A DNA stretch of 62,392 nt, taken from the NCBI GenBank assembly GCA_016873095.1, contig VGYC01000016.1, positions 1 to 62,392 on the forward strand, read 5' to 3'. Each line of letters starts with the position of its first letter. Position 1 is the first letter of the stretch. The DNA is from Planctomycetota bacterium (GTDB lineage Bacteria > Planctomycetota > Planctomycetia > Gemmatales > Gemmataceae). The translations under genes were made by a program, and so were the position numbers. A model generated the notes under the pieces. It worked only from the letters and a program-made list of their open reading frames with translations, was not told where the DNA came from and made no database searches. Of this stretch, positions 1-62,392 are shown piece by piece.

Positions 1-217
1 GTCCCGATTTGGGCTTGGCTGCTGGCTTCTTGTAATGCGGATGCGTGGTCGATGGCGGCTTCGACGAGTTGCTGGGATTCTTGCCGAGCTTGGCTTCGAG
101 TTCCGCCACGCGCGCGGTCAGCACGCGAATCTGCTCCGCCTGCCACTTGATCAAAGCAAGAACTTCAGGCGGCAGCGATGCCAACACTTCTGCCGATACT
201 GTCGGTGGAGCATCCAT
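1..217 (-). CDS. IS66-type transposase, N-terminal fragment cut by window edge
   Basis: The minus strand from the ATG at 217 reads uninterrupted to the edge and gives about 72 residues. They begin MDAPPTVSAEVLASLPPEVL and continue into a leucine-zipper-like stretch and the motif LGKNPSNSSKPPS. This Asn/Ser/Lys/Pro motif followed by a Lys/Pro-rich linker is characteristic of the start of IS66-family DDE transposases. The catalytic domain lies outside the window. A possible element end is TTAC at 274-277, which is GTAA on the transposase strand as expected for IS66 termini, but the opposite end is not visible to confirm it. Confidence 0.8.
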   Translation of the reverse strand, partial: MDAPPTVSAEVLASLPPEVLALIKWQAEQIRVLTARVAELEAKLGKNPSNSSKPPSTTHPHYKKPAAKPKSG

Positions 218-352
218 GCCAACCGCAACAGTACCCGAAACCACGATTCCGAGCTATATCGACCCGTGACCGGTTACGAAAAAAGCAATCATCCGTCGCG
301 CAGAATCCGTCGAAGCTGGCGTCCACTGCTATGGCATGAGATGGAAGGCGTA

Positions 353-378
353 GGCCTCATGCCAATTGGCATGAGGCC
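353..378. terminator. 26-bp perfect palindrome downstream of the ECF sigma gene
   Basis: GGCCTCATGCCAA is followed directly by its exact reverse complement, with no loop. It starts 22 bases past the stop codon of the sigma factor gene. No T-tract follows on either strand, so it is either a hairpin that stops or stabilises transcripts, or a protein-binding palindrome. Termination is inferred from position only. Confidence 0.4.
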
Positions 379-400
379 CACGCAAGGTTTGTCAGAGTTG

Positions 401-979
401 TCAGACTGCCGCCAGACGCTTGCTTTCCAGCAGCTTGCGCAGGCGGTTGCGGGCGACGTGCAGCCGGCGCTTGATGGTGCCGACCGGGGCCTTGAAGTCG
501 CGGCTCATCTGCTGCACCGACCGGCCGCCGAGGTAGTGGGCCTCGAGCGTTTCGCGGTCCATCGGCTCCAGCCGGATCAGGCCGCCGCGCAGCTCGGCCT
601 CCTGTTCATCCTGAATGAGGCGATCCATCGGCGGCGCCGGCGACGCCGTCAGGTTACCCAGCGTCTCGCCGTCCGTCGAGTAGACCGGCGGCTTGCGAGC
701 GCGACGGTTGATGGCCTTGCGCACCGTGATCTGCCGCAGCCAGGCCGTGAAGCAGCGCGCGTCGCGAAGCTGGTCCAGCTTGAGCATGGCGTGGATGAAC
801 ACTTCCTGCGTGAGTTCCTGGGCCTCGCCGACGTCGCGCAGCCGGTTCATGGCCAGGCTGAAGACGTAGCCCTGGAAGCGTTCCACGATCTCGCCGTAGG
901 CCTGGCGGTCGCCCTGGCGTGCCTGGTCCACCAGCGTTACCAGCTCGAGGTCAAGCGTGTCGTTGATGATCTGCGTCAT
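401..979 (-). CDS. ECF-type RNA polymerase sigma factor
   Basis: A 192-residue cytoplasmic sigma-70 family protein of the extracytoplasmic-function class, which directs RNA polymerase to a small regulon. Region 2 lies at about residues 20-90, including EAQELTQEVFIHAM and the CFTAWLRQI promoter-melting stretch. Region 4 is at about 135-185, with MDRETLEAHYLGGRSVQQMS and the recognition helix before TIKRRLHVARNRL. Length is normal for the class. The ATG start is preceded by GGAGGG. No anti-sigma gene follows, because the next coding sequence downstream is the IS66 fragment. The regulon and signal cannot be told from sequence. Confidence 0.93.
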   Translation of the reverse strand: MTQIINDTLDLELVTLVDQARQGDRQAYGEIVERFQGYVFSLAMNRLRDVGEAQELTQEVFIHAMLKLDQLRDARCFTAWLRQITVRKAINRRARKPPVYSTDGETLGNLTASPAPPMDRLIQDEQEAELRGGLIRLEPMDRETLEAHYLGGRSVQQMSRDFKAPVGTIKRRLHVARNRLRKLLESKRLAAV

Positions 980-1135
980 GGTGCGTTCCCTCCCACGATC
1001 CCGTCCATCATGGAAATGTCGCGACGATCAGCTCGCTGCCGTCCCGGATCGAGGACGAGAGCTTGCGCTGCGTGCGCTTGGCGGCGGCCGGAAGCACGTC
1101 GTCCATGCCGAAAAGCACGGCACGGGGACATGGTC

Positions 1136-1164
1136 GGCGAGCGTCGAGGCGTAAGCCCGACGTG
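1136..1164. repeat. Interspersed repeat A, copy 1
   Basis: About 29 bases around the core GTCGAGGCGTAAGCCCGACG. Nearly the same sequence, with one internal A-to-C change, occurs at 37798-37826 in another intergenic region. Two copies in unrelated gaps suggest a dispersed family. Confidence 0.6.
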
Positions 1165-1211
1165 GCCCTGGTAGTTTTGCGACAGGAGTTTGGTAACCGA
1201 TCCCGAGTCGA

Positions 1212-1640
1212 CTATGCTCCGGTGATGGTTGTCTCCGTCGTGGGCCGGCCGGGGCCGAAGGCATTGCGTTCGGCATTACCACTGCGGTAATTACCGGGAC
1301 CTTGCCACAGGGCCTGGTAGCATGCCTGCGCTCGGGCTAATGAGCCCGGGCTACGGGTCGCTTCCAGGCGGGCAGATCCCGCGGCCAGCGACCATCTCGA
1401 TAGGATGGTCTGCCCCGGCAAAATCGCGAGCCGCGATTTGGCGAGGCGGCGACGGTACGGACGGTTGCGATGCCCCGGGAGAGCGACGCTCCCCGGGCGC
1501 ATATCGCGACTGGGAAATGGCACCACCGCCGGATTCGACATGCCCACCATGCTCCGATAACCGTCGCGCATCGGACGGACCGCCGCCTGAGTAGCGAAGC
1601 GGACGCCATGCAACCTGGTTATCCGGCGGAGCTGGTTCAT
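1212..1640 (-). CDS. Hypothetical protein, doubtful
   Basis: A 142-residue frame starting MNQLRRITRLHGVRF. The only strong argument for it is an excellent ribosome-binding site, GGAGGTTTGAC directly before the ATG at 1640. The composition is Arg/Ser/Pro/Gly-rich without recognisable domains, and its C-terminal half runs through repeat-like DNA. It could be the decayed remainder of a gene that lost its frame after a genuine start. I do not recognise it. Confidence 0.3.
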   Translation of the reverse strand: MNQLRRITRLHGVRFATQAAVRPMRDGYRSMVGMSNPAVVPFPSRDMRPGSVALPGHRNRPYRRRLAKSRLAILPGQTILSRWSLAAGSARLEATRSPGSLARAQACYQALWQGPGNYRSGNAERNAFGPGRPTTETTITGA

Positions 1641-1774
1641 GTCAAACCTCCGGCAAATGGATAAAACGAAGACCCCACAAGGGGGCGTACACCCTAGACA
1701 GGGCAGGGGGCGAAAAGGTTCACCTGAAAATGATGGATGACGATGATACGGAAGATTTAGTGAACGTACGTTTA

Positions 1775-2512
1775 TCAAGCGGATGGCTCGGCGCCCAATT
1801 GACGCAACTGTGCCTCCAGGCGCTCGGCGCGCTCTTCGGCGCTCTTCGCCTTCTTCTCGGCGGCGGCGGCCCGCTCGGCTCCGGTCATAATCAGGCTGCC
1901 GTCCTGATCGCACCAGCGCAGCCAATCGGCCTCGACATCTTCATAGGTTCCGTGCCACAGCACCAGGCCCAGACTCACGTTCGGCAGCCATCGCGGATCG
2001 AATGCGACATAGCGGCCTTCGCGCAGCGCGAAGCCGCGCAGCACGCCCTTTTTCAGCTGATTCAGCGGGTCGTGGATGATGTAGTAGGGGACGCCCAGGT
2101 CCGCGTAGTCGGTGACCTTGTCGGTATCCTCGCCACCCTCTAGGTTCGACACGATCTCGATGACCGCTGTCGGACTCTTGCCGACAATCCAGGTGAACCA
2201 GGCGCGATGCCCCTTGATCAACAAGTCGTCGGGAGAGCGCGTGTCCACGCCCAGCATCACATCCGGGACGAGCGGCGGCCGGTCGACGCGCTCATAAAGG
2301 CCCACGTTGGCCAGCACGCGAAAGGGCCGGCCGTCGCCTGGCCCGGGCCAGGAAGCGTACAACGGCTCGGTCAGCAATCGCATCTGCTTTTCGGCGAAGG
2401 GATTGTCCACGGGCGTGTCATCCTCCGTGACAAGCTTGTTGACGTCCGGCCACAAGGTCGGATCGCGCCAATCAAGCTCATCGGCGACCGGCATGCGGAT
2501 GGGAGCGTTCAT
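1775..2512 (-). CDS. Uma2 family protein (PD-(D/E)XK nuclease fold)
   Basis: A 245-residue protein of the Uma2 (DUF820) family, abundant in cyanobacteria and planctomycetes. It has a restriction-endonuclease-like fold, but its role is not established. The family core is visible as VPDVMLGVD near residue 83, then SPTAVIEIVS near 115 and DKVTDYADLGVPYYIIHDP near 130. The acidic and Lys residues of the putative nuclease site fall in these blocks. The C-terminal 40 residues form an Ala/Glu/Arg-rich coiled coil. It is a single gene with no obvious operon partner. The ATG start lies upstream of the first conserved strand and gives the normal family length. Confidence 0.88.
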   Translation of the reverse strand: MNAPIRMPVADELDWRDPTLWPDVNKLVTEDDTPVDNPFAEKQMRLLTEPLYASWPGPGDGRPFRVLANVGLYERVDRPPLVPDVMLGVDTRSPDDLLIKGHRAWFTWIVGKSPTAVIEIVSNLEGGEDTDKVTDYADLGVPYYIIHDPLNQLKKGVLRGFALREGRYVAFDPRWLPNVSLGLVLWHGTYEDVEADWLRWCDQDGSLIMTGAERAAAAEKKAKSAEERAERLEAQLRQLGAEPSA

Positions 2513-2593
2513 GTCTCCTCCAATGATCTATTCTCATCTAGATTGTACCCGCAGCATTCGGCAACCGCAACTTTCCGACAACTGAGCTGCGTT

Positions 2594-2636
2594 CAAAACG
2601 AATGATGAACGGAAGCCTGTCTTCCGTTCATCATTC
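2594..2636 (-). terminator. Rho-independent terminator of the secreted protein gene
   Basis: AATGATGAACGGAAG at 2601-2615 and its exact complement at 2621-2635 form a 15-bp stem with a 5-base loop. On the minus strand the stem is followed by CGTTTTG. It sits about 20 bases past the stop codon of the gene ending at 2656. A further partial repeat of TTCATCATT lies at 2641-2654. Confidence 0.7.
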
Positions 2637-2655
2637 AACGTTCATCATTCATCAT

Positions 2656-4377
2656 CTAGTTGGCCGCGGTCACGCTGGTGACACGGGCGCGGGGGCGTGA
2701 CTGATCGTCTAGAGTAATCGGCTGCGTCGATTCCACCTGCGTCGTGTTGCCGGCCAGGTCATGGGCGACCAGGCGGACGTACGCTTCGCTGGCAGGGCTC
2801 GCCGGCAGCGACCAGCGATGCTGACCGCTGTTGGCAATACCGCGGGCGATCGGCCGCCACGGGCCTTGCTTGCTCGTCGCATAGAACAGGTCAATCGGCT
2901 CGCTGGAGAGGTTCTTGTCGCTGACGTTCCAGGAGATCATGACGCAGCCGGAGTTGCCGCCGACGCCGGCCTGGATGTTGCCAAGTTGGGCGACCGGCTT
3001 GGTGGCGTCCACTTCAATGACCATCTCAGGGGCATCGCCCGCAGTGGGAGGCGTGCCGCCGAAGCCGCGACCATTGCTCACCACCAGGTTCACGCCGTAG
3101 ACACCTTCGCCGGGCAGGTTGATCTCGACGGGACTCTTGCGATCGGCGTCCTCGCACAGCTTCTGCCAGCTCTTGCCGTGGTCGCGCGTCATCCACACCT
3201 CGACCGTGCCCACTCCACTCGGACCCTTTTCGTCGATCTGGTAGTCGAGGACAATGTGCCCCTTGCCGACAACCTGACGATTGGCGGAGGATGGTTCGCT
3301 GTCGCGGCCGCGAGCCTGGATACGGCCGCCGATTGGTTGTTCAACCGAGTCGTGGCCTTGTTCCTGACTGAAGGCGATCGGGCCATTGCCGGAACGAGGC
3401 GACGACGGATTGAGGTCCGGGCCGTTCACGGCCGGGCCGTTGAGGGCCGGACCGATCGGATCGTCGATCTTCTCGATCGGGAACGGCGACGGCGACGTTG
3501 CTTGCGAATTTGCGGGTAGGAGTTGCTCCAGGCCATGTGGTTTCGTGGAGCGGCTCAAATCCTCGGGATTGGAGAAGGAAACCTGCTTGAGACCCTGTGA
3601 ATCGGGCTTGGTGGCCGGCAGCATTGACTTCGCCACTGGAGTGGCCGGATTGCCGATGTTGAACTCCTTGCAAACCTTGTTGCCCGCCAGGTCAACGGCA
3701 TCGACGCGAACCAGACCATTAAAAACCGCCTGCTCCGGCACGCAATAAAGGTCCATGCGGCCCGGATGCGGATCGAGCGAGCGCCATTGCATGTCGCCTG
3801 ACTGATAGGCAACGTGAATCTTTGTCAGGTCTGGATTGGCGTCACGAACAACGGCCTGGAACATCGTGCCTTCCGGGCATGGCGGCTGCGGCCGGACTTC
3901 GACCTGCGGCGGCTGGCTATCCAGCACCACGATCACGCCTGGTGCCTCATTACGCAAATCGCCAGGGACGGCTTTGCCCATCTTGTCCACGGTCACCACT
4001 GTGAACCAGTATTCGCCCTCGCGCGGGGCGCGGAATGTGAAGTAAGTCTGCTTCGGATCGACCTTGTCCTGCAACAGCCAGTTCTTGCTTGGATCGTCTT
4101 TCACGTAAAGACGGATCTCCTTGAGCGTGGAGCGGACGCGGTCATCCACTTTCACCGGCAGGTAAAAGACGCTCTTGGTCATGAATTTCTTGGCGGGCAT
4201 GGCCGGCACGGCGGGTGCCCCATGGGGCATGGCACCCGGAAATGCCGCCGCCGGCGGCTGGGCCGGAGCATGGCCATACTGAGCAGTTGCGCGGCCGGTT
4301 GCCATGATACCGACTAGGATCGCCAACCCTAGCCGGTGCACTTTGAAGCCCACGGTCGCACGCTTCCCACCATTCAT
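2656..4377 (-). CDS. Secreted protein with repeated Ig-like (beta-sandwich) segments
   Basis: A 573-residue exported protein of unknown function. The start at 4377 is chosen because GGGGGAGGAATG lies just upstream and residues 1-33 then form a signal peptide with a hydrophobic core (LGLAILVGIMATG) and an ATA-like cleavage site before QYGHA. A longer frame would begin at 4470 but lacks these features. At least three stretches look like beta-sandwich units of the fibronectin/Ig type, each with a short Tyr/Trp pattern and a closing phrase such as VDLAGNK or AHDLAGNT. The linker around residues 250-350 is Pro/Ser/Asn-rich. It probably acts outside the inner membrane. Confidence 0.75.
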   Translation of the reverse strand: MNGGKRATVGFKVHRLGLAILVGIMATGRATAQYGHAPAQPPAAAFPGAMPHGAPAVPAMPAKKFMTKSVFYLPVKVDDRVRSTLKEIRLYVKDDPSKNWLLQDKVDPKQTYFTFRAPREGEYWFTVVTVDKMGKAVPGDLRNEAPGVIVVLDSQPPQVEVRPQPPCPEGTMFQAVVRDANPDLTKIHVAYQSGDMQWRSLDPHPGRMDLYCVPEQAVFNGLVRVDAVDLAGNKVCKEFNIGNPATPVAKSMLPATKPDSQGLKQVSFSNPEDLSRSTKPHGLEQLLPANSQATSPSPFPIEKIDDPIGPALNGPAVNGPDLNPSSPRSGNGPIAFSQEQGHDSVEQPIGGRIQARGRDSEPSSANRQVVGKGHIVLDYQIDEKGPSGVGTVEVWMTRDHGKSWQKLCEDADRKSPVEINLPGEGVYGVNLVVSNGRGFGGTPPTAGDAPEMVIEVDATKPVAQLGNIQAGVGGNSGCVMISWNVSDKNLSSEPIDLFYATSKQGPWRPIARGIANSGQHRWSLPASPASEAYVRLVAHDLAGNTTQVESTQPITLDDQSRPRARVTSVTAAN

Positions 4378-4571
4378 GACGACATTCCTCCCCCACCCGG
4401 CGCTGCGTGCGAATTCTCCGCTACGGAGTCGCCGACAGGCCGAAACCTTGGTCTCATGTACTTGTGCCAATCAGAAGGGCGGGACCATAGCGAGACGGTC
4501 GCGGCAGGTCAAGGGAGATTTTCCAAGGCATCCAGGTCCACCTCGATTCACTATCGGCTGCGATCTGGAAA

Positions 4572-5081
4572 TCATCGGGCCACCGAGCGCTCGCGACGGC
4601 GGACCAGCCATTGATGGGCCACGTAAAGCAAGATTGGCAGCACCGGCAGGCAGATCCACAAGCTCAGTTCCCGCCAGGCGGGCAGCGGATCGTCGGCCTC
4701 CAGCTCGATCGTTTTGTTGGCGTCACCCAGCCGGCCCGCCACGGCGACGCGAATGCGCCACCAGCCGCCTTGCGGCAAATCGAAGCTCACGGAGGGAACG
4801 AGCTTGTCCGTCCTGGTCGTGCCGCGGTATTGAATCCCCGGTTCATCGCGCAGCGAAACCTCGACTGTCACTTCGGCGTCTGGAAGCGGGCGGTGCAACT
4901 CCGCTGCCTGTACCAGAACGCCGATCTCGACGGGCCCGGCACGGAAGGGAGTGGGCGATGTCAATACCGTGATTTGATAGTTGCCTGCCTTACCGGAGAA
5001 CCGCACCAGACCGTCGTCGGCCGGTGCCGTCGTCGGGCCGACGAACGTCCAGGCGGTTGCCAGTGCAAAATATAGCCGCAC
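4572..5081 (-). CDS. Membrane-anchored exported protein with one beta-sandwich domain
   Basis: A 169-residue protein if the GTG at 5081 is used. It then starts VRLYFALATAWTFVG, a signal-peptide-like segment ending before ADDGLVRF. A single beta-rich domain follows at about residues 28-125 (VEIGVLVQAAEL, then VTVEVSLRDEPG). A C-terminal membrane helix at about 140-160 (LSLWICLPVLPILLYVAH) precedes an Arg-rich cytoplasmic tail. The domain loosely resembles FixH/YtkA-like periplasmic domains. A longer reading frame starts at 5198, but it would overlap the divergent gene at 5182 and has a poor leader. Function unknown. Confidence 0.65.
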   Translation of the reverse strand: MRLYFALATAWTFVGPTTAPADDGLVRFSGKAGNYQITVLTSPTPFRAGPVEIGVLVQAAELHRPLPDAEVTVEVSLRDEPGIQYRGTTRTDKLVPSVSFDLPQGGWWRIRVAVAGRLGDANKTIELEADDPLPAWRELSLWICLPVLPILLYVAHQWLVRRRERSVAR

Positions 5082-5181
5082 ATGTCGTCGACGTGTCCCC
5101 CTCGGCGGTTCGCGGTCACTGGATGTCTCAGTGGCGTGGCGATCTGAAAACAAGGCAAAACCGCACAAGGGGAGAACAATC

Positions 5182-5562
5182 ATGTCAGCAACTCGCAAGC
5201 TTTTGGTGCTAACAATGGGGAGCTTCCTGGCGCTGGGCGCGCTGGCGGCGACGGCAAACGCCCGCGGGGGCCATGGCGGGGGCCATGGCGGGGGCCATGG
5301 CGGGGGCCACGGGCATCACGCGCATCACGCGCACCATGGACATGCGGCCCATCACGCTGGTCACGCCCATCACGTCGCCCACCGAGCTGTCGGCGCAGGC
5401 CGTGTGGGCGGCTGGCACGGAGCGGCTGGCACCGGCTGGTGGGGCGGTTGGGGCAGCTGGGGACCTAATTATACCTACATTCCGCGGACCACCGTCTACG
5501 TGCCGCCGACGACAACAACCGTACCGCGGACCATCATCGTTCCCGATTCGCCGAGGCCGTGA
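5182..5562 (+). CDS. His/Gly-rich secreted protein
   Basis: A 126-residue protein starting MSATRKLLVLTMGSF with a clear signal peptide cleaved after about residue 28 (ATANA). The mature N-terminus carries perfect GGHG tetrapeptides and then His/Ala-rich HHAHH repeats. A Gly/Trp-rich segment follows, then a Thr/Val/Pro tail (VYVPPTTTTVP). The His density suggests metal binding, but no enzyme fold is evident. The ATG at 5182 has AAGGGGAG upstream. The GGHG codons are built from a repeating 12-base unit at about 5268-5310, so the repeat number could vary. Confidence 0.8.
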   Translation: MSATRKLLVLTMGSFLALGALAATANARGGHGGGHGGGHGGGHGHHAHHAHHGHAAHHAGHAHHVAHRAVGAGRVGGWHGAAGTGWWGGWGSWGPNYTYIPRTTVYVPPTTTTVPRTIIVPDSPRP

Positions 5563-5589
5563 GTGACGGAGCACCGACGAGCATTCAAC

Positions 5590-5656
5590 GGAATTCGCAA
5601 TGACTCCGACCAAGCGATGGCGACCTGACACCAGCTGTCGGAGTTCTTGCGATTCC
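5590..5656. terminator. Inverted repeat between convergent genes, likely bidirectional terminator
   Basis: GGAATTCGCAATGACTCCGA at 5590-5609 pairs imperfectly with the segment at 5637-5656 (17-18 of 20 positions), with a 27-base loop. It lies between the stop of the His-rich protein and the stop of the response regulator gene. There is no T-tract, so the terminator role is inferred from position. Confidence 0.4.
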
Positions 5657-5741
5657 GCTGGTCCGCGGGACCAAGGATGGTCAAGCGCCACCCCGGACTT
5701 TTCACATGGGGCCAGGGAAACCCATCTTGAAGATACACAAT

Positions 5742-7115
5742 CTACCCGGATAAGTCGCTCAGGGCATACTTTTCGACCAGGCGATACAACGCTCGCCGGC
5801 TAATACCGAGCAGCTTCGCCGCATGAACCTTGTTGCCATTGACCTGCCTCAGGGCAGCGCGGACGGTTTGCCGTTCGAGGATGGCCAGGTTGAACGGGGA
5901 GGCGTCGGCGGGTTCACTCGGTCCCAGCGGAGCGCGCACGGATTCTGGTAGGTCATCGAGCGTGATGACGCTGTCCTCCGCGACAATCTGAGCCCGTTCA
6001 AGGACGTTGGCCAGCTCGCGTATGTTTCCGGGCCACTGGTAGCGTAGCAGCGCTTGCATGGCATCTGCTGCCACCTGGCAGCGTACCTTGCCGAGCTGTC
6101 GAGTGGCGAGTATATGCTCGACCAGGGCCGGGATGTCCTCGCGACGCTCGCACAGCGGGGGCAGCTGGATGCAGACGACGTTCAGTCGATAGAACAGGTC
6201 TTCACGGAATCGGCCTGCCTTGACTTCCTCCTCGAGAGTCTTGTTGGTGGCGGCGATGATGCGTACGCCCGCGCGAAGTTCCTTGATCCCGCCGACCCGG
6301 CGATAATGGCCATCTTCAAGCACGCGCAACAGTTTCGCCTGCAGCGCCGGCGTCATTTCCGCAACTTCGTCGATGAACAGCGAGCCCCCCTCGGCCACTT
6401 CAATGAGTCCTTGCTTGGCAGTCATTGCCCCCGTGAATGAGCCTTTCTCATGGCCGAACAGTTCACTCTCGAGCAGGGTCTCTTGTAGCGCCGCACAATT
6501 GACGGTTACCAGCGGTTTGTCGTGACGGGGGCTGTTGTGGTGCAAGGCGCGCGCGACAAGCTCCTTGCCGGTCCCCGTGACGCCGTGGATCAAGACGGTG
6601 GCCTCGGTGGGAGCGACTTTCTCGAGCAGTTGCATGGCCTCACGCATGGCCGGAGCTGAGGCGATGATCTGATAGCGAGGCGACTCGAAGCTGAGCTGTT
6701 CGATATAGCGACGCAGGCGTTGGTTCTCGACACGCAACTTCCGCACGTCCATGGCCCGCGCCAGTATCGGCAGCATCACTTGCAGGTTGAACGGCTTGAG
6801 GACATAATCGAAGGCGCCCGCCTTGATCGCTTCCACCGCAGTCGGGATGGTCCCTTGCCCGGTCATGATGATGCCGACGACGTTCGGCTCGACGGCCAGC
6901 ACTTTGCGCAACAGCTGAATCCCGTTCATGTCCGGCATCATCAGGTCGCTGAGCACGACGTCAAAGTCCTGGGCGGCGAGAATCTCAAGTGCTTCCGCGC
7001 CGCCGGAGGCACCGACGGTCAAGTAACCCTCGTCTGCCAAGGTTTCGCATAAGGCGCTTTTCAGTTCTGTTTCGTCGTCGACGATTAGCAGCCGGCCTTT
7101 GGTTGATTCAGGCAT
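5742..7115 (-). CDS. NtrC-family sigma-54-dependent response regulator
   Basis: A 457-residue two-component regulator that activates sigma-54 promoters. The receiver domain (about 7-120) has phospho-acceptor Asp57 in VLSDLMMPDMNG. The AAA+ domain (about 145-380) has Walker A GVTGTGKE and the sigma-54-contacting loop in its GSFTGA variant. A Fis-type helix-turn-helix ends the protein (AAKLLGISRRALYRLV). The start at 7115 is preceded by AAGGATCC. A longer frame from 7193 would run into the kinase gene. The kinase gene ends 43 bases upstream, so the two form one operon and a cognate pair. Target promoters cannot be named. Confidence 0.95.
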   Translation of the reverse strand: MPESTKGRLLIVDDETELKSALCETLADEGYLTVGASGGAEALEILAAQDFDVVLSDLMMPDMNGIQLLRKVLAVEPNVVGIIMTGQGTIPTAVEAIKAGAFDYVLKPFNLQVMLPILARAMDVRKLRVENQRLRRYIEQLSFESPRYQIIASAPAMREAMQLLEKVAPTEATVLIHGVTGTGKELVARALHHNSPRHDKPLVTVNCAALQETLLESELFGHEKGSFTGAMTAKQGLIEVAEGGSLFIDEVAEMTPALQAKLLRVLEDGHYRRVGGIKELRAGVRIIAATNKTLEEEVKAGRFREDLFYRLNVVCIQLPPLCERREDIPALVEHILATRQLGKVRCQVAADAMQALLRYQWPGNIRELANVLERAQIVAEDSVITLDDLPESVRAPLGPSEPADASPFNLAILERQTVRAALRQVNGNKVHAAKLLGISRRALYRLVEKYALSDLSG

Positions 7116-7158
7116 GAAGGATCCTTGTCGTGTTCGCCGCGATGCATCATTATCATCA

Positions 7159-8418
7159 TCATCCGGGATCGTCCGAATCACAGCAAACCTCATTCAGTGG
7201 CTTCACGTTACCGCGATTCTTTACCGGGAGATCGATGCATACCGTCGTTCCGTGATCGGGGGTGCTCTGGATAGAGATCGTGCCCCGATGTTCCTGGACG
7301 ATGCGGCGGCAAATAGCCAGACCGAGGCCGGTTCCCTTGCCTTCTTCCTTGGTTGTGAAGAACGGCTCCATGATGCGCGGCAGCAGTTCGTCGGGGATGC
7401 CGAAGCCGGTGTCGGTGAAGGCGATGCGGATGCCGGGTTCGCCATCGTCGAGAGTTGTCGGCGATGTCCGCAGCGTAAGCGTGCCGCCGCGCGGCATGGC
7501 GTCGCCGGCGTTGGTCAGCACGTTCAGGAACACCTGCCGCAATTTCTGCCGGTCCGCGTAAATGGCCGGCGTATCGGGAGCGAGGTCCTGCACGATGGTG
7601 ATCATTCGCTTCCGCAAGTGATGATTGATGAGGTCCACAGCGCAAGCCAGCTCGTCGCGGATTTCCACGGTTGAGATCTGGTCGCCGCCGCGCCGAGCAA
7701 ACTGCAACAGGTTGCCGACCAGATCGCCCATCCGTTTGATTTCCTGGTCAATGACGGTGAGTTGCTTGCGCCGTGGGTCGTCGGCCTGGGTTCGGCTCAA
7801 CACGGACTCAATGCGCAAGCTGACCGTGGCAAGAGGATTGTTCAGCTCGTGAGCCATGCTGGCAGCCAGTTCGCCGACGCTGGCCAGCTTGGCCGCTTGC
7901 CAGAGTTGCTGGGTCATGGCGCGGATTTCCTCATTCTTCGCTTCGAGTTCAGCCACCGTTTTGGCCAGGATATCGTGGCTGCGCTCCAGTTCTTGCTCGG
8001 CGATCTTGCGGGCGCTGATGTCGCGCAGCACGCCGACAAAGATGCGTTCGCCGACGACGCGAGCCTCCGCCACCGACAGGTCCATGGGAAAAGTACTGCC
8101 GTCCTTGCGCAGGCCGATCACTTCGCGGCCAATCCCGATGATCTTCTTCACGCCGGTGTTCAAGTAGTTGGCGATGTAGGAATCGTGCTTGGCCGCGTAA
8201 TCGGCGGGCATGAGAATGTTGACGCTTTGCCCGAGCAGTTCCTCCTTGCGGTAGCCAAACATCCGTTCCGCGGCCGGATTGAAGCTCAAGATGCGGCCGC
8301 GTGCGTCGATGCTGACGACACCATCGACAATGGCCTCCAGCAACGCCTGCATGCGCGCTTCGGCGGCGGGAGGTTCGGGCAGGCTGACTTGGGCTCGCGG
8401 GGTCGCTACAAGCGGCAT
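7159..8418 (-). CDS. PAS-domain sensor histidine kinase
   Basis: A 419-residue kinase without membrane segments, so a soluble sensor. An N-terminal PAS domain (about 22-140) includes VDGVVSIDARGRILSFNPAA and the PAC motif RKDGSTFPMDLSV, as in FixL-like sensors. A coiled coil then leads to the phospho-acceptor His190 in SMAHELNNPLATV. The ATP-binding domain shows an N box (FLNVLTNAGDAMP), G1 (DTGFGIP) and G2 (GKGTGLGLAI). The ATG at 8418 has a GTGAGAGC leader; a GTG eight codons upstream is possible. It should phosphorylate the regulator encoded immediately downstream. No heme-ligand His was assigned, so the signal is unknown. Confidence 0.93.
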   Translation of the reverse strand: MPLVATPRAQVSLPEPPAAEARMQALLEAIVDGVVSIDARGRILSFNPAAERMFGYRKEELLGQSVNILMPADYAAKHDSYIANYLNTGVKKIIGIGREVIGLRKDGSTFPMDLSVAEARVVGERIFVGVLRDISARKIAEQELERSHDILAKTVAELEAKNEEIRAMTQQLWQAAKLASVGELAASMAHELNNPLATVSLRIESVLSRTQADDPRRKQLTVIDQEIKRMGDLVGNLLQFARRGGDQISTVEIRDELACAVDLINHHLRKRMITIVQDLAPDTPAIYADRQKLRQVFLNVLTNAGDAMPRGGTLTLRTSPTTLDDGEPGIRIAFTDTGFGIPDELLPRIMEPFFTTKEEGKGTGLGLAICRRIVQEHRGTISIQSTPDHGTTVCIDLPVKNRGNVKPLNEVCCDSDDPG

Positions 8419-8508
8419 GTTGCTCTCACATCTGAGTTTCACGGATAGGTGAATTCTATCATGATGGCGCCGGCAACAAAAGCGGCGCGGCGCGTCTTGG
8501 CGAATCTC

Positions 8509-9228
8509 TCACGCCAACTGCCGTACCCTTTCCTCCACCGCCGCAACGATACGTTCCCACTCGGGACGATTGTTGCCGTTGTGAAGGAAGGTCATGGCCT
8601 GGCCGATGCGCAGGCGAATTTTTCTGGGCAGCGGCAACATGCGGCCTGGCTGCATGGCATCGAAGGTCCCGCTGAGATGGCATGGGATCACGGGCACGCT
8701 GGTGCCGGCAACCAGCATGCCCAGTCCGGTCTTGAAGGGGCGCATGCTGCCGTCGCGGCTGCGGCCACCCTCGGGAAACAGGATGTAACCGCACGGCTCA
8801 TCGACAAGGCGTTGCCGCAGCTGCTGCATGGCGTGACGGCCACAGTTTTTTCGCCACATCGGCAGGGCATTGAGCACCAGCGCCGCCAGAGCGCTGCGCA
8901 CCGGGGACGCGAAGAACACGTCCCCTGCCGCAATTGGGAATACCCGGCCGTGCAGGTCCCACTTCAACGGCGAGCCCAGCACCAGCGCGTCCAGGTGGCT
9001 GGCGTGGTTGGCGACCAGGACGAACGGCGGCGAACGCGGCACGTGCTCACGTCCCTGCACCTCGAGCCGATGCCAGACCGCCAGGTAGGCCCGCATCAGC
9101 GCTCGCCAGCACAGGTTCAATCCCGTTGCCACCAGGCCGTTCTCGCGGTGCAGGCTGCCGAAGCTCTCGAGCAGAGGCATCTCCAGATCGCGCGCCGGCT
9201 GCATTTGCCAGGATTGCATGAGATACAT
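8509..9228 (-). CDS. PlsC-like lysophospholipid acyltransferase
   Basis: A roughly 239-residue membrane-associated acyltransferase of the 1-acylglycerol-3-phosphate O-acyltransferase family, used in phospholipid synthesis. The catalytic HX4D motif is present as NHASHLD. The substrate-binding motif is FPEGGRSRDGSMRPFKTG, and VPVIPCHLSGTF is the fourth conserved block. The start is uncertain: ATG at 9228 is used here, and a TTG at 9240 has a slightly better-placed GGGGAAT. The preceding intergenic region to the divergent 9504 gene is full of short repeats. Confidence 0.88.
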   Translation of the reverse strand: MYLMQSWQMQPARDLEMPLLESFGSLHRENGLVATGLNLCWRALMRAYLAVWHRLEVQGREHVPRSPPFVLVANHASHLDALVLGSPLKWDLHGRVFPIAAGDVFFASPVRSALAALVLNALPMWRKNCGRHAMQQLRQRLVDEPCGYILFPEGGRSRDGSMRPFKTGLGMLVAGTSVPVIPCHLSGTFDAMQPGRMLPLPRKIRLRIGQAMTFLHNGNNRPEWERIVAAVEERVRQLA

Positions 9229-9309
9229 TGTAGCCGGCAAATTCCCCGATGCAGCGTTCCGTGCGCACGGCTGCCAGATGACTGTTTCGTAGATTCCTGA
9301 GCAGTCAGT

Positions 9310-9403
9310 GGTAGGGCGAGGCGGCGCGTCTCTTGCCGAGCCGTGATAGGACTGAACAAATGTTCTTTCTCCGGGAGGGCGAGGCTCCTGCCGAGCCGTG
9401 GAG
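9310..9403. repeat. Two copies of a GGGCGAGGC...GCCGAGCCGTG repeat
   Basis: The first copy (about 9314-9347) is diverged and has extra bases. The second (about 9374-9403) reads GGGAGGGCGAGGCTCCTGCC and then GAGCCGTGG. A third, imperfect copy is at 39762-39788 and a weak one at 28446-28475. Read through, the second copy encodes REGEAPAEPW, a peptide that falsely extends the downstream protein. Confidence 0.65.
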
Positions 9404-9503
9404 CGACATCAATGGCAATGCGTCCCAGGTCAGCAGGCAGCGGAAAACGCCCGGCGCATCCGTAAGAAAGGAAGATCATCCCGATGTCAGCGAGTTCCCC
9501 CTG

Positions 9504-12500
9504 ATGGCGCGATTCATTTGCATTCACGGTCACTGCTATCAACCGCCGCGCGAGAACGCCTGGCTGGAGGCGGTCGAGTTGCAGGACTCGGCTCATCCGT
9601 ATCACGACTGGAACGAGCGGATCACCGCCGAGTGTTACGGTCCCAACGCCTTCGCCCGCATTCTTGACAGCGACGGGCGGATCGCCAAGATCGTCAACAA
9701 CTACGCGCGAATCAGCTTTGATTTTGGGCCAACTCTGCTGGCCTGGCTGGAGGAGAAGGCGCCCGCCGTTTACGGCGCCATTTTGGACGCGGACCGGCAG
9801 AGTCAGGTGAGATTCTCCGGCCACGGCTCGGCCATCGCCCAGGCCTACAACCACGTGATCCTGCCGCTGGCCAACCGCCGCGACAAGGTCTCGCAAATTC
9901 GCTGGGGCATCGCCGATTTCCAACGCCGCTTCGGCCGTGTGCCCGAAGGCATGTGGCTGCCGGAAACGGCGGTCGATCTCGAAACGCTGGCCCTGCTCGC
10001 GGAGCATGGCATCCGCTTCACCATCCTGTCGCCGCTCCAGGCTGGCGCGGTGCGCGGCCCCGGGGCGACGGACTGGCAGAACGTAAGCGGCGGCAAGATC
10101 GATCCGACACGTGCTTACCGGCAAGCACTCCCCGGCGGCGGGCACATCGACTTGTTCTTTTATGACGGTCCTCTCGCGCGAGCGCTGGCCTTCGAGCGTG
10201 TGCTCAACCATGGCGAGGACTTCGTCCAGCGGCTGTTGCACAGTTTCAGCGAAGGCCGCATCGACAATCAGCTGGTTCATGTGGCCACGGAAGGGGAAAG
10301 CTACGGTCATCATCACGGCTTCGGCGAGATGGGTCTGGCCTTCGCCCTGGAACAAATCGAAAAGCTCGGCAAGGTGCGGCTGACGAACTACGGCGAGTAT
10401 CTGGAAAAGAGTCCGCCGGAGTGGGAAGTGCGCATCGTGGAGAATACCGCGCGGAGTTGCCCGCACGGGCTGGATCGCTGGCGGCGCGAGTGCGGCTGCA
10501 ATGCCGGCCAGCCCGGCTGGCGGAAACGCTGGCGCGAACCGCTGCGCCGCGCTCTGGACGGGCTGCGCGATCGCCTGATCCCCCTCTACGAGAAGATGGC
10601 TCGCGACCTGGTGCGCGCCCCATGGGCGGCACGCGACAACTACATCCGCGTCATTCTCGACCGTGGCGACGAAACACTGGACGCGTTTATCGGCGAACAT
10701 GCAGCGCGCGAACTATCCGAAGATGATCGCTGCCGATTGCTCAAGCTGCTCGAGATGCAACGGCATGCGCTGCTGATGTACACGAGCTGCGGCTGGTTCT
10801 TCGACGAGGTTTCCGGGCCGGAGACGGTGCAGGTGCTGCAATACGCCGGCCGGGTTGTCCAGCTTGGCCAGGAGTTATTCGAGGAAGACCTTGAAAGCGC
10901 ATTCCTCCAAGAACTGGACAAGGCCCCGAGCAATCTGTTCGAGCAGGGCAACGGCCGGCGAGTGTACGAGCGTCACGTCAAGCCGGCGATGGTCGATTGG
11001 CCCAAGATCGCAGCCCACTATGCCGTGAGTTCGCTCTTCGAGGCGTATCCGGAGGAAGCGCGGATCTTCTGCTACTGCGCGCGGGCAAACGATGCGCGCT
11101 TCCATGAAGCGGGCAAGGCCAAGCTGGTCGTTGGCCGCGTTGGGCTCACCTCGGCCATCACCCGCGAGCGCGAAGACGTCACATTCGCGGCACTCCATTT
11201 CGGCGACCATAACATTCACGGCGGCGTGCGCCATTTCCAGGGCGACGAGCATTACCAGACGCTGGCCAAAGAGCTGGCGGACGCATTTGCCAGGTCCGAG
11301 TTTCCCGAGATCGTTCGCCTCATGGATCGCGGTTTCGGCGAATCGACCTATTCGTTGCGCTCGCTGTTCCGCGATGCGCAGCGGAAGATCACCAAGCGGG
11401 TGCTTCAGCCAACCGTCTCGGAGGCGGAAGGGGTGTATCGCCGGCTCTACGAGCAATACCTGCCGACCATGCGCTTTCTTGTCGATCTGAACGTGCCGTT
11501 GCCGCGGGCATTTCAGGCGGCCATTGAGTTCGTCATCACGGCCGACCTGCGCCGCACCTATCAGGAGGACGAACTCAACCTGGCCCGCATCGGCGACCTG
11601 CTCAAGGAAGCGCAAAGCTGGAAGGTGTCGCTGGACGTGCCTGAATTGACCTATCGGCTCAAACGGGCCACGGAGCGCCTGGCGGAGCGCTGCCGCGCTC
11701 AGCCGGACGATCTGGCCCTGCTGGATGCGTTTCGCGCGGGAGCGGACCTGGTTGCTTCAGCCGGCTACGCCGTCGATCTCTGGCAGACGCAGAACACGTA
11801 TTTTGAAATGCTTCGGGACGTTTACCAGAATCACGAGACACGCTCCCGTGAAGGCGACGGGACGGCACGTGACTGGCTCGAGCGCTTCCTGTCACTGGGC
11901 GAACGACTGGGAGTCCGGGTAGTCGAGCTGCGCAAGCGTTTGCAGGAAGCGCAGAAGGTCCCGAGCGTCGCCGAAGTCGTCCGCGAAGCCATCAGCAGGT
12001 GTCGCGTCCCCCTGGCAACGTACCGGGTGCAGTTCACGCCGACGTTTCCCTTTACGGAGGCGTGCGCACAGGTGGATTACCTGCATGAGTTGGGCATCAG
12101 CGACCTGTACGCGTCGCCGATCCTGCAAGCACGGCCCGGCAGCCAGCACGGCTACGACATCTGCGACGCTTCCGGACTCAACGCCGAACTGGGCACGCAG
12201 GCGGATTTCGACGCCCTGGATCTGCAACTCAAGAATCACGGCATGGGCCTGATTCTCGACACCGTGCCCAACCACATGGGTGTCCATCATACCAACTACT
12301 GGTGGATGGACGTGCTCGAGAATGGCCCCAGTTCGATCTATGCCGCCTGCTTCGACATCGACTGGGACCCGGTCAATCCCGACCTCAAGAACAAGGTGTT
12401 GCTCCCCGTCCTCGAAGACCAGTACGGCTCGGTTCTGGAGAAGGGCAAGATTGAGCTGACCTTCAATGACGGCGCTTTCCATTTTCATCACTACGAGGCG

Positions 12501-14960
12501 CGCTTGCCGGTCGAGCCGCGCTCCTGCGGGGCCATCCTTGAATACAAGCTCGGCGAGCTGAAGGAGTCGTTGGGCGAGACTGACGAGCGTGTGCAGGAAT
12601 TGCATAGCATCCTGACGGCCCTGAGCTACCTGCCGCCATATGTCGATTCGGCGCCGGAGAAGGTGCTCGAGCGCAATCGCGAGAAGGAGGTCATCAAACG
12701 GCGGATCGCCAGCCTGGCCGAGGCGTGTCCACCGTTCCGCGACGCCGTCGACGACAGCGTGCGCGCCTTCAACGGCAACGTCAACGACCGCGCCAGCTTC
12801 GACAAGCTGGACCGCCTGCTCGAAGTGCAACCTTATCGGCTGGCATACTGGCGAGTGGCCACGGAGGAAATCAACTACCGCCGGTTCTTCGACATCAACG
12901 ACCTGGCGGCAATTCGCGTCGAGTTGCCGCAAGTCTTCCAGGCCACGCATCAGCTGTTCTTGAAATTGCTGGCGGAGGGCAAGGCCAACGGCCTGCGTAT
13001 CGATCATCCCGATGGGCTCTGGGATCCGGCAGAATATTTTCGCAAGCTGCAAGAGAGCTTTCTGGTGGAACGGGTGCGGATCAGTCTGGGGAATAACCCT
13101 GAGCCGGACGACCTCGAGTCCGAGGTGGCGCTGCTGCTCGAGAAGGGTGACAACGGCAAGCCGGCCTGGCCGTTGTATGTGGTCGTCGAAAAGATCCTGG
13201 GCGATGACGAACCGTTGCCGGGCGACTGGGCGGTGCACGGCACCACCGGCTACGATTTTCTCAATGCTGTCAACGGTGTGTTTGTCGATCAGGCACAGCG
13301 CGACGCGTTCGATGTCATCTACCGTCAGTTCATTCGCCACTCGATCCCGTATGCCGACCTGATCGTACATTGCCAGAAGATGATCATGCTGGTGTCGATG
13401 GCCAGCGAGATCACGGCGCTTGGGCACCAGCTCGATCGGATCTCCGAACGCAACCGTCGTTATCGCGATTTCACGCTGACCAGCCTGGTATTTGCCATTC
13501 GCGAGATCATCGCCACGTTGCCGATCTACCGGACGTACATCAACGGCCGGGACGCGCCAAGCCCACGGGATCGCCGGTTCATCGAGGAGGCGGTCGAGCA
13601 GGCCAAGGACGCCAATCCCCGGACGGCGGCGGCCATATTCGACTTCATCCGCGACACGCTCCTGCTTCGCAACCTGGAGGATTTCGCGGAAGAGGACAGG
13701 CCCGCGCTGATCGCCTGGACCATGAAGTTCCAGCAGGTCACCGGGCCGGTGCTGGCCAAGGGGCTTGAAGACACGGCGTTTTACGTCTACAACCGGCTGG
13801 CGTCCTTGAACGAGGTCGGTGGCCATCCGGAAACATTCGGCGCGACATGTGCCGATTTCCATCGGCACAATCAGGAGCGCTTGAAGCAATGGCCACATGC
13901 CATGCTGGCCAGCGGCACGCACGACACGAAGCGCGGCGAGGACATGCGCGCCCGACTCAACGTCCTGAGCGAGTTGCCGCAAGAGTGGGAAACCGCCTTG
14001 GCTCGCTGGCGACAGATGAACGATGGCAAGAAGCAACTGGTGGAGAACAAGCCGGCGCCCGACCGCAACGACGAGTACTTGCTCTATCAGACACTGCTCG
14101 GCGCCTGGCCGCCGGAGGGACTGACTTCGCAGACTCTCGGCGAGTTTCGCGATCGCATCGCCGCCTACATGCAAAAGGCGATCAATGAGGCAAAGGTCCA
14201 CACCAGCTGGGTCAACCCTAACCAGGAGTACGACAAGGCCACGCGCAGCTTCGTCGAGCGACTTCTTCCCGATGAGATGGACGACGAGTTCCTCGAGGAA
14301 TTGCGCGCCTTCGAGCAACATCTGGCATATTTCGGGTACATCAACGCGCTCTCCCAGGTGTTACTCAAGCTGACAAGCCCTGGAGTGCCGGATTTTTATC
14401 AGGGCAGCGAGCTGTGGGATTTCAATCTGGTGGATCCTGATAATCGCCGGCCGGTGGATTTCGCCCGGCGGCGCAGCTACTTGCGCGAGCTACGCGAGCG
14501 CGTGAATGAATCCGGCGGCGACTTGCGGCCCCTGGCTGCCGATCTTCTCGCGACCATTTCCGACGGCAAGATCAAGCTCTACGTGATCGAGCGAGTGCTC
14601 GGTTTCCGCGCCGCCGTGCCGGAACTGTTTCGCGCGGGCAGCTACGAGCCACTTGAAGCACGAGGCGAGAAGGCTGAGCATGTCTGCGCGTTTTCACGCA
14701 GTGACGTTGACCAGGCAGCGCTGATCGTGGTGCCGAGATTGCTCGTGCGCTTGGCGGGTGCCGCGGAGACAGCGCCGCTGGGACCGGGCGTGTGGGGCCA
14801 GACGCTGCTGACGCTTCCCGAGGGAAGTGGCGGCGATTTTGTCAACCTGTTCACGGGCGAGGCGATGTCAACAACCGACGCCGGCGGTCAGCCAGGACTC
14901 GTGGTTGCTGATGTGCTACGCCATTTTCCGGTGGCGTTGCTGAGAAAGTCGAACCCGTAG
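9504..14960 (+). CDS. Fusion of GH57/DUF3536 glycosidase and maltooligosyltrehalose synthase
   Basis: An 1818-residue cytoplasmic protein with two enzyme halves. Residues 1 to about 800 match the GH57-type DUF3536 family: MARFICIHGHCYQPPREN at the start, then FSGHGSAIAQAYNHVILPL and MWLPETAVDLETL. From about 835 to the end it is a TreY-type GH13 enzyme, which turns the reducing end of maltodextrins into a trehalosyl unit. Visible TreY sites are QHGYDICD, the nucleophile in GLRIDHPDGLWDP, the acid/base in VVVEKILG, and HDTKRGED. The start is placed at the MARF codon. The longer frame upstream only translates an intergenic repeat. A six-codon frame (9484-9504) with a good Shine-Dalgarno site overlaps this start by one base. 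No treZ or treX is adjacent. Confidence 0.9.
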   Translation: MARFICIHGHCYQPPRENAWLEAVELQDSAHPYHDWNERITAECYGPNAFARILDSDGRIAKIVNNYARISFDFGPTLLAWLEEKAPAVYGAILDADRQSQVRFSGHGSAIAQAYNHVILPLANRRDKVSQIRWGIADFQRRFGRVPEGMWLPETAVDLETLALLAEHGIRFTILSPLQAGAVRGPGATDWQNVSGGKIDPTRAYRQALPGGGHIDLFFYDGPLARALAFERVLNHGEDFVQRLLHSFSEGRIDNQLVHVATEGESYGHHHGFGEMGLAFALEQIEKLGKVRLTNYGEYLEKSPPEWEVRIVENTARSCPHGLDRWRRECGCNAGQPGWRKRWREPLRRALDGLRDRLIPLYEKMARDLVRAPWAARDNYIRVILDRGDETLDAFIGEHAARELSEDDRCRLLKLLEMQRHALLMYTSCGWFFDEVSGPETVQVLQYAGRVVQLGQELFEEDLESAFLQELDKAPSNLFEQGNGRRVYERHVKPAMVDWPKIAAHYAVSSLFEAYPEEARIFCYCARANDARFHEAGKAKLVVGRVGLTSAITREREDVTFAALHFGDHNIHGGVRHFQGDEHYQTLAKELADAFARSEFPEIVRLMDRGFGESTYSLRSLFRDAQRKITKRVLQPTVSEAEGVYRRLYEQYLPTMRFLVDLNVPLPRAFQAAIEFVITADLRRTYQEDELNLARIGDLLKEAQSWKVSLDVPELTYRLKRATERLAERCRAQPDDLALLDAFRAGADLVASAGYAVDLWQTQNTYFEMLRDVYQNHETRSREGDGTARDWLERFLSLGERLGVRVVELRKRLQEAQKVPSVAEVVREAISRCRVPLATYRVQFTPTFPFTEACAQVDYLHELGISDLYASPILQARPGSQHGYDICDASGLNAELGTQADFDALDLQLKNHGMGLILDTVPNHMGVHHTNYWWMDVLENGPSSIYAACFDIDWDPVNPDLKNKVLLPVLEDQYGSVLEKGKIELTFNDGAFHFHHYEARLPVEPRSCGAILEYKLGELKESLGETDERVQELHSILTALSYLPPYVDSAPEKVLERNREKEVIKRRIASLAEACPPFRDAVDDSVRAFNGNVNDRASFDKLDRLLEVQPYRLAYWRVATEEINYRRFFDINDLAAIRVELPQVFQATHQLFLKLLAEGKANGLRIDHPDGLWDPAEYFRKLQESFLVERVRISLGNNPEPDDLESEVALLLEKGDNGKPAWPLYVVVEKILGDDEPLPGDWAVHGTTGYDFLNAVNGVFVDQAQRDAFDVIYRQFIRHSIPYADLIVHCQKMIMLVSMASEITALGHQLDRISERNRRYRDFTLTSLVFAIREIIATLPIYRTYINGRDAPSPRDRRFIEEAVEQAKDANPRTAAAIFDFIRDTLLLRNLEDFAEEDRPALIAWTMKFQQVTGPVLAKGLEDTAFYVYNRLASLNEVGGHPETFGATCADFHRHNQERLKQWPHAMLASGTHDTKRGEDMRARLNVLSELPQEWETALARWRQMNDGKKQLVENKPAPDRNDEYLLYQTLLGAWPPEGLTSQTLGEFRDRIAAYMQKAINEAKVHTSWVNPNQEYDKATRSFVERLLPDEMDDEFLEELRAFEQHLAYFGYINALSQVLLKLTSPGVPDFYQGSELWDFNLVDPDNRRPVDFARRRSYLRELRERVNESGGDLRPLAADLLATISDGKIKLYVIERVLGFRAAVPELFRAGSYEPLEARGEKAEHVCAFSRSDVDQAALIVVPRLLVRLAGAAETAPLGPGVWGQTLLTLPEGSGGDFVNLFTGEAMSTTDAGGQPGLVVADVLRHFPVALLRKSNP

Positions 14961-14996
14961 AAAACCTGGCCAACAACTCGCAACGTCGCCCAGGAT

Positions 14997-16427
14997 TCAG
15001 CCGGAAATGCGCTGGGGAACGGGTCGCGAGTCGTCCAATTGGTCGTCGGGGGTGTCATACTGTGTGGCCCAGGCCATGGCACGGCGGGTGATCTCGGCGG
15101 CCTGGCGGCTGTGGATGGGAGGCAATGGCTGGCCCAGCCCAAGACCAAGGTCAACGCCGAGGCGGCGCTGGATGATGTCCGCCGTGGTCAGGGCGATCTC
15201 GCGATTCGGCAGCCGCGCCAGGTCGCGCAAGGTCGCCATCGCATTCGCCTTGCACGGGCCGTCAAGACGCTCCAAGAAGATTGCTTCCGCAGCGATGAGC
15301 CGCAGCGGTGCCGGGTTTGACGGTTCGAGCAAGTTCTCCAGCGCTTGCCGATCCAGCTCCTGGTGAAATTGCAGGACGCGGCCAAGCTCCAGGCGCAGAC
15401 AGGCCGGCGTTTGCGGATTGGTAAGTTGCTTGCGCAGGTCCAGCACCAGAGATTCGTCCGTTTGCTCGCTCAGGGCGCGATTGTAATGTACCCCCAGCGT
15501 CAGCGCGGCACGAGTTGACAGGGCCCCCTTCTCCGCGCACCAGCCAATCAGGTCCTTGACGGCGTCCGCGCACAGCATTTGCCCATCGTGATTGAGGGGT
15601 CCGTCGGTGAGGAACAGCGGGTCGGCCAGGATGCGGCGAACGGCAAAGCGAATCCAGTTCCAGCGGCGCTCATTGTCCCACAGCAACGCTTCGATGGCGG
15701 CCCGGCGGACTTCCCAGCTCGTATCGTGCAGAAACAGAGCGACAGTCTCGATGTGATTGCGATCCTCGACGTTGCCCAGCGCGAGGACGGCGGCCACGCG
15801 AATGGCCGGCTGCTCGGCGCGCTGCGCGGCTTGCAACACTAGCTCGACCTGACCCGACCGCCATTCCTTGCGGAACTCCAGTGCGCTCAGGGCGGCGACG
15901 CGGACCTCCGGTCGTTGATGTGTCAAGAGCGCCAGCGCCGGCGTGGCGTCCAGCGCCAGGGCGCCGCGCAGGGCCTTCACTTCTGGCAGGGTGCGGCAGG
16001 TCGCCAGGTCCGTCGGCCAGTCTTTGCGGCATGCCAGGCGGTCGGCCAGAAGCCGTGCCCGCCTGATAGCCGGCGCCCCCGAGTCGGCCAGGGTCTGCAA
16101 CGCGAACACCAGCAGGGAGACGACGAGCAGGAAAGCCTTGGCCAGGTGGGCGAACCAGTCTTCCTCGGCGATGCCGAACCATAGCCAGGCCAGGGCGATG
16201 AGGTAGAGGGCCAGGGCGGCCAGGGCCGTCGATTCCGGCCGATTGTTCTGGGTGATCAGGTACAGAAAACAAACGCCGATCTGGAATGCGACGCCCATCC
16301 ATAGCATGATCGCGTGCGGTCCTGCCTGACGCAACGCTGCCACGGCCAGCAGCAGCGCCGGGAAAAACAGCACCGCCGGGCGAACAGCCTGGTTCAGCGT
16401 GGCCAGCAACGCTTGTGACTTCGACAT
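14997..16427 (-). CDS. Membrane protein with HEAT-repeat domain
   Basis: A 476-residue protein, last gene of the ExbB/GTPase cluster. The N-terminus has four predicted membrane helices within residues 15-120 (for example PAVLFFPALLLAVAAL and AFLLVVSLLVFAL). The remainder is a cytoplasmic alpha-solenoid. Clear HEAT units occur at about 165-275, such as EVRVAALSALEFRKEW, AIRVAAVLALGNVEDRN and WEVRRAAIEALLWDNE. HEAT repeats usually scaffold protein complexes, so it may hold the complex together. The ATG at 16427 has GGGAGAATC upstream, and the gene begins 115 bases after the GTPase gene stops. Its exact role is unknown. Confidence 0.8.
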   Translation of the reverse strand: MSKSQALLATLNQAVRPAVLFFPALLLAVAALRQAGPHAIMLWMGVAFQIGVCFLYLITQNNRPESTALAALALYLIALAWLWFGIAEEDWFAHLAKAFLLVVSLLVFALQTLADSGAPAIRRARLLADRLACRKDWPTDLATCRTLPEVKALRGALALDATPALALLTHQRPEVRVAALSALEFRKEWRSGQVELVLQAAQRAEQPAIRVAAVLALGNVEDRNHIETVALFLHDTSWEVRRAAIEALLWDNERRWNWIRFAVRRILADPLFLTDGPLNHDGQMLCADAVKDLIGWCAEKGALSTRAALTLGVHYNRALSEQTDESLVLDLRKQLTNPQTPACLRLELGRVLQFHQELDRQALENLLEPSNPAPLRLIAAEAIFLERLDGPCKANAMATLRDLARLPNREIALTTADIIQRRLGVDLGLGLGQPLPPIHSRQAAEITRRAMAWATQYDTPDDQLDDSRPVPQRISG

Positions 16428-16542
16428 GGAGACAGATTCTCCCAAGAGGCGCTTTGCACCTCAAGGAAAGCATATCTCACAAATTGCGGTGCGGCGGCCG
16501 GGCAACAACGATTCTGAGTTGACACGCGTGTGCCTTCGAGAA

Positions 16543-18120
16543 CTACATCAAACGTTCGCGAATGAAATCGAGGCTCTTCTTGAACTCGTCCCAGCTTTGG
16601 CGAGCGCGATCGACCCGTTGCAGATGGTAGACAGTGTCGTAGGTGATGGTGGCGGCGCTGGCCGGGCGCTCGCGTGGACGATGTGGAAACGGTTGCTCGA
16701 TGAACGCCTTGTAGTCGGCGTGCCAGGCTTCGCGCTCCTTGGCCGGCGCGGATTCCCCGAGCATCAGCAAGCGGAAGCCTTCTTTCTCCAGTCCCTTGCC
16801 GGCCTTGATCTGCTCGTTGATCCAGGTTTCTGTCCGGGCTCCTTCGTCGCGCAGCGACTTCACGTCCTTGAGCCAGAATTGCACGCGATTGCCGATCCGG
16901 GTTCCCTTCCAGCTTTCGGCATACTTTGCGGGCAGCGGCAGGTCGCGGATCGCTTTCTCGATCTGGTCCAGTTCCTCGTCGGTGGTCGCCAGCTTGGGAT
17001 CCTGGACACGGATGAGAAACTCGCGGTTGTACTTCTGATAAGCTTCGATCTCCTCGACGTAGTGCCGGACTCTCTCCTGGGTTGCAGTGGGCAGTCGCGG
17101 AAAGTCCGGATTGGCGGCGATCTTGCGAAGCTGCTTGAGCCTGTCGTCGAGCGGTTCCTTGAGGCGATCGGCCGGCTTGGCGCCCTCCGCGGGCAGCAAC
17201 CCGTGCAGCGCGTTTTCCAGGGCGATGACCTCGGCGCTGGGACGGGTGATGTACACGGCAAATGCCAGAAGCGCCATGAGCGCGACCAGCGAGCCGACGC
17301 CGGCGACCACGACTTGCAGCCACTTGGACGCTCCTTCCTTGCGCGTTCGAAAGTCACGTGCCGCTTCCAGGCACTGACGAAAGAGCTCGGCAACGCCATA
17401 GGGCTGGGAATCGACACCTGGCCGATCCGCCAGCACGGGGCGTCGCGCCGCCGTCGCCCACAGGTGGATATCCAGCTTGCCGAAAGCGAGCCGGTCGCGC
17501 CCCGGTTGCTGGTCCAGAAACTTGCGAAACGCCTGGTCGATCTGCCGTTTTCGCTCCTCGATGCGCTGAATCCAGGTGCTGGTCGTGTCACCCTTTTTGG
17601 CAAGCAAGTCGCACTTGCTGAGGACGAGGTAGACGGGCAAGCCGGAAACGGCGCTGCTCTTGCCGCGTTTCTCCTCGAGCTGACGAATGTAGCCGGCCAG
17701 CTGTCCGAAACTTCTCTGTAGCTCCGGCAGTTCGGCCGCGGCGTCGACCACCATGATGAGCGTGTCGGCATTGTGCACCGCCCTGGCCAACGCCGGAACT
17801 TGCTTGGCCGTCTTCTCCGAAAGCAATTGCTGGGCGGACCTGCCGGCGCAATCGATCAGCACCGCCTCTGCCGGCAAGGACTTCGCCGCCGCCACTTCCG
17901 GTTCGATGGCGATGGGATAGGAAACGACCTCGTCAACCGTCGGCGCAGACTTGTCGTGATAAAGCTCTTGCTGCAAGCCGGCCAGCTTCTGCGAACGGTC
18001 GTTGAGCTTGCCCTTGAGCAGATGCTCCTGTTCCTGTCCCGCCTGGATCAGCGCTCCCAGCAGGGACGACTTCCCTGCCGACGGGCCGCCAAAAAGCACG
18101 AGGCTAACGGCTTCGTCCAT
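16543..18120 (-). CDS. Membrane-anchored TRAFAC-like GTPase
   Basis: A 525-residue protein. An N-terminal G domain (1-250) has P-loop GGPSAGKSS (11-19), G3 DCAG (90-93), G4 SKCD (168-171) and a G5-like ATA (222-224). One membrane helix follows at 267-291 (VVVAGVGSLVALMALLAFAVY). A Lys/Glu-rich, helical C-terminal part of about 230 residues lies on the other side of the membrane. The layout recalls SR-beta-like or IcmF-like GTPases, but the order (G domain, single helix, large helical domain) is not one I can name. It lies 72 bases downstream of the small gene at 18193 in the same direction. The likely role is a nucleotide switch for the ExbB/ExbD-like complex, which is inferred from context. 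Confidence 0.85.
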   Translation of the reverse strand: MDEAVSLVLFGGPSAGKSSLLGALIQAGQEQEHLLKGKLNDRSQKLAGLQQELYHDKSAPTVDEVVSYPIAIEPEVAAAKSLPAEAVLIDCAGRSAQQLLSEKTAKQVPALARAVHNADTLIMVVDAAAELPELQRSFGQLAGYIRQLEEKRGKSSAVSGLPVYLVLSKCDLLAKKGDTTSTWIQRIEERKRQIDQAFRKFLDQQPGRDRLAFGKLDIHLWATAARRPVLADRPGVDSQPYGVAELFRQCLEAARDFRTRKEGASKWLQVVVAGVGSLVALMALLAFAVYITRPSAEVIALENALHGLLPAEGAKPADRLKEPLDDRLKQLRKIAANPDFPRLPTATQERVRHYVEEIEAYQKYNREFLIRVQDPKLATTDEELDQIEKAIRDLPLPAKYAESWKGTRIGNRVQFWLKDVKSLRDEGARTETWINEQIKAGKGLEKEGFRLLMLGESAPAKEREAWHADYKAFIEQPFPHRPRERPASAATITYDTVYHLQRVDRARQSWDEFKKSLDFIRERLM

Positions 18121-18192
18121 TAGAATCTCGGTGGCTAGATTGTGTCACATGTTCCGTTCAGTCGGCGTCCACCAGCGAACGTGGGGAGCGCT

Positions 18193-18495
18193 TCAATCGA
18201 AACTCAACCCAGCATGGTCCAGGAGTCCAAAGAAGAAATACAGCTTTGTACACTCGTCATGATCGTTTATTTCGTACTTGTCCAGGAACTGATTGACCAT
18301 GGGATAATGATCGTTTGTAAGCACTCGTTCGGCGATATGGGCAAGGTGATTCAACACCTGTGAGGTTGCACTGTCCAGAACGGCGAAAACGTCCGACTCC
18401 GAACGACATTCGTAGCGAAGGACCGGCTCGATCACATAATGCAATTCTAGCGGCAGTTGAACAAGCACGCCGGCATTATCAGGCATACTGTTCAT
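18193..18495 (-). CDS. Small hypothetical protein in the ExbB/GTPase cluster
   Basis: A 100-residue protein starting MNSMPDNAGVLVQLPLEL if the ATG at 18495 is used, which has AAAGGATTGC upstream. A start at 18534 would overlap the previous gene by four bases (ATGA). It is mostly alpha-helical, with no signal peptide or membrane helix. It contains YVIEPVLRYECRSESDVF and LYFFFGLLDHAGLSF, and two Cys. No family is recognised. The tight position between the TolR-like gene and the GTPase gene suggests a cytoplasmic accessory or adaptor. Confidence 0.7.
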   Translation of the reverse strand: MNSMPDNAGVLVQLPLELHYVIEPVLRYECRSESDVFAVLDSATSQVLNHLAHIAERVLTNDHYPMVNQFLDKYEINDHDECTKLYFFFGLLDHAGLSFD

Positions 18496-18530
18496 GCGGC
18501 AATCCTTTGTTCCTGTGAGGCACGGAGAGG

Positions 18531-19193
18531 TCAATCGCCGGTTGTGAGCTTGGCGTTCATTTCCGACTTTAGCAGCGTGAACTGGCCATGCTTGCGGGCT
18601 CGCTCTTGAAGGCGCATGACAGCGCCGTGGCGCTCGCCGACGCTGTCCTTGGTCAGCAGTATGGTCACCTGGTAGCGGCCGGGCTTGTCCTTGAACAGCT
18701 TCTCCACATCTTCGAGCGGCACCGCCGGCGGCTTACGGTCAATCAGGTAATAGCGGTGGTCTTTCACATTGTCGCCGCCGAGCAACAAGATGGTGAGCGG
18801 TTCGCGCTTCAGGTCGCCATTGTCCTTGTCGTCGCCGTTTTTCTTTGTCAGTCCGCCGTCGCCGTTGCCAGCCCCCTTGCCCTTGCCGATTCCGTCGCCG
18901 CTGCCGCCCCCCTTGCCCGGTCCGCCGCCGCCGGGGCCGCCCAGCGGAAAGAATGCGTAGATGAGAGCCGCCGTCAGCACGGCGCCCATTGCCTTGCTCC
19001 ACGACAGCACGTCCGACGGCACTGCCTTGCGAAGCGCGATGCGGCCAATCAGGCGAACGATGGGCCCGGTCAGGAACCAGCCGACAATCAAACCTCCCAG
19101 CGCCGCCGCCAGGCGCATGAACGTGTACAGCGTTTCCGAGAGCCCGAGGTCAATCCAGGCCAGCAGGAGCTGGTCGGCGGCTGCCGGCATCAT
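18531..19193 (-). CDS. Two-helix membrane protein with TolR/ExbD-like C-terminal domain
   Basis: A 220-residue protein. It has two membrane helices at about 22-48 and 62-84 and a Gly/Lys/Asp-rich linker at about 86-135. The C-terminal alpha/beta domain (about 136-215) includes LTILLLGGDNV, VPLEDVEKLF, YQVTILLTKDSV and AVMRLQERARKHGQFTLL. The last part follows the pattern of ExbD/TolR periplasmic domains (Val-Ile-rich strand, Asp, then the helix ending before GQ). Its ATG overlaps the preceding ExbD-like stop by four bases, implying coupled translation. It may carry the peptidoglycan- or partner-binding domain that the preceding protein lacks. Confidence 0.75.
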   Translation of the reverse strand: MMPAAADQLLLAWIDLGLSETLYTFMRLAAALGGLIVGWFLTGPIVRLIGRIALRKAVPSDVLSWSKAMGAVLTAALIYAFFPLGGPGGGGPGKGGGSGDGIGKGKGAGNGDGGLTKKNGDDKDNGDLKREPLTILLLGGDNVKDHRYYLIDRKPPAVPLEDVEKLFKDKPGRYQVTILLTKDSVGERHGAVMRLQERARKHGQFTLLKSEMNAKLTTGD

Positions 19194-19774
19194 GGCATCT
19201 TCTCCTGCAGTGACTGGGCCACGCCGGTAAACCAGCGTTTGTAGGCCGTTTCCTGGGCCAGCGTCGGCCAGCCGGTCTCGATGCGCGGATAGAGAAAATG
19301 ATAATAAAGCTGCCGCTCGCCCGCCTCCTTCTTGTGCCGGGCAATCAGCGCTCGCGCGGATTTCTCGTCGGCGATTGGCTGCACGGGGTTGTCGAGATTG
19401 GTCGGATCGAAAAACGATAACGCGCCGGTCTTGCCGTCGATGTCGAGCACGCGAACATAGGTCGGCCGCAGCAAGGCCTGCTGCTTCTCCTTGCGCAGTT
19501 TTTCAAGTTCCTGCATCAGCAGAGTCATCTTGACCAGCGAGGATTGCAGCTTCTCGATGCGTTGCAAGTCCTGGTTTTTCTTGTTCAGCTCGCGCTTCAC
19601 AGATTCATAGGCGTCGGCGAGGTCTTCCGGCGCGAGGCTGGCCTTGCCGTCTCCCTCGGAGCCTTCCTCCTCGCCGAACACCGGCATGAGCAGAAAGATG
19701 CAGAACATGAGCAACAGTACGTCGATGAGCGGGATGAAGAAGCGCGTCACGCTCCGGGCCGGCATGTCGATCAT
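19190..19774 (-). CDS. ExbD/TolR-like transmembrane protein with coiled coil
   Basis: A 194-residue protein. Its N-terminus has the ExbD/TolR hallmark: a short cytoplasmic lead, then a single membrane helix (12-33) holding an Asp at residue 18 in FIPLIDVLLLMFCIFLLMP. In the ExbD/TolR/MotB family this Asp is the proton-relay residue. A coiled coil follows at about 50-100 (ESVKRELNKKNQDLQRIEKL). A small C-terminal domain contains YYHFLYPRIETGWPT, which is not the canonical TolR domain. The ATG overlaps the ExbB-like stop codon (ATGA), giving strict coupling. It would act in the inner membrane with the upstream channel protein. Confidence 0.82.
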   Translation of the reverse strand: MIDMPARSVTRFFIPLIDVLLLMFCIFLLMPVFGEEEGSEGDGKASLAPEDLADAYESVKRELNKKNQDLQRIEKLQSSLVKMTLLMQELEKLRKEKQQALLRPTYVRVLDIDGKTGALSFFDPTNLDNPVQPIADEKSARALIARHKKEAGERQLYYHFLYPRIETGWPTLAQETAYKRWFTGVAQSLQEKMP

Positions 19775-20283
19775 GGCACATCTCCCGGAGGCGCCGTCGC
19801 CCCGCCGCCGAGAGTCAGGATCAGGTCGCGGCCGAGCAGCACCATCCACGGCGGCAAGATATTGATGAGCGCCATGAACAGCCCGCTCCCCGTGGCCGTT
19901 ATCGCCGGCGCATACTTCTCGATGATCACGTGCGGCTGCGTCGGCCCGGTGATCGCACTGAACGTCTGCAAGATGCCCCCCACCGTGCCGAGCAAGCCGA
20001 GCATCGGGAAAAACTCTGCCGCCTGGGCAAGGTTGCTGATCCAGCGGTCCGGACGCTCGTCGAATCCCGTCCCACGCCAGCGAAAGCTCGACCAGCACAG
20101 GATCACTTGCAAGGTAAACAATCCGGAGCCGATGGCGAGAATCAGGCCGTCCATCGTGGACAGATGCTGAAGATAGAAATTCATGGCATCGCGCGGGACG
20201 GATACCGCCACCAGCGCCGCCATCAATAGCGGCACGACACAAAAGCACGTTGGCAGCAACCATTGAATCAGCAAGCGACGCAT
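19771..20283 (-). CDS. MotA/TolQ/ExbB-like proton channel protein
   Basis: A 170-residue inner-membrane protein with three hydrophobic segments (about 8-28, 45-65 and 85-155 in two helices). The ExbB/TolQ signature is clear in the second half: FFPMLGLLGTVGGILQTF, then APAITATGSGLFMALINILP. It is shorter than typical ExbB (about 240 residues), with a reduced cytoplasmic loop. It pairs with the ExbD-like protein downstream, overlapping by four bases. The ATG at 20283 has GGGAGG upstream; a GTG one codon earlier is equally possible. This pair would use the proton or sodium gradient to drive movement. Confidence 0.85.
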   Translation of the reverse strand: MRRLLIQWLLPTCFCVVPLLMAALVAVSVPRDAMNFYLQHLSTMDGLILAIGSGLFTLQVILCWSSFRWRGTGFDERPDRWISNLAQAAEFFPMLGLLGTVGGILQTFSAITGPTQPHVIIEKYAPAITATGSGLFMALINILPPWMVLLGRDLILTLGGGATAPPGDVP

Positions 20284-20375
20284 CACGGCCTCCCGCCGTC
20301 GTTTTACGGTTTGGCCGGGAATCTGCCAGCAACCGAGAAGCGCTCATCAGCCCCATCCAGCGCTTGCAGGGCGTA

Positions 20376-21101
20376 TCAACTCAGCAAGCCTGGCGTGAAA
20401 AAAGCGAAAAGCGTCGTAAGGAAGATGCTGGTGCCGGCCAGGAGCACGCCGGTGATGGCGAGCCAGCGGCCGCCGAGGGTCGGATTGCGCTCCACCGCGT
20501 GCAGGCCGATGCCTCCCAGCGCCAGCACGATGGACTGCGCCAGCAACGCAATGATGCAGATCGTCAGGCCAGCGCCGTTCACCACCGCCAGAATGCCGAG
20601 CAACCCGGCGATCAGGCCGCCAAGCACGCTAAAAAGCGCGAAGCCGGAGACGCGCGGCGGTTGTTGCCAGGAGCGTACTCGATAGTTCTTGCATGGACCG
20701 CACAGGGTGTCGCCCTCAAGCTCGATCACGCAGTCATTGCAGAACGCCTCGCCGCAATCGCGACAGGTCTTGCGTGACGGCAGCTGATTATGGTTGAGGC
20801 AGAAGTTGGGGTCGAAGCGGAATTTCCTGCCTGGCCGACGTGAGCGCCGTTCGCGGCGCTCGTCGCCGTCACTGGGATGAGGCAGCGGCGAATCGGTTCG
20901 GGGCTCTAGTCGCGACTGCTCGAACTTCAAGGGCTCGAGCACTGGCACGCCGGCTGGCGCGGCGGTATCGGCTGGCGGTGGCACCGTGCTCTCCCATGGC
21001 ACCTGATTACCGTGGCCGCATTCGCAAAACAGCAACGAACCAGCCGATGCTTCCGGCCGGCCATGCGTCTTACCACAACCCTTGCACGAAAACCAGATCA
21101 C
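20376..21101 (-). CDS. Zinc-finger membrane protein (zinc ribbon plus B-box-like)
   Basis: A 241-residue protein starting VIWFSCKGCGKTHGRPEAS from the GTG at 21101, which has GGTGGAGAG upstream. Two Cys-rich modules are seen. The first is a ribbon of CKGC and CECGHGNQV. The second, at about 120-165, resembles a B-box: NFCLNHNQLPSRKTCRDC, then CNDCVIELEGDTLCGPC. The C-terminal third has three or four membrane helices (for example LFSVLGGLIAGLLGILAVV). It is first in the cluster, 90 bases before the ExbB-like gene. The zinc modules probably face the cytoplasm and bind a partner. Confidence 0.8.
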   Translation of the reverse strand: MIWFSCKGCGKTHGRPEASAGSLLFCECGHGNQVPWESTVPPPADTAAPAGVPVLEPLKFEQSRLEPRTDSPLPHPSDGDERRERRSRRPGRKFRFDPNFCLNHNQLPSRKTCRDCGEAFCNDCVIELEGDTLCGPCKNYRVRSWQQPPRVSGFALFSVLGGLIAGLLGILAVVNGAGLTICIIALLAQSIVLALGGIGLHAVERNPTLGGRWLAITGVLLAGTSIFLTTLFAFFTPGLLS

Positions 21102-21336
21102 GCCCGCTCTCCACCTTGACGGCCGCCAGGATTCCGCCGACGTTGCATTATACTTGGCGCGAACGGATGACACAAATGAAGGGGCAATACGGCAATGCTC
21201 CTGCCAACCTGGAAGTGTTCATGGCAGGATCGGCTCGGAAGGAGCCTGGCCCCTCGAGTTCGCGCTCGTCTCGCCGAGAACGCGGAGTATATCTGTCTTA
21301 TCGAGCAACCGTAGAGCCTACTGAGGAGCGAGCTTC
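21102..21336. promoter_or_regulatory. Divergent intergenic region upstream of the ExbB/GTPase cluster
   Basis: This 235-base gap separates the start of the seven-gene minus cluster (21101) from the plus-strand gene at 21337. It must carry the promoters of both. I could not identify convincing -35/-10 or sigma-54 elements. It is listed for position only. Confidence 0.35.
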
Positions 21337-21750
21337 ATGCAGTCGTTGTATTTCGTGCTGGCGGCGGTGCATCTGGTGGCCATCGCGATCACCGGTATCA
21401 TGTGGACCATCATCGATCTGCGGCCGAACTCGTCGCTCAAGAAGAATTTTCGCGACATCCGCGCGGTCCATTTCGGCTCGCTGTACCTGACGCCCATTCT
21501 GCTCGGTCTGGCGTTTGCTTTTGAACGCCTGAACGTGCCGGCCTGGCATCAAGCCTTCTTCCCCGCCGGGCTGGGCTTGCTCGTCCTCTTCAGCAGCATC
21601 GGCTATGTCTTCCCCCGTCCGGAAGGACTCGATCCCTTTTACTACTGGACGCGCGGCTGGGCCATGATCCTCGCCATCATCGGCCTGGTTTGCCTGGTGG
21701 TGGCGCTGTGCTGGACGGCGTCGGTGCTGGTGATCTATTCCTTGCATTAG
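21337..21750 (+). CDS. Four-helix integral membrane protein
   Basis: A 137-residue hydrophobic protein starting MQSLYFVLAAVHLVAIAITG. It has four predicted membrane helices (about 3-25, 45-63, 75-92 and 108-135). A conserved-looking short loop RPNSSLKKNFRDIRAVHFGS lies after the first helix. GGAGCGAGCTTC precedes the ATG. I do not recognise the family. It is divergent from the zinc-finger/ExbB cluster, so a functional link is possible but unproven. Confidence 0.75.
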   Translation: MQSLYFVLAAVHLVAIAITGIMWTIIDLRPNSSLKKNFRDIRAVHFGSLYLTPILLGLAFAFERLNVPAWHQAFFPAGLGLLVLFSSIGYVFPRPEGLDPFYYWTRGWAMILAIIGLVCLVVALCWTASVLVIYSLH

Positions 21751-21893
21751 GATGAGCCGGCATGCCTCGACCTGGGCGGGCAGGATATTCTTCTGGCGTC
21801 CGGACGAAGTTGCAGCGTCGTCGTCCGGACGATGGCATAATGACAGTAACTCGTTACGCACCCAGGATCGACACCAGCGAAGCAAGGAACTGG

Positions 21894-22271
21894 ATGAGGA
21901 GTATCCCAGGCTATTTTGCCATCATTGCCGTCACGACCCTCGCAACTATCGATACACCGCGGCTGGATGCCCAGCACTGGGCGGGTGGTGAATACGAGCG
22001 GCGTACAAGGCCCGGCTACAACGTGCCGTTCGATGGCGCGCCGTACACACAGATCTATAACTACGAGACGGGCTCGCTGCTCTACTTCGGCGGGAATCCG
22101 CGCGGGCTCATCTACCAGGAGTATCTCGATCGCGTGGATCGTGCCATGAAGTTTGGCTATCGCATGCCCGATGATCCATTCGGCCCAAAGTCGCCCTACA
22201 ATCGCGGCTATCAGTATGACCGGCCACGCATGGGCGTCGGCATCGGCACGGGCTTCTTCCGCTGGCGTTGA
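21894..22271 (+). CDS. Small secreted hypothetical protein
   Basis: A 125-residue protein starting MRSIPGYFAIIAVTTLATID. It has a signal peptide ending near residue 25 (PRLDAQ) and a ribosome-binding site AAGGAACTGG. An upstream ATG at 21840 is possible but leaves the signal peptide internal. The mature part is rich in Tyr, Gly, Arg and Pro (for example YETGSLLYFGGNPRGLIYQE). It ends in a Gly-rich GVGIGTGFFRWR. Function unknown. Confidence 0.7.
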   Translation: MRSIPGYFAIIAVTTLATIDTPRLDAQHWAGGEYERRTRPGYNVPFDGAPYTQIYNYETGSLLYFGGNPRGLIYQEYLDRVDRAMKFGYRMPDDPFGPKSPYNRGYQYDRPRMGVGIGTGFFRWR

Positions 22272-22277
22272 TATGCC

Positions 22278-22640
22278 CTATTTGAAGTCGGCGATGGCCT
22301 TTTGCCGGTCTGGAGCGAAGTCGAAGAGGTTGTGCAGTTTGCAGATCTCGAAAACGCGGTAGGTCTCTGGCCCGACGCTGGCGAGTTTCAGCTGTCCGCC
22401 ATTCTTATCGAGCCGGCGCTTGATGCTGACCAGCTTGGCGAGAAAGACGCTGAACAGGCAATACGGATCCTTGGGACCGAGTTCGAGGACCAGTTTGCGG
22501 CAGCCGTCCTCGTTGATCAACTCCAGGATATCCTCACTGAAGCCGTAGATATCTTCCTCACCAAGACGCGAGTTGCGCAGGCGAGCGCAGAAAACGTCTC
22601 CCTCCTGATCCACCTCGATCTGGCGATACTGACGACCCAT
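22278..22640 (-). CDS. STAS-domain protein (anti-anti-sigma factor-like)
   Basis: A 120-residue protein with the STAS fold pattern: first strands IEVDQEGDVFCARL, then LELINEDGCRKLVLELG. FLAKLVSIKRRLDKNGGQLK and LASVGPETYRVFEICKLHNLF follow as the later helix-strand elements. Such proteins usually switch anti-sigma kinases by phosphorylation of a Ser or Thr. Here the usual Asp-Ser/Thr position reads GPKDPYCLFSVFL, so the phospho-site is not certain. The ATG at 22640 has GGGGAATG upstream. No anti-sigma kinase gene is adjacent. Convergent with 21894. Confidence 0.85.
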   Translation of the reverse strand: MGRQYRQIEVDQEGDVFCARLRNSRLGEEDIYGFSEDILELINEDGCRKLVLELGPKDPYCLFSVFLAKLVSIKRRLDKNGGQLKLASVGPETYRVFEICKLHNLFDFAPDRQKAIADFK

Positions 22641-22746
22641 CACATTCCCCGAAAACCGGCCCACGACACGGCCGTATTCATTCTACCCAACCGACGAGGC
22701 AGGGAATGGAGTTCCGACGGTTCCACCGCCAGCCGTGTCGATCCTT

Positions 22747-23196
22747 TCAGTTCTTTCGTGCCGCGTCCTTCAGCGTGGTGATCTCGATAATGCCGCGGCG
22801 AACCTTGAAGGTCACGTTGCCCTTGCACGCCGGCGCCAACGCGTATGAAAGCACGCTGCCCAGCGGCAACGACTTGCTCTTGGTCTTGAGAATGAACTGT
22901 GTGTCATAGATACTGGGCTCGTCAGGAAACTCGTTCTTGATCGCGTCGACATTCACCTTGATGCGCACTTTCTTGCCGCGCTTGTCGAGTTCTTTCAAAA
23001 GGATTTCGAGGACCTCCTTCAAGTTCATCGGCTTGTTGAAAAGCTTCGCGTCCACGGCCAGGCCGAGCGCTGCCCTGGTGTCCGCCAGCGTGGGTTCCTT
23101 GGCCTGGACCTTTTTCTTGGGAGCATCCTCGGCAACGGCGCTTGTGGCCGACAGAATCCAGATCATCACGATGCAGGCGGAATTCTTCACGGACAT
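22747..23196 (-). CDS. Small secreted protein, possible STN-like domain
   Basis: A 149-residue protein beginning MSVKNSACIVMIWILSAT, with a signal peptide cleaved after AVA. GAGGAGTTGC precedes the ATG at 23196. The mature protein holds a Lys/Pro linker, then LGLAVDAKLFNKPMNLKEVL, VRIKVNVDAIKNEF and GSVLSYALAP. It ends with a strand pair, VTFKVRRGIIEITT. This order resembles the secretin/TonB short N-terminal domain often found singly in planctomycete exported proteins. The match is by eye and tentative. Confidence 0.7.
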   Translation of the reverse strand: MSVKNSACIVMIWILSATSAVAEDAPKKKVQAKEPTLADTRAALGLAVDAKLFNKPMNLKEVLEILLKELDKRGKKVRIKVNVDAIKNEFPDEPSIYDTQFILKTKSKSLPLGSVLSYALAPACKGNVTFKVRRGIIEITTLKDAARKN

Positions 23197-23233
23197 GTTC
23201 GCAACTCCTCGCGCCACGCAAGCGTGCTGCAAG

Positions 23234-23294
23234 CTCGCCTGGCGGTTTCGCGCACGTTGTCGCGCGCTATGAAGTGCGCGAAACCGCAAGCGAG
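23234..23294. repeat. Palindromic interspersed element P, copy 1
   Basis: CTCGCCTGGCGGTTTCGCGC at 23234-23253 pairs with GTGCGCGAAACCGCAAGCGA at 23274-23293 around a short loop. Copies 2-4 are at 47861, 49101 and 53469. It starts 16 bases past the stop codon of the SUMF1 gene, between that gene and the next minus-strand gene. Confidence 0.8.
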
Positions 23295-23310
23295 TGGGAC
23301 AATGGCCATC

Positions 23311-24345
23311 TCACTGACTTTCCCGCGTGATCTTCGAGCGCAGATCCTTCAAGTTCGCCTGCTCCTCCATCGGCCGCACCACGCGGAAGCCGACGTAGTC
23401 GGCGTCGGTCATCCACCAGATGCTCTGCGGTCGTTGCGGGTCGCGGCGGAGCCAGTCCTTGCTGGAAGCGCGGCGGGTGGCGCTGCGGCACATCTCCGGC
23501 GGGTCGATCCACGAGCCGCCGCGAGCCACGTAGGGATAACGGTTGGCCGTCGGCAACACCACCGGCTGCAGGCTCGGCTTGTCGAGCGGCGACTTGGCAT
23601 AGACGTCCTTCTGGTAGTGGTCGATGCACCATTCCGCCATGTTGCCGTGCATGTCGTACAGGCCCCACGGGTTCGGCTTCTTCGTCCCCGTCTTGTGGGC
23701 CGCCTCGTCGGAGTTCTTCTCGTACCAGGCGTGGTCATCGAGCTTGGCGGGATCGTCGCCGAAGGAATACGCTGTGGTCGTGCCGGCCCGGCAAGCCCAT
23801 TCCCATTCCGCCTCGGTGGGCAGCCGGTACGTCTTGCCAGTCTTGGCGGAGATCCACAGGCAGTACTGCATGGCCGCGTGATGGTTGACGTTCAGGGCCG
23901 CGAAGCCGTCGTGCCCGTAGCCGAAGGTGGGATCGACATAGGGCGGCGTGGGCCGGCTGATGGCGGCGACCTTGTCCTTCGGATCGACGACCGGCTTGGG
24001 AGCGCCCTTCTTCACCCAGAAGAGGTCGTACTCCTCCCAGGTGACTTCAACCTTCCCCATCCAGAACGGCTTCACGGTCACCGGATGCTGCGGACCCTCA
24101 TCCGGCTTGCGGCCCTTTTCGCTGGCCGGGCTGCCCATCATGTAAGTGCCGCCTGGAATCGGCAGCATCTCGAATGAGACGCGGTCGGTCAGCTTCTCGA
24201 CGTACTTGTCGTGCTTGACCTTGTCGATCTGCGGCAGCTTGTCGAGCGCCTGGCCGGGGGCGGTAGCTTCACGCCCGAGCCAGAGGGCGGCGATTGTGAG
24301 GGCCGCCAGAATCCACGCCGCCGGGTGCTTTCGTGCTTGCGTCAT
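23311..24345 (-). CDS. SUMF1/formylglycine-generating-enzyme family protein
   Basis: A 344-residue exported protein with an N-terminal membrane or signal segment (AAWILAALTIAALWLG). The FGE-sulfatase domain spans about 55-335: PGGTYMMGSP, HPVTVKPFWMGKVEVT, YRLPTEAEWEWACRAG, GLYDMHGNMAEWC, VARGGSWIDPP and VGFRVVR. The catalytic Cys pair of true formylglycine-generating enzyme was not identified with certainty. It may therefore be a noncatalytic binding relative, as most planctomycete copies are thought to be. The ATG has GGAGCTTACC upstream. It is divergent from apbE. Confidence 0.9.
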   Translation of the reverse strand: MTQARKHPAAWILAALTIAALWLGREATAPGQALDKLPQIDKVKHDKYVEKLTDRVSFEMLPIPGGTYMMGSPASEKGRKPDEGPQHPVTVKPFWMGKVEVTWEEYDLFWVKKGAPKPVVDPKDKVAAISRPTPPYVDPTFGYGHDGFAALNVNHHAAMQYCLWISAKTGKTYRLPTEAEWEWACRAGTTTAYSFGDDPAKLDDHAWYEKNSDEAAHKTGTKKPNPWGLYDMHGNMAEWCIDHYQKDVYAKSPLDKPSLQPVVLPTANRYPYVARGGSWIDPPEMCRSATRRASSKDWLRRDPQRPQSIWWMTDADYVGFRVVRPMEEQANLKDLRSKITRESQ

Positions 24346-24393
24346 GTATGGTAAGCTCCAACGAGTTTGGTGCGTGCTGCACGGGGCTTCAAC

Positions 24394-25401
24394 ATGATCG
24401 GGCGATTGTTCCTACTTCTTTGTACACCACTGGCGCTCGTGGGAGTAGCCGACGAGCGGCTGTCTCGCTTCACCTTCAGCGAGCCGCACATGGGGACGCT
24501 GTTCAAGATCACCTTGTACGCGGCGGACAAGGATGCCGCGGACAAGGCCGCCAGGGCCGCGTTCGCCCGTGTCGCCGAGCTTGATGGTATCATGAGCGAC
24601 TACCGGCCCGCCAGTGAATTGATGCAGCTCTGCAAGAAGGCCGGCGGCGATCCGGTGAAGGTCAGTGCCGATCTGTTCGCCGTTCTGCAGGAGGCCCAGG
24701 AAGTCGCCCGCAAGACGGACGGCGCCTTTGACGTCACGATCGGTCCGATAATCCGGCTCTGGCGAAAGGCGCGCCGCACCCGCGAATTGCCGTCGCCCGA
24801 GGCAATCAAGCAAGCCCTCGCCAAGGTCGGCTACGACAAGATGAAGCTCGATGCGACCAAGCGGACCGTGCAGCTGCTGGTGATGGGCATGCTGCTCGAC
24901 CTGGGCGGCATCGCCAAGGGCTACGCCGGCGACGCGGTGCTGGAGGTGCTGCGCAAGCACGGCATCACGCGTGCCCTGGTGGCGGCCGGCGGCGACATCC
25001 GCGTCGGCGACGCACCGCCCGGCGAGAAGGGCTGGAAGGTCGGCATCGCGCCGCTGAAGAATCCCTCCGCACCGCCGAAACATTGTCTTCTTTTGGTCAA
25101 CGCGGCAGTCTCGACGGCCGGCGATGCCGAGCAGGCCATGATCATCGATGGCAAGCGTTACTCGCACATCGTTGATCCGCGGACCGGCCTGGCCCAGCTT
25201 GGCCGGCGTTCCGCCAGCGTCGTCGCCCGCGACGGCGTCACGGCGGACGCATACGATACGGCATTGTGCGTCCTCGGTCCGAAGCGCGGCATGCCCATTG
25301 TCGACAGGATCGCAGGCGCCGCGGCACTGCATGTCCATGACGATGACGGCAAAGAAGTGAGCGCGACGAGCAAACGCTGGGGCGATTTCATCGCGGATTG
25401 A
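24394..25401 (+). CDS. apbE: FAD:protein FMN transferase (ApbE family)
   Basis: A 335-residue exported flavin transferase, which attaches FMN to Thr/Ser of target proteins such as NqrB/RnfG. It starts MIGRLFLLLCTPLALVG, a signal peptide. Family blocks are MGTLFKITLYA, DGIMSDYRPASEL, FDVTIGPIIRLWRK, DLGGIAKGYAGDAVLEVL, ALVAAGGDIRV and SHIVDPRTG, then the metal-binding end ASVVARDGVTADAYDTALCV. All key motifs are intact. An upstream TTG at 24367 is the alternative start. No nqr or rnf genes lie nearby. Confidence 0.92.
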   Translation: MIGRLFLLLCTPLALVGVADERLSRFTFSEPHMGTLFKITLYAADKDAADKAARAAFARVAELDGIMSDYRPASELMQLCKKAGGDPVKVSADLFAVLQEAQEVARKTDGAFDVTIGPIIRLWRKARRTRELPSPEAIKQALAKVGYDKMKLDATKRTVQLLVMGMLLDLGGIAKGYAGDAVLEVLRKHGITRALVAAGGDIRVGDAPPGEKGWKVGIAPLKNPSAPPKHCLLLVNAAVSTAGDAEQAMIIDGKRYSHIVDPRTGLAQLGRRSASVVARDGVTADAYDTALCVLGPKRGMPIVDRIAGAAALHVHDDDGKEVSATSKRWGDFIAD

Positions 25402-25421
25402 TTTCATCTGGAGAGAACACC

Positions 25422-26900
25422 ATGCGCATTGCCATCGGCGGCATCCTGCACGAGACCAGCACCTTCGCCACCGTGCCGACGACGTATCGCGATTTCGAGA
25501 CGGGCCTCGGCTTGTACCGCGGCGATGACATCGTCGCCAAGTTTCGCGGAACGAACAACTGCACCGGCGGCTTCATCACCGGCGCCGAACGGCATGGCTT
25601 CGAGATGGTCCCGCTCCTGTGGGGCTTCGCTTATCCCAGCGGCTTGATTCCGCGGGCCGATTACGACCGCCTCAAACGCGAGTTGCTGCAGCGGCTTGCG
25701 AAGGCAATGACCGACAAGCCTATCGACGGCGTGCTGCTCGATCTCCATGGGGCGATGGTGGTGGAAGGCATCGACGATGGCGATGGCGACGTCATCGAAT
25801 CGGTCCGCCGGGCCGTCGGCCAGGACCTGCCCATCGTCACGACCTTCGATCTGCACGGCAACCACACGCAGCGCCGCATCGAGCACGCTAGCGCCGTCGT
25901 CGGCTACGACACCTATCCGCACATCGACATGGCCGCGCGCGGCGAGGAGGCGGCCGACCTCATCGTCCGCATCGTCCGCGGCGAGATACGTCCCGTGATG
26001 GCGTTGCGCGAGTTGCCGCTCTTCTGGAGCGCGGCTTGCCAGGTGACGGCCCATCCGCCCATGGACGAGGCGATGCGCCTGGTCTTCGAGGCCGAGCGCC
26101 GGCCGGGCATCCTGTCCGTCACGCTGGCGACCGGCTTTCCGTGGGCGGACGTGCCCCACATGGGCGCGTCGGTCATCGTCGTCGCCGACGGTGACCCGGG
26201 GCTTGCCCGCAAGACCGCCGACGAGATCGGCGACTGGGTCTGGCAGCGCCGCGAGCGCTGGCATCGCCGGCCCTTGACTGTCAGCGAGGCCCTCGACTTC
26301 GGCGACAAGCAGGGGCGCTATCCCCTGATGCTCGCCGACATGGCCGACAACACCGGCGGCGGCGCGCCCGGCGATTCCACCGAGGTGCTGCGCGAGTTCA
26401 TCAAGCGCGACCTGCACGATGCCCTCGTGCTCTACATGGTCGATCCCGAGGCGGCGCGACAAGCACATGCCGCCGGCGTCGGCGGCCGCTTTCAGGTCGA
26501 GCTGGGCGGCAAGTCGCATCCGGTGCAGGGCCCGCCGGCGCCGATGGAATTGGAGGTCGTCGCGCTTTCCGATGGCCGGTTCGTCTACGATGGCCCGATG
26601 TACGGCGGCCTCACCGGCGAGCTGGGCCTCTCGGCGTGGGTGAGACAGCGCGGCGTCAATGTCGTCGTTGTCAGTGCCCGCATGCAGCCGCTCGACCAGG
26701 CCTTCGCACGCTCCTTCGGCATCGACTGCGCGAAGATGCGCTACATCTCGCTCAAGTCGGCCGTCCATTTCCGCTCCGGCTTCGAGAAACTCGGCGGTTC
26801 GATCCACAACATCGACGCCTCGGCGTTACACACCCACGATTTTGCCAGGCTGCCATATCAGAGGCGTAAGAAGCCGATGTATCCGCTGGAGGGATCGTAG
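25422..26900 (+). CDS. M81-family metallopeptidase (MlrC-like)
   Basis: A 492-residue protein of the MlrC family, named for a microcystin-degrading enzyme but widespread and mostly of unknown substrate. It starts MRIAIGGILHETSTFATVPT, with HETSTF near the N-terminus. Further conserved blocks are GVLLDLHGAMVVEG, TFDLHGNHTQR and YDTYPHIDMAARG, giving the His/Asp metal-binding set, then MLADMADNTGGGAPGD. GGAGAGAACACC precedes the ATG. The last 17 residues (LPYQRRKKPMYPLEGS) are duplicated downstream in a gene scar at 27055-27107. No signal peptide, so cytoplasmic. Confidence 0.92.
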   Translation: MRIAIGGILHETSTFATVPTTYRDFETGLGLYRGDDIVAKFRGTNNCTGGFITGAERHGFEMVPLLWGFAYPSGLIPRADYDRLKRELLQRLAKAMTDKPIDGVLLDLHGAMVVEGIDDGDGDVIESVRRAVGQDLPIVTTFDLHGNHTQRRIEHASAVVGYDTYPHIDMAARGEEAADLIVRIVRGEIRPVMALRELPLFWSAACQVTAHPPMDEAMRLVFEAERRPGILSVTLATGFPWADVPHMGASVIVVADGDPGLARKTADEIGDWVWQRRERWHRRPLTVSEALDFGDKQGRYPLMLADMADNTGGGAPGDSTEVLREFIKRDLHDALVLYMVDPEAARQAHAAGVGGRFQVELGGKSHPVQGPPAPMELEVVALSDGRFVYDGPMYGGLTGELGLSAWVRQRGVNVVVVSARMQPLDQAFARSFGIDCAKMRYISLKSAVHFRSGFEKLGGSIHNIDASALHTHDFARLPYQRRKKPMYPLEGS

Positions 26901-26982
26901 CCACAAGCTGCCAGCTTGTGCGCTTGACGCCGCGCGGCGAAAGCGCGACTGCATCGACCGACAAGCTGGCAGCTTGTCGCCA

Positions 26983-27107
26983 CGAACCGAGGATGCCATG
27001 CACCTGCGACCCATGACCGAAGCCGATCGTGCCGAGGTGGCCGAGCTGATCTAGCGGGTGCCGTATCAAAGGCGACGCAAGCCGAAGTATCCTCTCGAAG
27101 GATCCAA
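26983..27107 (+). pseudogene. Scar of a duplicated mlrC-GNAT pair
   Basis: From 26983 the sequence copies the upstream leader and first 18 codons of the GNAT gene at 27503, reading MHLRPMTEADRAEVAELI and then TAG. At once it changes into a diverged copy of the 3' end of mlrC: RVPYQRRRKPKYPLEGSNR at 27055-27107, against RLPYQRRKKPMYPLEGS at 26850-26900. The join fuses the 5' end of one GNAT copy to the 3' end of a second mlrC copy. A former tandem array that lost its middle by deletion explains both parts. Confidence 0.75.
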
Positions 27108-27368
27108 CCGCTGTAGCGGCCGACTGGCTGGAACTTGTCGCCAGATTCGTTTCATGTCAGCGCGCGCCACCCCGTTGTGACACCTTTGCATTTTGATGAC
27201 ATAAAAATCCGCCGATGCGTTGGCGGCAGCGCCGCGTCGCAAGGCGTTATACCGACGCTACTTGCGAAGCGATGCCATGGCGGCGGCTGATAGAAGCCGA
27301 TGTGAGTCAATGCCTACAATGAACTGAACGGAGCGCTGGATGGATGACACGATCGCCATGCAACGCAA

Positions 27369-27466
27369 TGAACCACCGAGACACAGAGGCACAGAGAATG
27401 GCAAGATAGGCAAGTAGAATCTTGCTTTCTTCTCCCAATTCTCTTCTCTGCGCCTCTGTGGTTCTA
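27369..27466. repeat. Inverted repeat of the CACAGAGGCACAGAG type
   Basis: GAACCACCGAGACACAGAGG at 27369-27388 faces TCTCTGCGCCTCTGTGGTTC at 27446-27465. The arms match with a few mismatches, and the insert between is AT-richer than its surroundings. It lies just upstream of the GNAT gene start. Confidence 0.6.
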
Positions 27467-27502
27467 ATTGAGTTGCAAGGCCCACCACGAACCGAGGATG
27501 CC

Positions 27503-28420
27503 ATGCACCTGCGTCCCATGACCGAAGCCGATCGCGCCGAGGTGGCCGAGCTGATCTACTGCTCGATTAACTTCTGGTATCGCGCGCATGGCTGTGCCGA
27601 GATCTTTCGCGGCGGGCCGGGCGTGACGGATGTCTTCTACGAGGTCTACAACGACCTGACGCCGGGTTGCAATGTGGTCGCGGTCAATCCGGCGACGGGC
27701 CGGCTCATGGGCTCATGCTTTTATCATCCACGTGAGAAGCACGTCAGCCTCGGCATCATGAACGTGCATCCCAACTACTTCGGCCGCGGCGTGGGCAGCG
27801 CGCTGCTGAAGCACATCATCGATTTCACGGAGCGCGGCGGCTTTCCGGCCCTGCGGCTGACGCAGAGCGCCATCAACGTCGATTCCTTCTCGCTGTACAA
27901 CAAGGCCGGTTTCGTGCCGCGCCATGCGTACCAGGACATGATCGTCGGCGTGCCGCCGGCAGGCTGGCCGCATCGCACCGCCGGTGATGTGCGCGCTGCC
28001 CGCCCGGAGGATGTCGCCGCGATGGCGGCCGTGGAACGAGAGGTCAGCGGCATCACGCGCGAGCAGGACTATCGTTACTGCATCGCCAACGCCCGCGGCT
28101 ACTGGCATGTCTCGGTGCGGGACAATCCGCATGGCGGGCTGGACGGCTGGCTGGTATCCTGCGCGCACCCGGCCATGAACATGCTTGGCCCCGGCGTGGC
28201 CCGCGACGAAGCGACTGCCGCGGCACTCATCTGCAACGAGCTGGATCGACATCGTGGCCGGTCGCCGGTCGTGCTCATTCCCATGGACAGACCGGCGCTC
28301 GTGCGGCAGATGTATGCCTGGGGCGCCCGCAACTGCGAGATGCACTTTTGCCAGGTCCGCGGCGCCTTTCAACCTTTCAACGGCGTCAACATGCCAAGCT
28401 TTCTGCCGGAGACGGCGTAG
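27503..28420 (+). CDS. Double-domain GNAT acetyltransferase
   Basis: A 305-residue protein with two GNAT folds in tandem. The first (about 1-150) has VSLGIMNVHPNYFGRGVGSALL, the acetyl-CoA-binding motif A (R/Q-x-x-G-x-G/A as GRGVGS), then LRLTQSAINVDSFSLYNKAGF. The second (about 160-300) begins VRAARPEDVAAMAAVEREV. It lacks an equally clear motif A, so it may be a degenerate or substrate-binding half. GAGGATGCC precedes the ATG at 27503. The first 18 codons also occur at 26998 as a pseudogene fragment. Substrate unknown. Confidence 0.87.
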   Translation: MHLRPMTEADRAEVAELIYCSINFWYRAHGCAEIFRGGPGVTDVFYEVYNDLTPGCNVVAVNPATGRLMGSCFYHPREKHVSLGIMNVHPNYFGRGVGSALLKHIIDFTERGGFPALRLTQSAINVDSFSLYNKAGFVPRHAYQDMIVGVPPAGWPHRTAGDVRAARPEDVAAMAAVEREVSGITREQDYRYCIANARGYWHVSVRDNPHGGLDGWLVSCAHPAMNMLGPGVARDEATAAALICNELDRHRGRSPVVLIPMDRPALVRQMYAWGARNCEMHFCQVRGAFQPFNGVNMPSFLPETA

Positions 28421-28489
28421 TGCAACGTCTGGCTTGAAAGGATATTAGGGAGTGCGAGGGTCCTGCCACGCCGCCGCCTGGTCAGCAGG

Positions 28490-28849
28490 CTAGCGCGACT
28501 TGACGTACTTCGGTTGATAGAGCTGGACCTCGCAGCCGCCGGGCATCTTGAAGTGTGTGACAAGCCCGTAGCCGGCGTCGCTGATGCCGTCGCTGAACTC
28601 CACCCCCTTGGCGCGAAGCCCGGCAACCGTCTTGTGGACATCGTCGCAGTAGAACGAGATGTTGTGCATGCCGGCCGGGGCGCCATTGGCCTCGTCGCTC
28701 GGATGGCAGCCCATCTCGGCCTCGGGCAGGTCGAAGATCAGCCAGCCGCCGCCCACGTCGCTCGCCGGAAAGCCGAGCTTGTCGCGGATGAAGGCGCGCG
28801 TGGCGTCGGCGTCGGATGAGTAAAGCATGGTGTGCACGCCCGTGATCAT
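28490..28849 (-). CDS. VOC/glyoxalase-fold protein
   Basis: A 119-residue vicinal-oxygen-chelate protein. The beta-alpha-beta-beta-beta units run MITGVHTMLYSSDADATRAF, FRDKL-like helix, GGGWLIFDLPEAEMGCHP, and then HNISFYCDDVHKTVAGLRAKG and FKMPGGCEVQLYQPKY. His6 and His58-region plus Glu113-region residues are in places used for metal binding in glyoxalase-like dioxygenases, though the activity is not known. GAGGTGAGACC precedes the ATG. It is a single gene, convergent with GNAT and divergent from 28976. Confidence 0.87.
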   Translation of the reverse strand: MITGVHTMLYSSDADATRAFIRDKLGFPASDVGGGWLIFDLPEAEMGCHPSDEANGAPAGMHNISFYCDDVHKTVAGLRAKGVEFSDGISDAGYGLVTHFKMPGGCEVQLYQPKYVKSR

Positions 28850-28975
28850 GGTCTCACCTCAAAGCCTGGGAACGAGATTATCGCTTCGGGCGCGTGACAG
28901 CAAGGTTCCCTGGCTCGTTTCCGCCGCGGGCCGTAGGATAACATGCGGACAACGAGACTCCACGAGGAAACCACG

Positions 28976-29554
28976 ATGAAGATCACGTACTGCGGGGGCA
29001 TCGCCGGGTTGCTGGTGTGCGCGGCGGCACTGTTCCTGACGCGGCCGAGCCAGGGCGGCGACGACAAGGGTGTCGAGGTGACGCTCGACAACCTGAAATC
29101 GCGAGCGCCGGCCACCTGGAAGGCGCAGAAGCCATCCAACAAGTTCCGTGCCTATCAATTCGCTGTGCCCATGGCCAAGGGAGACAAGAAGGACGCCGAA
29201 CTGGTGATCTTCTATTTCGGCCCCGGCTCCGGTGGCACCGTTGCCGACAACATCAAGCGCTGGAAGGGACAGTTCCAGGCCCCGGACGGCAAGGACATCG
29301 ACGATGTCTCGAAGCTCGAGAAGAAGAAGGTCGGCAGGGTGGACGTGACCTACCTGGATATCTCCGGCACATATCTCTTCAAGTTCCCTCCCTTCGACCC
29401 CAACGCCAAGACCCAGAAGCTCTCCGATTACCGCCGGCTCGGTGTTTACTTCGATAGCGAGAACGGCCCGTACTTCATCACGCTCACTGGGCCGGCCAAG
29501 ACGGTCGCCAAGCACAAGAAGGGCTTTGACGGCTGGATCGACGGCTTCAAATGA
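28976..29554 (+). CDS. Secreted planctomycete hypothetical protein
   Basis: A 192-residue protein with a signal peptide (MKITYCGGIAGLLVCAAALF, cleaved near GG) and a GAGGAAACC ribosome-binding site. The mature part is a single beta-rich domain with VTLDNLKSRAPATWKAQKPS, KDAELVIFYFGPGSGGT, VADNIKRWKGQF, YLDISGTYLFKFPPFDP and YFITLTGPAKTVAKHK. This domain type is common in planctomycete exported proteins but has no assigned function. queA starts 10 bases after its stop, so the two may be cotranscribed. Confidence 0.8.
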   Translation: MKITYCGGIAGLLVCAAALFLTRPSQGGDDKGVEVTLDNLKSRAPATWKAQKPSNKFRAYQFAVPMAKGDKKDAELVIFYFGPGSGGTVADNIKRWKGQFQAPDGKDIDDVSKLEKKKVGRVDVTYLDISGTYLFKFPPFDPNAKTQKLSDYRRLGVYFDSENGPYFITLTGPAKTVAKHKKGFDGWIDGFK

Positions 29555-29564
29555 TGAATGACTA

Positions 29565-30644
29565 ATGGTGAACGATGAGCGGCATCCGGATCGCACGCAA
29601 TTGCGCCCGGATGCCGTTTTCCTTGATTATGAGTTGCCGGGCGAATTGATTGCCCAGGCGCCGTGCCCGGAGCGCGACCACTCGCGGTTGATGCGGCTGG
29701 ATCGCTGCAGCGGCGCCATCGCTCACCATCATTTCTTCGAGCTACCCGAGTTGCTGCGGCCCGGCGATTTGCTGATTCTCAACGACACGCGCGTCTTGCC
29801 GGCCCGCTTGCTCGGCAAGCGCCGCGCCACCGGCGGCAAATGGGAAGGTCTGTTCCTCGGCGTGACCGCGAACGGCTGCTGGGACATGATGTGCCAGACC
29901 CGCGGCAAGCTTGCCGCCGGCGACATCATCGACGTGGGCGGCGCGGAGGCGAGTCTGGAACTGCGTCTCATCGAGAAGTCGCCGGAAGGGCGCTGGCTGG
30001 CCCGGCCGGATCGCGCGGGACACTTTGCTGAGGTACTGCAACAGTACGGCCATGTGCCCTTGCCGCCATACATCCGCAAGGGCGCGGCAGAAGCCGCGGA
30101 TCGCGAGCGCTATCAGACCGTCTACGCCCGGAACGCGGGCGCGGTGGCGGCCCCTACCGCGGGTCTGCACTTCACTCCGGATCTCTTCGATAAACTCAAG
30201 GAACGCGGCATCGACTGGGCTCATGTCACCTTGCACGTCGGCCTGGGGACGTTTCAACCCGTTCAGGTTGAGGACTACAGGGCACACAAGATGCACGCTG
30301 AGTGTGGAGAGTTGTCGGAGACAACCGTCAAGGCGATCGCCGCTTGCCGCGCTCGCGGCGGCCGCATTGTGGCCGTGGGCACGACCAGCGTGCGCGTGCT
30401 GGAGACCGTGGCCGCGACTGGCCCGGTGCGACCGTGGGCGGGTGCGACGACGCTGTACATACATCCGCCCTATGAATTCCGCGTGGTCGATGCCCTGGTG
30501 ACGAACTTCCATCTGCCGCGCACCACGCTGCTGCTCATGGTCGGCGCTTTTGCCGGCGGGGCGTTGCTGCGCTCTGCCTATGCCGCGGCCATCGCGTCGC
30601 AATACCGCTTCTACAGCTACGGAGACGCGATGCTGATCGTGTAA
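29565..30644 (+). CDS. queA: S-adenosylmethionine:tRNA ribosyltransferase-isomerase
   Basis: A 359-residue cytoplasmic enzyme that transfers and isomerises the ribosyl part of SAM onto preQ1 in tRNA, giving epoxyqueuosine. Family signatures are all present: FDYELPGELIAQ-like opening (LDYELPGELIAQAPCPERDH), DLLILNDTRVLPARL, YQTVYARNAGAVAAPTAGLH, VTLHVGLGTFQPV, MHAECGEL, VAVGTTSVRVLET, and LVTNFHLPRTTLLLMVGAF. Length is normal. The ATG at 29565 lies ten bases after the upstream gene. The next gene begins five bases after its stop. Confidence 0.97.
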   Translation: MVNDERHPDRTQLRPDAVFLDYELPGELIAQAPCPERDHSRLMRLDRCSGAIAHHHFFELPELLRPGDLLILNDTRVLPARLLGKRRATGGKWEGLFLGVTANGCWDMMCQTRGKLAAGDIIDVGGAEASLELRLIEKSPEGRWLARPDRAGHFAEVLQQYGHVPLPPYIRKGAAEAADRERYQTVYARNAGAVAAPTAGLHFTPDLFDKLKERGIDWAHVTLHVGLGTFQPVQVEDYRAHKMHAECGELSETTVKAIAACRARGGRIVAVGTTSVRVLETVAATGPVRPWAGATTLYIHPPYEFRVVDALVTNFHLPRTTLLLMVGAFAGGALLRSAYAAAIASQYRFYSYGDAMLIV

Positions 30645-30648
30645 CTGC

Positions 30649-31440
30649 ATGAGCAATCTCATCACGCGTGTTGACGTCGCTGTCCGCCGGCTGGACCCGG
30701 TGGAAGCCGAACTGATCGCGACCGTCCGCTGCAGGCAAGTGACCCCCAGCACGCTGTTGAAGGGTCAACTTACCGGCCCACGATGCCCCTATGCGTCCAC
30801 AGTCGAGATCGCCTATCCCTGGCGGGAAATCGCGCGCACGCAAGACGAGATCCAGTTGCGCGCGCTCATTCCCGAGCCGAGCCCGTGGGACACGCAAAGT
30901 CCCTTTCGTTACGAGTCCGTCCTTGACCTGTTGGAGGACGGCGTCTCTTGCGACAAGCAGGTTTCCAGCCAGGGTATCCGTACCGTCCATTTCGGTCCGC
31001 GTGGCTGGCGCTGGAACGGACGGGAACTGTCATTGCATGCCCGGCGCCGCGACAGTTTGACAGAAGACAGCGTGCTGGATTTGCGCACAGACGGCTGCAA
31101 TGCCCTGCTGCTACCCGTGGAGCCTGTTGTGTCTGAGTGCTTGAATGACGTCCGAGCGTGCGCCTGGCGAATCGCGGACCACTACGGCTTCCTGCTCCTC
31201 GGCTTGCTTGATGCGAGCGTACCGTTCGAAAAGGTGATGCAGCGCGCGCGTTGTACCTGTGCACTGGGTTGGGTGGCGACGGCAAAAACCTTCGCCCGGG
31301 CACGCAGCCTGATCGACGCCGGTTTAATACTGGGATTCCTGCTAGGCCAGCCAGACGAGCCAGTTCCGGAAGGATGCAGTTTTGTGGTCGTCCCCGATGC
31401 CTCCTGGAAGACATCCGTACCGCAAGTCTGGGTGCCGTGA
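30649..31440 (+). CDS. GH2-like beta-sandwich protein lacking a catalytic barrel
   Basis: A 263-residue protein, apparently cytoplasmic since no signal peptide is seen. Its middle part follows the immunoglobulin-like domain of family 2 glycosidases: IPEPSPWDTQSPFRYESVLD, LLEDGVSCDKQVSSQGIRTV, then GWRWNGRELSLHARR. In GH2 enzymes these blocks precede the TIM barrel. Here the C-terminal part is short, contains ADHYGFLLLGLLDASVPFEK, and has no visible catalytic Glu pair. It starts five bases after queA and is probably translated with it. It could bind a sugar or be a remnant; function unknown. Confidence 0.7.
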   Translation: MSNLITRVDVAVRRLDPVEAELIATVRCRQVTPSTLLKGQLTGPRCPYASTVEIAYPWREIARTQDEIQLRALIPEPSPWDTQSPFRYESVLDLLEDGVSCDKQVSSQGIRTVHFGPRGWRWNGRELSLHARRRDSLTEDSVLDLRTDGCNALLLPVEPVVSECLNDVRACAWRIADHYGFLLLGLLDASVPFEKVMQRARCTCALGWVATAKTFARARSLIDAGLILGFLLGQPDEPVPEGCSFVVVPDASWKTSVPQVWVP

Positions 31441-31644
31441 CGTCGTCACGCGCTGGGTGCCAAAACTGACTTTCGCGAGCGGCTTTTGGCAGTCCGGCGG
31501 CGAATGAGCCGGTCCTGGTTGATCGTCGCAAATCGCCGTCAAATCTGACCTTATGCGCGGCGCCCCCCGAGCCTCTTGATCGGCACGCCGCTTGCTATCT
31601 CTGATCTCGTTCGCTCTCACATCACGCCTTTTGGAGGAAAACAC

Positions 31645-32094
31645 ATGTTCGCGCGCTGGCAAAACCTGAGTGGACCCGGCTGGAACACGTTGACTCAATT
31701 GCAAGACGAGATGAATCGTCTGTTTGACCGCTGCGGCTTCAACGGCCATCGGCCCGCGGCGCGGGGCGTCTTCCCGGCCATCAACATGTGGGAGGACGGC
31801 GAGTCGCTCCTGGTCGAGGCGGAACTGCCCGGCCTGGACATGAAAGACCTGGAAATCTACGTCACCGGCACCGATCAGCTCACGCTCAAGGGCGAGCGCA
31901 AGCCCAACGTCCCGGCCGACAGCGTCAAGCATCGCCAGGAACGCGGTTTCGGGAACTTCGTGCGCGTCCTCACCTTGCCCTATGCCGTGGATGCCAGCAA
32001 GGTGGATGCCCGGCTGGAACACGGCGTTCTGCAAGTGAGACTTGCCAAGCACGAATCCGCGAAGCCCCGCAAGATCCCGGTGAAAGCCGTGTAG
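31645..32094 (+). CDS. Small heat shock protein (Hsp20/alpha-crystallin)
   Basis: A 149-residue ATP-independent chaperone that holds unfolding proteins. GGAGGAAAACAC precedes the ATG at 31645. The N-terminal arm (NTLTQLQDEMNRLFDR) is followed by the alpha-crystallin domain at about 45-135: VFPAINMWEDGESLLVEAEL, PGLDMKDLEIYV, LTLKGERK, and FVRVLTLPYAVDASKVDARL. The closing segment has the usual IPV motif near the C-terminus (KIPVKAV). A second Hsp20 gene follows 56 bases later in the same direction. Confidence 0.95.
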   Translation: MFARWQNLSGPGWNTLTQLQDEMNRLFDRCGFNGHRPAARGVFPAINMWEDGESLLVEAELPGLDMKDLEIYVTGTDQLTLKGERKPNVPADSVKHRQERGFGNFVRVLTLPYAVDASKVDARLEHGVLQVRLAKHESAKPRKIPVKAV

Positions 32095-32150
32095 GTCACC
32101 CGGCTTGACTGCCATGTGAACCTGAACAACCAAGACAAAGGAGAATCCAT

Positions 32151-32546
32151 ATGCTCGAGACACCCGAACTCAGCCAGAAGAGCCGGGCCGAATCGTCCGG
32201 AGCGGAGCACCTCCGCGGCGGCCCCCAGTTTGTTCCCCAGGTGGATATCTACGAGTCCGACAAGGAACTGGTCCTGTTCGCCGACCTGCCCGGAGTTGCG
32301 CCGGCTGACATCGATCTGCACTATGAGCGCGGCCAGCTGGTGCTGCAGGGCAAGGTCATGCGACCGCGGCAGGAGGGAACAGCCATCGCCACCGAGTACG
32401 AGTACGGCGACTTCCATCGCGTCTTCCAGTTGCACGAGACCATTGACAGCACCGCCATCGAAGCTGAATGCAACAACGGCGTGCTCACCGTCCATCTGCC
32501 CAAGGAACAGAAGGCACAGCCAAGAAAGATCAACGTCCGGCAATAA
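32151..32546 (+). CDS. Small heat shock protein (Hsp20), second copy
   Basis: A 131-residue Hsp20 with AAAGGAGAATCC before the ATG. The crystallin domain is at about 25-125: VDIYESDKELVLFADLPGVA, PADIDLHYERGQLVLQGKV, DFHRVFQLHETIDSTAIEAE and NNGVLTVHLPKE. It ends in KAQPRKINVRQ, an IxV-like end. Sequence identity with the first copy is low, so they are paralogs, not a recent duplication. A Rho-independent terminator follows at 32570-32611. Adjacent copies suggest hetero-oligomers. Confidence 0.95.
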   Translation: MLETPELSQKSRAESSGAEHLRGGPQFVPQVDIYESDKELVLFADLPGVAPADIDLHYERGQLVLQGKVMRPRQEGTAIATEYEYGDFHRVFQLHETIDSTAIEAECNNGVLTVHLPKEQKAQPRKINVRQ

Positions 32547-32569
32547 TCGAATCTCAACGAACGAACCAG

Positions 32570-32611
32570 CAGGAGGAGTCCGGCCGAAGGTCGGCCTCCT
32601 CCTGGCGTTTT
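32570..32611 (+). terminator. Rho-independent terminator after the Hsp20 pair
   Basis: CAGGAGGAGTCCGGCCGA at 32570-32587 pairs with TCGGCCTCCTCCTG at 32591-32604 with a small bulge. A GCGTTTTCG run follows. It lies 24 bases after the second hsp20 stop and just before the threonine synthase start. Confidence 0.75.
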
Positions 32612-32625
32612 CGTAGGATGAGCGC

Positions 32626-33843
32626 ATGACTTTCGTCACTCACCTGGAAAGCGCGCTCGACGGCACGCATTTCGACGCGGGACGCGTGCTGACCGTGCAC
32701 CAGGGTCGGCCGTTGTGGGTCCGCTATGACCTGTCACGCGTTCGTGCCGCCGTCAAGCCGGCCGACCTGCATGCCCGCGAATCCTCGCTGTGGCGTTACC
32801 GCGAATTGCTGCCCCTGCCGCTGGCGAGCGCGCCGGTCACGCTGGGCGAAGGCATGACGCCGCTCCTCCCTTGCCCCAGACTCGGCGCGGAACTGGGTTT
32901 CGCCCACCTCCTGGTCAAGGATGAATCGCAATTGCCGACCGGCAGCTTCAAGAGCCGGGGCATGGCGGCGGCCGTCAGCATGGCCCGCCATTTCGGCCTC
33001 AAACGTCTGGCCATCCCGACGGCGGGCAACGCCGGCGGAGCCCTGGCGGCTTATGCTGCACGGGCCGGCATCGAAACCTTCGTCTTCATGCCCGAGGACA
33101 CGCCGGCGATCAACCCCCTTGAAGCGCACCTGTGCGGGGCACGCGTCTTCCTCGTCAACGGGCTCATCACCGATTGTGGCCGGATCGTCCGCGAGGGCGT
33201 GGACCGCGCCGGCTGGTTCGACATGTCCACTCTGAAGGAACCGTATCGCCTCGAAGGCAAGAAGACGATGGGACTGGAACTGGCCGAGCAGCTCGGCTGG
33301 ATGCTGCCGGACGTGATCCTCTATCCCACGGGCGGCGGCACCGGGCTCATCGGCATGTGGAAGGCGTTTCAAGAATTGCGCGAGCTGGGCTGGCTGAAGA
33401 GCGACAAGCTGCCGCGGCTGGTGAGCTGCCAGAGCGACGGCTGCGCTCCCATCGTGCGCGCCTACGACGCGGGCCAGCGCTTCGCCGAGCCGTTCGCCAA
33501 CGCGCGCACGCTCGCCAGCGGCCTGCGCGTGCCGGCCGCCGTCGGCGACTGCATGATGCTCGACGCCATCCGCGCCAGCGGCGGCTGCGCCATCGCCGGC
33601 AAGGAAGAACGCATCATCCCCTGGATGCAGCGCGTCGCCCGCCGCGAAGGCATCGCCATCTGCCCGGAAACGGCCGTGTGCTTCGATTGCCTGGAACAGC
33701 TCCGCCACCATGGCAAGGTCCTGCCGCACGAGCAAGTCGTCGTCTTCAACACGGGCGCCGCGCAGAAGTATCCCGAGGTCCTGGCCGTCGAACTGCCGCG
33801 CATCGACAAGGATCAGCCGGTGGTCTACGAGAGCTTGCTGTAG
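32626..33843 (+). CDS. thrC: Threonine synthase
   Basis: A 405-residue PLP enzyme of fold type II that converts O-phosphohomoserine to threonine. The PLP Lys is in LPTGSFKSRGMAAAVSMA. Further family features are PTAGNAGGALAAYAARAG, the phosphate loop YPTGGGTGLIGMWKA, SCQSDGCAPIVRAYDAG and VVFNTGAAQKYPEVLA. The ATG at 32626 has no strong ribosome-binding site. Cysteate synthase and threonine-synthase-like relatives share these motifs, so the substrate is inferred. No neighbouring thr operon genes are seen. Confidence 0.88.
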   Translation: MTFVTHLESALDGTHFDAGRVLTVHQGRPLWVRYDLSRVRAAVKPADLHARESSLWRYRELLPLPLASAPVTLGEGMTPLLPCPRLGAELGFAHLLVKDESQLPTGSFKSRGMAAAVSMARHFGLKRLAIPTAGNAGGALAAYAARAGIETFVFMPEDTPAINPLEAHLCGARVFLVNGLITDCGRIVREGVDRAGWFDMSTLKEPYRLEGKKTMGLELAEQLGWMLPDVILYPTGGGTGLIGMWKAFQELRELGWLKSDKLPRLVSCQSDGCAPIVRAYDAGQRFAEPFANARTLASGLRVPAAVGDCMMLDAIRASGGCAIAGKEERIIPWMQRVARREGIAICPETAVCFDCLEQLRHHGKVLPHEQVVVFNTGAAQKYPEVLAVELPRIDKDQPVVYESLL

Positions 33844-33915
33844 CGATAACGGTGTGCTACCAGGAACCGCGCACGAACTGCAAGTCATGATCCACTCGAC
33901 TCAGAAATGCATTGC

Positions 33916-33951
33916 ATTGCCACCCCCCTCTCCGCACCCCGGCAACGAATC
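33916..33951. repeat. Interspersed repeat B, copy 1
   Basis: ATTGCCACCCCCCTCTCCGC continues to CCCCGGCAACGAATC. Copy 2 with few changes is at 61155-61190. The ends (TTGCC and GGCAA) are inverted, giving a weak hairpin. Confidence 0.65.
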
Positions 33952-33973
33952 CATCATGGGACCGCATTCACTC

Positions 33974-34003
33974 AGAGGCTGTCCGAAAAGGGGTCAGACC
34001 CCC
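33974..34003. repeat. Half copy of the inverted-repeat element Q
   Basis: AGAGGCTGTCCGAAAAG at 33974-33990 followed by GGGTCAGACCCCC. The same 30 bases form the left half of the complete element at 56458-56520. The right arm is absent here. Confidence 0.65.
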
Positions 34004-34065
34004 TGCGTTTCGTGTGATCCAGCGGCGCACGGGATAGCAGCGCGGTCGCCGTCGGCTTGCCGCGA

Positions 34066-34743
34066 TCAGCGCTGCATCCATTCCGCGATGACATCCCACA
34101 GGTACGAATAGAAGTTGCCCTGGCCTTGATTGAACAGCGCGACCGCATCTCCGGGCCGATTGACGAACGGGGCCAGATTGAACGCCATCTGCGTGCCCAC
34201 GAACATGTACAGCAGCATCCAGGCGTATAGCACGGAGCGCGGGATGGAGCGTTGCTCTGCCTGCGCCATTTGCAGCCGCACCTGGCTGAAATCCTGAAAG
34301 ATGGTGACGAGTCCGCCGGCGCCACAGACGGTGAATACTCCCACGTGCATCAATAGCAGGAAAGGATAGTCCGAGCCGCTCATCAGAAAAAAAAGAGAGA
34401 TGGGAGCAAAGGCGCTGAGCAGGATCGACGTCCGGCACAGTCCGGCCGAGAGCACGCCGGCAGTTTGCTGGAAACGAATGGTGGCCCCGAACAGCAAGCC
34501 GAGAAAATGCAACGACGGCAAGCAGATGGCCAGCGTCAGCAGAAACAACATCGGAACCTTGATGGCGGATGCCCCCGCCTGCAGCGCCGAGTGGCTCAAG
34601 CCCATGGTAGCGCCGTAAAACGCGCCGGACAACACCGCGTAGCCAACGAGAGTTGACAGTTTCCGCCCTGTCTGCACCTGGTTCACCAGGTCCTCACACA
34701 GCGCCGCCGACTGACTGAAGACGGATTCCAGCGTGATCCTCAT
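34066..34743 (-). CDS. Six-helix integral membrane protein
   Basis: A 225-residue polytopic protein, with AAAGGAGTCGCC before the ATG at 34743. Helices lie at about 30-55, 62-85, 92-112, 117-140 and 170-200, for example MLFLLTLAICLPSLHFLGLL. The loop VTIFQDFSQVRLQMAQAEQR is polar and cytoplasmic in the likely orientation. No family recognised. Both flanks carry repeats, including a half copy of element Q just past its stop, so it stands as a separate transcription unit. Confidence 0.75.
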   Translation of the reverse strand: MRITLESVFSQSAALCEDLVNQVQTGRKLSTLVGYAVLSGAFYGATMGLSHSALQAGASAIKVPMLFLLTLAICLPSLHFLGLLFGATIRFQQTAGVLSAGLCRTSILLSAFAPISLFFLMSGSDYPFLLLMHVGVFTVCGAGGLVTIFQDFSQVRLQMAQAEQRSIPRSVLYAWMLLYMFVGTQMAFNLAPFVNRPGDAVALFNQGQGNFYSYLWDVIAEWMQR

Positions 34744-35010
34744 GGCGACTCCTTTCCTGGCCAGCCACTTCAGCCGGCCATTGACTTTTCAACACAAAGG
34801 TACATTGATTTGATTTTACAAAGAACATTCCTGTATGAATGGAAAGAACTTTACAATACAAAGCATCTTGAGTCAATCTTCCCACCCAACTTCCAGCGGC
34901 ACATCCCGTCCTGGCTGAATGCCACGCAAGAAAAAAGAGATCGCTTCCAGGCCCCGCAGAAGCTAGAATCTACAAAGCCCAGGCTTTCCGCCCCGGGTTG
35001 AGGATCAAGT
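34744..35010. promoter_or_regulatory. AT-rich divergent intergenic region
   Basis: The gap between the membrane protein gene and the DUF1501 gene is markedly AT-rich at about 34785-34870 (for example TTGATTTGATTTTACAAAGA), unlike the GC-rich surroundings. It presumably holds the promoters of both divergent genes. No clear -35/-10 pair was assigned. Confidence 0.4.
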
Positions 35011-36354
35011 ATGCCATCGCACGTTTCCGTTCGCTGTCCCGGCCCCTCGCGTCGTGATTTTCTGCGAGCCGGCTTCCTGTCCTTGGGCGGCCTGTCGCTC
35101 GGCGACCTGTTGCGGTTGCGGGCGCAAGGCTCGGCGACCAACCGCGACACGGCAGTGCTGCTGCTCTTCCTGCATGGCGGGCCGAGCCACTTCGAAACCT
35201 ATGACCCCAAGCCGGAGGCGCCGGCCGAGGTGCGCGGACCGTTCACGTCCATCCGCACCCGTGTTCCCGGCATCGACATCTGCGAACATCTGCCGCGCCA
35301 TGCCCAGGTCGCGAACCGTTTCAGCCTGATCCGCTCGTGCCATCACGACGAGGCCGACCACTTCGCCGGCCATCGCCGCTTTTTGAGCGGCTACGGACGG
35401 CTGAAACCGGGCTTCGGCTACGAATCCTACTACCCGCAGGTCGGCGCGGTCGTGAATCGGGTCCACGCCAATCGCCGGCCCGGCATCCCGGCGGCGCTGT
35501 CTGTCGGCGGCGTCTGCGTCAACGGCCCGGATTACGCCGCCGGCATCTCCGAAGGCTACTGGAGCGGCACCTATCGCGTGCCCATCATCAACGGCGGCCT
35601 GCGCGACGGCTCGCTCCTCGTCGATGGCCGGCGGCTCGACGACCGCCTCTCCCTGATGCGCGGCTTCGACCGCATGCGCCGCGAGCTTGATGTCAACGGC
35701 TCGATGGACGTGATGGACCACTACAACCGCCGCGCACTCGAGATGCTCACCACCAACCATGTGCAGCGCGCCTTCGACTTGTCGCAAGAAGACCCGCGCA
35801 TGCGCGAGCGCTACGGCGACGGCTACGGCCGCGAGGTGCTGCTGGCACGGCGGCTCGTCGAGGCCGGCGTGTCGTTCGTCACGGCCCGCATCCCCGGCAG
35901 CGGCCCCGGCTCGATGGCCCACGATTGGGACGACCATGCCGTAAACTGGGACATGCTCACCGCCATGAACGCCCGGCTGCCGCGCTACGACCACATCATC
36001 AGCACGCTCATCAACGACATCTACGATCGCGGTCTGGACGAAAAAGTGCTGGTGATCGCCACCGGCGAATTTGGCCGCACGCCGCGCCTCGAGAATAACA
36101 ACGGCAAGATCGGCCGCGACCATTACCCGTCGGCCATGTCGATCCTGGTCTCCGGCGGCGGCATGCGCATGGGCCAGGTCATCGGCAGCACCGACAGCAT
36201 GGGCGCCCGCCCTCGCACCCGCCCCCTCGACCCGCACGACATCCTCGCCACGATCTACCGCCACCTCGGCATCGACCACCACGCCCAGTTCCCCGACTTG
36301 TCGGGCCGGCCGATTGCACTGACGAATGGCGAGCCGGTGGCGGAGCTGTTTTGA
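35011..36354 (+). CDS. DUF1501 family protein with Tat leader
   Basis: A 447-residue protein of the DUF1501 family, very abundant in planctomycetes and related to sulfatase/alkaline-phosphatase folds. A twin-arginine leader is present (SRRDFLRAGFLSLGG at residues 13-27), so it is exported folded. Later blocks are LLLFLHGGPSHFETYDPKPE, RSCHHDEADHFAGH, FDLSQEDPRMRERYG, WDDHAVNWDMLT and VIATGEFGRTP. The His/Asp residues in these blocks are in places used for metal binding in the alkaline-phosphatase superfamily, but the substrate is not known. TTGAGGATC precedes the ATG. It heads a run of co-oriented genes to 39739. Confidence 0.92.
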   Translation: MPSHVSVRCPGPSRRDFLRAGFLSLGGLSLGDLLRLRAQGSATNRDTAVLLLFLHGGPSHFETYDPKPEAPAEVRGPFTSIRTRVPGIDICEHLPRHAQVANRFSLIRSCHHDEADHFAGHRRFLSGYGRLKPGFGYESYYPQVGAVVNRVHANRRPGIPAALSVGGVCVNGPDYAAGISEGYWSGTYRVPIINGGLRDGSLLVDGRRLDDRLSLMRGFDRMRRELDVNGSMDVMDHYNRRALEMLTTNHVQRAFDLSQEDPRMRERYGDGYGREVLLARRLVEAGVSFVTARIPGSGPGSMAHDWDDHAVNWDMLTAMNARLPRYDHIISTLINDIYDRGLDEKVLVIATGEFGRTPRLENNNGKIGRDHYPSAMSILVSGGGMRMGQVIGSTDSMGARPRTRPLDPHDILATIYRHLGIDHHAQFPDLSGRPIALTNGEPVAELF

Positions 36355-36418
36355 CGGCAATGCTTGGCGAGCCGGCAATACATTGCGCATGCCAACTAAC
36401 TGCAAGTGAGGAACCACG

Positions 36419-37774
36419 ATGCGGACACGAAATCGTTGGCTGGCGGCGGCGTTCCTGCTCGCGGCGGCGCCGGCCCTGCCGGCGCAGAGCGCTCTCGAGC
36501 CGGATTCCTTTGACAGGCTGCGCACGCTCATTCGGCCGCAGGACGGGGAATCGCGCTGGCGTAAGGTCGACTGGCTGACCAGCTTGCACGAGGCGCGCGT
36601 CAAGGCGGCCGTCGAGGGCAAGCCGATCATCTTGTGGTCGGGCGGCGGCGCTCCGCCGCTGGGCGGCTGCTGAAGCGGCGGGCGGGCGGTCCGTGGGACC
36701 GCGATGTGGACCGAGGAGATGACCCGGACCATCCGCGACAAGTTCGTCCCCGTGGCCGTGTCCGGGCATGTGGCGATGAATCGCAAGGACGCCGACGGCG
36801 AGTTCCTCCGCCGCACCGGCATCAAGCTGGCCGGCGCCGGCGGCAACATCGAATGTCTGACCGCCGGCGGCATTCGCCTGGGCGCCTTCTACGCGGCCGG
36901 CGGAACCGAGGTCAACCGCCGCGACCTGGAGAACATCCTGAAGAAATGGCAGGCCTTGCCCGACCGGGATCGCAAGGCCGGCGCCGTCGTCGTGGGCGAG
37001 GCCGGGCCCGTCGCAGCCAACATCACGGCCATCGCGCCGCCCGCCGGCGCCTTGATCCTGCGAACCTATCACCGCGTGCTGACCCGAACCGCGGACGGCG
37101 ACCTCCGCAAGACCGTGCCGGGTGACTATCCCAAGTCGTCCGGGCTAGGCGACAAGGACTTCTGGCTCACCTTTTACGGCGAACGCTGGGAGGCTCAGCC
37201 GGACTTCATGTGGATCCAGGAAGCCGAGTGGCAGGCCATCGTCAGGCCCAACCCCAGCAAGGGCGACAGCTACCCGCTGCTTGAGGCCGTCGCCGACCGC
37301 ATGACGCGTGCTCATCTGACCTTGACCATGGCCTACGGCGAGTGCAGCATCTGCGACAGGAAGAGCGTCCGCGACAGATCGCTGACACTGACCGTGACGG
37401 ACGTCACTCCGGCTGCCGTGCAGCTTCGCCTGGAAGGCGCCGCGGCCCTGGGAGCCGACTACGCCACCTCGGACAAGCTGGACCGCAAGGGACTCCGCAA
37501 GGGCCGATCGGTGGAAGGCTTTGAGCCGAAAGTTCTTGGCTACCTGACCTTTGACCGCAAGGTGAGCCGGTTCACGCGCTTCGACGTCCTGGCGCTGGGC
37601 GATGCCTATGGGACACCGGGCGGCGATTACCACTTCTACTACCGTCCGGGTCGCTATCCTGTCGGCATCTCACTGGAGCTGGCCTCCGGCACGACGCCCG
37701 GCGAGCGCATTCCGCCGCGTGCCGCCGTGGTGTATGACACCCCGAACCCCGCGTACTTCGCGACGGGAAAGTAG
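36419..37774 (+). CDS. Candidate selenoprotein: exported thioredoxin-like protein with in-frame UGA
   Basis: Reading from the ATG at 36419 (GAGGAACCACG upstream), a signal peptide (LAAAFLLAAAPALPAQ) is followed by coding sequence that hits TGA at codon 85 and then continues open in the same frame to a TAA-free end at 37774. Counting that codon, the protein has 451 residues. The codon before it is Cys84, in APPLGGC. Just after it a perfect 7-bp hairpin (GCGGTCC at 36686-36692, GGACCGC at 36696-36702) has loop GTG starting 20 bases past the TGA. That fits the usual bacterial SECIS spacing and its G at the loop start. Upstream (KAAVEGKPIILWSGGG) and downstream (TRTIRDKFVPVAVSGH) segments look thioredoxin-like. 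The alternative is a nonsense mutation with a restart at 36704. Confidence 0.7.
36671..36703 (+). promoter_or_regulatory. Putative SECIS element
   Basis: The candidate recoding codon TGA (36671-36673) is followed by a hairpin with arms at 36686-36692 and 36696-36702 and loop GTG. Stem pairing is perfect. SelB recognition is inferred from geometry only. Confidence 0.5.
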
Positions 37775-38095
37775 ACGGCGCGAGAGTTGGCATCTGCGGC
37801 GAGCGTCGAGGCGTCAGCCCGACGTGAACGCGCCCGAGGAAAGGCGCGTCCGCATGGCAGGCACTCCTCTTTCGGGCGGCGGCTTACCTCGAAAAGGCGG
37901 TCTCTCTCAAAGCTCACGTAGAGACCTTCATACCAAAGCGTGAAACGTCCGGCCGCCATGGGATTGGTCTTCGACATTGCAGGCAACTCAAACTGCCGCC
38001 CTCCTCGACCTGAGTATAACGATGTTGGCGGCGCCGGCGGCCAGTTTCCGCAGCGGCGCTTTCAGGCAACATCCGCAAACCTCGAGGCCGATGCC
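37775..38095. other. 320-bp intergenic stretch
   Basis: No gene is evident. It holds interspersed repeat A copy 2 (37798-37826). The longer frame that begins at 37940 is judged to be an untranslated upstream extension, since the signal peptide starts at 38096. Confidence 0.55.
37798..37826. repeat. Interspersed repeat A, copy 2
   Basis: GTCGAGGCGTCAGCCCGACG with flanking GGCGAGC matches the copy at 1136-1164 except for single-base changes. Confidence 0.6.
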
Positions 38096-39739
38096 ATGCG
38101 CTTCCATCGTTTTCTCTCCCATTCTTCGCCTGCGACCCTGCGAATTAGGACTTCGGGCGTTGGCGGCGTCTTTCTCCTGATCCTCGCGGCGTCGGCCCGC
38201 GCGGATACCGGCGACAACCTGCACGTCGCCATGCGCAGCCGGCCCGCCGATGCCTCCGGCGAGATGGTGCTGATTCGCGAGACGCCTTGGCAGCCGGCGA
38301 AGACGGCCATCATCGTCTGCGACATATGGGACTCGCATCATTGCCTCAATGCCGTGCGCCGCGTCCAGGAGGTCGCGCCGCGCATGAACCGGGTGCTGGA
38401 AAAGGCTCGCGGCATGGGCGTGCTCATCATCCACGCGCCGAGCAGTTGCATGACGCCGTACAAGGACCATCCGGCCCGCAAGCGCGCCCAGCGGGCGCCG
38501 AAGGCCGCCAACCTGCCTGCCGACATCGGCCAGTGGTGCAAGAGCATCCCCGCCGAGGATAAGGCCGTCTATCCGCTCGACCAGTCCGACGGCGGCTGTG
38601 ATTCGGACCCCGAGGAGCAGAAAGCCTTCACCGCCAGGCTGAAGGCCGACGGCCGCAACCCCGGCGCCCCCTGGCTGGCGCAGATCGATGTCCTCAAGAT
38701 TCACGACCAGGATGCGATCAGCGATTCGGGCGTCGAGATCTGGAACCTGCTCGAAGCCCGCGGCATCAAGAACGTCATCCTCGTCGGCGTGCACACCAAC
38801 ATGTGCGTCCTCGGCCGGCCCTTCGGCCTGCGGCAGCTCGCCAAGAACGGCAAGAACGTCGTCCTCATGCGCGACATGACCGACACGATGTACAACCCCG
38901 CCCGCTGGCCGTATGTCTCGCACTTCCGCGGCACCGACCTGATCGTCGAGCACATCGAGCGGCACGTGTGCCCGACCATCACGTCCGACCAGGTGATCGG
39001 CGGCGAGCCATTCAAGTTCAAGGGAGATAGACCAAAGCGCGCCGTCGTCGCCATCGCCGAGAAGGAGTACGACACCAAGACGACGCTGCCGCCGCTGGCG
39101 AAGAAGCTGTTCGAAAAGGAACTCGGCTTCGAGACGATCATCATCCAGGGCTCGCCGGAGAAGCACACCATCCCCGGCCTGGCGGACGCGCTCGCGAAGG
39201 CGGACGTGTTCATCCTCAGCATGCGCCGCGTGGCCATCCCGGAGAAGGACTTGCAGGCGGTGAAGGCGTATCTCGACACCGGCAAGCCGCTGATCGCCAT
39301 TCGTACGTCCAGCCATGCGTTTGACGCCCGTGGCCAGCATCCCGCCGGCCGGGTCGAGTGGCAGAAGTTCGATCCCGAGGTGCTGGGCGGCAACTACGTC
39401 GGCCACCACGGCGCGGGCCCGAAGACCACCGCCCAGATCGCGCCGGGCGCCGAGAAGCATCCCATCCTCGCCGGCGTGCACACGCCCTTCACCAGCGAGG
39501 GTTCTCTGTACATGACCCAGCCGCTGGCCAAGTCGGCGACGCCGTTACTGATGGGGTCCATTCCCGGGAAGAAGGCCGAGCCGCTGGCCTGGACGAACAC
39601 CTACAAGAAGGCACGCGTCTTCTACACGTCCCTGGGCCACCGCAGCGATTTCGACAACCCGCAATTCGTGCAGCTGATGAGCAACGCCGTCCGCTGGGCC
39701 GTCAACCTGCCCACGGGACCACGAGCGAAGAGTGACTAG
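38096..39739 (+). CDS. Isochorismatase-like hydrolase fused to ThuA domain
   Basis: A 547-residue exported protein. Residues 1-38 form the signal peptide (VGGVFLLILAASARA). The isochorismatase-like cysteine hydrolase domain (about 70-335) shows the catalytic triad Asp76 (IIVCDIWDSHH), Lys201 and Cys237 (HTNMCVLGRPFG). A ThuA-type trehalose-utilisation/glutamine-amidotransferase-like domain follows at about 345-540: RAVVAIAEKEYDTKTTLPPL, LADALAKADVFILSMRR and GHRSDFDNPQFVQLMSNAVR. The combination of both folds in one exported protein is seen in planctomycetes. The start at 38096 follows GAGGCCGATGCC. Substrates are unknown. Confidence 0.85.
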   Translation: MRFHRFLSHSSPATLRIRTSGVGGVFLLILAASARADTGDNLHVAMRSRPADASGEMVLIRETPWQPAKTAIIVCDIWDSHHCLNAVRRVQEVAPRMNRVLEKARGMGVLIIHAPSSCMTPYKDHPARKRAQRAPKAANLPADIGQWCKSIPAEDKAVYPLDQSDGGCDSDPEEQKAFTARLKADGRNPGAPWLAQIDVLKIHDQDAISDSGVEIWNLLEARGIKNVILVGVHTNMCVLGRPFGLRQLAKNGKNVVLMRDMTDTMYNPARWPYVSHFRGTDLIVEHIERHVCPTITSDQVIGGEPFKFKGDRPKRAVVAIAEKEYDTKTTLPPLAKKLFEKELGFETIIIQGSPEKHTIPGLADALAKADVFILSMRRVAIPEKDLQAVKAYLDTGKPLIAIRTSSHAFDARGQHPAGRVEWQKFDPEVLGGNYVGHHGAGPKTTAQIAPGAEKHPILAGVHTPFTSEGSLYMTQPLAKSATPLLMGSIPGKKAEPLAWTNTYKKARVFYTSLGHRSDFDNPQFVQLMSNAVRWAVNLPTGPRAKSD

Positions 39740-39761
39740 GACCTTGTCACGGATCGATTGA

Positions 39762-39788
39762 GGGAGGGCGAGGCTCCTGCCGACCGCG
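39762..39788. repeat. GGGCGAGGCTCCTGCCGA repeat, copy 3
   Basis: GAGGGAGGGCGAGGCTCCTG continues to CCGACCGCGG. This matches the copy at 9374-9403 with a changed tail. It lies between the isochorismatase-ThuA stop and a terminator. Confidence 0.6.
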
Positions 39789-39801
39789 GCGAAGCCTCGT
39801 C

Positions 39802-39844
39802 AAAAAAAAAGGCGTGAGCGGGATTCGGTCTCCTGCTCACGCCT
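39802..39844 (-). terminator. Rho-independent terminator of the lipoprotein gene
   Basis: AGGCGTGAGC at 39810-39819 and GCTCACGCCT at 39835-39844 form a 10-bp perfect stem. On the minus strand nine Ts follow (39802-39810 read as A on plus). It lies 26 bases past the stop of the gene ending at 39870. Confidence 0.9.
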
Positions 39845-39869
39845 GGATTGGCTGGGACTGGCAAACTCC

Positions 39870-40481
39870 TTAACGAAAGCTGCTGGGCGGCGGCATCGGC
39901 GGCGGCTGGATACCCATGCCCTCGAAGCCGCCCGGCGCCGGCGACGCCGTGCTGCGGGGCAGCGTGCTCGGCGAACTGCCAAAGTTTGTGGAGGTCGGCG
40001 AGTTCCTCGGCAACTCCGTTCCCGGCGGCGGCAAGGCCCCGGTCGTCGGCAGCGGCGAATTGAAGCTGGCAGGCATCACGCCGGTCGGCGTGCCGCCGAG
40101 CGTGCCCACGTTGCTAGGCGACGAGCCAGTCAACATGCTGTTGCTGTTCATGCCGCCCGTGTTCATGCCGCCGGTGTTCATGCCGCCCGTGTTCATGCCA
40201 CCCGTGTTCATGCCACCCATGGTCGATCCGCCCGGTGCGGACATGCCCACGGGAAACTGGGCCGGATTGCTGCCGAGCAATGGCGATTGCGACGCGTTGA
40301 TCGGCTGAGGGGTGCGCTGGGCGGCCAGGGCCTCCTTGCTACTGAACGCGTTGGACGATCCGCCGTTCTTGGCCATCGGGCGCTGGCTGCGCGTGCCTGT
40401 CCCAGTCTGGCAGCCCACCGCCATGAGGGCCGCGACACAGCACGAGCCCAGGATCCAACTCTTGCAAACCAATCGACGCAT
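39870..40481 (-). CDS. Low-complexity lipoprotein with GGMNT repeats
   Basis: A 203-residue protein starting MRRLVCKSWILGSCCVAALM with a lipobox LMAVGC at residues 19-24, so Cys24 should be lipidated. The ribosome-binding site is GGGGAGCAGATC. The mature protein is rich in Ser, Thr, Pro, Gly and Asn. A 15-base tandem repeat at about 40147-40220 encodes GGMNT four times. The rest is Pro/Ser-rich and ends in QPPPMPPPSSFR. No enzyme fold is visible. It is probably an outer-membrane or envelope-associated structural protein, which is speculative. Confidence 0.75.
   Translation of the reverse strand: MRRLVCKSWILGSCCVAALMAVGCQTGTGTRSQRPMAKNGGSSNAFSSKEALAAQRTPQPINASQSPLLGSNPAQFPVGMSAPGGSTMGGMNTGGMNTGGMNTGGMNTGGMNSNSMLTGSSPSNVGTLGGTPTGVMPASFNSPLPTTGALPPPGTELPRNSPTSTNFGSSPSTLPRSTASPAPGGFEGMGIQPPPMPPPSSFR
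40147..40220. repeat. 15-base tandem repeat within the lipoprotein gene
   Basis: Unit TTCATGCCGCCCGTG, four to five near-perfect copies with single-base variants. It encodes GGMNT on the minus strand. Confidence 0.85.
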
Positions 40482-40809
40482 GATCTGCTCCCCACCCGCG
40501 CCGGCAGCCCCGGCGCGTTCAGTCCTCGTGTCCGAACAGCAACGCCGAAGCCGAGGCAACATGCCGCCAGCTCCGTCCCGGGCTCACACGGTTTGCGTCG
40601 CCATCCAGGGCTGCGCTGATGGAAATGGCCCTGAATTCCGGGCGGGCTTCTAGCGGGCCGCAAAAATGAAATCAAGTCCAGTATTCCGGCTCGACACCGC
40701 AACAATGGGATGATTGGGCAAGCAGGGGACCCTGTCCTGTCACAGTCGGGCGGCCCGCGCGTAATACAGGCAAGACAACCTGCCACGCTTGCAACCGGAG
40801 GGCCGCGTC
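40482..40809. other. 330-bp divergent intergenic region
   Basis: No gene or repeat recognised. It should carry promoters for the lipoprotein gene and the small HEAT gene; none was assigned. Confidence 0.4.
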
Positions 40810-41028
40810 ATGACCTGCTCAGCTATCTCGCCAACGATCCAGTGCCTGGTGGAACTCCTGGGCAGCGACCACACGCTCCTGCGCATGCACGGCGTGCGCA
40901 CGCTGGCGCAACTGGGGCCCGTGGCGCGGCCGGCCCTGGCCGCCCTGAGCCACGCCACCCGCGATCGCAACCGCAAGGTCCGTCGCGCCGCCGCCGAGGC
41001 GCTCGCCAGCGTCGCACGCTCGGCATGA
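40810..41028 (+). CDS. Small HEAT-repeat protein
   Basis: A 72-residue protein starting MTCSAISPTIQCLVELLGS, with GGAGGGCCGCGTC before the ATG. It holds two HEAT-like helical pairs: LLRMHGVRTLAQLGPVARPA, then HATRDRNRKVRRAAAEALAS. This suits a small protein-protein adaptor. No signal peptide. It is not clearly linked to a neighbour, and 258 gene-free bases follow. Confidence 0.7.
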   Translation: MTCSAISPTIQCLVELLGSDHTLLRMHGVRTLAQLGPVARPALAALSHATRDRNRKVRRAAAEALASVARSA

Positions 41029-41286
41029 GCAGTCAGGTACATGGCGCTGCTGCCAGCAGCGTGAACACAGTGGCTGTCTTCGCGCCGGTCCTCATGAAGA
41101 TCATGGAGATACGAACCGTTTCGGCAATTCCGCCCCTGCCACGAAGCTCACCCGCGACGAGGGGGCGACGACGACCTGCGCCGCCCAGGTCCTGGTCTCG
41201 GCCGCTGCCGTGGCCGGTGGCACGATGCTGAGGAACGCGTAAAATCACGGTAGAGGTGAAATATCATTCTGAAGAGGATCGCTGAC

Positions 41287-42701
41287 ATGCCGGCTCAGCG
41301 TTGGTCAGGTTCAGTTGCGGCACAGTCCGTGCTCGGCGTGCTTGCTGTCGTGCTGCTTGTCTGCGAATCATCGCCGGGCCAGGGCGTCAAGGGAGGCAAG
41401 GGCAGGCCCGATTTCATCCCTGCCGCTTACGACGACTATCAGAACATGCTCGAGCAACTCGGCATCAGGAAGATGCGCAAGGGGCGCGACGCGCGGATGA
41501 GGGATACTTCCGACGAAGCAACCGCGAATCCTCACAAGGAGACCATGCCCGACCTGATGACCTTCAAGGACGGAACGAAGCTGAAGAGCGCGAAGCAATG
41601 GCCGAAGCGGCGCGCCGAGATTGTCGATGATTTTGAACGCGAGGTCTACGGCAGGATTCCCAGGAATATCCCCAAGGTAAAGTGGCAGGTCGTCAGCACG
41701 GTCGAAGGCGAAAGCGGCGGCATCGCGACGGTCACCAGAAAGCTGGTTGGCCATGTCGATAACAGCGCCTTTCCGAAGATCAAGGTTGCCATCCAGGCTA
41801 GCTTCACCGTGCCCAGGAATGCCGCCGGCCGGGTGCCGATCATCTTGCAGTTTGGCGGCGGCTTTGGCGGCGGCTTTGGTGGCGGCCGCGCGAATTCGTG
41901 GATGCAGCAGGCGCTCAACCAAGGCTGGGCTTACGGCACGATCAGCCCCGGCAGCATCCAGCCGGACAGCAACCGCTTGCGGGAAGGCATCATCGGCCTG
42001 ACCAACAAGGGTGAGCCGCGCCGTCCCGACGACTGGGGCGCCTTGCGCGCCTGGGCGTGGGGGTGAGCTGTCTGATCGATTACTTCGAGGCCAATCCCGA
42101 TTCCGGAGTCGATCCGGCGCAGGTCTGCATCACCGGGGTGTCGCGATATGGCAAGGCAGCGCTGGTGGCCACGGCTTTCGAGACGCGCATCGCCGCGGGC
42201 TTCGTTGCTTCGTCCGGGGCCGGCGGCGCCAAGCTCCATCGCCACATCTTCGGGGAGCTGCTGGAGAACGTGGCCGGCCGCGGCGAGTACCACTGGATGG
42301 CCGGCAACTACCTGAAATACGCGGCAGAGGAGGCCGCCTTCAAGAAGAAAACCGCCGCCGACTTACCCGTGGACCAGCATCAGCTCATTGCCCTGTGCGC
42401 TCCGCGGCTGTGCTTCATCAGTTACGGCATTCCGTCCAAGGGCGATCCCAACTGGGTAGATGCCCGCGGCAGCTTCATGGCCGCCGTGCTGGCCGGCCCT
42501 GCCTACCGCCTGCTCGGCAAGAAGGATCTCGGCACGCCGGGAGATTACCTGTCCGACAAGATGCCGCCCGTAAACACCCTCATCGGCGGCGAGCTGGCCT
42601 GGCGGCAACACGATGCCGGCCACACCAACATCCCCAATTTCCCCGCATTCTTTGACTGGGCCGGCAGGTACATCTCCACGCCAGGAGCGAGGAAGAAATA
42701 A
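41287..42701 (+). pseudogene. CE15-like glucuronoyl esterase, broken by a frameshift
   Basis: The first frame (41287-42066, 259 residues) has a signal peptide and ends at TGA after AWAWG. The second (42057-42701) continues with GVSCLIDYFEANPDSGVDPA and the nucleophile motif CITGVSRYGKAAL. The likely catalytic His follows in QHDAGHTNIPN. One extra G in the run GGGGG at 42059-42063 would join them. The family (alpha/beta-hydrolase esterases acting on glucuronate esters, or related) has GxSxG in this form. The Gly-rich FGGGFGGGFGGG before the junction is an oxyanion-like loop or repeat. Sequencing error, inactivation or programmed slippage are all possible. Confidence 0.75.
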
Positions 42702-42808
42702 TCTCGCCCCATTTGTGCCGAGGGGGTAAATGCCTTTGTCTGGACGAATAACTGGACGAATCGTCGGATGATTCATGGCGGGGTAGTAACGCTGACGCCT
42801 ACGTGCGC

Positions 42809-43774
42809 CTACGCGAGAGCATACCGTTTGGGGATCTCCGCCCCCGCCACGAAGCTCAGCTTGCCAATCTTGCACATCTGGTAGACATTGATGCGAAAGT
42901 CCGGGCAGGTGCTGACCAGGCAGTAGGCATCCGTGGCCGTCATCCCGTAGTCCGTGATGAGCCAGTCCATGAGGTGCGTGGTCGCCGTTTCGACGGCGAC
43001 TTCCAGCGGCCGCGAGGCGTTGATGGCGACCAGCGACGCCGGTTTCTCGATGCGCATCCACGGGATGCGCTTGCCCTTGATGAGTTCGAGCTTGACGCGG
43101 ACCGTGGCCTTGGTCTCGGCGGCGGTGCCGGTGAACTCCGTGTCCCCCTGGCTGGCGTGCACATCACCCAGATAGAAGCGGGCGCCCTCGTGAAAGATGG
43201 GGAGCAGGATGCGGTTGCCTGGGGCCACATCGCGGATGTCGAGATTGCCGCCCCATTCGCCCTGGCCGTCGAGACTGGTCGTAACCTCGCGGTCCGGGGC
43301 CACGCCGATGGTGCCGATGAACGGAGTGATCGGCCAGGAGATCTTCTGGTTGAAGTGCAACGTGCCGTCGCGGGTCGTGCCGCTCTTGCCGGGAGTATGC
43401 TTGAAGATGCGCGTGGTGTAGTCGGCCGACAATTCCGGCCAGCGCGTCGATTCTCCCAGCGGCCCGCGGCGCGGGCCGATGGCGCACCATGAGTAATCAT
43501 CGACGACGATGTCCTCGATGGTGATGGCCAGCGTGTCGCCGCGCTGGGCGCCCTCCAGCCACACGGGACCGCCGATGGGGTTGGCCAGCGGCGGAATCTT
43601 GTCGAAGCCCGGTCGCCTGACGGGGACCGCCTTGTCCGCTTCGCTCTTGAAGTAGCCGGTCGAGGCGTCGTAGGTCTCGATCTCGAAGCTCTCGCCGCAC
43701 TTGACGCGCAGGAGCGGCTCGTCCTCCCAGTCAAAGGCGTACTTGCGGGCCAGGTCGCGCGGGATGCGTTGCAC
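42809..43774 (-). CDS. Acetamidase/formamidase family hydrolase
   Basis: A 321-residue cytoplasmic enzyme that hydrolyses short amides (acetamide, formamide) in characterised members. Family signatures: GGPVWLEGAQRGDTLAITIE, DDYSWCAIGPRRGPLGE, FIGTIGVAPDREV, GNLDIRDVAPGNRILLP, YLGDVHASQGDTEFTGTAAE, and TDAYCLVSTCPDFRI. It begins with GTG at 43774 after AAAGGAACC. It is convergent with the esterase gene. No transporter or regulator gene is adjacent. Confidence 0.92.
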   Translation of the reverse strand: MQRIPRDLARKYAFDWEDEPLLRVKCGESFEIETYDASTGYFKSEADKAVPVRRPGFDKIPPLANPIGGPVWLEGAQRGDTLAITIEDIVVDDYSWCAIGPRRGPLGESTRWPELSADYTTRIFKHTPGKSGTTRDGTLHFNQKISWPITPFIGTIGVAPDREVTTSLDGQGEWGGNLDIRDVAPGNRILLPIFHEGARFYLGDVHASQGDTEFTGTAAETKATVRVKLELIKGKRIPWMRIEKPASLVAINASRPLEVAVETATTHLMDWLITDYGMTATDAYCLVSTCPDFRINVYQMCKIGKLSFVAGAEIPKRYALA

Positions 43775-43864
43775 GGTGGTTCCTTTCGCATGCCGATCCT
43801 GCCAGTGCGCCGGCGCGCAAGGCGGGAACCGGACAGGAGTGTCTCTTTCGATGATACTTGCCGG

Positions 43865-46399
43865 TCACTCGCAATTCCATTGCCGGCGCGAACGAAACGT
43901 GCTCACGCTCATGCCGGCGGCAGCGATGCGGATGGTCACCGCGCCGTGCGGCCAGGTGGCCAGATAGACGGCGCCGCGCGCGCTGTACGGCTCGGCGTTC
44001 TCGAAACGCGGCTTGTCCTGGCTGCTGACGACGACTTTTGGACTCGCCCAGCCGGCAAGCGCCGGCGTGTTGGGGAAACGGCTGCCATGATGCGGCGCCA
44101 TCAGCACATCGAGCTTGCGGGCCGGCAATGACAGCACGCGTTCAAGGCCGGGGCTCTCGAGGTCGCCCGTGAGCAGGATCGTTCGCCCGGCGTGGCCGAT
44201 CTGCAACACCATGCTGCGGGCGTTCTCCTTTCCTTCGGGCCCCTTGGCCGGTGGATGCAGCACGTCGATCTGCACCGCACCGGCTCGAAGGCGATCGCCC
44301 GACTTCGTGATGCGCACCGGCACGCCGCGCTTGCGAATCGCATCCAGCGTCACGGGCACTCCCTTGCTGCTTCGCTGCGCGAAGGTTGGCGTGCAGGTCA
44401 CCTGGCCGGCGCCGAAGCGATCCAGCAGAGCCTGGATGCCGTTGAAATGGTCGAGGTCCGCATGGGAGATGAATAGCTCGTCGATGCGTGTGATGCCGCG
44501 CCGCCCGAGGTACGGCGCGATGTACTTGCGCGTCACGTCTGGCCCGGTGAGGGCGCCGGCGTCGTAGAGCAGCGTCCGGCCATCCGGGGTTTCGATCACG
44601 GTGCAGCCGCCGTGACCGACAGCGAGGAACGTGCAGCGCAGCTCCTCCCGGCCGCGCGGCAAGGCGCCGACAAGCAGGCCCACGGCCAGCCAGCCGGTGG
44701 CCGCCAGCAGTCCCCAACCCCAGCGCCGCCGCAGCGGTTCGACCAGCAGGGCTGCGAGCAGGCCGACGTAGAACGGCCAGAGCCACCATTCGGGTATGTC
44801 GGCAACGTACCAGTAGGCGCCGGGCATGTTGTCGCCAAATGAGACCAGCATGTCACAGCCAAGGAGCGCGTGACTGGTGAGCGCGGCAAACGGCATGCCC
44901 AGCGGCGCGAAGATCGGCGCGAATATCAAGACGAGAAAGCCGGTCAGCAGGGCGATTGACGTAAGCATGACCACGGGCGGGCCGATCAGGAGTGCGACCG
45001 GCGACACGAGGTGAAATCGCGCCGCCACCAGTGGGCTGACGGCCAGCCACACCGCCAGGTTGACGGCATAGGCCCAGAGGACGATCTTGCCGAGCCAGCG
45101 CAGCAAGCGCTGCCACGCCGGCCGGCTTTCGTCGATGAGCTTGTCGAGCGGGTCCATTTCGCGCGCCTGCCACTGGCCGCTGCCCCAGATCAACATCGCC
45201 ACGGCGAGGAACGACAGCAAACAGCCGGAGTTGAAGACATCCGTTGGCCTGCAAGCGACGACGAGAATCCATGCCAGCGCAAACGAGTTGGCCGGCTGGA
45301 CCGGGCGCTGCAGCCACAGTCCGCCCGAAAGTGCGAGCACCATCCATGCCGCCCGCATCACCGGCGGCCGGCCGCCGACCAGCAGCGCGTAGCCCATCAA
45401 GAAGGCGGCAATCAGTAACGCCCCGGTTCGCCGGCGCATGCCCGCGACGCGCAGCACGATCCACACGAAGCCGCCAAGGACAACAAGGTGCTGCCCGGAG
45501 ATGGCCAGCGCGTGGATGACGCCGGTGCGCAGGTATTGCTCCCAGTCCTCGCCCGTCATTGCCGACCCATCGCCCAGCAGCAGGGCACGAGCGATGCGTG
45601 CCTGACTCTCCGGCAGTGCCTGCTCAAGAATGTTTTTGCACCAGTCGCCGATGGCTGACAGCCAGCCGGCGAACGAGCGCAAGCCGCCTGCGATGGTGCG
45701 GATGGCCGCCGGTACATCACGCTCGCCGTCGTGCTTGCCGTCGCGAATGGCCAGAGTTGTGCGGATGCCCTGGCTGCGAAGATGGGCCGCGTAATCGAAC
45801 TCGCCTGGATTGCCCGGCGGTTCCGGCACCGCGAGTCGGCCGACACATTCGACCTCATCGCCGGCGCGCAGGCGCACCTGGCCGGTGACGTGGACCTGCA
45901 CGCGCCCGGAGACGGTCTGCCAGCCATCCGGCAACATGAGTGCCGTCGCCCGCAGCACGAAGCGTAGCGACGGCGAATCGGGGACGATGCGTAGCGGTCC
46001 GCTCTGCGACCTTGGTCTGATGACTTCGCCGTGAACGATGCCGCGCACGGTAACCGGCACCGGCTGAGTGGCCGCGTACCGGCTGATGTCGTCGGCCCGA
46101 AAGCCGTCCAGGTGCCAGCGATGATACGCCGCCGCCAGGGCCCCCACGCCGCCCCAGAGATAGATGAGCGCGAGGAATGTCTCGCGTCCAAACGAAGCGA
46201 TCATCCAGGCAACCAGCAGAATTGCCGCCGTGATCAGGCTGCCGGCGATCGGTATGACGAGGTATCGATCCAGGACGATGCCGAAGGTTAGCGCCAGCGC
46301 AGCTGGAATCAGCGGCGCCGACCAGACATGCGCGGCGAAGTCCGGTCCGCGGATTCTCGCGCGCGCGGCACTCGGCAATAGCGCTGGGCCCGCTGCCAT
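43865..46399 (-). CDS. comEC: ComEC/Rec2-type DNA uptake channel
   Basis: An 844-residue inner-membrane protein for passage of single-stranded DNA in natural transformation. N-terminal helices (about 25-80) precede an OB-like soluble domain. The competence domain has ARALLLGDGSAMTGEDWEQY, HALAISGQHLVVLGGF and about ten helices in total. A C-terminal metallo-beta-lactamase domain (about 590-830) shows FLAVGHGGCTVIETPDGRTL, the metal site in ISHADLDHFNGI and LMAPHHGSRFPN. All parts are intact. The ATG at 46399 has only a weak ribosome-binding site. No other com genes are adjacent. Confidence 0.93.
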   Translation of the reverse strand: MAAGPALLPSAARARIRGPDFAAHVWSAPLIPAALALTFGIVLDRYLVIPIAGSLITAAILLVAWMIASFGRETFLALIYLWGGVGALAAAYHRWHLDGFRADDISRYAATQPVPVTVRGIVHGEVIRPRSQSGPLRIVPDSPSLRFVLRATALMLPDGWQTVSGRVQVHVTGQVRLRAGDEVECVGRLAVPEPPGNPGEFDYAAHLRSQGIRTTLAIRDGKHDGERDVPAAIRTIAGGLRSFAGWLSAIGDWCKNILEQALPESQARIARALLLGDGSAMTGEDWEQYLRTGVIHALAISGQHLVVLGGFVWIVLRVAGMRRRTGALLIAAFLMGYALLVGGRPPVMRAAWMVLALSGGLWLQRPVQPANSFALAWILVVACRPTDVFNSGCLLSFLAVAMLIWGSGQWQAREMDPLDKLIDESRPAWQRLLRWLGKIVLWAYAVNLAVWLAVSPLVAARFHLVSPVALLIGPPVVMLTSIALLTGFLVLIFAPIFAPLGMPFAALTSHALLGCDMLVSFGDNMPGAYWYVADIPEWWLWPFYVGLLAALLVEPLRRRWGWGLLAATGWLAVGLLVGALPRGREELRCTFLAVGHGGCTVIETPDGRTLLYDAGALTGPDVTRKYIAPYLGRRGITRIDELFISHADLDHFNGIQALLDRFGAGQVTCTPTFAQRSSKGVPVTLDAIRKRGVPVRITKSGDRLRAGAVQIDVLHPPAKGPEGKENARSMVLQIGHAGRTILLTGDLESPGLERVLSLPARKLDVLMAPHHGSRFPNTPALAGWASPKVVVSSQDKPRFENAEPYSARGAVYLATWPHGAVTIRIAAAGMSVSTFRSRRQWNCE

Positions 46400-46440
46400 G
46401 ATCGATCTCGACGGCTCGACGGGTGTTGAGACACGCTACT

Positions 46441-46555
46441 GTAACTTCTCAATAAGCCTGGGTGAAGGGGGGGCTAAATGTCTATGCGCGTGTGCAAAAC
46501 CCGCAGGCGCAATGCAATCCATTGCCACGTTTGCCCAGGGTTATTGAGAAGTTAC
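46441..46555. mobile_element. 115-bp MITE with GTAA ends and 8-bp target duplication
   Basis: Terminal inverted repeats of 22 bases (left starts GTAACTTCTCAATAAG, right is the mirror with C at the 16th base) match at 21 of 22 positions. Left flank ACGCTACT (46433-46440) and right flank TCGCTACT (46556-46563) form an 8-base direct repeat with one mismatch. The inner 70 bases have no coding capacity. IS66-family ends start GTAA and make 8-bp duplications, so IS66-type transposase is the likely mover. Confidence 0.8.
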
Positions 46556-46646
46556 TCGCTACTGATACGAAAGGCGCATCGCGCGGCAAGCTGCGCCTCG
46601 CCTGACACAGACGCGGATCCGTCGTCATCCTTCACGCCAGGTGGCT

Positions 46647-47810
46647 TCACGCATAGTACCTGTCAGCGCCCGGATCGACGCGCTCGCTTCCGGGCAACCA
46701 GATGCGGAAGCAGGCGGGCGGATATGGCGAGCCAGGGATCGGCTTGTCGCCGGCAAAGGCCAGCAAGCTGGGCACTTGATCCGCGGCCAGCGACGGCGGC
46801 AAGCCCTTCGACAGGATCATGTCCAGATAGGTGAACTCGATCAAGGCGCTGGCAGCCCAGTCCACGCTGCTTGCATACCCCGAGATCGGAAAGCGCAGCT
46901 CCTCCTGCAAAGCACGATTGAAGGCGGCGGTCGGCGCTCCGTCCATCACCAGGCACGAGGAGAAGTGCAAGAGTCCGACCGTGTCAGCGTGCTTGAGGTT
47001 GTCGATCAGCACCCTGGGACCGATGGAACCGGCCCGCGTTGCCAGTCCTTCCGGCGTGCCATGCGAGGCAATCACCAGGATGGCCGGCTCCGGCAGGTAG
47101 ACCAGATCGCGGCATAACAGGGCCAGTGCGGCCTCGTTGTTGAAGTAGCGGTGCCGCACTTCAACTCCGGAAACACGCGCGAAGAACTCACGCAGCATGG
47201 CGCCGAAAGAGTACTCCTTCTCCAGCAGATAGCTCTGCCAGTTGGCCTCGAGGACGACCAGCCAGCGCACGTCCGGGCGCGGCACCAAACGGCGGCCTTC
47301 CCATGGGCCCCAGGTCGACCGTCCGTCTTCCAGCCATCGGCCATCGAAGGCGTAGCAATCCGGCGACAGCTCGAAGTACCCCTGCCCGCCCACATTCGGC
47401 TCCTGGTAGCGAAATGTCAGCCGGTTACCAGCGAGCGTGCCCTGCAATGAGGCGCCGCCTGTTCCCTCAAAGAAGCCATAGATCTGCTCCGGTTCCTGGA
47501 AGAGTCGCATCAGACCAAAGCGTGTATTCCATATCCCGTCGAACTGCCGGTGGCCTTGCCAGGGCCGCCAGGTCTCCTCGCCGTCCGGCCGCCATTGACC
47601 CTGGAACATGCCGTGGCGGGACAGCATGAACTGCCCATCTCCGGCGATCGCCGGCTCCTGATAGCGGAAATGCAATATGCCGTCGTGAATCTCGCCGTCG
47701 ATGGTGTTCTCGGCGTCGCCCGAATGATAGACGCCGCTGACGCGCCCACCTTGTTGACTCAGGGTCATTGGCCCGAAGGTCGTGTACCACTGTCCCGCAA
47801 AGTTGCTCAT
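46647..47810 (-). CDS. Caspase-like protein with two N-terminal beta modules
   Basis: A 387-residue protein. Residues 5-88 and 91-173 are two copies of a Trp/Gly-rich beta module, each with a W-T-x-F-G opening, an L-x-F-R-Y-Q-E-P centre, and a closing W-x-P-W-x-G/E-x-R. The C-terminal domain (about 180-385) has the His-Cys dyad of caspase/CHAT hemoglobinase folds: H250 in LVIASHG and C286 in LLHFSSC. GYASSVDWAASALIEFTYLD follows, as seen after the catalytic Cys in CHAT-like proteins. GGGAGATACCC precedes the ATG. No signal peptide. It may be a protease of the planctomycete orthocaspase type, with activity unproven. Confidence 0.75.
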   Translation of the reverse strand: MSNFAGQWYTTFGPMTLSQQGGRVSGVYHSGDAENTIDGEIHDGILHFRYQEPAIAGDGQFMLSRHGMFQGQWRPDGEETWRPWQGHRQFDGIWNTRFGLMRLFQEPEQIYGFFEGTGGASLQGTLAGNRLTFRYQEPNVGGQGYFELSPDCYAFDGRWLEDGRSTWGPWEGRRLVPRPDVRWLVVLEANWQSYLLEKEYSFGAMLREFFARVSGVEVRHRYFNNEAALALLCRDLVYLPEPAILVIASHGTPEGLATRAGSIGPRVLIDNLKHADTVGLLHFSSCLVMDGAPTAAFNRALQEELRFPISGYASSVDWAASALIEFTYLDMILSKGLPPSLAADQVPSLLAFAGDKPIPGSPYPPACFRIWLPGSERVDPGADRYYA

Positions 47811-47860
47811 GGGTATCTCCCTGTGTGAAGGATATTCTACCCGGACAGGCGTAGTTGCAG

Positions 47861-47908
47861 CTCGCCTGGCGGTTTCGCGCGAGTTGTCGCGAGCGAAACC
47901 GCCAACGA
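47861..47908. repeat. Palindromic interspersed element P, copy 2
   Basis: CTCGCCTGGCGGTTTCGCGC at 47861-47880 pairs with GCGAAACCGCCAACGA at 47893-47908. Left flank reads ACAGGCGTAGTTGCAG. It starts 19 bases past the stop of the PLP enzyme gene. Confidence 0.8.
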
Positions 47909-47927
47909 AGTGCATTCACGCTGCCAG

Positions 47928-49070
47928 TCAGGCCAAGCCCTTGCGAATCTCCGCCTGGATGACATCCAGGGGCTCGATGCCCACGGACAGCCGGATCAAA
48001 CCGTCGCTGATGCCCTGGCGTTTTCTCTCGGCGGGACTGAGGTAGCGATGCGATGTGGATGCCGGGTGGCTCAGTGTCGTCGTGGTGTTGCCCAGCGACG
48101 GGCTGAATGGGATACCGGATGCGAGGCGGAGGAAGCGATTGACGGCATCGCGGCCGCCGGCCAGGTCGAAGCACAGCATGTTGCCGTAGCCGCCCTGCAA
48201 GAGACTGCCCGCGAGCTGATGATCGGCATGATCCGTTCGACCAGGATAGACGACACGGCTGACGCCCTTCTGGCCTTCCAGCCAGAGCGCCAGTGACAGG
48301 GCATTGTCGCTGGCGGCCTGCATGCGCAGCGGCAATGTCGCCAGGCCGCGCTCCGCCAGCCAGCAATCGAACGGATTGGCCGACAGCCCCCAGATGCTCG
48401 ATGCGGCGGTCACCTGCGGCAGCAACTCGCCGCGGCCGGCCAGCAGGCCGAGCGTCACGTCGCTGTGCCCGCCGATCATCTTGGTCAGGCTTTCCATGAC
48501 GACGTCGGCCCCCAGTTGCAGCGGCCGGGTCAAGATCGGCGTCGCGAACGTGTTGTCCACGACGAAGAGGCTGCCGCTCGCCCGCGCCAGCGCGGCCAGC
48601 GCGGCTAGGTCGGCGAGACGAAGCAGCGGATTCGACATCGTCTCGACAAACAACAGCCGCGCGCCGGGCTTGAGCGCCGCCTCGATCGCCGGCAAGTCGC
48701 CGGGATCGACGAATACGGTGGACAGCCCGAAGCGTGGCGACTCCTGACCGAGGAGCTGTGTCGTGCGGCCATAGAGACGATTGCTGGCCACAATGCGGTC
48801 GCCCTGCTGGCAAGTGGCGAGCAGGATGGCGCTGATCGCCGCCATTCCGGAACTGGTGACAATGGCCCAGTCCGCGGCTTCCCAGCCGGCCAGGATGTCG
48901 GCGAGGCGGCGGGCATTGGGATGCGCATCGCGGGCGTAGATGAAGCCCGGCTCGACGCCATCGCTGATTTGATCCAGCGCGTCCAGATCCGGCAGCGTGT
49001 ACACCGACGACTGATAGAGCGGCGGCACCAGCGGCACGCTCTTGCCCAGAGGAGATGGGTCGGTGGACAT
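47928..49070 (-). CDS. Trans-sulfuration-type PLP enzyme (Cys/Met metabolism)
   Basis: A 380-residue PLP-dependent enzyme of the cystathionine gamma-synthase/lyase family. The PLP Lys lies in ESLTKMIGGHSDVTLG. Other hallmarks are FIYARDAHPNARRLADIL, VTSSGMAAISAILL, the substrate loop VVDNTFATPILTRPL, and SIWGLSANPFDCWLAERGL, then SLGNTTTTLSHPASTSH. The start at 49070 (MSTDPSP) has a weak leader. A longer frame from 49208 only reads through repeat P copy 3. Gamma-synthase, gamma-lyase and O-acetylhomoserine roles are not separable here. Confidence 0.88.
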   Translation of the reverse strand: MSTDPSPLGKSVPLVPPLYQSSVYTLPDLDALDQISDGVEPGFIYARDAHPNARRLADILAGWEAADWAIVTSSGMAAISAILLATCQQGDRIVASNRLYGRTTQLLGQESPRFGLSTVFVDPGDLPAIEAALKPGARLLFVETMSNPLLRLADLAALAALARASGSLFVVDNTFATPILTRPLQLGADVVMESLTKMIGGHSDVTLGLLAGRGELLPQVTAASSIWGLSANPFDCWLAERGLATLPLRMQAASDNALSLALWLEGQKGVSRVVYPGRTDHADHQLAGSLLQGGYGNMLCFDLAGGRDAVNRFLRLASGIPFSPSLGNTTTTLSHPASTSHRYLSPAERKRQGISDGLIRLSVGIEPLDVIQAEIRKGLA

Positions 49071-49100
49071 GATGGTGATCACGCCGACCAGCGTGCCTGG

Positions 49101-49148
49101 TCGCCTGGCGGGTTCGCGCACAACAACGCGTGCGAAACCGCCAGGCGA
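49101..49148. repeat. Palindromic interspersed element P, copy 3
   Basis: TCGCCTGGCGGGTTCGCGCA at 49101-49120 pairs with TGCGAAACCGCCAGGCGA at 49131-49148, almost perfect. The right flank CTTCGGCCACGCCTGTCTGG mirrors the left flank of copies 2 and 4. It lies between the Lys-rich gene stop and the PLP gene start. Confidence 0.85.
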
Positions 49149-49185
49149 GCTTCGGCCACGCCTGTCTGGCTTCGTTGACCTCTGG

Positions 49186-50145
49186 CTACTTCTGCAACAT
49201 GACGTCAAACACCATCGCGCCGCTTCGGACCTCGATCGAAAGGCCGGAGGTGGCCGGACTGCGGTAGCGTTCGGGGACGACGACCGGAGCGGGCTTGCCC
49301 TTCTCCGGCGGCAACGTCTCGATGATGACCGTGTACGTGCCCGTGGGAATCGGCGTGCGGAAGGCGTACGCGCCGTCGCCGCCGATGGCAGTGCTGTAGC
49401 TGCGCTTCTCGGCCTTGGAGATCAGCGTGAGGAAGCCAAAGGCCCCCGTCTTGCCATCCACCATCACCTTGCCGGACACATTGCCGCTGCCGGCGGGCGA
49501 CTTTTTGTCGTCAACCTTTTTCTCTTCTTTCTTCTTGTCCTTGTCCTTCGTCACCTTGTCCTTCGTCACCTTGTCCTTCGTCACCTTGTCCTTCGTCACC
49601 TTGTCCTTCGTTGAAACCTTGTCCTTGGTCGTCTTCTTGTCCTTGCTCGTCTTGTCCTTGCTCGTCTTGTCCTTGCTCGTCTTGTCCTTGCTCGTCTTGT
49701 CCTTGCTCGTCTTGTCCTTGGTGACAACCTTCTTATCGGTCGGCGACTTGTCCTTGGAAGTGGGCGCGCTCTTGAGGTCTTCCCGGATCGCATCGATGAC
49801 CTTGCGCAGTGCGAAGGCACGCTGAATTGCCTGGTTTAGCGACTCGGCATTCTGAATGCCGTCGTCAATGGCCTTCTGCAGATCGGGCCGATGGGCCAGG
49901 AACGGCTTGACGGTGATCAGTCCGCCCTCGTAGACGCGGTAGCAACCGGGCCAATCGTTCTGCTTGTTGAACAGGTGGGCCCCACGATTGGCGACATCGC
50001 GCAGGACAAGATAGATGATCTTGTCGGTGGCGCGCGTGTCGGCGGTTGCCATCTTGCTTTGGGCCCAGGGCGTACCCTGCAAGGCCAAGACCAGAATGCC
50101 GGCCGCAATCATGGGCGGCCAGCACCAGCGAAGCACTTTCCCCAC
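49186..50145 (-). CDS. Exported Lys/Asp-rich repeat protein with carboxypeptidase-regulatory-like domain
   Basis: A 319-residue protein. The signal peptide (MIAAGILVLALQGTPWA) follows GTG at 50145, with GGAGAAGAAC upstream. Residues 30-130 form a helical domain. Residues about 140-210 are almost only KDK-type repeats: TSKDK five times, then VTKDK four times, built from two 15-base units. The C-terminal 100 residues form a beta-sandwich of the carboxypeptidase-regulatory type (GNVSGKVMVDGKTGAFGF, YAFRTPIPTGTYTVIIETL), with the usual planctomycete ending PERYRSPATSGLSIEV. The highly charged stretch may bind DNA, polysaccharide or anionic wall polymers, which is speculative. Confidence 0.85.
   Translation of the reverse strand: MGKVLRWCWPPMIAAGILVLALQGTPWAQSKMATADTRATDKIIYLVLRDVANRGAHLFNKQNDWPGCYRVYEGGLITVKPFLAHRPDLQKAIDDGIQNAESLNQAIQRAFALRKVIDAIREDLKSAPTSKDKSPTDKKVVTKDKTSKDKTSKDKTSKDKTSKDKTSKDKKTTKDKVSTKDKVTKDKVTKDKVTKDKVTKDKDKKKEEKKVDDKKSPAGSGNVSGKVMVDGKTGAFGFLTLISKAEKRSYSTAIGGDGAYAFRTPIPTGTYTVIIETLPPEKGKPAPVVVPERYRSPATSGLSIEVRSGAMVFDVMLQK
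49543..49720. repeat. Two adjacent 15-base minisatellites
   Basis: CTTGTCCTTCGTCAC repeats about four times at 49543-49617. CTTGTCCTTGCTCGT repeats about five times at 49635-49720. They are separated by a short diverged segment and encode VTKDK and TSKDK on the minus strand. Perfect copies point to recent expansion. Confidence 0.9.
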
Positions 50146-50359
50146 GTTCTTCTCCTCTCCCAGTTGCTGATTTCAGGGTGTTCGTCAGCGCGGTTTGACG
50201 TTCGTCTAGCGGCTAGCCGGTAGAACCGGCCCGTGACTTGATCTTAGGAAGCCTGGGCAATCGCGGAAAGGAGATTCTGCTCTTGCCAGGCCCTGGCGTC
50301 TGATGATAATGCCACGTCCGGGAACCGTCTATCTCGCCGCCTGGAACCATGGAGGGTTC

Positions 50360-51115
50360 ATGGCCGACGCATTTCATTCGCTCGTCATCGACGCCCTGCA
50401 ACGGGCCGCCGCCGAACCCGGCGGCGTGGCGCTTCTCGCCGGCAAGGGCATGTCCGGGCTGTTCGCCAATTCCGCTGCCGGCCGTCGGGCCGCTCAGCAT
50501 TGCAAGGACCATGGATTGCTGGGAGTGACACGCACCGAGACGCGGGGCAAGTCGCAGGTGGAGTTGTGCACCATCACCGACAAGGGCAGGTCCTTCCTGC
50601 TTGAATCCGCCAATCCACTTGCCGTGATGGAGGCGATGCTGCAAGCACTCGACGCACGGCGTGCCGATCAGGCCAGGTTGCTGGAGCACGCTTGCCGGGC
50701 ACAGGCCGTTCTGGAGGGCATGCACGCCAATCTGGCCCAGGTGCTGACGCGACTGAAGCCACCGACACGGGCGGCCGCGCCCCACGCTCCTCTCGCAGAT
50801 ATCCGAACTAGCATCCTTGATCATCTGGAACGCTGGCTCGACATGGGCAGCCTCGATGATTGCCCGCTGCCCGAATTGTTTAAGCGGCTCGAAAAGTCTG
50901 TTCCCGGTCTGACCGTCGGACTGTTTCACGACGGCCTGCGTGACCTTCACGATCAGCAGCGCGTCTTTCTGCATCCCTGGACTGGCCCGCTGTACGAGCT
51001 ACCGGAACCGGCGCTGGCGCTGCTCGTCGGCCATGAGATCGCATACTACGCGAGCCTGCGCTGCGGGACGAACTACGAGCACGACCGCGTGGCGACTTGT
51101 TCGAGTCAAGCCTGA
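50360..51115 (+). CDS. Winged-helix-like protein upstream of a P-loop ATPase
   Basis: A 251-residue cytoplasmic protein starting MADAFHSLVIDALQRAAAEP, with an excellent GGAGGGTTC leader. Residues 1-85 look like a winged helix: VIDALQRAAAEPGG, then RRAAQHCKDHGLLGVTRTET and GKSQVELCTITDKGRSFLL, a wing followed by a helix. Residues 90-150 form a coiled coil. The C-terminal half is helical, with LHPWTGPLYELPEPALALLV. The ATPase gene follows after 102 bases that carry two hairpins. Pairing with the ATPase suggests a DNA-binding or adaptor partner. No family recognised. Confidence 0.75.
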   Translation: MADAFHSLVIDALQRAAAEPGGVALLAGKGMSGLFANSAAGRRAAQHCKDHGLLGVTRTETRGKSQVELCTITDKGRSFLLESANPLAVMEAMLQALDARRADQARLLEHACRAQAVLEGMHANLAQVLTRLKPPTRAAAPHAPLADIRTSILDHLERWLDMGSLDDCPLPELFKRLEKSVPGLTVGLFHDGLRDLHDQQRVFLHPWTGPLYELPEPALALLVGHEIAYYASLRCGTNYEHDRVATCSSQA

Positions 51116-51129
51116 CATGCGCCCGTGGA

Positions 51130-51174
51130 CCGGGTCTCCCGACCCGGCCGGACGGCTCCGCAAACCGTCCGGCC
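51130..51174. promoter_or_regulatory. Two adjacent hairpins before the ATPase gene
   Basis: CCGGGTC/GACCCGG (51130-51147) is followed by GGCCGGACGG/CCGTCCGGCC (51146-51174, 10-bp stem, 9-base loop). The two share bases at 51146-51147, so they could be alternative. Placement between the two genes suggests attenuation or processing. Confidence 0.5.
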
Positions 51175-51217
51175 AGACGTGATTCCGCCGCTGCGCGGCA
51201 TTGAATAGGAGAGTTCC

Positions 51218-53416
51218 ATGACCACTGCGGTTGCCACGGATCGTTTGCTGCTGAGCCGAGCGCGCGAGGTGCTGCGCCGGGCCGGCAATCCTTTCCGCAA
51301 CTACTTCGCCCGCAACCCGGATGACGAGATCTGTTCGCGCTTCCACGTGCCGGAACTTTTCGGCCATGAGCGCGAACAGCTGCTGCGCGTCGTCGATCTC
51401 TATCGCTATCACGCCAGCACTCATTCCGAGATTATCCCCGTCCTCGGCAACAAGGGCGCCGGCAAGACGCATCTGCTGCATTCCATCAAGCACGGCTCGG
51501 ACGGCGCCTGGCAACTTCTGGTGACGCCGGGAACCTATCAGCGCGACAACGACTTCCTGGAATATCTGCTATTTCAGATCATCGACACGCTTCTGGGCGG
51601 CGCCAAGCAGAAGGGCCGCCGGCCGCTCGAATTCATCAGCGAGGACCTGGGACGCAAGCTGCTGCACCAGGCCCTCGGCCAGGCGACGCGCGAAGAGCAG
51701 CTCGATCTGTTCCCGGCCCCGGGGCTGGGCCGCTGGACGCGCCTGCTTGGGATGGGCACATCGCAAGCCCAGGAACGCACGCAGTGGTTGATGGACAGCC
51801 TGTCGCGGCCGGGCAGCTACGCCTCCGGCTACGCGCCGCTGCGGCGCATCTGCGCCGAGTGCGACCTGGCCGGCGAGCGCGCCTGCGAACTGGTGTGCCG
51901 ATACGTCGAGCGCACCGAGAGCCACGCGACCGCCGGCCACATGCGCCGGCATATCCTGCAAGGCTTCGCCCGCGCCGCCTTGCTGGGCGACGAGAGCGAG
52001 CTGGCCAACTTCCTCACCTACGGCTTCGCCGAGCTTGACTTCAAGGTGCAGCCGAGCCGGCAGGACCTCGTCCTGTCGCTCTTCAAGGTGTTGATGGAGA
52101 TCCTGCTCAAGCTCAGGATCCCCGTGGTGGTGGCCTTCGATCAGCTCGAAGATCTGTTGCTGGTCCGCCGCAACGAGGAAGGCCATCGCATGGCCGAGGC
52201 GTTCTTCGCAGGCATCGTCCAGGTCATGCATCAGATCGACGGCATCTGCTTTCTCGTCTTTGCGGAGCGCGGCCTGTGGAACCGCTTCGTGCCGTCGCTC
52301 GATGGCTACATCCAGGATCGGCTCAACAATCCGATTCACGTGCCGGGCCACGGAACCATCAAGGCGCTGCGTCTGGAAGCCCCGCCCGCGGAGCTTGTGC
52401 GCATGGTGGTGGAAGCGCGGCTACGGCCGGCCCTGGAGGAACTGCCCGATTTCAACGATCTGCCGCCGTTGTTCCCCTTCAGTCAGGAGCAGGTGCAGCG
52501 CATTGCCCGCACCGAACCGACCTTGCGCGACATGCTGCAGCAGTATCGCCATCTGTTCGATCACGTGATCTATGGAGAGGCTCAGGCAGCATCGGTACAG
52601 TCGTTCGACGTCGCGAGAGGACAGGAGTCCGCGGTCAGGGGTCAGGAGCCCGGCGGCAGGAGGCAGGAGGCGGCGAGCCTGGTGCGGACCGTGCCGGCGA
52701 CGACTCCGTTGCCTCCGGAAGTCAAGTCGCTGGTGGTGGTCGAGACGGCGTCGCCGCCCGCAGCCCCGGCAGCGGCTCCCGCGACTCCGGCCATGCCCAA
52801 CTTGAGCGAGATGTGGGAGCAGCAGATCATGGCGGCCCGCAATCAACTCTCACCTGAGGGGGCTCTCACCGGCGCCACGCGCGAGCTGCAGTCCGGGCTC
52901 GGCGCTTTCCTGCAAGCCTGCCACGAGCACGGCGTGAAGGTCGGGCCGTGGCGCCTGCAACACGTCGTCGCCGAGTGGACCTTCGGCGAGCATCCCACCT
53001 ACGGCGTGCTGACCATCGGTCACTGGGTGTGCCGGGACGGCCAGCCGTGGAAGGTCGGCATCGGCCTGTTCCTGGGCCGCGGCCCCGGCAAGCCCAAGGA
53101 CCTCGAGATCAAGCTGTCCGCGCTGGAACTGTCGCCGCCGGTCGTCGATCATCTCATCCTGTTGCGGCCGGCCGACGACCTGGCTCTCACCGGCAAGAGC
53201 AAGTCGCTCTGGCAAGACGCCGACAAGCGCGGCCGGCACGGCCGGCTCGAAGCTGTCAGCCTCGACGAGTTCAGCGTCCTCTACGGCTTCCCGCGCTGGC
53301 TCGCCGCGGTCGGAGAAGCACTGCCCAACGGCCAGCCGCTGCCCAACCTCGCCGACCTCATCCAGGACCGCTGCGAGAAGCTGCTGGAGCAGGTATGCAT
53401 GCCAGCGTGCCCGTGA
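51218..53416 (+). CDS. Large P-loop ATPase with distinct C-terminal domain
   Basis: A 732-residue cytoplasmic protein. Its N-terminus (FRNYFARNPDDEICSRFHVP) leads to Walker A GNKGAGKT (77-84) and Walker B VVVAFDQLED (303-312). It has an extended helical insertion (about 130-270) between them, containing several Cys (CAECDLAGERACELVCRY). The ATPase part ends near 460. A Pro/Ala/Thr linker (about 465-530) holds a short repeat-derived segment RGQESAVRGQEPGGRRQE. The C-terminal domain (about 535-732) has no recognised fold. The overall look is of STAND/AAA-type ATPases used in defense or DNA handling. GGAGAGTTCC precedes the ATG. Convergent with the TPR gene. Confidence 0.82.
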   Translation: MTTAVATDRLLLSRAREVLRRAGNPFRNYFARNPDDEICSRFHVPELFGHEREQLLRVVDLYRYHASTHSEIIPVLGNKGAGKTHLLHSIKHGSDGAWQLLVTPGTYQRDNDFLEYLLFQIIDTLLGGAKQKGRRPLEFISEDLGRKLLHQALGQATREEQLDLFPAPGLGRWTRLLGMGTSQAQERTQWLMDSLSRPGSYASGYAPLRRICAECDLAGERACELVCRYVERTESHATAGHMRRHILQGFARAALLGDESELANFLTYGFAELDFKVQPSRQDLVLSLFKVLMEILLKLRIPVVVAFDQLEDLLLVRRNEEGHRMAEAFFAGIVQVMHQIDGICFLVFAERGLWNRFVPSLDGYIQDRLNNPIHVPGHGTIKALRLEAPPAELVRMVVEARLRPALEELPDFNDLPPLFPFSQEQVQRIARTEPTLRDMLQQYRHLFDHVIYGEAQAASVQSFDVARGQESAVRGQEPGGRRQEAASLVRTVPATTPLPPEVKSLVVVETASPPAAPAAAPATPAMPNLSEMWEQQIMAARNQLSPEGALTGATRELQSGLGAFLQACHEHGVKVGPWRLQHVVAEWTFGEHPTYGVLTIGHWVCRDGQPWKVGIGLFLGRGPGKPKDLEIKLSALELSPPVVDHLILLRPADDLALTGKSKSLWQDADKRGRHGRLEAVSLDEFSVLYGFPRWLAAVGEALPNGQPLPNLADLIQDRCEKLLEQVCMPACP
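52616..52674. repeat. Short GTCAGG-type repeat inside the ATPase linker
   Basis: Successive variants of CAGGAGTCCGCGGTCAGGGG make an in-frame run that encodes a RGQE/GRRQE-rich segment of the linker. It is probably an in-frame insertion of a dispersed GGTCAGGAG-type repeat. Confidence 0.5.
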
Positions 53417-53468
53417 ACAATGCTCGCGGCGTTTCGCTGTACACAGGCGTGGTCAAGGCTCCCTGGGG

Positions 53469-53528
53469 GTCCCTGGGGGGTTTCGCACACTTCAGAGCGC
53501 GCATTGGTGCGCGAAACCGCCAAGCGAG
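53469..53528. repeat. Palindromic interspersed element P, copy 4
   Basis: The right arm GTGCGCGAAACCGCCAAGCG at 53507-53526 matches copies 1-3. The left arm (TCCCTGGGGGGTTTCGCACA region) is diverged but still pairs. Left flank ACACAGGCGTGGTCAAGG and right flank TTACGCTTGTCTGG are shared with the others. It lies between two convergent stops. Confidence 0.75.
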
Positions 53529-53553
53529 GTTCTATTACGCTTGTCTGGGGGTG

Positions 53554-54420
53554 TCACTTCCGCCGTTTCCGCCGTGCCTCGCGAAAAGCCGCGTAGTTAT
53601 CGCGTGCCGTCTTGGTGCTGGGATGATCGCGGCCCAGCGACTTCTCGAAGATGCGCAGGGCGCGGCGATAGAGCGGATCGGCCTCGTCGTAGCGGGCCAG
53701 GCGCTTGCAGAGCACGGCGAGATTGCTGAGCGTGTTGCCAATGTCCGGATGGTCCTCGCCCAGCACCTTTTCCTTGATCTTGAGGGCGCGGCGGTAGAAG
53801 TCCTCGGCGCGAAATTCCTCGCCGCGCGCCTGCATGAGCGTGCCCAGGTTGTTGAGGATGACAGCGACCTCGACATGCTCCGCCCCATGGTTGCGTTGCA
53901 TAATGTCGAGGGCCGTGCGATACAGCGATTCCGCCGCTTCCAGCTGGCCCTGGCCTTCGAGCACGGCCGCCAGGGCGGCGCGATCGGCGGCGACTTCGGG
54001 ATGGTCGGCGCCGCGCCATTTCTCGCGGATCTCCAGTCCCTTGCGCGCCAGCGGCTCGCCGCGCTGGAACCGGCCGCGGGCGTGCTCCAGGCCGCCGAGA
54101 TTGTGATAGATCGTCGCTACCGACAGATGCTCCGGTCCATGCGCTGCGTCGAGGATGCGCAGGGCACGTTGATAGGCCCGGCCGGCCTCGTTGAACTTGC
54201 CCATGTACTTGTAGAGCACGCCCAGGTTGTTCAGGATCGTCGCCACCTCGACGGCTTGCTTTCCGAACGTTTTTTCGCCGGCCTTGAGTGCTTCCCGATA
54301 GAGAGCCTCGGCCGCGGCATATTCACCACGACTGCAACAAGCACCGGCCTCGCGGTCCAGCCGGCTCAGCCGATCGGTCGCCGATTCCGTTACCGGTTGC
54401 TTGACTCGTGCTCGTTTCAT
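53554..54420 (-). CDS. Kinesin-light-chain-type TPR protein
   Basis: A 288-residue protein with five or six 42-residue TPRs, each with the pattern LYREALKAGEKTFG...VATILNNLGVLYKYMGKFNEA. The repeats span about residues 30-270. The start at 54420 (MKRARVKQPV) has GGAGGCC upstream; the longer frame from 54573 lacks good support. The C-terminus is Arg/Lys-rich. TPRs bind partner proteins. It is a single gene, convergent with the ATPase gene. No enzyme domain is attached. Confidence 0.85.
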   Translation of the reverse strand: MKRARVKQPVTESATDRLSRLDREAGACCSRGEYAAAEALYREALKAGEKTFGKQAVEVATILNNLGVLYKYMGKFNEAGRAYQRALRILDAAHGPEHLSVATIYHNLGGLEHARGRFQRGEPLARKGLEIREKWRGADHPEVAADRAALAAVLEGQGQLEAAESLYRTALDIMQRNHGAEHVEVAVILNNLGTLMQARGEEFRAEDFYRRALKIKEKVLGEDHPDIGNTLSNLAVLCKRLARYDEADPLYRRALRIFEKSLGRDHPSTKTARDNYAAFREARRKRRK

Positions 54421-54581
54421 TTTGGCCGGGCCTCCTGCTTGCATCATATGCGGCGGGGCACGCCCCGGAACGTGCCAGCCGAAAGCAAGCTCTTGCGCCG
54501 GCGACACGTACGAGGTCGGCTGCATGTAGACGTGCAAGTAGTACGCCAGGATACGATTCTTGCCGTCCGGCAAGGCGAAGT

Positions 54582-56399
54582 CTAACGTGCCTCGATCCGC
54601 ACCACGGCATAGACCAGGAAGCGTGGCACGTCAAAGCGCAGCCGCCCCGCCGTGTGTTCCACCTTGAGTTCGACCGCTGTCGACTCTTCCGGCACCAGGA
54701 AGTCTACCTTGCCGGGCTGAAATCCCTTGGGCAGCGCCAGGTCCACCTTGACGCCGTCCGCCGCAATCGGATTCTCATCGACGATGCCGCGGCCGGCGCT
54801 CTTCGGCTCTTTCGGCTCCTTGCGATTGTAGTTGACGAAATGCAGGACGATGTCGTCTCTCAGCTTTGGCCGGCCGGCGGAGACACGCACGCTGGCGGGG
54901 GCTTCGAAACGGCTCAGCGTGTCCGGTAGCCTTGGCAACTCCTTCGAATGCTCAAAGACGCTCTGATAGGCGGCACGGCGCGCCGGCGTCGCCAGGTCGT
55001 CCGGCAACACGTCGAACAAGACATGCTTGTTGAGCAGCTGCATGCCCAGTTTCTTGAAGGCAGCGACGGCGGCCACGTCCCCGCCATATACGCTTTCACG
55101 CGGGAACAGCAGCACAGCCTCGGCGTAAGGCCGGCTTGCGTGGAACAGGCCGTCGTGCTTCTCGAGAAAATTGTAATAGCGGACGATCTCCTTGCGGGCG
55201 GCGAGGTCGCGAAAATTCGTGTAGAAGCCCATGGCGGCGCCCCCATTGGCCGCCATCTCGGCGATGGCCGTGCGGATGCGCGTCGATTCATACTTGCCCA
55301 GCGTGAACGGCTTGTCGTCGAATGCCCCGCGAATGTAACGGGCCTGCAATGTTCCCTCGCCCAGAAAGCCGGCTTTCAAATCCGTGTAGTACGCCGCTCC
55401 GCCAGTGCTGTACCAGGTGTAGTCCTCATCCTTGCCCCACATCTCCTTGGGCAGCAGGCAACGCTCGTCGCCGTTGATCTGGTTGAAGTCGCCCAGGTGG
55501 TTCCACTGCGCGAGGATGAGGTCCGGCTTCAGCGACCGGCCGTACTTGACGAAGACATCGTCATAGGCCTGTTTAATGCTGATCTGCGAAAAACGCAGCA
55601 TCTCGCGCCGGAGCGGTGTCGACTCCTTGGGATCGTGCCAGCCGACGATCTCCTTGAAGCGCACGGCGTCCACGTCCCTGATGTCGAGCGCGGCGAGTCG
55701 CTTCGGTCCCAGGTCGCGCAGATGCTGGCGGAAATTCTTCTGGCAGTGCGTGCACAGGCAGTTGTGCCGGTAGAAATAGTTGCTGATGAAGCCATCGACG
55801 CCGCGGGCGATACCGGCCTTCACCCACGCCTTGAGCACGGCGCGCCAGTGTGGATTGCTCAAGCAACCCCAGTACTCTTTCATGCCGCCGATCTGGTACG
55901 TGGTGTTGACGATGGGCGTGCCATCGGCGTTCTTTTCCAGCAGGTCAAGCGGGTTGGCCACGGGGCGCGGGCCGAGGGCCTTTTCATCCCAGAGATCGCG
56001 ATAGAACTTGAAGAAGCCGCGCGGCCCTTTGGGCCCGTCCGGATCCCCTACCAGGAACATGACGTTGAAATGCCCGACAACCCTGGCCTTGCGGCGATGC
56101 AACTCACCGTTGAGCTTCGTGAACCCGTCGCCGCACTCCGCCAGTCCGCGCACCGGGAAGTGGGCCGGGTACCCCTTGTACTCGGGAGTGTGTGCCAGGC
56201 TCCAGAAGTGGGCACCGTAGAAGCCGACCTGTGCAATCTGCGGCCGGGCGTCGCTGATGAAGTCGAGATAGCCCGGCTCGCCGTAGCCATCCCAGTGAGC
56301 GACGAGTCGCGTGAACTCCACGCGCGGCGGATTCTGTGCGCTGGCAGGCGTCTGCACTCCCAGCGTCGCGGCGAATAGACAGGTGGCGAGTTGTCGCAT
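54582..56399 (-). CDS. Exported TIM-barrel-like glycoside-hydrolase-type protein
   Basis: A 605-residue secreted protein starting MRQLATCLFAATLGVQTPAS, with a signal peptide and GGAGGAAACG upstream. It has the strand/helix rhythm of a barrel: IAQVGFYGAHFWSLAH, ARVVGHFNVMFLVGD, GVDGFISNYFYRHNCLCTHC, KPDLILAQWNHLGDFNQI and AMGFYTNFRDLAARKEIVRY. The pair CLCTHC resembles the Cys pair of putative GH29- or GH42-like planctomycete enzymes. The C-terminal 120 residues are a beta domain. The catalytic acid pair is not certain. It lies downstream of element Q. Confidence 0.75.
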   Translation of the reverse strand: MRQLATCLFAATLGVQTPASAQNPPRVEFTRLVAHWDGYGEPGYLDFISDARPQIAQVGFYGAHFWSLAHTPEYKGYPAHFPVRGLAECGDGFTKLNGELHRRKARVVGHFNVMFLVGDPDGPKGPRGFFKFYRDLWDEKALGPRPVANPLDLLEKNADGTPIVNTTYQIGGMKEYWGCLSNPHWRAVLKAWVKAGIARGVDGFISNYFYRHNCLCTHCQKNFRQHLRDLGPKRLAALDIRDVDAVRFKEIVGWHDPKESTPLRREMLRFSQISIKQAYDDVFVKYGRSLKPDLILAQWNHLGDFNQINGDERCLLPKEMWGKDEDYTWYSTGGAAYYTDLKAGFLGEGTLQARYIRGAFDDKPFTLGKYESTRIRTAIAEMAANGGAAMGFYTNFRDLAARKEIVRYYNFLEKHDGLFHASRPYAEAVLLFPRESVYGGDVAAVAAFKKLGMQLLNKHVLFDVLPDDLATPARRAAYQSVFEHSKELPRLPDTLSRFEAPASVRVSAGRPKLRDDIVLHFVNYNRKEPKEPKSAGRGIVDENPIAADGVKVDLALPKGFQPGKVDFLVPEESTAVELKVEHTAGRLRFDVPRFLVYAVVRIEAR

Positions 56400-56457
56400 G
56401 CGCGTTTCCTCCGGTTGGCGCCTACACATCCATTCGCGGCCCCTGTGCTCTCAGATC

Positions 56458-56520
56458 AGAGGCTGTCCGAAAAGTGGTCAGACCCCTTGCCCAACCACTG
56501 ACGCTTTTCGGACAGCCTCT
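56458..56520. mobile_element. 63-bp inverted-repeat element Q (MITE-like)
   Basis: AGAGGCTGTCCGAAAAG at 56458-56474 and its exact complement at 56504-56520 are perfect 17-bp arms around a 29-base centre. The right arm ends at the stop codon of the lipoprotein gene at 56520. No target duplication was found. A half copy exists at 33974. It could also work as a terminator. Confidence 0.75.
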
Positions 56521-57032
56521 CACTTGGCGATGGTGAATGAATTCAGAAATCTCTGGACAAGTGGATCGGATAGCTGCATCGCTTCTCCAATCGCGAGAAT
56601 CTGGTAAATCTTGCCGTCGGCGATCAGGATTCGGCCGCTGGCGAAGCCGCGCCTGGGTTTTTCGACTTCGATCTCAAACTCTCGACCCGGATGACCGTAG
56701 AACCTTTGTCCCGGCTTCCCGGTCGTCACGATGTTGCCATTGTGGGCCTTGGCGAGTTCGCGGATCGGCGCCAGCAGGTCAATGTCGACCGCGAGCAGCC
56801 TGCCAACGGAAACGGAGAAATCCTTGTCGGGAAACGGGACATTCAGCGTTGTCACCGCGATGTCGCCTTGCTGGGAATAGGTCGTCCGGTGGTCTCCGGG
56901 AAGCTCGATGCCGAATTTCCCTTCGGGCGAATCGAATGGACGCCAGATAACTTCACTATTCTTGACGCGATTGCCGCCGCAACCAAGCAGCAGGATCATC
57001 GCCGACGCGACCCCGAATGCCGTTCTGAGCAC
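56520..57032 (-). CDS. Exported lipoprotein, unknown function
   Basis: A 170-residue protein starting at GTG 57032 with a lipobox LLLGCGG at residues 14-20 (Cys18 lipidated). The mature domain has SPEGKFGIELPGDHRTTYSQ, VTTLNVPFPDKDFSVSVGRL, and GRILIADGKIYQILAIGE, a beta-rich pattern common in planctomycete lipoproteins. The stop codon coincides with the end of element Q. miaB ends 22 bases upstream, in the same direction. Confidence 0.75.
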   Translation of the reverse strand: MLRTAFGVASAMILLLGCGGNRVKNSEVIWRPFDSPEGKFGIELPGDHRTTYSQQGDIAVTTLNVPFPDKDFSVSVGRLLAVDIDLLAPIRELAKAHNGNIVTTGKPGQRFYGHPGREFEIEVEKPRRGFASGRILIADGKIYQILAIGEAMQLSDPLVQRFLNSFTIAK

Positions 57033-57054
57033 AGCGATGCCCCTCTCCGTGCCG

Positions 57055-58521
57055 TCAGATCACGACCGGCAGACTGACGCGGGATTCTCTCACGGAAGCC
57101 GCGGCCACGTCGCCGCCGATTCGTTCTTCCGTCACCACCCGGCCGAAGAGGGTCAGGGCACTGGTCTCCTCGATATCGACCTCGATCATCCGGCCGGTCC
57201 GTCGCTCGTTGCCGTCGAACACGACGATGTGATCCGTACAGCTGCGGCCGGTGAGCTGGCGCGGACCGGGGGAATCGCTCTTGAGCGCCGTCTTGCTCGG
57301 GCCTTCCACCAGGACCCGGACACGCTGGCCCTGGAATCGGCGGTTGTCTTCCTGGCTGCGCTGGTTCTGGACGGCAAGCAGGTCGTTATTGCGGCGGCGC
57401 TTGACTTCCTCAGGGATGTCGTCGGCGAACATCTCGTGCCCCTTGGTGCCGGGGCGCGGGCTGTACTTGAAGATGTAGCTGTTCTTGAAGCCGGCGTCGC
57501 GGACCAGGTCGCAGGTGCGCTGGAACGATTCCTCCGACTCGCCCGGAAAGCCGACGATGAAGTCGCTGCTGATGGCCACGCCCGGGACCTTGTCGCGGCT
57601 GCGGGCCAGCATGTCGCGATAGAACTCGACTGTGTACAGCCGCTTCATGCGCCTGAGCACGTCGTTGCAGCCCGATTGCGCCGGCACGTGCAGGTACTTG
57701 CTCACGCGCGGCAGGTCGCGCACGGCGTCGAGCAGGTCGTCCGACATGTCGCGTGGGAAGTTGGTGATGAACTTGATGCGCTCGATGCCTTGCGTGTCGT
57801 GAATCAAGGCCAGCAGGTCGCCCAGGCGATACTGGCGGCCGTCTCCCGCCTGGTGCTTGTAGCTGTTGACCGTCTGCCCCAGGAGCGTGATCTCCTTGCA
57901 GCCCTCGGCAGCCAGCTGGCGGACCTCGGCGGCGATGTGCGCCGGCGGCCGGCTCTGCTCCGGCCCGCGCACGCTGGGCACGATGCAGTAGGTGCAGAAC
58001 TTGTCGCAGCCGATCATGATGCGGACAGACGCCTGAAACGGCGACGGCCGCATCGACGGATCGCGCAGCGGATCGTAACTCTCGAAGCTGGCCTCGACTT
58101 CGTGGCGCGACTCGGTGCGGTCCAGGCTCAGGGCCATCGTCGGCTTGCCGGTGCGGCGCACTTCGTCAATGAGCTCCGGCAAGCGGGCCAGCTGCCCGGT
58201 GCCGCAGACGATGTCCACGTGTGGCGCCCGCCGGCGGATCAGCTCCTGGTCCTTCTGGGCCATGCAGCCCAGGACGCCGATGAGCGTTTCCGGATGACTG
58301 CGCTTGTGCCGGCGCAGACGGCCCAGGGCGCTGTAGATCTTGTCCTCGGCATGCTGGCGAACGCTGCAGGTGTTGAAGAGGATGACGTCGGCGTCGGTTT
58401 CCTCGCTGGTCAGGACGTACCCCTGCCGCCGCAGGCTGCCGACGACCAGCTCGCTGTCGAGCACATTCATCTGGCAGCCGACGGTCTCGATGTAAAGCTT
58501 CTTGGCCTGATTGGGGGTCAC
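57055..58521 (-). CDS. miaB: tRNA-2-methylthio-N6-dimethylallyladenosine synthase
   Basis: A 488-residue radical-SAM methylthiotransferase that modifies A37 of tRNAs reading UNN codons. N-terminal UPF0004 domain: YIETVGCQMNVLDSELV, FNTCSVRQHAEDKIYSALG and LGCMAQKDQEL hold the auxiliary Fe-S Cys residues. The radical-SAM Cys triad is GCDKFCTYCIVPSVRG. GQTVNSYKHQAGDGR and IVGFPGESEESFQRT follow. The TRAM domain ends the protein at about 415-480. It starts with GTG at 58521, overlapping the stop of a 46-codon gene by four bases. Confidence 0.96.
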   Translation of the reverse strand: MTPNQAKKLYIETVGCQMNVLDSELVVGSLRRQGYVLTSEETDADVILFNTCSVRQHAEDKIYSALGRLRRHKRSHPETLIGVLGCMAQKDQELIRRRAPHVDIVCGTGQLARLPELIDEVRRTGKPTMALSLDRTESRHEVEASFESYDPLRDPSMRPSPFQASVRIMIGCDKFCTYCIVPSVRGPEQSRPPAHIAAEVRQLAAEGCKEITLLGQTVNSYKHQAGDGRQYRLGDLLALIHDTQGIERIKFITNFPRDMSDDLLDAVRDLPRVSKYLHVPAQSGCNDVLRRMKRLYTVEFYRDMLARSRDKVPGVAISSDFIVGFPGESEESFQRTCDLVRDAGFKNSYIFKYSPRPGTKGHEMFADDIPEEVKRRRNNDLLAVQNQRSQEDNRRFQGQRVRVLVEGPSKTALKSDSPGPRQLTGRSCTDHIVVFDGNERRTGRMIEVDIEETSALTLFGRVVTEERIGGDVAAASVRESRVSLPVVI

Positions 58522-58658
58522 TGTCGCCGGCCCTCCATGCCTTCCTGCAACGGCGCAACTGCTCCCATCTCCTCCTCGTCTTCGTCCTGGATGGGAATAG
58601 CGTCCAGCGCGTCGGCTAAGATGGCACTTCGCAAAGAAGAATTGGAATTAGTCGGCAT
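58518..58658 (-). CDS. 46-residue acidic protein overlapping miaB
   Basis: Reads MPTNSNSSLRSAILADALDA and ends with an acidic stretch DEDEEEMG and GMEGRRQ. AAGGGGTGCCCCCG precedes the ATG at 58658. Its TGA overlaps the miaB GTG (GTGA), typical of translational coupling. A longer frame to 58862 is not supported. Function unknown; it may be an intrinsically disordered regulator. Confidence 0.65.
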   Translation of the reverse strand: MPTNSNSSLRSAILADALDAIPIQDEDEEEMGAVAPLQEGMEGRRQ

Positions 58659-58871
58659 CGGGGGCACCCCTTGCAAGTCCTTCATAAGGCTTATTCTAAC
58701 GGAAGTATGGCGGGCGCGGGAAGCGAGATCTGCATTAGCCGTGCGGCCAAGGAATGGTGGCGTGAATAACCCGGACTCCCTTCTCCCCCAGAGTACCGTG
58801 GGAAAAGTGACTGATATCGGGAAGTTATCGCTGGCTTCCAGGCATGGCTGGGAAAATAGCAAGGAGTCAAG

Positions 58872-59195
58872 ATGCAGGACTTCACTCTGATCGGCGCCGA
58901 TTCCACCGCCGAGTTGCTACATCGCCTCGAGCGATTCCTGGAGTGGTGGTACGGTCCTGGGAGGCCGGAATACGGTGATTCGGCGGACCTCACCAAGCGG
59001 ACTTTGCCCTTTCCTTTGCGCAGATTCTATGCGTTTGCCGGCCGTTGGCCTTCGCGAGAGCCAGAGTGCATGCCGTACCTCTACTCCGGGGCCGGTGGCC
59101 ATCATCTCTTGCCTCTCGATGAACTCAATTCGACGGCCGATGGCAAGCTGCGCTTCTTCATGGAGTACCAGGGGGACTGGGACGGCGTAGATTGA
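58872..59195 (+). CDS. SMI1/KNR4-like domain protein
   Basis: A 107-residue protein starting MQDFTLIGADSTAELLHRLE. The SMI1/KNR4 core LPFPLRRFYAFAGRWPSREP and the phrase LRFFMEYQGDWDGV are visible. The usual C-terminal part after this phrase is missing, since the frame stops two codons later. In bacteria, SMI1/KNR4 proteins are often immunity proteins of polymorphic toxins. No toxin gene is next to it, so it may be an orphan or truncated copy. Confidence 0.7.
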   Translation: MQDFTLIGADSTAELLHRLERFLEWWYGPGRPEYGDSADLTKRTLPFPLRRFYAFAGRWPSREPECMPYLYSGAGGHHLLPLDELNSTADGKLRFFMEYQGDWDGVD

Positions 59196-59205
59196 AAGAG
59201 CGAAC

Positions 59206-59691
59206 TTGATCTGGATCGCGGAAGCCTGCCGGTGTCCATGGTACGTGGGCGAGGTGCATGCCAGCGACAAGTACCTCTTCCTCAAGACAGATCGAGGCGC
59301 CGTTGTCCGCGTGGCGGTTCGCGATCCAGACGTGGCCAAGAGTCTGCGCGAGCGCGAGGCCGGTAGCCGGAAAGAGCGGCAAGCGAACATGCCTGTTTCC
59401 GTCCCTGTCGACCGTGACGCTCCTGGCTTCTACGTCCCCGCCGACACGCTGGAGGAGAGGATCGTTGCGACCGTGCTGGAGGTCCGCGACAAGACAGCAT
59501 GGAAGAATGCAACAAAGACGCTTTCGCGAACGCTGACCGCTCTTGAGGCTGAGTCGTTGCTCGATCGTTGCGATCGATTTCGGTCCAAGCAGGAACTGCC
59601 GCGCGGTTTTCGACCTGGTGAGGCTTATTCCACGGGCCTGCAGTTTGCCTGGGACCTGAGCTGGCGAGATACCTTGGAGGAAATTGCTTAG
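59206..59691 (+). CDS. Hypothetical protein in small-gene cluster
   Basis: A 161-residue frame from TTG at 59206, ten bases after the SMI1-like stop. GC-rich third positions and an uninterrupted frame suggest coding. Segments such as RGAVVRVAVRDPDVAKSLRE and GFYVPADTLEERIVATVLEV are plausible folded-domain sequence. The start codon is uncertain because there is no ribosome-binding site. I do not recognise it. Confidence 0.5.
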   Translation: MIWIAEACRCPWYVGEVHASDKYLFLKTDRGAVVRVAVRDPDVAKSLREREAGSRKERQANMPVSVPVDRDAPGFYVPADTLEERIVATVLEVRDKTAWKNATKTLSRTLTALEAESLLDRCDRFRSKQELPRGFRPGEAYSTGLQFAWDLSWRDTLEEIA

Positions 59692-59694
59692 CAA

Positions 59695-60021
59695 GTGGGA
59701 GAATCGGCCTGGCACGCGCTAGCACGCTTCGCTTCATCATCCGACCACCCGGCGCGGAACAGCGCTTTTCAAGTGCTCTGTCGACTGGGAAGCTCGGGCA
59801 TCCGCGCGTCGGAGTTCTTTTCCTGGCTCAAAACCCATTTCAAGCAACTGCCACGGGGACAGCAACTCATCATGATCGACACGTTGCTTCGTGAACTCGC
59901 AAGAAAACGGAAGCCTGATATCGCGTTTGCGCGGCAATGCGAGTTGCTGTGGCTAGATCCCGAGTTTGACCGCATCCGCGACATGAAGAGCAATCCTTGG
60001 GACGATGAAGCTCCATGGTGA
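59695..60021 (+). CDS. Hypothetical helical protein
   Basis: A 108-residue frame from GTG 59695, four bases past the previous stop, with GGAGGAAATTGC upstream. It is mostly helical: ARNSAFQVLCRLGSSGIRAS, GQQLIMIDTLLRELARKRK. It ends DRIRDMKSNPWDDEAPW. It could be a HEAT-like adaptor. With the two upstream genes it forms a tight cluster between miaB and fmt. Confidence 0.5.
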   Translation: MGESAWHALARFASSSDHPARNSAFQVLCRLGSSGIRASEFFSWLKTHFKQLPRGQQLIMIDTLLRELARKRKPDIAFARQCELLWLDPEFDRIRDMKSNPWDDEAPW

Positions 60022-60096
60022 AAGAGCTTTTGGCTGCATCGCGGTCAATTGTCATTGTCCTCCAGCTGGCGCAAACACCACCCTGTCGATCGCTGG

Positions 60097-61101
60097 TCAC
60101 GCCTGCGGGCGACTGTCCGGCGACTCGCCGCCAAGCCATGCCGTTGCCTCAAGCGGCCGGCCACGCAGAAAATCCGCCGCCGACATGCGCCGCTTGCCGG
60201 ATGGTTGCAGCTCCAGGATCTCGACGACCGTTTGTTGCCCGGCGCCGGTCGCGCCGCCGGCCACAAGAAGCTGTCCGGGCTGAGCGACTGCGACCCGGCC
60301 ACAGGGAGCCGGATCGCATTGCCCCACGAAAGGCCGCGCTCGATTCACGATGACGCGCAACGGCGCTTGCCCCGGCTGATGCAGAAACGTGTACGCCGTC
60401 GGCCACGGCTGCATGGCCCGAACCTGGTTGCAGACGGCTTCGGCCGGACGGCTCCAGTCGATCAGGCCATGCTCCTTGGTGAGCTTTGGCGCCTTGCTGA
60501 CGAGCGACTTATCTTGCTTCAGGCCGTGTGCCGTGCCGGCGGCGATCTGGTCGGCGACCTGGACGGCCAGTCGAGCGCCAAGCTGGGCGAGCCGTGCCTC
60601 TAGCTCGCCGGCGGTCTCGTCCGGGCCGATGGTGATCTTCTCCTGGGCGAGCATGTCGCCGGCATCCAGCGACACCGACATCTTGATGACGGTCACGCCG
60701 GTTTCGCTCTCGCCGTGGTAGATCGCCCAGGCCACCGGCGCCGCGCCGCGATATTTCGGCAACAGCGAGGCATGAACATTGATGCCACCGTGCGGTGTCG
60801 TGGCCAGCACGTCCTTCGAGAGAATCTGCCCGTAGGCAGCTACCACCAGCAAATCGGCGTTGAGATCCTTGAGCGCGGCGGCGCCTGCCGGCGTGTTGAT
60901 GCTTTCCGGCTGTAAGACCGGAATGTGCCGTTCGACGGCGATGTCCTTCATGCCGCGGCCGACTTGCCGGGTCGAGCCGCGCTCCTTTCCCATCACGCGG
61001 TCCGGCTGCGTGACCAGCCCGATGACCGTATGCTTGCTGGCGAGCAGGGCTTCAAGAGTGGGCTCCGCGAACGTACCAGTCCCCATCATGACGATGCGCA
61101 T
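60097..61101 (-). CDS. fmt: Methionyl-tRNA formyltransferase
   Basis: A 334-residue enzyme that formylates initiator Met-tRNA with 10-formyl-THF. It starts MRIVMMGTGTFAEPTLEALL at 61101, with AGGAGGCC upstream. The catalytic region reads GGINVHASLLPKYRGAAPV, followed by TVIKMSVSLDAGDML. The C-terminal tRNA-binding domain has HGLIDWSRPAEAVCNQVRAM. Its end (PDSRPQA) is normal. Longer frames upstream to 61287 read repeat B and are not used. Confidence 0.95.
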   Translation of the reverse strand: MRIVMMGTGTFAEPTLEALLASKHTVIGLVTQPDRVMGKERGSTRQVGRGMKDIAVERHIPVLQPESINTPAGAAALKDLNADLLVVAAYGQILSKDVLATTPHGGINVHASLLPKYRGAAPVAWAIYHGESETGVTVIKMSVSLDAGDMLAQEKITIGPDETAGELEARLAQLGARLAVQVADQIAAGTAHGLKQDKSLVSKAPKLTKEHGLIDWSRPAEAVCNQVRAMQPWPTAYTFLHQPGQAPLRVIVNRARPFVGQCDPAPCGRVAVAQPGQLLVAGGATGAGQQTVVEILELQPSGKRRMSAADFLRGRPLEATAWLGGESPDSRPQA

Positions 61102-61154
61102 GTCGGTCGGCCTCCTGTGAGGCATTGTATGCTCGCGGAATGCGGATTGATTGC

Positions 61155-61190
61155 GTTGCCACCCCCCTCTTGGCGCCCCGGCAACGAATC
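61155..61190. repeat. Interspersed repeat B, copy 2
   Basis: GTTGCCACCCCCCTCTTGGC continues to GCCCCGGCAACGAATC. It matches copy 1 at 33916 apart from the middle TTGG/TCCG bases. The ends GTTGCC and GGCAAC are inverted. Confidence 0.65.
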
Positions 61191-61283
61191 TCATGATCAA
61201 GCCACGGGCGCAAGTACGGATCTGGAGTCTACTTGTCGCAAGGTCCCGGACTGGCGGATTCGTTGACGGGGGTCGTCCCGTAT

Positions 61284-61955
61284 TCATTCTCGGGCAATCG
61301 ACTTCGGGATGCCGATGTCGATGAGATGCACCTTGCCCAGATAGGCGGCGGCTTCCGGTCGCGCGAAGCCCTGCTTGAGTGCGGCAAAGGTGGCTGTATG
61401 TTCGGCCCGGATCGCGATGCCGAGCGGCTGCCCGGTATCGGCATCGAGCCCTGACGGGATGTCAACGGCGAAGACGCGCCGCGCCTTGCAATTGATCGCG
61501 TCGATGACGGAATCATAAGGCGTGCGCACGATTCCGGTCAAGCCTGTGCCAAGGAGCGCATCAACCGCCCACTCCGCTCCGGCCAGGAATTCCGCCACTC
61601 GTGTCGCGTCGCCGCGTTCCTCCTGGATGCCGCTCGCCCTCATGGCCTGGAACTGCGCCGCGGCAGCGCCGGTCAATTCGGCCGGATCAACGACAACGAA
61701 AACTCGGACATCAACGCCCCAGATGGCGAGATGCCGGGCGATGACGAAGCCGTCGCCGCCGTTGTTCCCCTTGCCGGCGCAGATGACGATGCGACCATGA
61801 ATGCCCAACGACATGAGCAGGTCGGCAGCGCCGCGGCCCGCGTTCTCCATCAGCACCGCGCCGGGGATGCCCGCCGCAATGGCGCGAGCATCCAGCGCCC
61901 GCACCTGGTCGCGCGACAGCAAGCCTGTCACTTCTCCGACTGCAGCCGTGCCCAC
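61284..61955 (-). CDS. nnrE: NAD(P)HX epimerase
   Basis: A 223-residue metabolite-repair enzyme that epimerises damaged hydrated NAD(P)H. The YjeF N-terminal fold shows RDQVRALDARAIAAGIPGAV, LMENAGRGAADLLMS, the nucleotide-binding CAGKGNNGGDGFVIARHL, ALLGTGLTG, and VFAVDIPSGLDADTG. The C-terminal dehydratase domain of bifunctional Nnr is absent, so it is the stand-alone epimerase. The GTG at 61955 is chosen for GAGGAGATGG upstream; a GTG at 61931 overlapping the upstream stop is the alternative. It overlaps the small gene at 61928-62152 by 28 bases. Confidence 0.92.
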   Translation of the reverse strand: MGTAAVGEVTGLLSRDQVRALDARAIAAGIPGAVLMENAGRGAADLLMSLGIHGRIVICAGKGNNGGDGFVIARHLAIWGVDVRVFVVVDPAELTGAAAAQFQAMRASGIQEERGDATRVAEFLAGAEWAVDALLGTGLTGIVRTPYDSVIDAINCKARRVFAVDIPSGLDADTGQPLGIAIRAEHTATFAALKQGFARPEAAAYLGKVHLIDIGIPKSIARE

Positions 61956-62152
61956 GCCACCATCTCCTCGATCTCGCTCATGTCGCTGTCCGGGCCGGTA
62001 CTGGAACCCGGTAGCAAGGCATCGCCGCTCGCCGGGATGCCATCGTCATCCATGATGATGACGAAGGCACGTCGCGGCGCCGCCAGCGAAACCGGCTCCA
62101 GCAACTGCACCTCGCCGGCCACACCCACCAACGCTTCAACCACCTTCGTCAT
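61928..62152 (-). CDS. Small antitoxin-like protein (DUF104-type)
   Basis: A 74-residue protein reading MTKVVEALVGVAGEVQLLEP and then APRRAFVIIMDDDG. The opening beta pattern (EALV...GEVQLLEPV..APRRAFVII) resembles the AbrB/DUF104-like antitoxin family in planctomycetes and cyanobacteria. No toxin gene follows; the next gene is nnrE, overlapping by 28 bases. TGAGGCTGTC precedes the ATG. Confidence 0.65.
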   Translation of the reverse strand: MTKVVEALVGVAGEVQLLEPVSLAAPRRAFVIIMDDDGIPASGDALLPGSSTGPDSDMSEIEEMVAWARLQSEK

Positions 62153-62212
62153 GACAGCCTCATGTCACCGGGTACATCTGGGGCTGTGAATGTTGTACGA
62201 CTTTTCGGCTCG

Positions 62213-62244
62213 ACGCTTCAACGCTTCAACGCTTCAACGCTTCA
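62213..62244. repeat. 8-base tandem repeat, four copies
   Basis: ACGCTTCA is repeated exactly four times. It lies between the antitoxin-like gene and the IS66 fragment. Possibly a slippage product. Confidence 0.9.
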
Positions 62245-62293
62245 CCGGCTCCTGGATCCCGCGGAACTGCGGATTGGGCTGCATAGTATTGGT

Positions 62294-62392
62294 TCACGGC
62301 GCGGGCAATAGAGATATTGCCCTTTGTTGATTGTGGTGGGCTTGGACTGCCTCGACAAGCCAGTCGAAGACGTTGCAGGATTGGCGGCGGCA
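62294..62392 (-). CDS. IS66-type transposase, C-terminal fragment cut by window edge
   Basis: From the right edge the minus strand reads CRRQSCNVFDWLVEAVQAHH and ends QQRAISLLPAP before TGA at 62294. The pattern S/TCR-x-Q-x-x-x-V-x-D/E-x-L-V-E and a short hydrophobic end resembles the C-terminus of planctomycete IS66 transposases. The match rests on few residues. No GTAA end was found between the stop and the antitoxin-like gene. Confidence 0.55.
   Translation of the reverse strand, partial: CRRQSCNVFDWLVEAVQAHHNQQRAISLLPAP

Follow-up and report, generated by a model that had tools for sequence, protein, structure and literature searches.

Does the run of membrane-protein genes on this planctomycete contig encode one envelope machine and, if so, which genes belong to it and what does GTP do there? 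The window, by which we mean the whole stretch of DNA analysed (62,392 nt; contig VGYC01000016.1 of assembly GCA_016873095.1, a Planctomycetota bacterium of the Gemmataceae), had been described as carrying a seven-gene ExbB/ExbD-GTPase-HEAT unit that forms a proton-driven machine gated by GTP. All seven open reading frames of that preliminary description are present on the minus strand, at about the positions given there:

20376..21101, minus strand: B-box-like zinc-finger protein with two hydrophobic segments (zf-B_box 0.0061, below cut-off); probably not a part of the machine
19771..20283, minus strand: ExbB/TolQ-like channel subunit, 170 aa (PF01618, MotA_ExbB, 3.4e-11)
19190..19774, minus strand: ExbD/TolR-like stator subunit, 194 aa, one transmembrane helix with Asp18 (PF02472, 1e-3, 19.6 bits, below the 25.4 cut-off)
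18531..19193, minus strand: TolR2, a second TolR-fold protein with two N-terminal hydrophobic helices, a Gly-rich linker and a TolR/ExbD-like outer domain (assigned by fold; no Pfam family at E <= 1)
18193..18489, minus strand: small protein encoded between the TolR2 and GTPase genes, probably outside the conserved machine (no Pfam match at E <= 1)
16543..18120, minus strand: membrane-anchored GTPase, 525 aa, with a short-form arm (MMR_HSR1, 1.7e-5)
14997..16445, minus strand: HEAT-repeat protein with four hydrophobic segments (HEAT_2, 2.7e-8); a neighbour, not a part

Three junctions had been described as overlapping or nearly contiguous and the whole set as one coupled unit. Two ATGA overlaps of four bases are exact (ExbB/ExbD at 19771-19774 and ExbD/TolR2 at 19190-19193), but the remaining gaps measure 41, 72, 92 and 97 bases with the start codons used in that description, so tight coupling can be read from the sequence for three genes, not for seven. 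The other genes look like local neighbours. The HEAT gene is conserved (matches in 34 of 59 related genomes) but unlinked to the GTPase gene in all 26 other genomes having both, the two being linked in the window only. The zinc-finger and small proteins had no match outside the genome of the window itself (tblastn, E <= 0.01, 212 records, mostly loci around the module). The seven-gene unit was consequently rejected. The cluster is real, but the candidate machine consists of the four strongly conserved genes ExbB-ExbD-TolR2-GTPase.

Conservation was analysed in 59 relatives, 37 of them Gemmataceae. Final counts were taken from profile searches and six-frame open reading frames, as the crude gene caller misplaces starts and fails on low-GC loci. 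Matches were obtained for the ExbB-like protein in 40 genomes (E <= 1e-10; partial or weak in G035 and G039), for the ExbD-like protein in 37 (E <= 1e-4), for TolR2 in 37 (E <= 0.01) and for the GTPase in 33 (E <= 1e-3). Some part of the module was counted in 38 genomes and all four parts in 33 of these, contiguous in 23 and split yet all retained in 10, which bears out the proposed co-occurrence of the GTPase with the ExbB/ExbD pair. By genome, ExbB was linked to ExbD in 35 of 37, ExbD to TolR2 in 32 of 35 and TolR2 to the GTPase in 28 of 33. The linkage count left out G035 (ExbB partial at a contig edge, TolR2 weak), G039 (ExbB weak, 1.2e-17, and nothing else), the second weak ExbB of G006, a weak GTPase match on another contig of G024, and weak TolR2 matches of G004, G031 (second), G033 (second) and G014 (third). 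In G013, G021 and G024 the GTPase homologue is degenerate and was entered by position, and contig edges in G002, G017 and G034 may conceal more parts. G004 (75% complete) lacked ExbD and had a weak TolR2 match only.

In a sample of the phylum, with two candidates scored per genome, the GTPase matched 6 of 391 genomes, five of them Gemmataceae, whose number in the sample is not given; the sixth, outside the family, was a weak N-terminal match (5.4e-6) and was taken as a generic GTPase. The YbgC loci of 15 genomes from other families of the class (fetched stretches, some ended by contig ends) were without an ExbB of the Gemmataceae type. The four-gene set recurs across Gemmataceae and also in some of the sister family. 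Literature searches found no printed description of an ExbB/ExbD motor that has a membrane-anchored GTPase and another TolR-like protein as partners.

Protons are carried in TolQ/TolR by two pore threonines and one transmembrane aspartate. Thr100 and Thr131 of the ExbB-like protein (invariant in 18 of 18 aligned sequences) align with TolQ residues 145 and 178, which we take to line the pore. Asp18 of the ExbD-like protein, singled out earlier as the residue to check, was invariant in 21 of 21. The predicted channel and stator retain the proton-carrying positions of TolQ/TolR, and PMC12204202 describes the proton role of these residues in the vWA relatives. TolQ was the only solved-structure relative of the channel at E <= 1e-3, and the PDB matches of the ExbD-like protein at E <= 1 that share the Asp18 helix were MotB; resemblance of the ExbD-like protein and TolR2 to known families is weak at the sequence level.

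YbgC adjoined the channel gene in 25 of the 30 ExbB loci examined, placed before ExbB as in tol loci, and the complete order LepA-LepB-YbgC-ExbB-ExbD-TolR2-GTPase was present in 9 of 28 loci (crude gene calls). With YbgC beside the channel gene and TolQ as its sole solved relative, the locus looks like the descendant of a tol locus. TolB (PF04052) was detected in none of the 59 genomes and in 3 of 14 controls. Pal (TIGR02802) exceeded the cut-off in none of the 59, a strict cut-off passed by two of the four controls that match at all; sub-threshold Pal/OmpA-like matches (E <= 1e-5) occurred in 11 of 59 genomes, including 2 of the 37 Gemmataceae (G003 and G014). In Pfam, the seven window proteins gave no match to a TonB family at E <= 1. 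The earlier statement that TolB and Pal are missing was thus upheld, for Pal over the cut-off, while the claim that this is not a known Tol system has to be qualified in view of the YbgC linkage and the TolQ-only solved relatives.

The fold of the outer domain of TolR2 best fits TolR/ExbD, in agreement with its earlier description as a second TolR-like protein. The AlphaFold2 model has an anchor-linker-domain layout, and the top five rows in VIA-align were TolR (5by4) and four ExbD entries (Z 6.7-7.4). Unrelated rows reached Z 6.5 on the helices (7cf8, MscS) and at best 5.7 on the outer domain, which leaves TolR/ExbD only modestly ahead. In Foldseek nothing matched at E <= 0.001, and the best entry was again 5by4 (0.018). 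Neither a conserved acidic residue nor a conserved histidine was found in the TolR2 helices.

The window GTPase has a P-loop (GGPSAGKS), a G-domain at about residues 1-250, a transmembrane segment at about 270-288 (hydropathy) and then an extracytoplasmic helical arm, far shorter than in the long form (525 aa vs. about 800 aa for the proteins). The predicted model of a long-form relative (pLDDT 88.8) comprises G-domain, transmembrane segment, helical arm and beta domain, and its G-domain is Rag/Arf-like (Z 17.5 to Rag GTPases). In 35 homologues the P-loop was intact in 27, not intact in seven and unreadable in one. The loop of G037 is altered, not gone (GPPESDKS); the GTPase matches of G037 and G040 contain an internal stop, so sequence errors are possible there. 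Other reading frames upstream of the seven deficient homologues contained no P-loop, and on a FastTree tree of the four proteins, in which some nodes are weak, the loss falls at three separate points in Gemmataceae and also in the sister family. The homologues without an intact P-loop keep the membrane anchor and the arm, which argues that the arm is the essential part, with GTP switching as a layer of control. These homologues, 7 of the 34 that can be read, weaken obligate gating by GTP as first proposed. A Tol-derived motor, with the extracytoplasmic arm as its output, would probably be controlled by GTP switching but able to do without it. The transmembrane segment of the GTPase has no conserved histidine: within the core one occurs in 1 of 26 rows, at the edge, and the count in any column is 3 of 26 at most. 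The SHLS docking motif known from TolA and TonB (PMC12204202) was thus not seen.

We give a probability of roughly 55% to the reading that the four genes encode one inner-membrane machine of tol-type derivation, in which protons would drive the motor and the GTPase protein would serve as output or clutch in place of TolA. As in TolQR, ExbD would be driven by protons within the ring of ExbB. TolR2 has the TolR fold in its outer domain, but its helices are devoid of a conserved acidic residue; it would not be a proton carrier and would probably clamp the motor either to its partner or to the wall. The arm of the GTPase protein would receive or anchor force, and its cytosolic Rag/Arf-like switch may determine the place or the time at which the motor is engaged. 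The machine probably serves in envelope maintenance or constriction, the task of Tol-Pal elsewhere, a suggestion drawn from the linkage to YbgC and from TolB and Pal being absent, and from nothing else. More tentatively, and with the odds somewhat against it, Gemmatales may have swapped Tol-Pal for a GTP-switched, proton-driven trans-envelope machine that unites arm and Rag/Arf-like switch in one protein, the switch having decayed in several lineages and the arm having been kept.

In an unlikely alternative, this would be a reduced Tol system with TolR2 as its TolA-like transducer, and the GTPase would do no more than regulate or localise the motor, as MglA does with AglRQS. The layout of TolR2 and its linkage to ExbD (32 of 35 genomes) would suit this, as would the decay of the G-domain in some lineages, the subunit make-up of AglRQS (see below) and the five genomes that keep ExbB-ExbD-TolR2 together with the GTPase elsewhere (G005, G009, G016, G040 and G041). 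However, the outer domain of TolR2 fits TolR/ExbD, presumably a stator fold by function, better than a transducer, its helices have no conserved histidine, and TolR2 stays with the GTPase, apart from ExbB-ExbD, in G019, G032 and G033.

Lower still we rank a separate envelope module of GTPase and TolR2 (e.g. an envelope-stress or division factor) that merely neighbours ExbB/ExbD. The locus is split in 10 of 33 genomes; nine of these splits are not accounted for by a contig edge, and the GTPase is the separated part in five. The G-domain is similar to signalling GTPases, and some assemblies are without one or both of the two proteins (G011 is without TolR2; in G017, 93% complete, no TolR2 or GTPase was found, its ExbB and ExbD lying at a contig edge). 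By contrast, the four genes co-occur even if split (33 of 38 genomes) and are absent together in G028, G038, G042 and G043, which favours the four-gene machine.

TssM has a similar layout of GTPase, transmembrane segment, helical arm and beta domain. In hhalign, the long-form profile matched the G-domain of eight planctomycete TssM-like proteins with 92% probability over 136 columns; against the LepA control the figures were 81% and 161 columns, so TssM scores hardly higher than another GTPase does. Outside the G-domain the best alignment was below 1% probability. IcmF_C was not among the matches of the window GTPase or L065, and its sub-threshold matches in 8 of 59 genomes included none at the GTPase locus; IcmF-related_N matched 2 of 24 GTPase members (best 0.004 among the matches listed). 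TssM was not among the best 50 rows of the GTPase fold searches, which were filled by the G-domain. A TssM/IcmF-derived protein recruited to a TolQR motor is thus very improbable, and TssM/IcmF identity was rejected, as the G-domain match is not clearly above the control and the remainder does not align.

To our knowledge, the energising of the planctomycete outer membrane and planctomycete division are poorly understood. In these genomes neither TolB nor a clear Pal was found; a conserved motor of TolQR type with new partners is a concrete candidate for work on this envelope. If the four-gene reading is true, it would provide a bacterial example of a proton-driven motor with a Ras-superfamily switch built into one of its proteins, and the natural homologues without an intact P-loop would allow the role of GTP to be tested.

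Zorya, already set aside in the preliminary description, was rejected here too, with no Zorya profile in PADLOC matching the seven proteins at E <= 1; their weak PADLOC matches were DpdE, LeoA, mad8 and HEAT-ARM_XIII. The GTPase shares a weak profile similarity with DO-GTPase systems (DO-GTPase2 in Pfam, 17 of 24 members, best 9.4e-7 among the matches listed). The seven proteins gave no Pfam match under the name GAP1, and ExbB, TolQ and TolR have 0 occurrences in the accessible part of the paper describing these systems (PMC7159879). The locus resembles Tol-Pal in the YbgC gene that stands beside the TolQ-like and TolR-like genes in relatives and in the retained pore threonines and transmembrane Asp; it differs in the second TolR and the GTPase, and no TolA was recognised at the locus. 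PVC vWA force-transducer clusters comprise a tolQ-like gene, two heterologous tolR-like genes and a membrane-tethered vWA protein (PMC12204202). What the locus shares with them is a TolQ-like subunit, a heterologous pair of TolR type and, after these, a third protein tethered to the membrane, but the third protein here is a cytosolic GTPase with a transmembrane segment and outer arm, without an SHLS-type histidine, and no vWA domain was matched in the window GTPase or L065. The AglRQS motor of Myxococcus is controlled by the Ras-like MglA. Its TolQ-like subunit is AglR, and it has two of TolR type, AglQ and AglS (PMC4488436). Unlike that system, the present GTPase is membrane-anchored with an outer arm and the helices of TolR2 lack a conserved acidic residue, but the two have in common one TolQ-like subunit, two TolR-like subunits (TolR2 by fold) and a Ras-fold GTPase.

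The seven minus-strand ORFs of the preliminary description were all present in the window at the places given for them:

14997-16445, minus strand: HEAT membrane protein, a gene of its own (also in L191-L195, records from related genomes)
16543-18120, minus strand: GTPase protein
18193-18489, minus strand: small protein
18531-19193, minus strand: TolR2, a second TolR-fold protein
19190-19774, minus strand: ExbD/TolR-like protein
19771-20283, minus strand: ExbB/TolQ-like channel protein
20376-21101, minus strand: zinc-finger protein

Pfam supported MotA/TolQ/ExbB for the channel protein (3.4e-11), MMR_HSR1 for the GTPase (1.7e-5) and HEAT repeats in the 14997-16445 protein (2.7e-8). Below the cut-off were a weak match for the ExbD/TolR-type protein (1e-3), DO-GTPase2 for the GTPase (2.8e-4) and a B-box in the zinc-finger protein. 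The tight junctions claimed for the set held for ExbB/ExbD and ExbD/TolR2 (ATGA overlaps) and not for the others, where the gaps were 41 to 97 bases. The plus-strand ORF at 9333-14960 (1875 aa) presumably resembles a GH57-type glycosidase fused to maltooligosyl-trehalose synthase.

ExbB, ExbD, TolR2 and the GTPase are retained together. The comparison covered 59 related genomes: 37 Gemmataceae, 7 from the sister family and 15 from further families of the same class. Profile matches were obtained in 40 for ExbB (E<=1e-10), 37 for ExbD (E<=1e-4), 37 for TolR2 (E<=0.01) and 33 for the GTPase (E<=1e-3), and in none of the 15 genomes outside the order. In a wider sample of 391 genomes of the phylum, the GTPase profile matched six, five of them Gemmataceae. 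Linkage was counted from combined coordinates after weak and partial rows had been dropped. At least one core part was found in 38 genomes and all four in 33, bearing out the proposed co-occurrence of the GTPase with ExbB/ExbD. The 33 complete sets were contiguous in 23 genomes and split in 10 (in G014, at a contig edge). The GTPase was missing in G002 and G034 and, together with TolR2, in G017, all at contig edges; G011 lacked TolR2, and G004 (75% complete) ExbD and TolR2. The proposed seven-gene unit was thus reduced to these four, since the HEAT, zinc-finger and small genes showed no such conservation. The HEAT protein had matches in 34/59 relatives, single in each except for a split one in G023, and was never near the GTPase in the 26 other genomes carrying both (separate contig in 23, at least 0.8 Mb away in 3). 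The zinc-finger and small proteins had no match beyond the window's own genome among 212 records examined.

The motor residues are conserved. At E<=1e-3, TolQ proteins were the only solved structures related to the channel profile, and the invariant Thr100 and Thr131 of the window ExbB aligned with TolQ residues 145 and 178. Asp18 of the ExbD-like protein, singled out earlier as a conservation test, was invariant (21/21). The hydrophobic helices of TolR2 had no conserved acidic residue (column maximum 4/21, at the end of the first helix). Its outer domain was modelled with high confidence; Foldseek gave no match at E<=0.001, the best being TolR 5by4 (E 0.018, probability 0.98). The five top VIA-align rows were all TolR/ExbD (Z 6.7-7.4, rmsd 2.4-3.3 over 68-77 residues), and the best unrelated row on this domain had Z 5.7; as these Z values are below 8, the TolR/ExbD assignment rests on the consistency of the rows.

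The neighbourhood is tol-like. By crude gene calls, the complete order LepA, LepB, YbgC, ExbB, ExbD, TolR2, GTPase was present in 9/28 loci and parts of it in others. Of 30 ExbB loci examined (from 41 ExbB matches), 25 contained YbgC, which belongs to the E. coli tol-pal operon according to PMC12204202; in the window's genome YbgC lies on a different contig, behind LepA and LepB. No ExbB of Gemmataceae type occurred within the stretches examined around YbgC in 15 genomes of other families. Two or three consecutive LepB-like (signal peptidase) ORFs or fragments preceded YbgC in several Gemmataceae (L161, L171, L174, L175 and L176; crude gene calls). The absence of TolB and Pal, already proposed, extended to the relatives: TolB and Pal over the cut-off were each found in 0/59, and Pal-like sub-threshold matches in 11/59, two of them Gemmataceae.

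The GTPase protein consists of an N-domain, a single transmembrane helix and an extracytoplasmic helical arm, to which long forms add a beta domain. The short form is the one found in the window and in its nearest relatives on the tree. In the model of a long-form relative, L065 (pLDDT 88.8, pTM 0.57), the N-domain is predicted to adopt a Ras-superfamily fold, with matches to RagD (2q3f, Z 17.5 over 176 residues), YcjX (6nz6, Z 16.3) and SRP receptor beta (2fh5, Z 15.5). In G023, a second ORF homologous to the arm follows the GTPase protein (L037, 9198-11653, minus strand), possibly a duplicated arm.

The switch is decaying. Among 35 GTPase homologues, 27 kept the P-loop, one was cut by a contig edge and seven did not keep it:

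L166, L178, L162, L163, L164, L056, L168: homologues without an intact P-loop, transmembrane helix and outer arm kept

These are apparently pseudo-GTPases. A three-frame check ahead of all seven found no P-loop attributable to the protein and recovered the control sequences' own P-loops; in G037, one of the seven, the P-loop is altered (GPPESDKS). On a tree built on four proteins, the Gemmataceae without a P-loop fall in three places among genomes that keep it (G005; G013, G021 and G024; G018). Should the P-loop be the ancestral state, this family would have lost it on three or more occasions while retaining anchor and arm.

We propose that the ExbB/ExbD motor would be powered by proton flow, that it would be linked to the wall or outer membrane by TolR2 together with the GTPase protein's arm, and that the GTPase switch would control engagement of the motor. 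According to PMC12204202, TolA and TonB dock via a motif. This motif was not seen in the transmembrane helix of the GTPase protein, indicating that docking differs or that the protein is a regulator; we consider the latter, a rival reading, rather unlikely.

Judged by two tested defining features, the system is not Tol-Pal, and judged by PADLOC it is not Zorya, in agreement with the preliminary description. In Myxococcus, the Ras-like GTPase MglA acts with the AglRQS motor. AglRQS (PMC4488436) together with its Ras-like GTPase is the nearest functional parallel, and the closest layout in print is that of the PVC vWA cluster, where one TolQ-like gene is accompanied by two heterologous TolR-like ones (PMC12204202). 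We regard the Gemmataceae four-gene system as a variant within the TolQR motor family.
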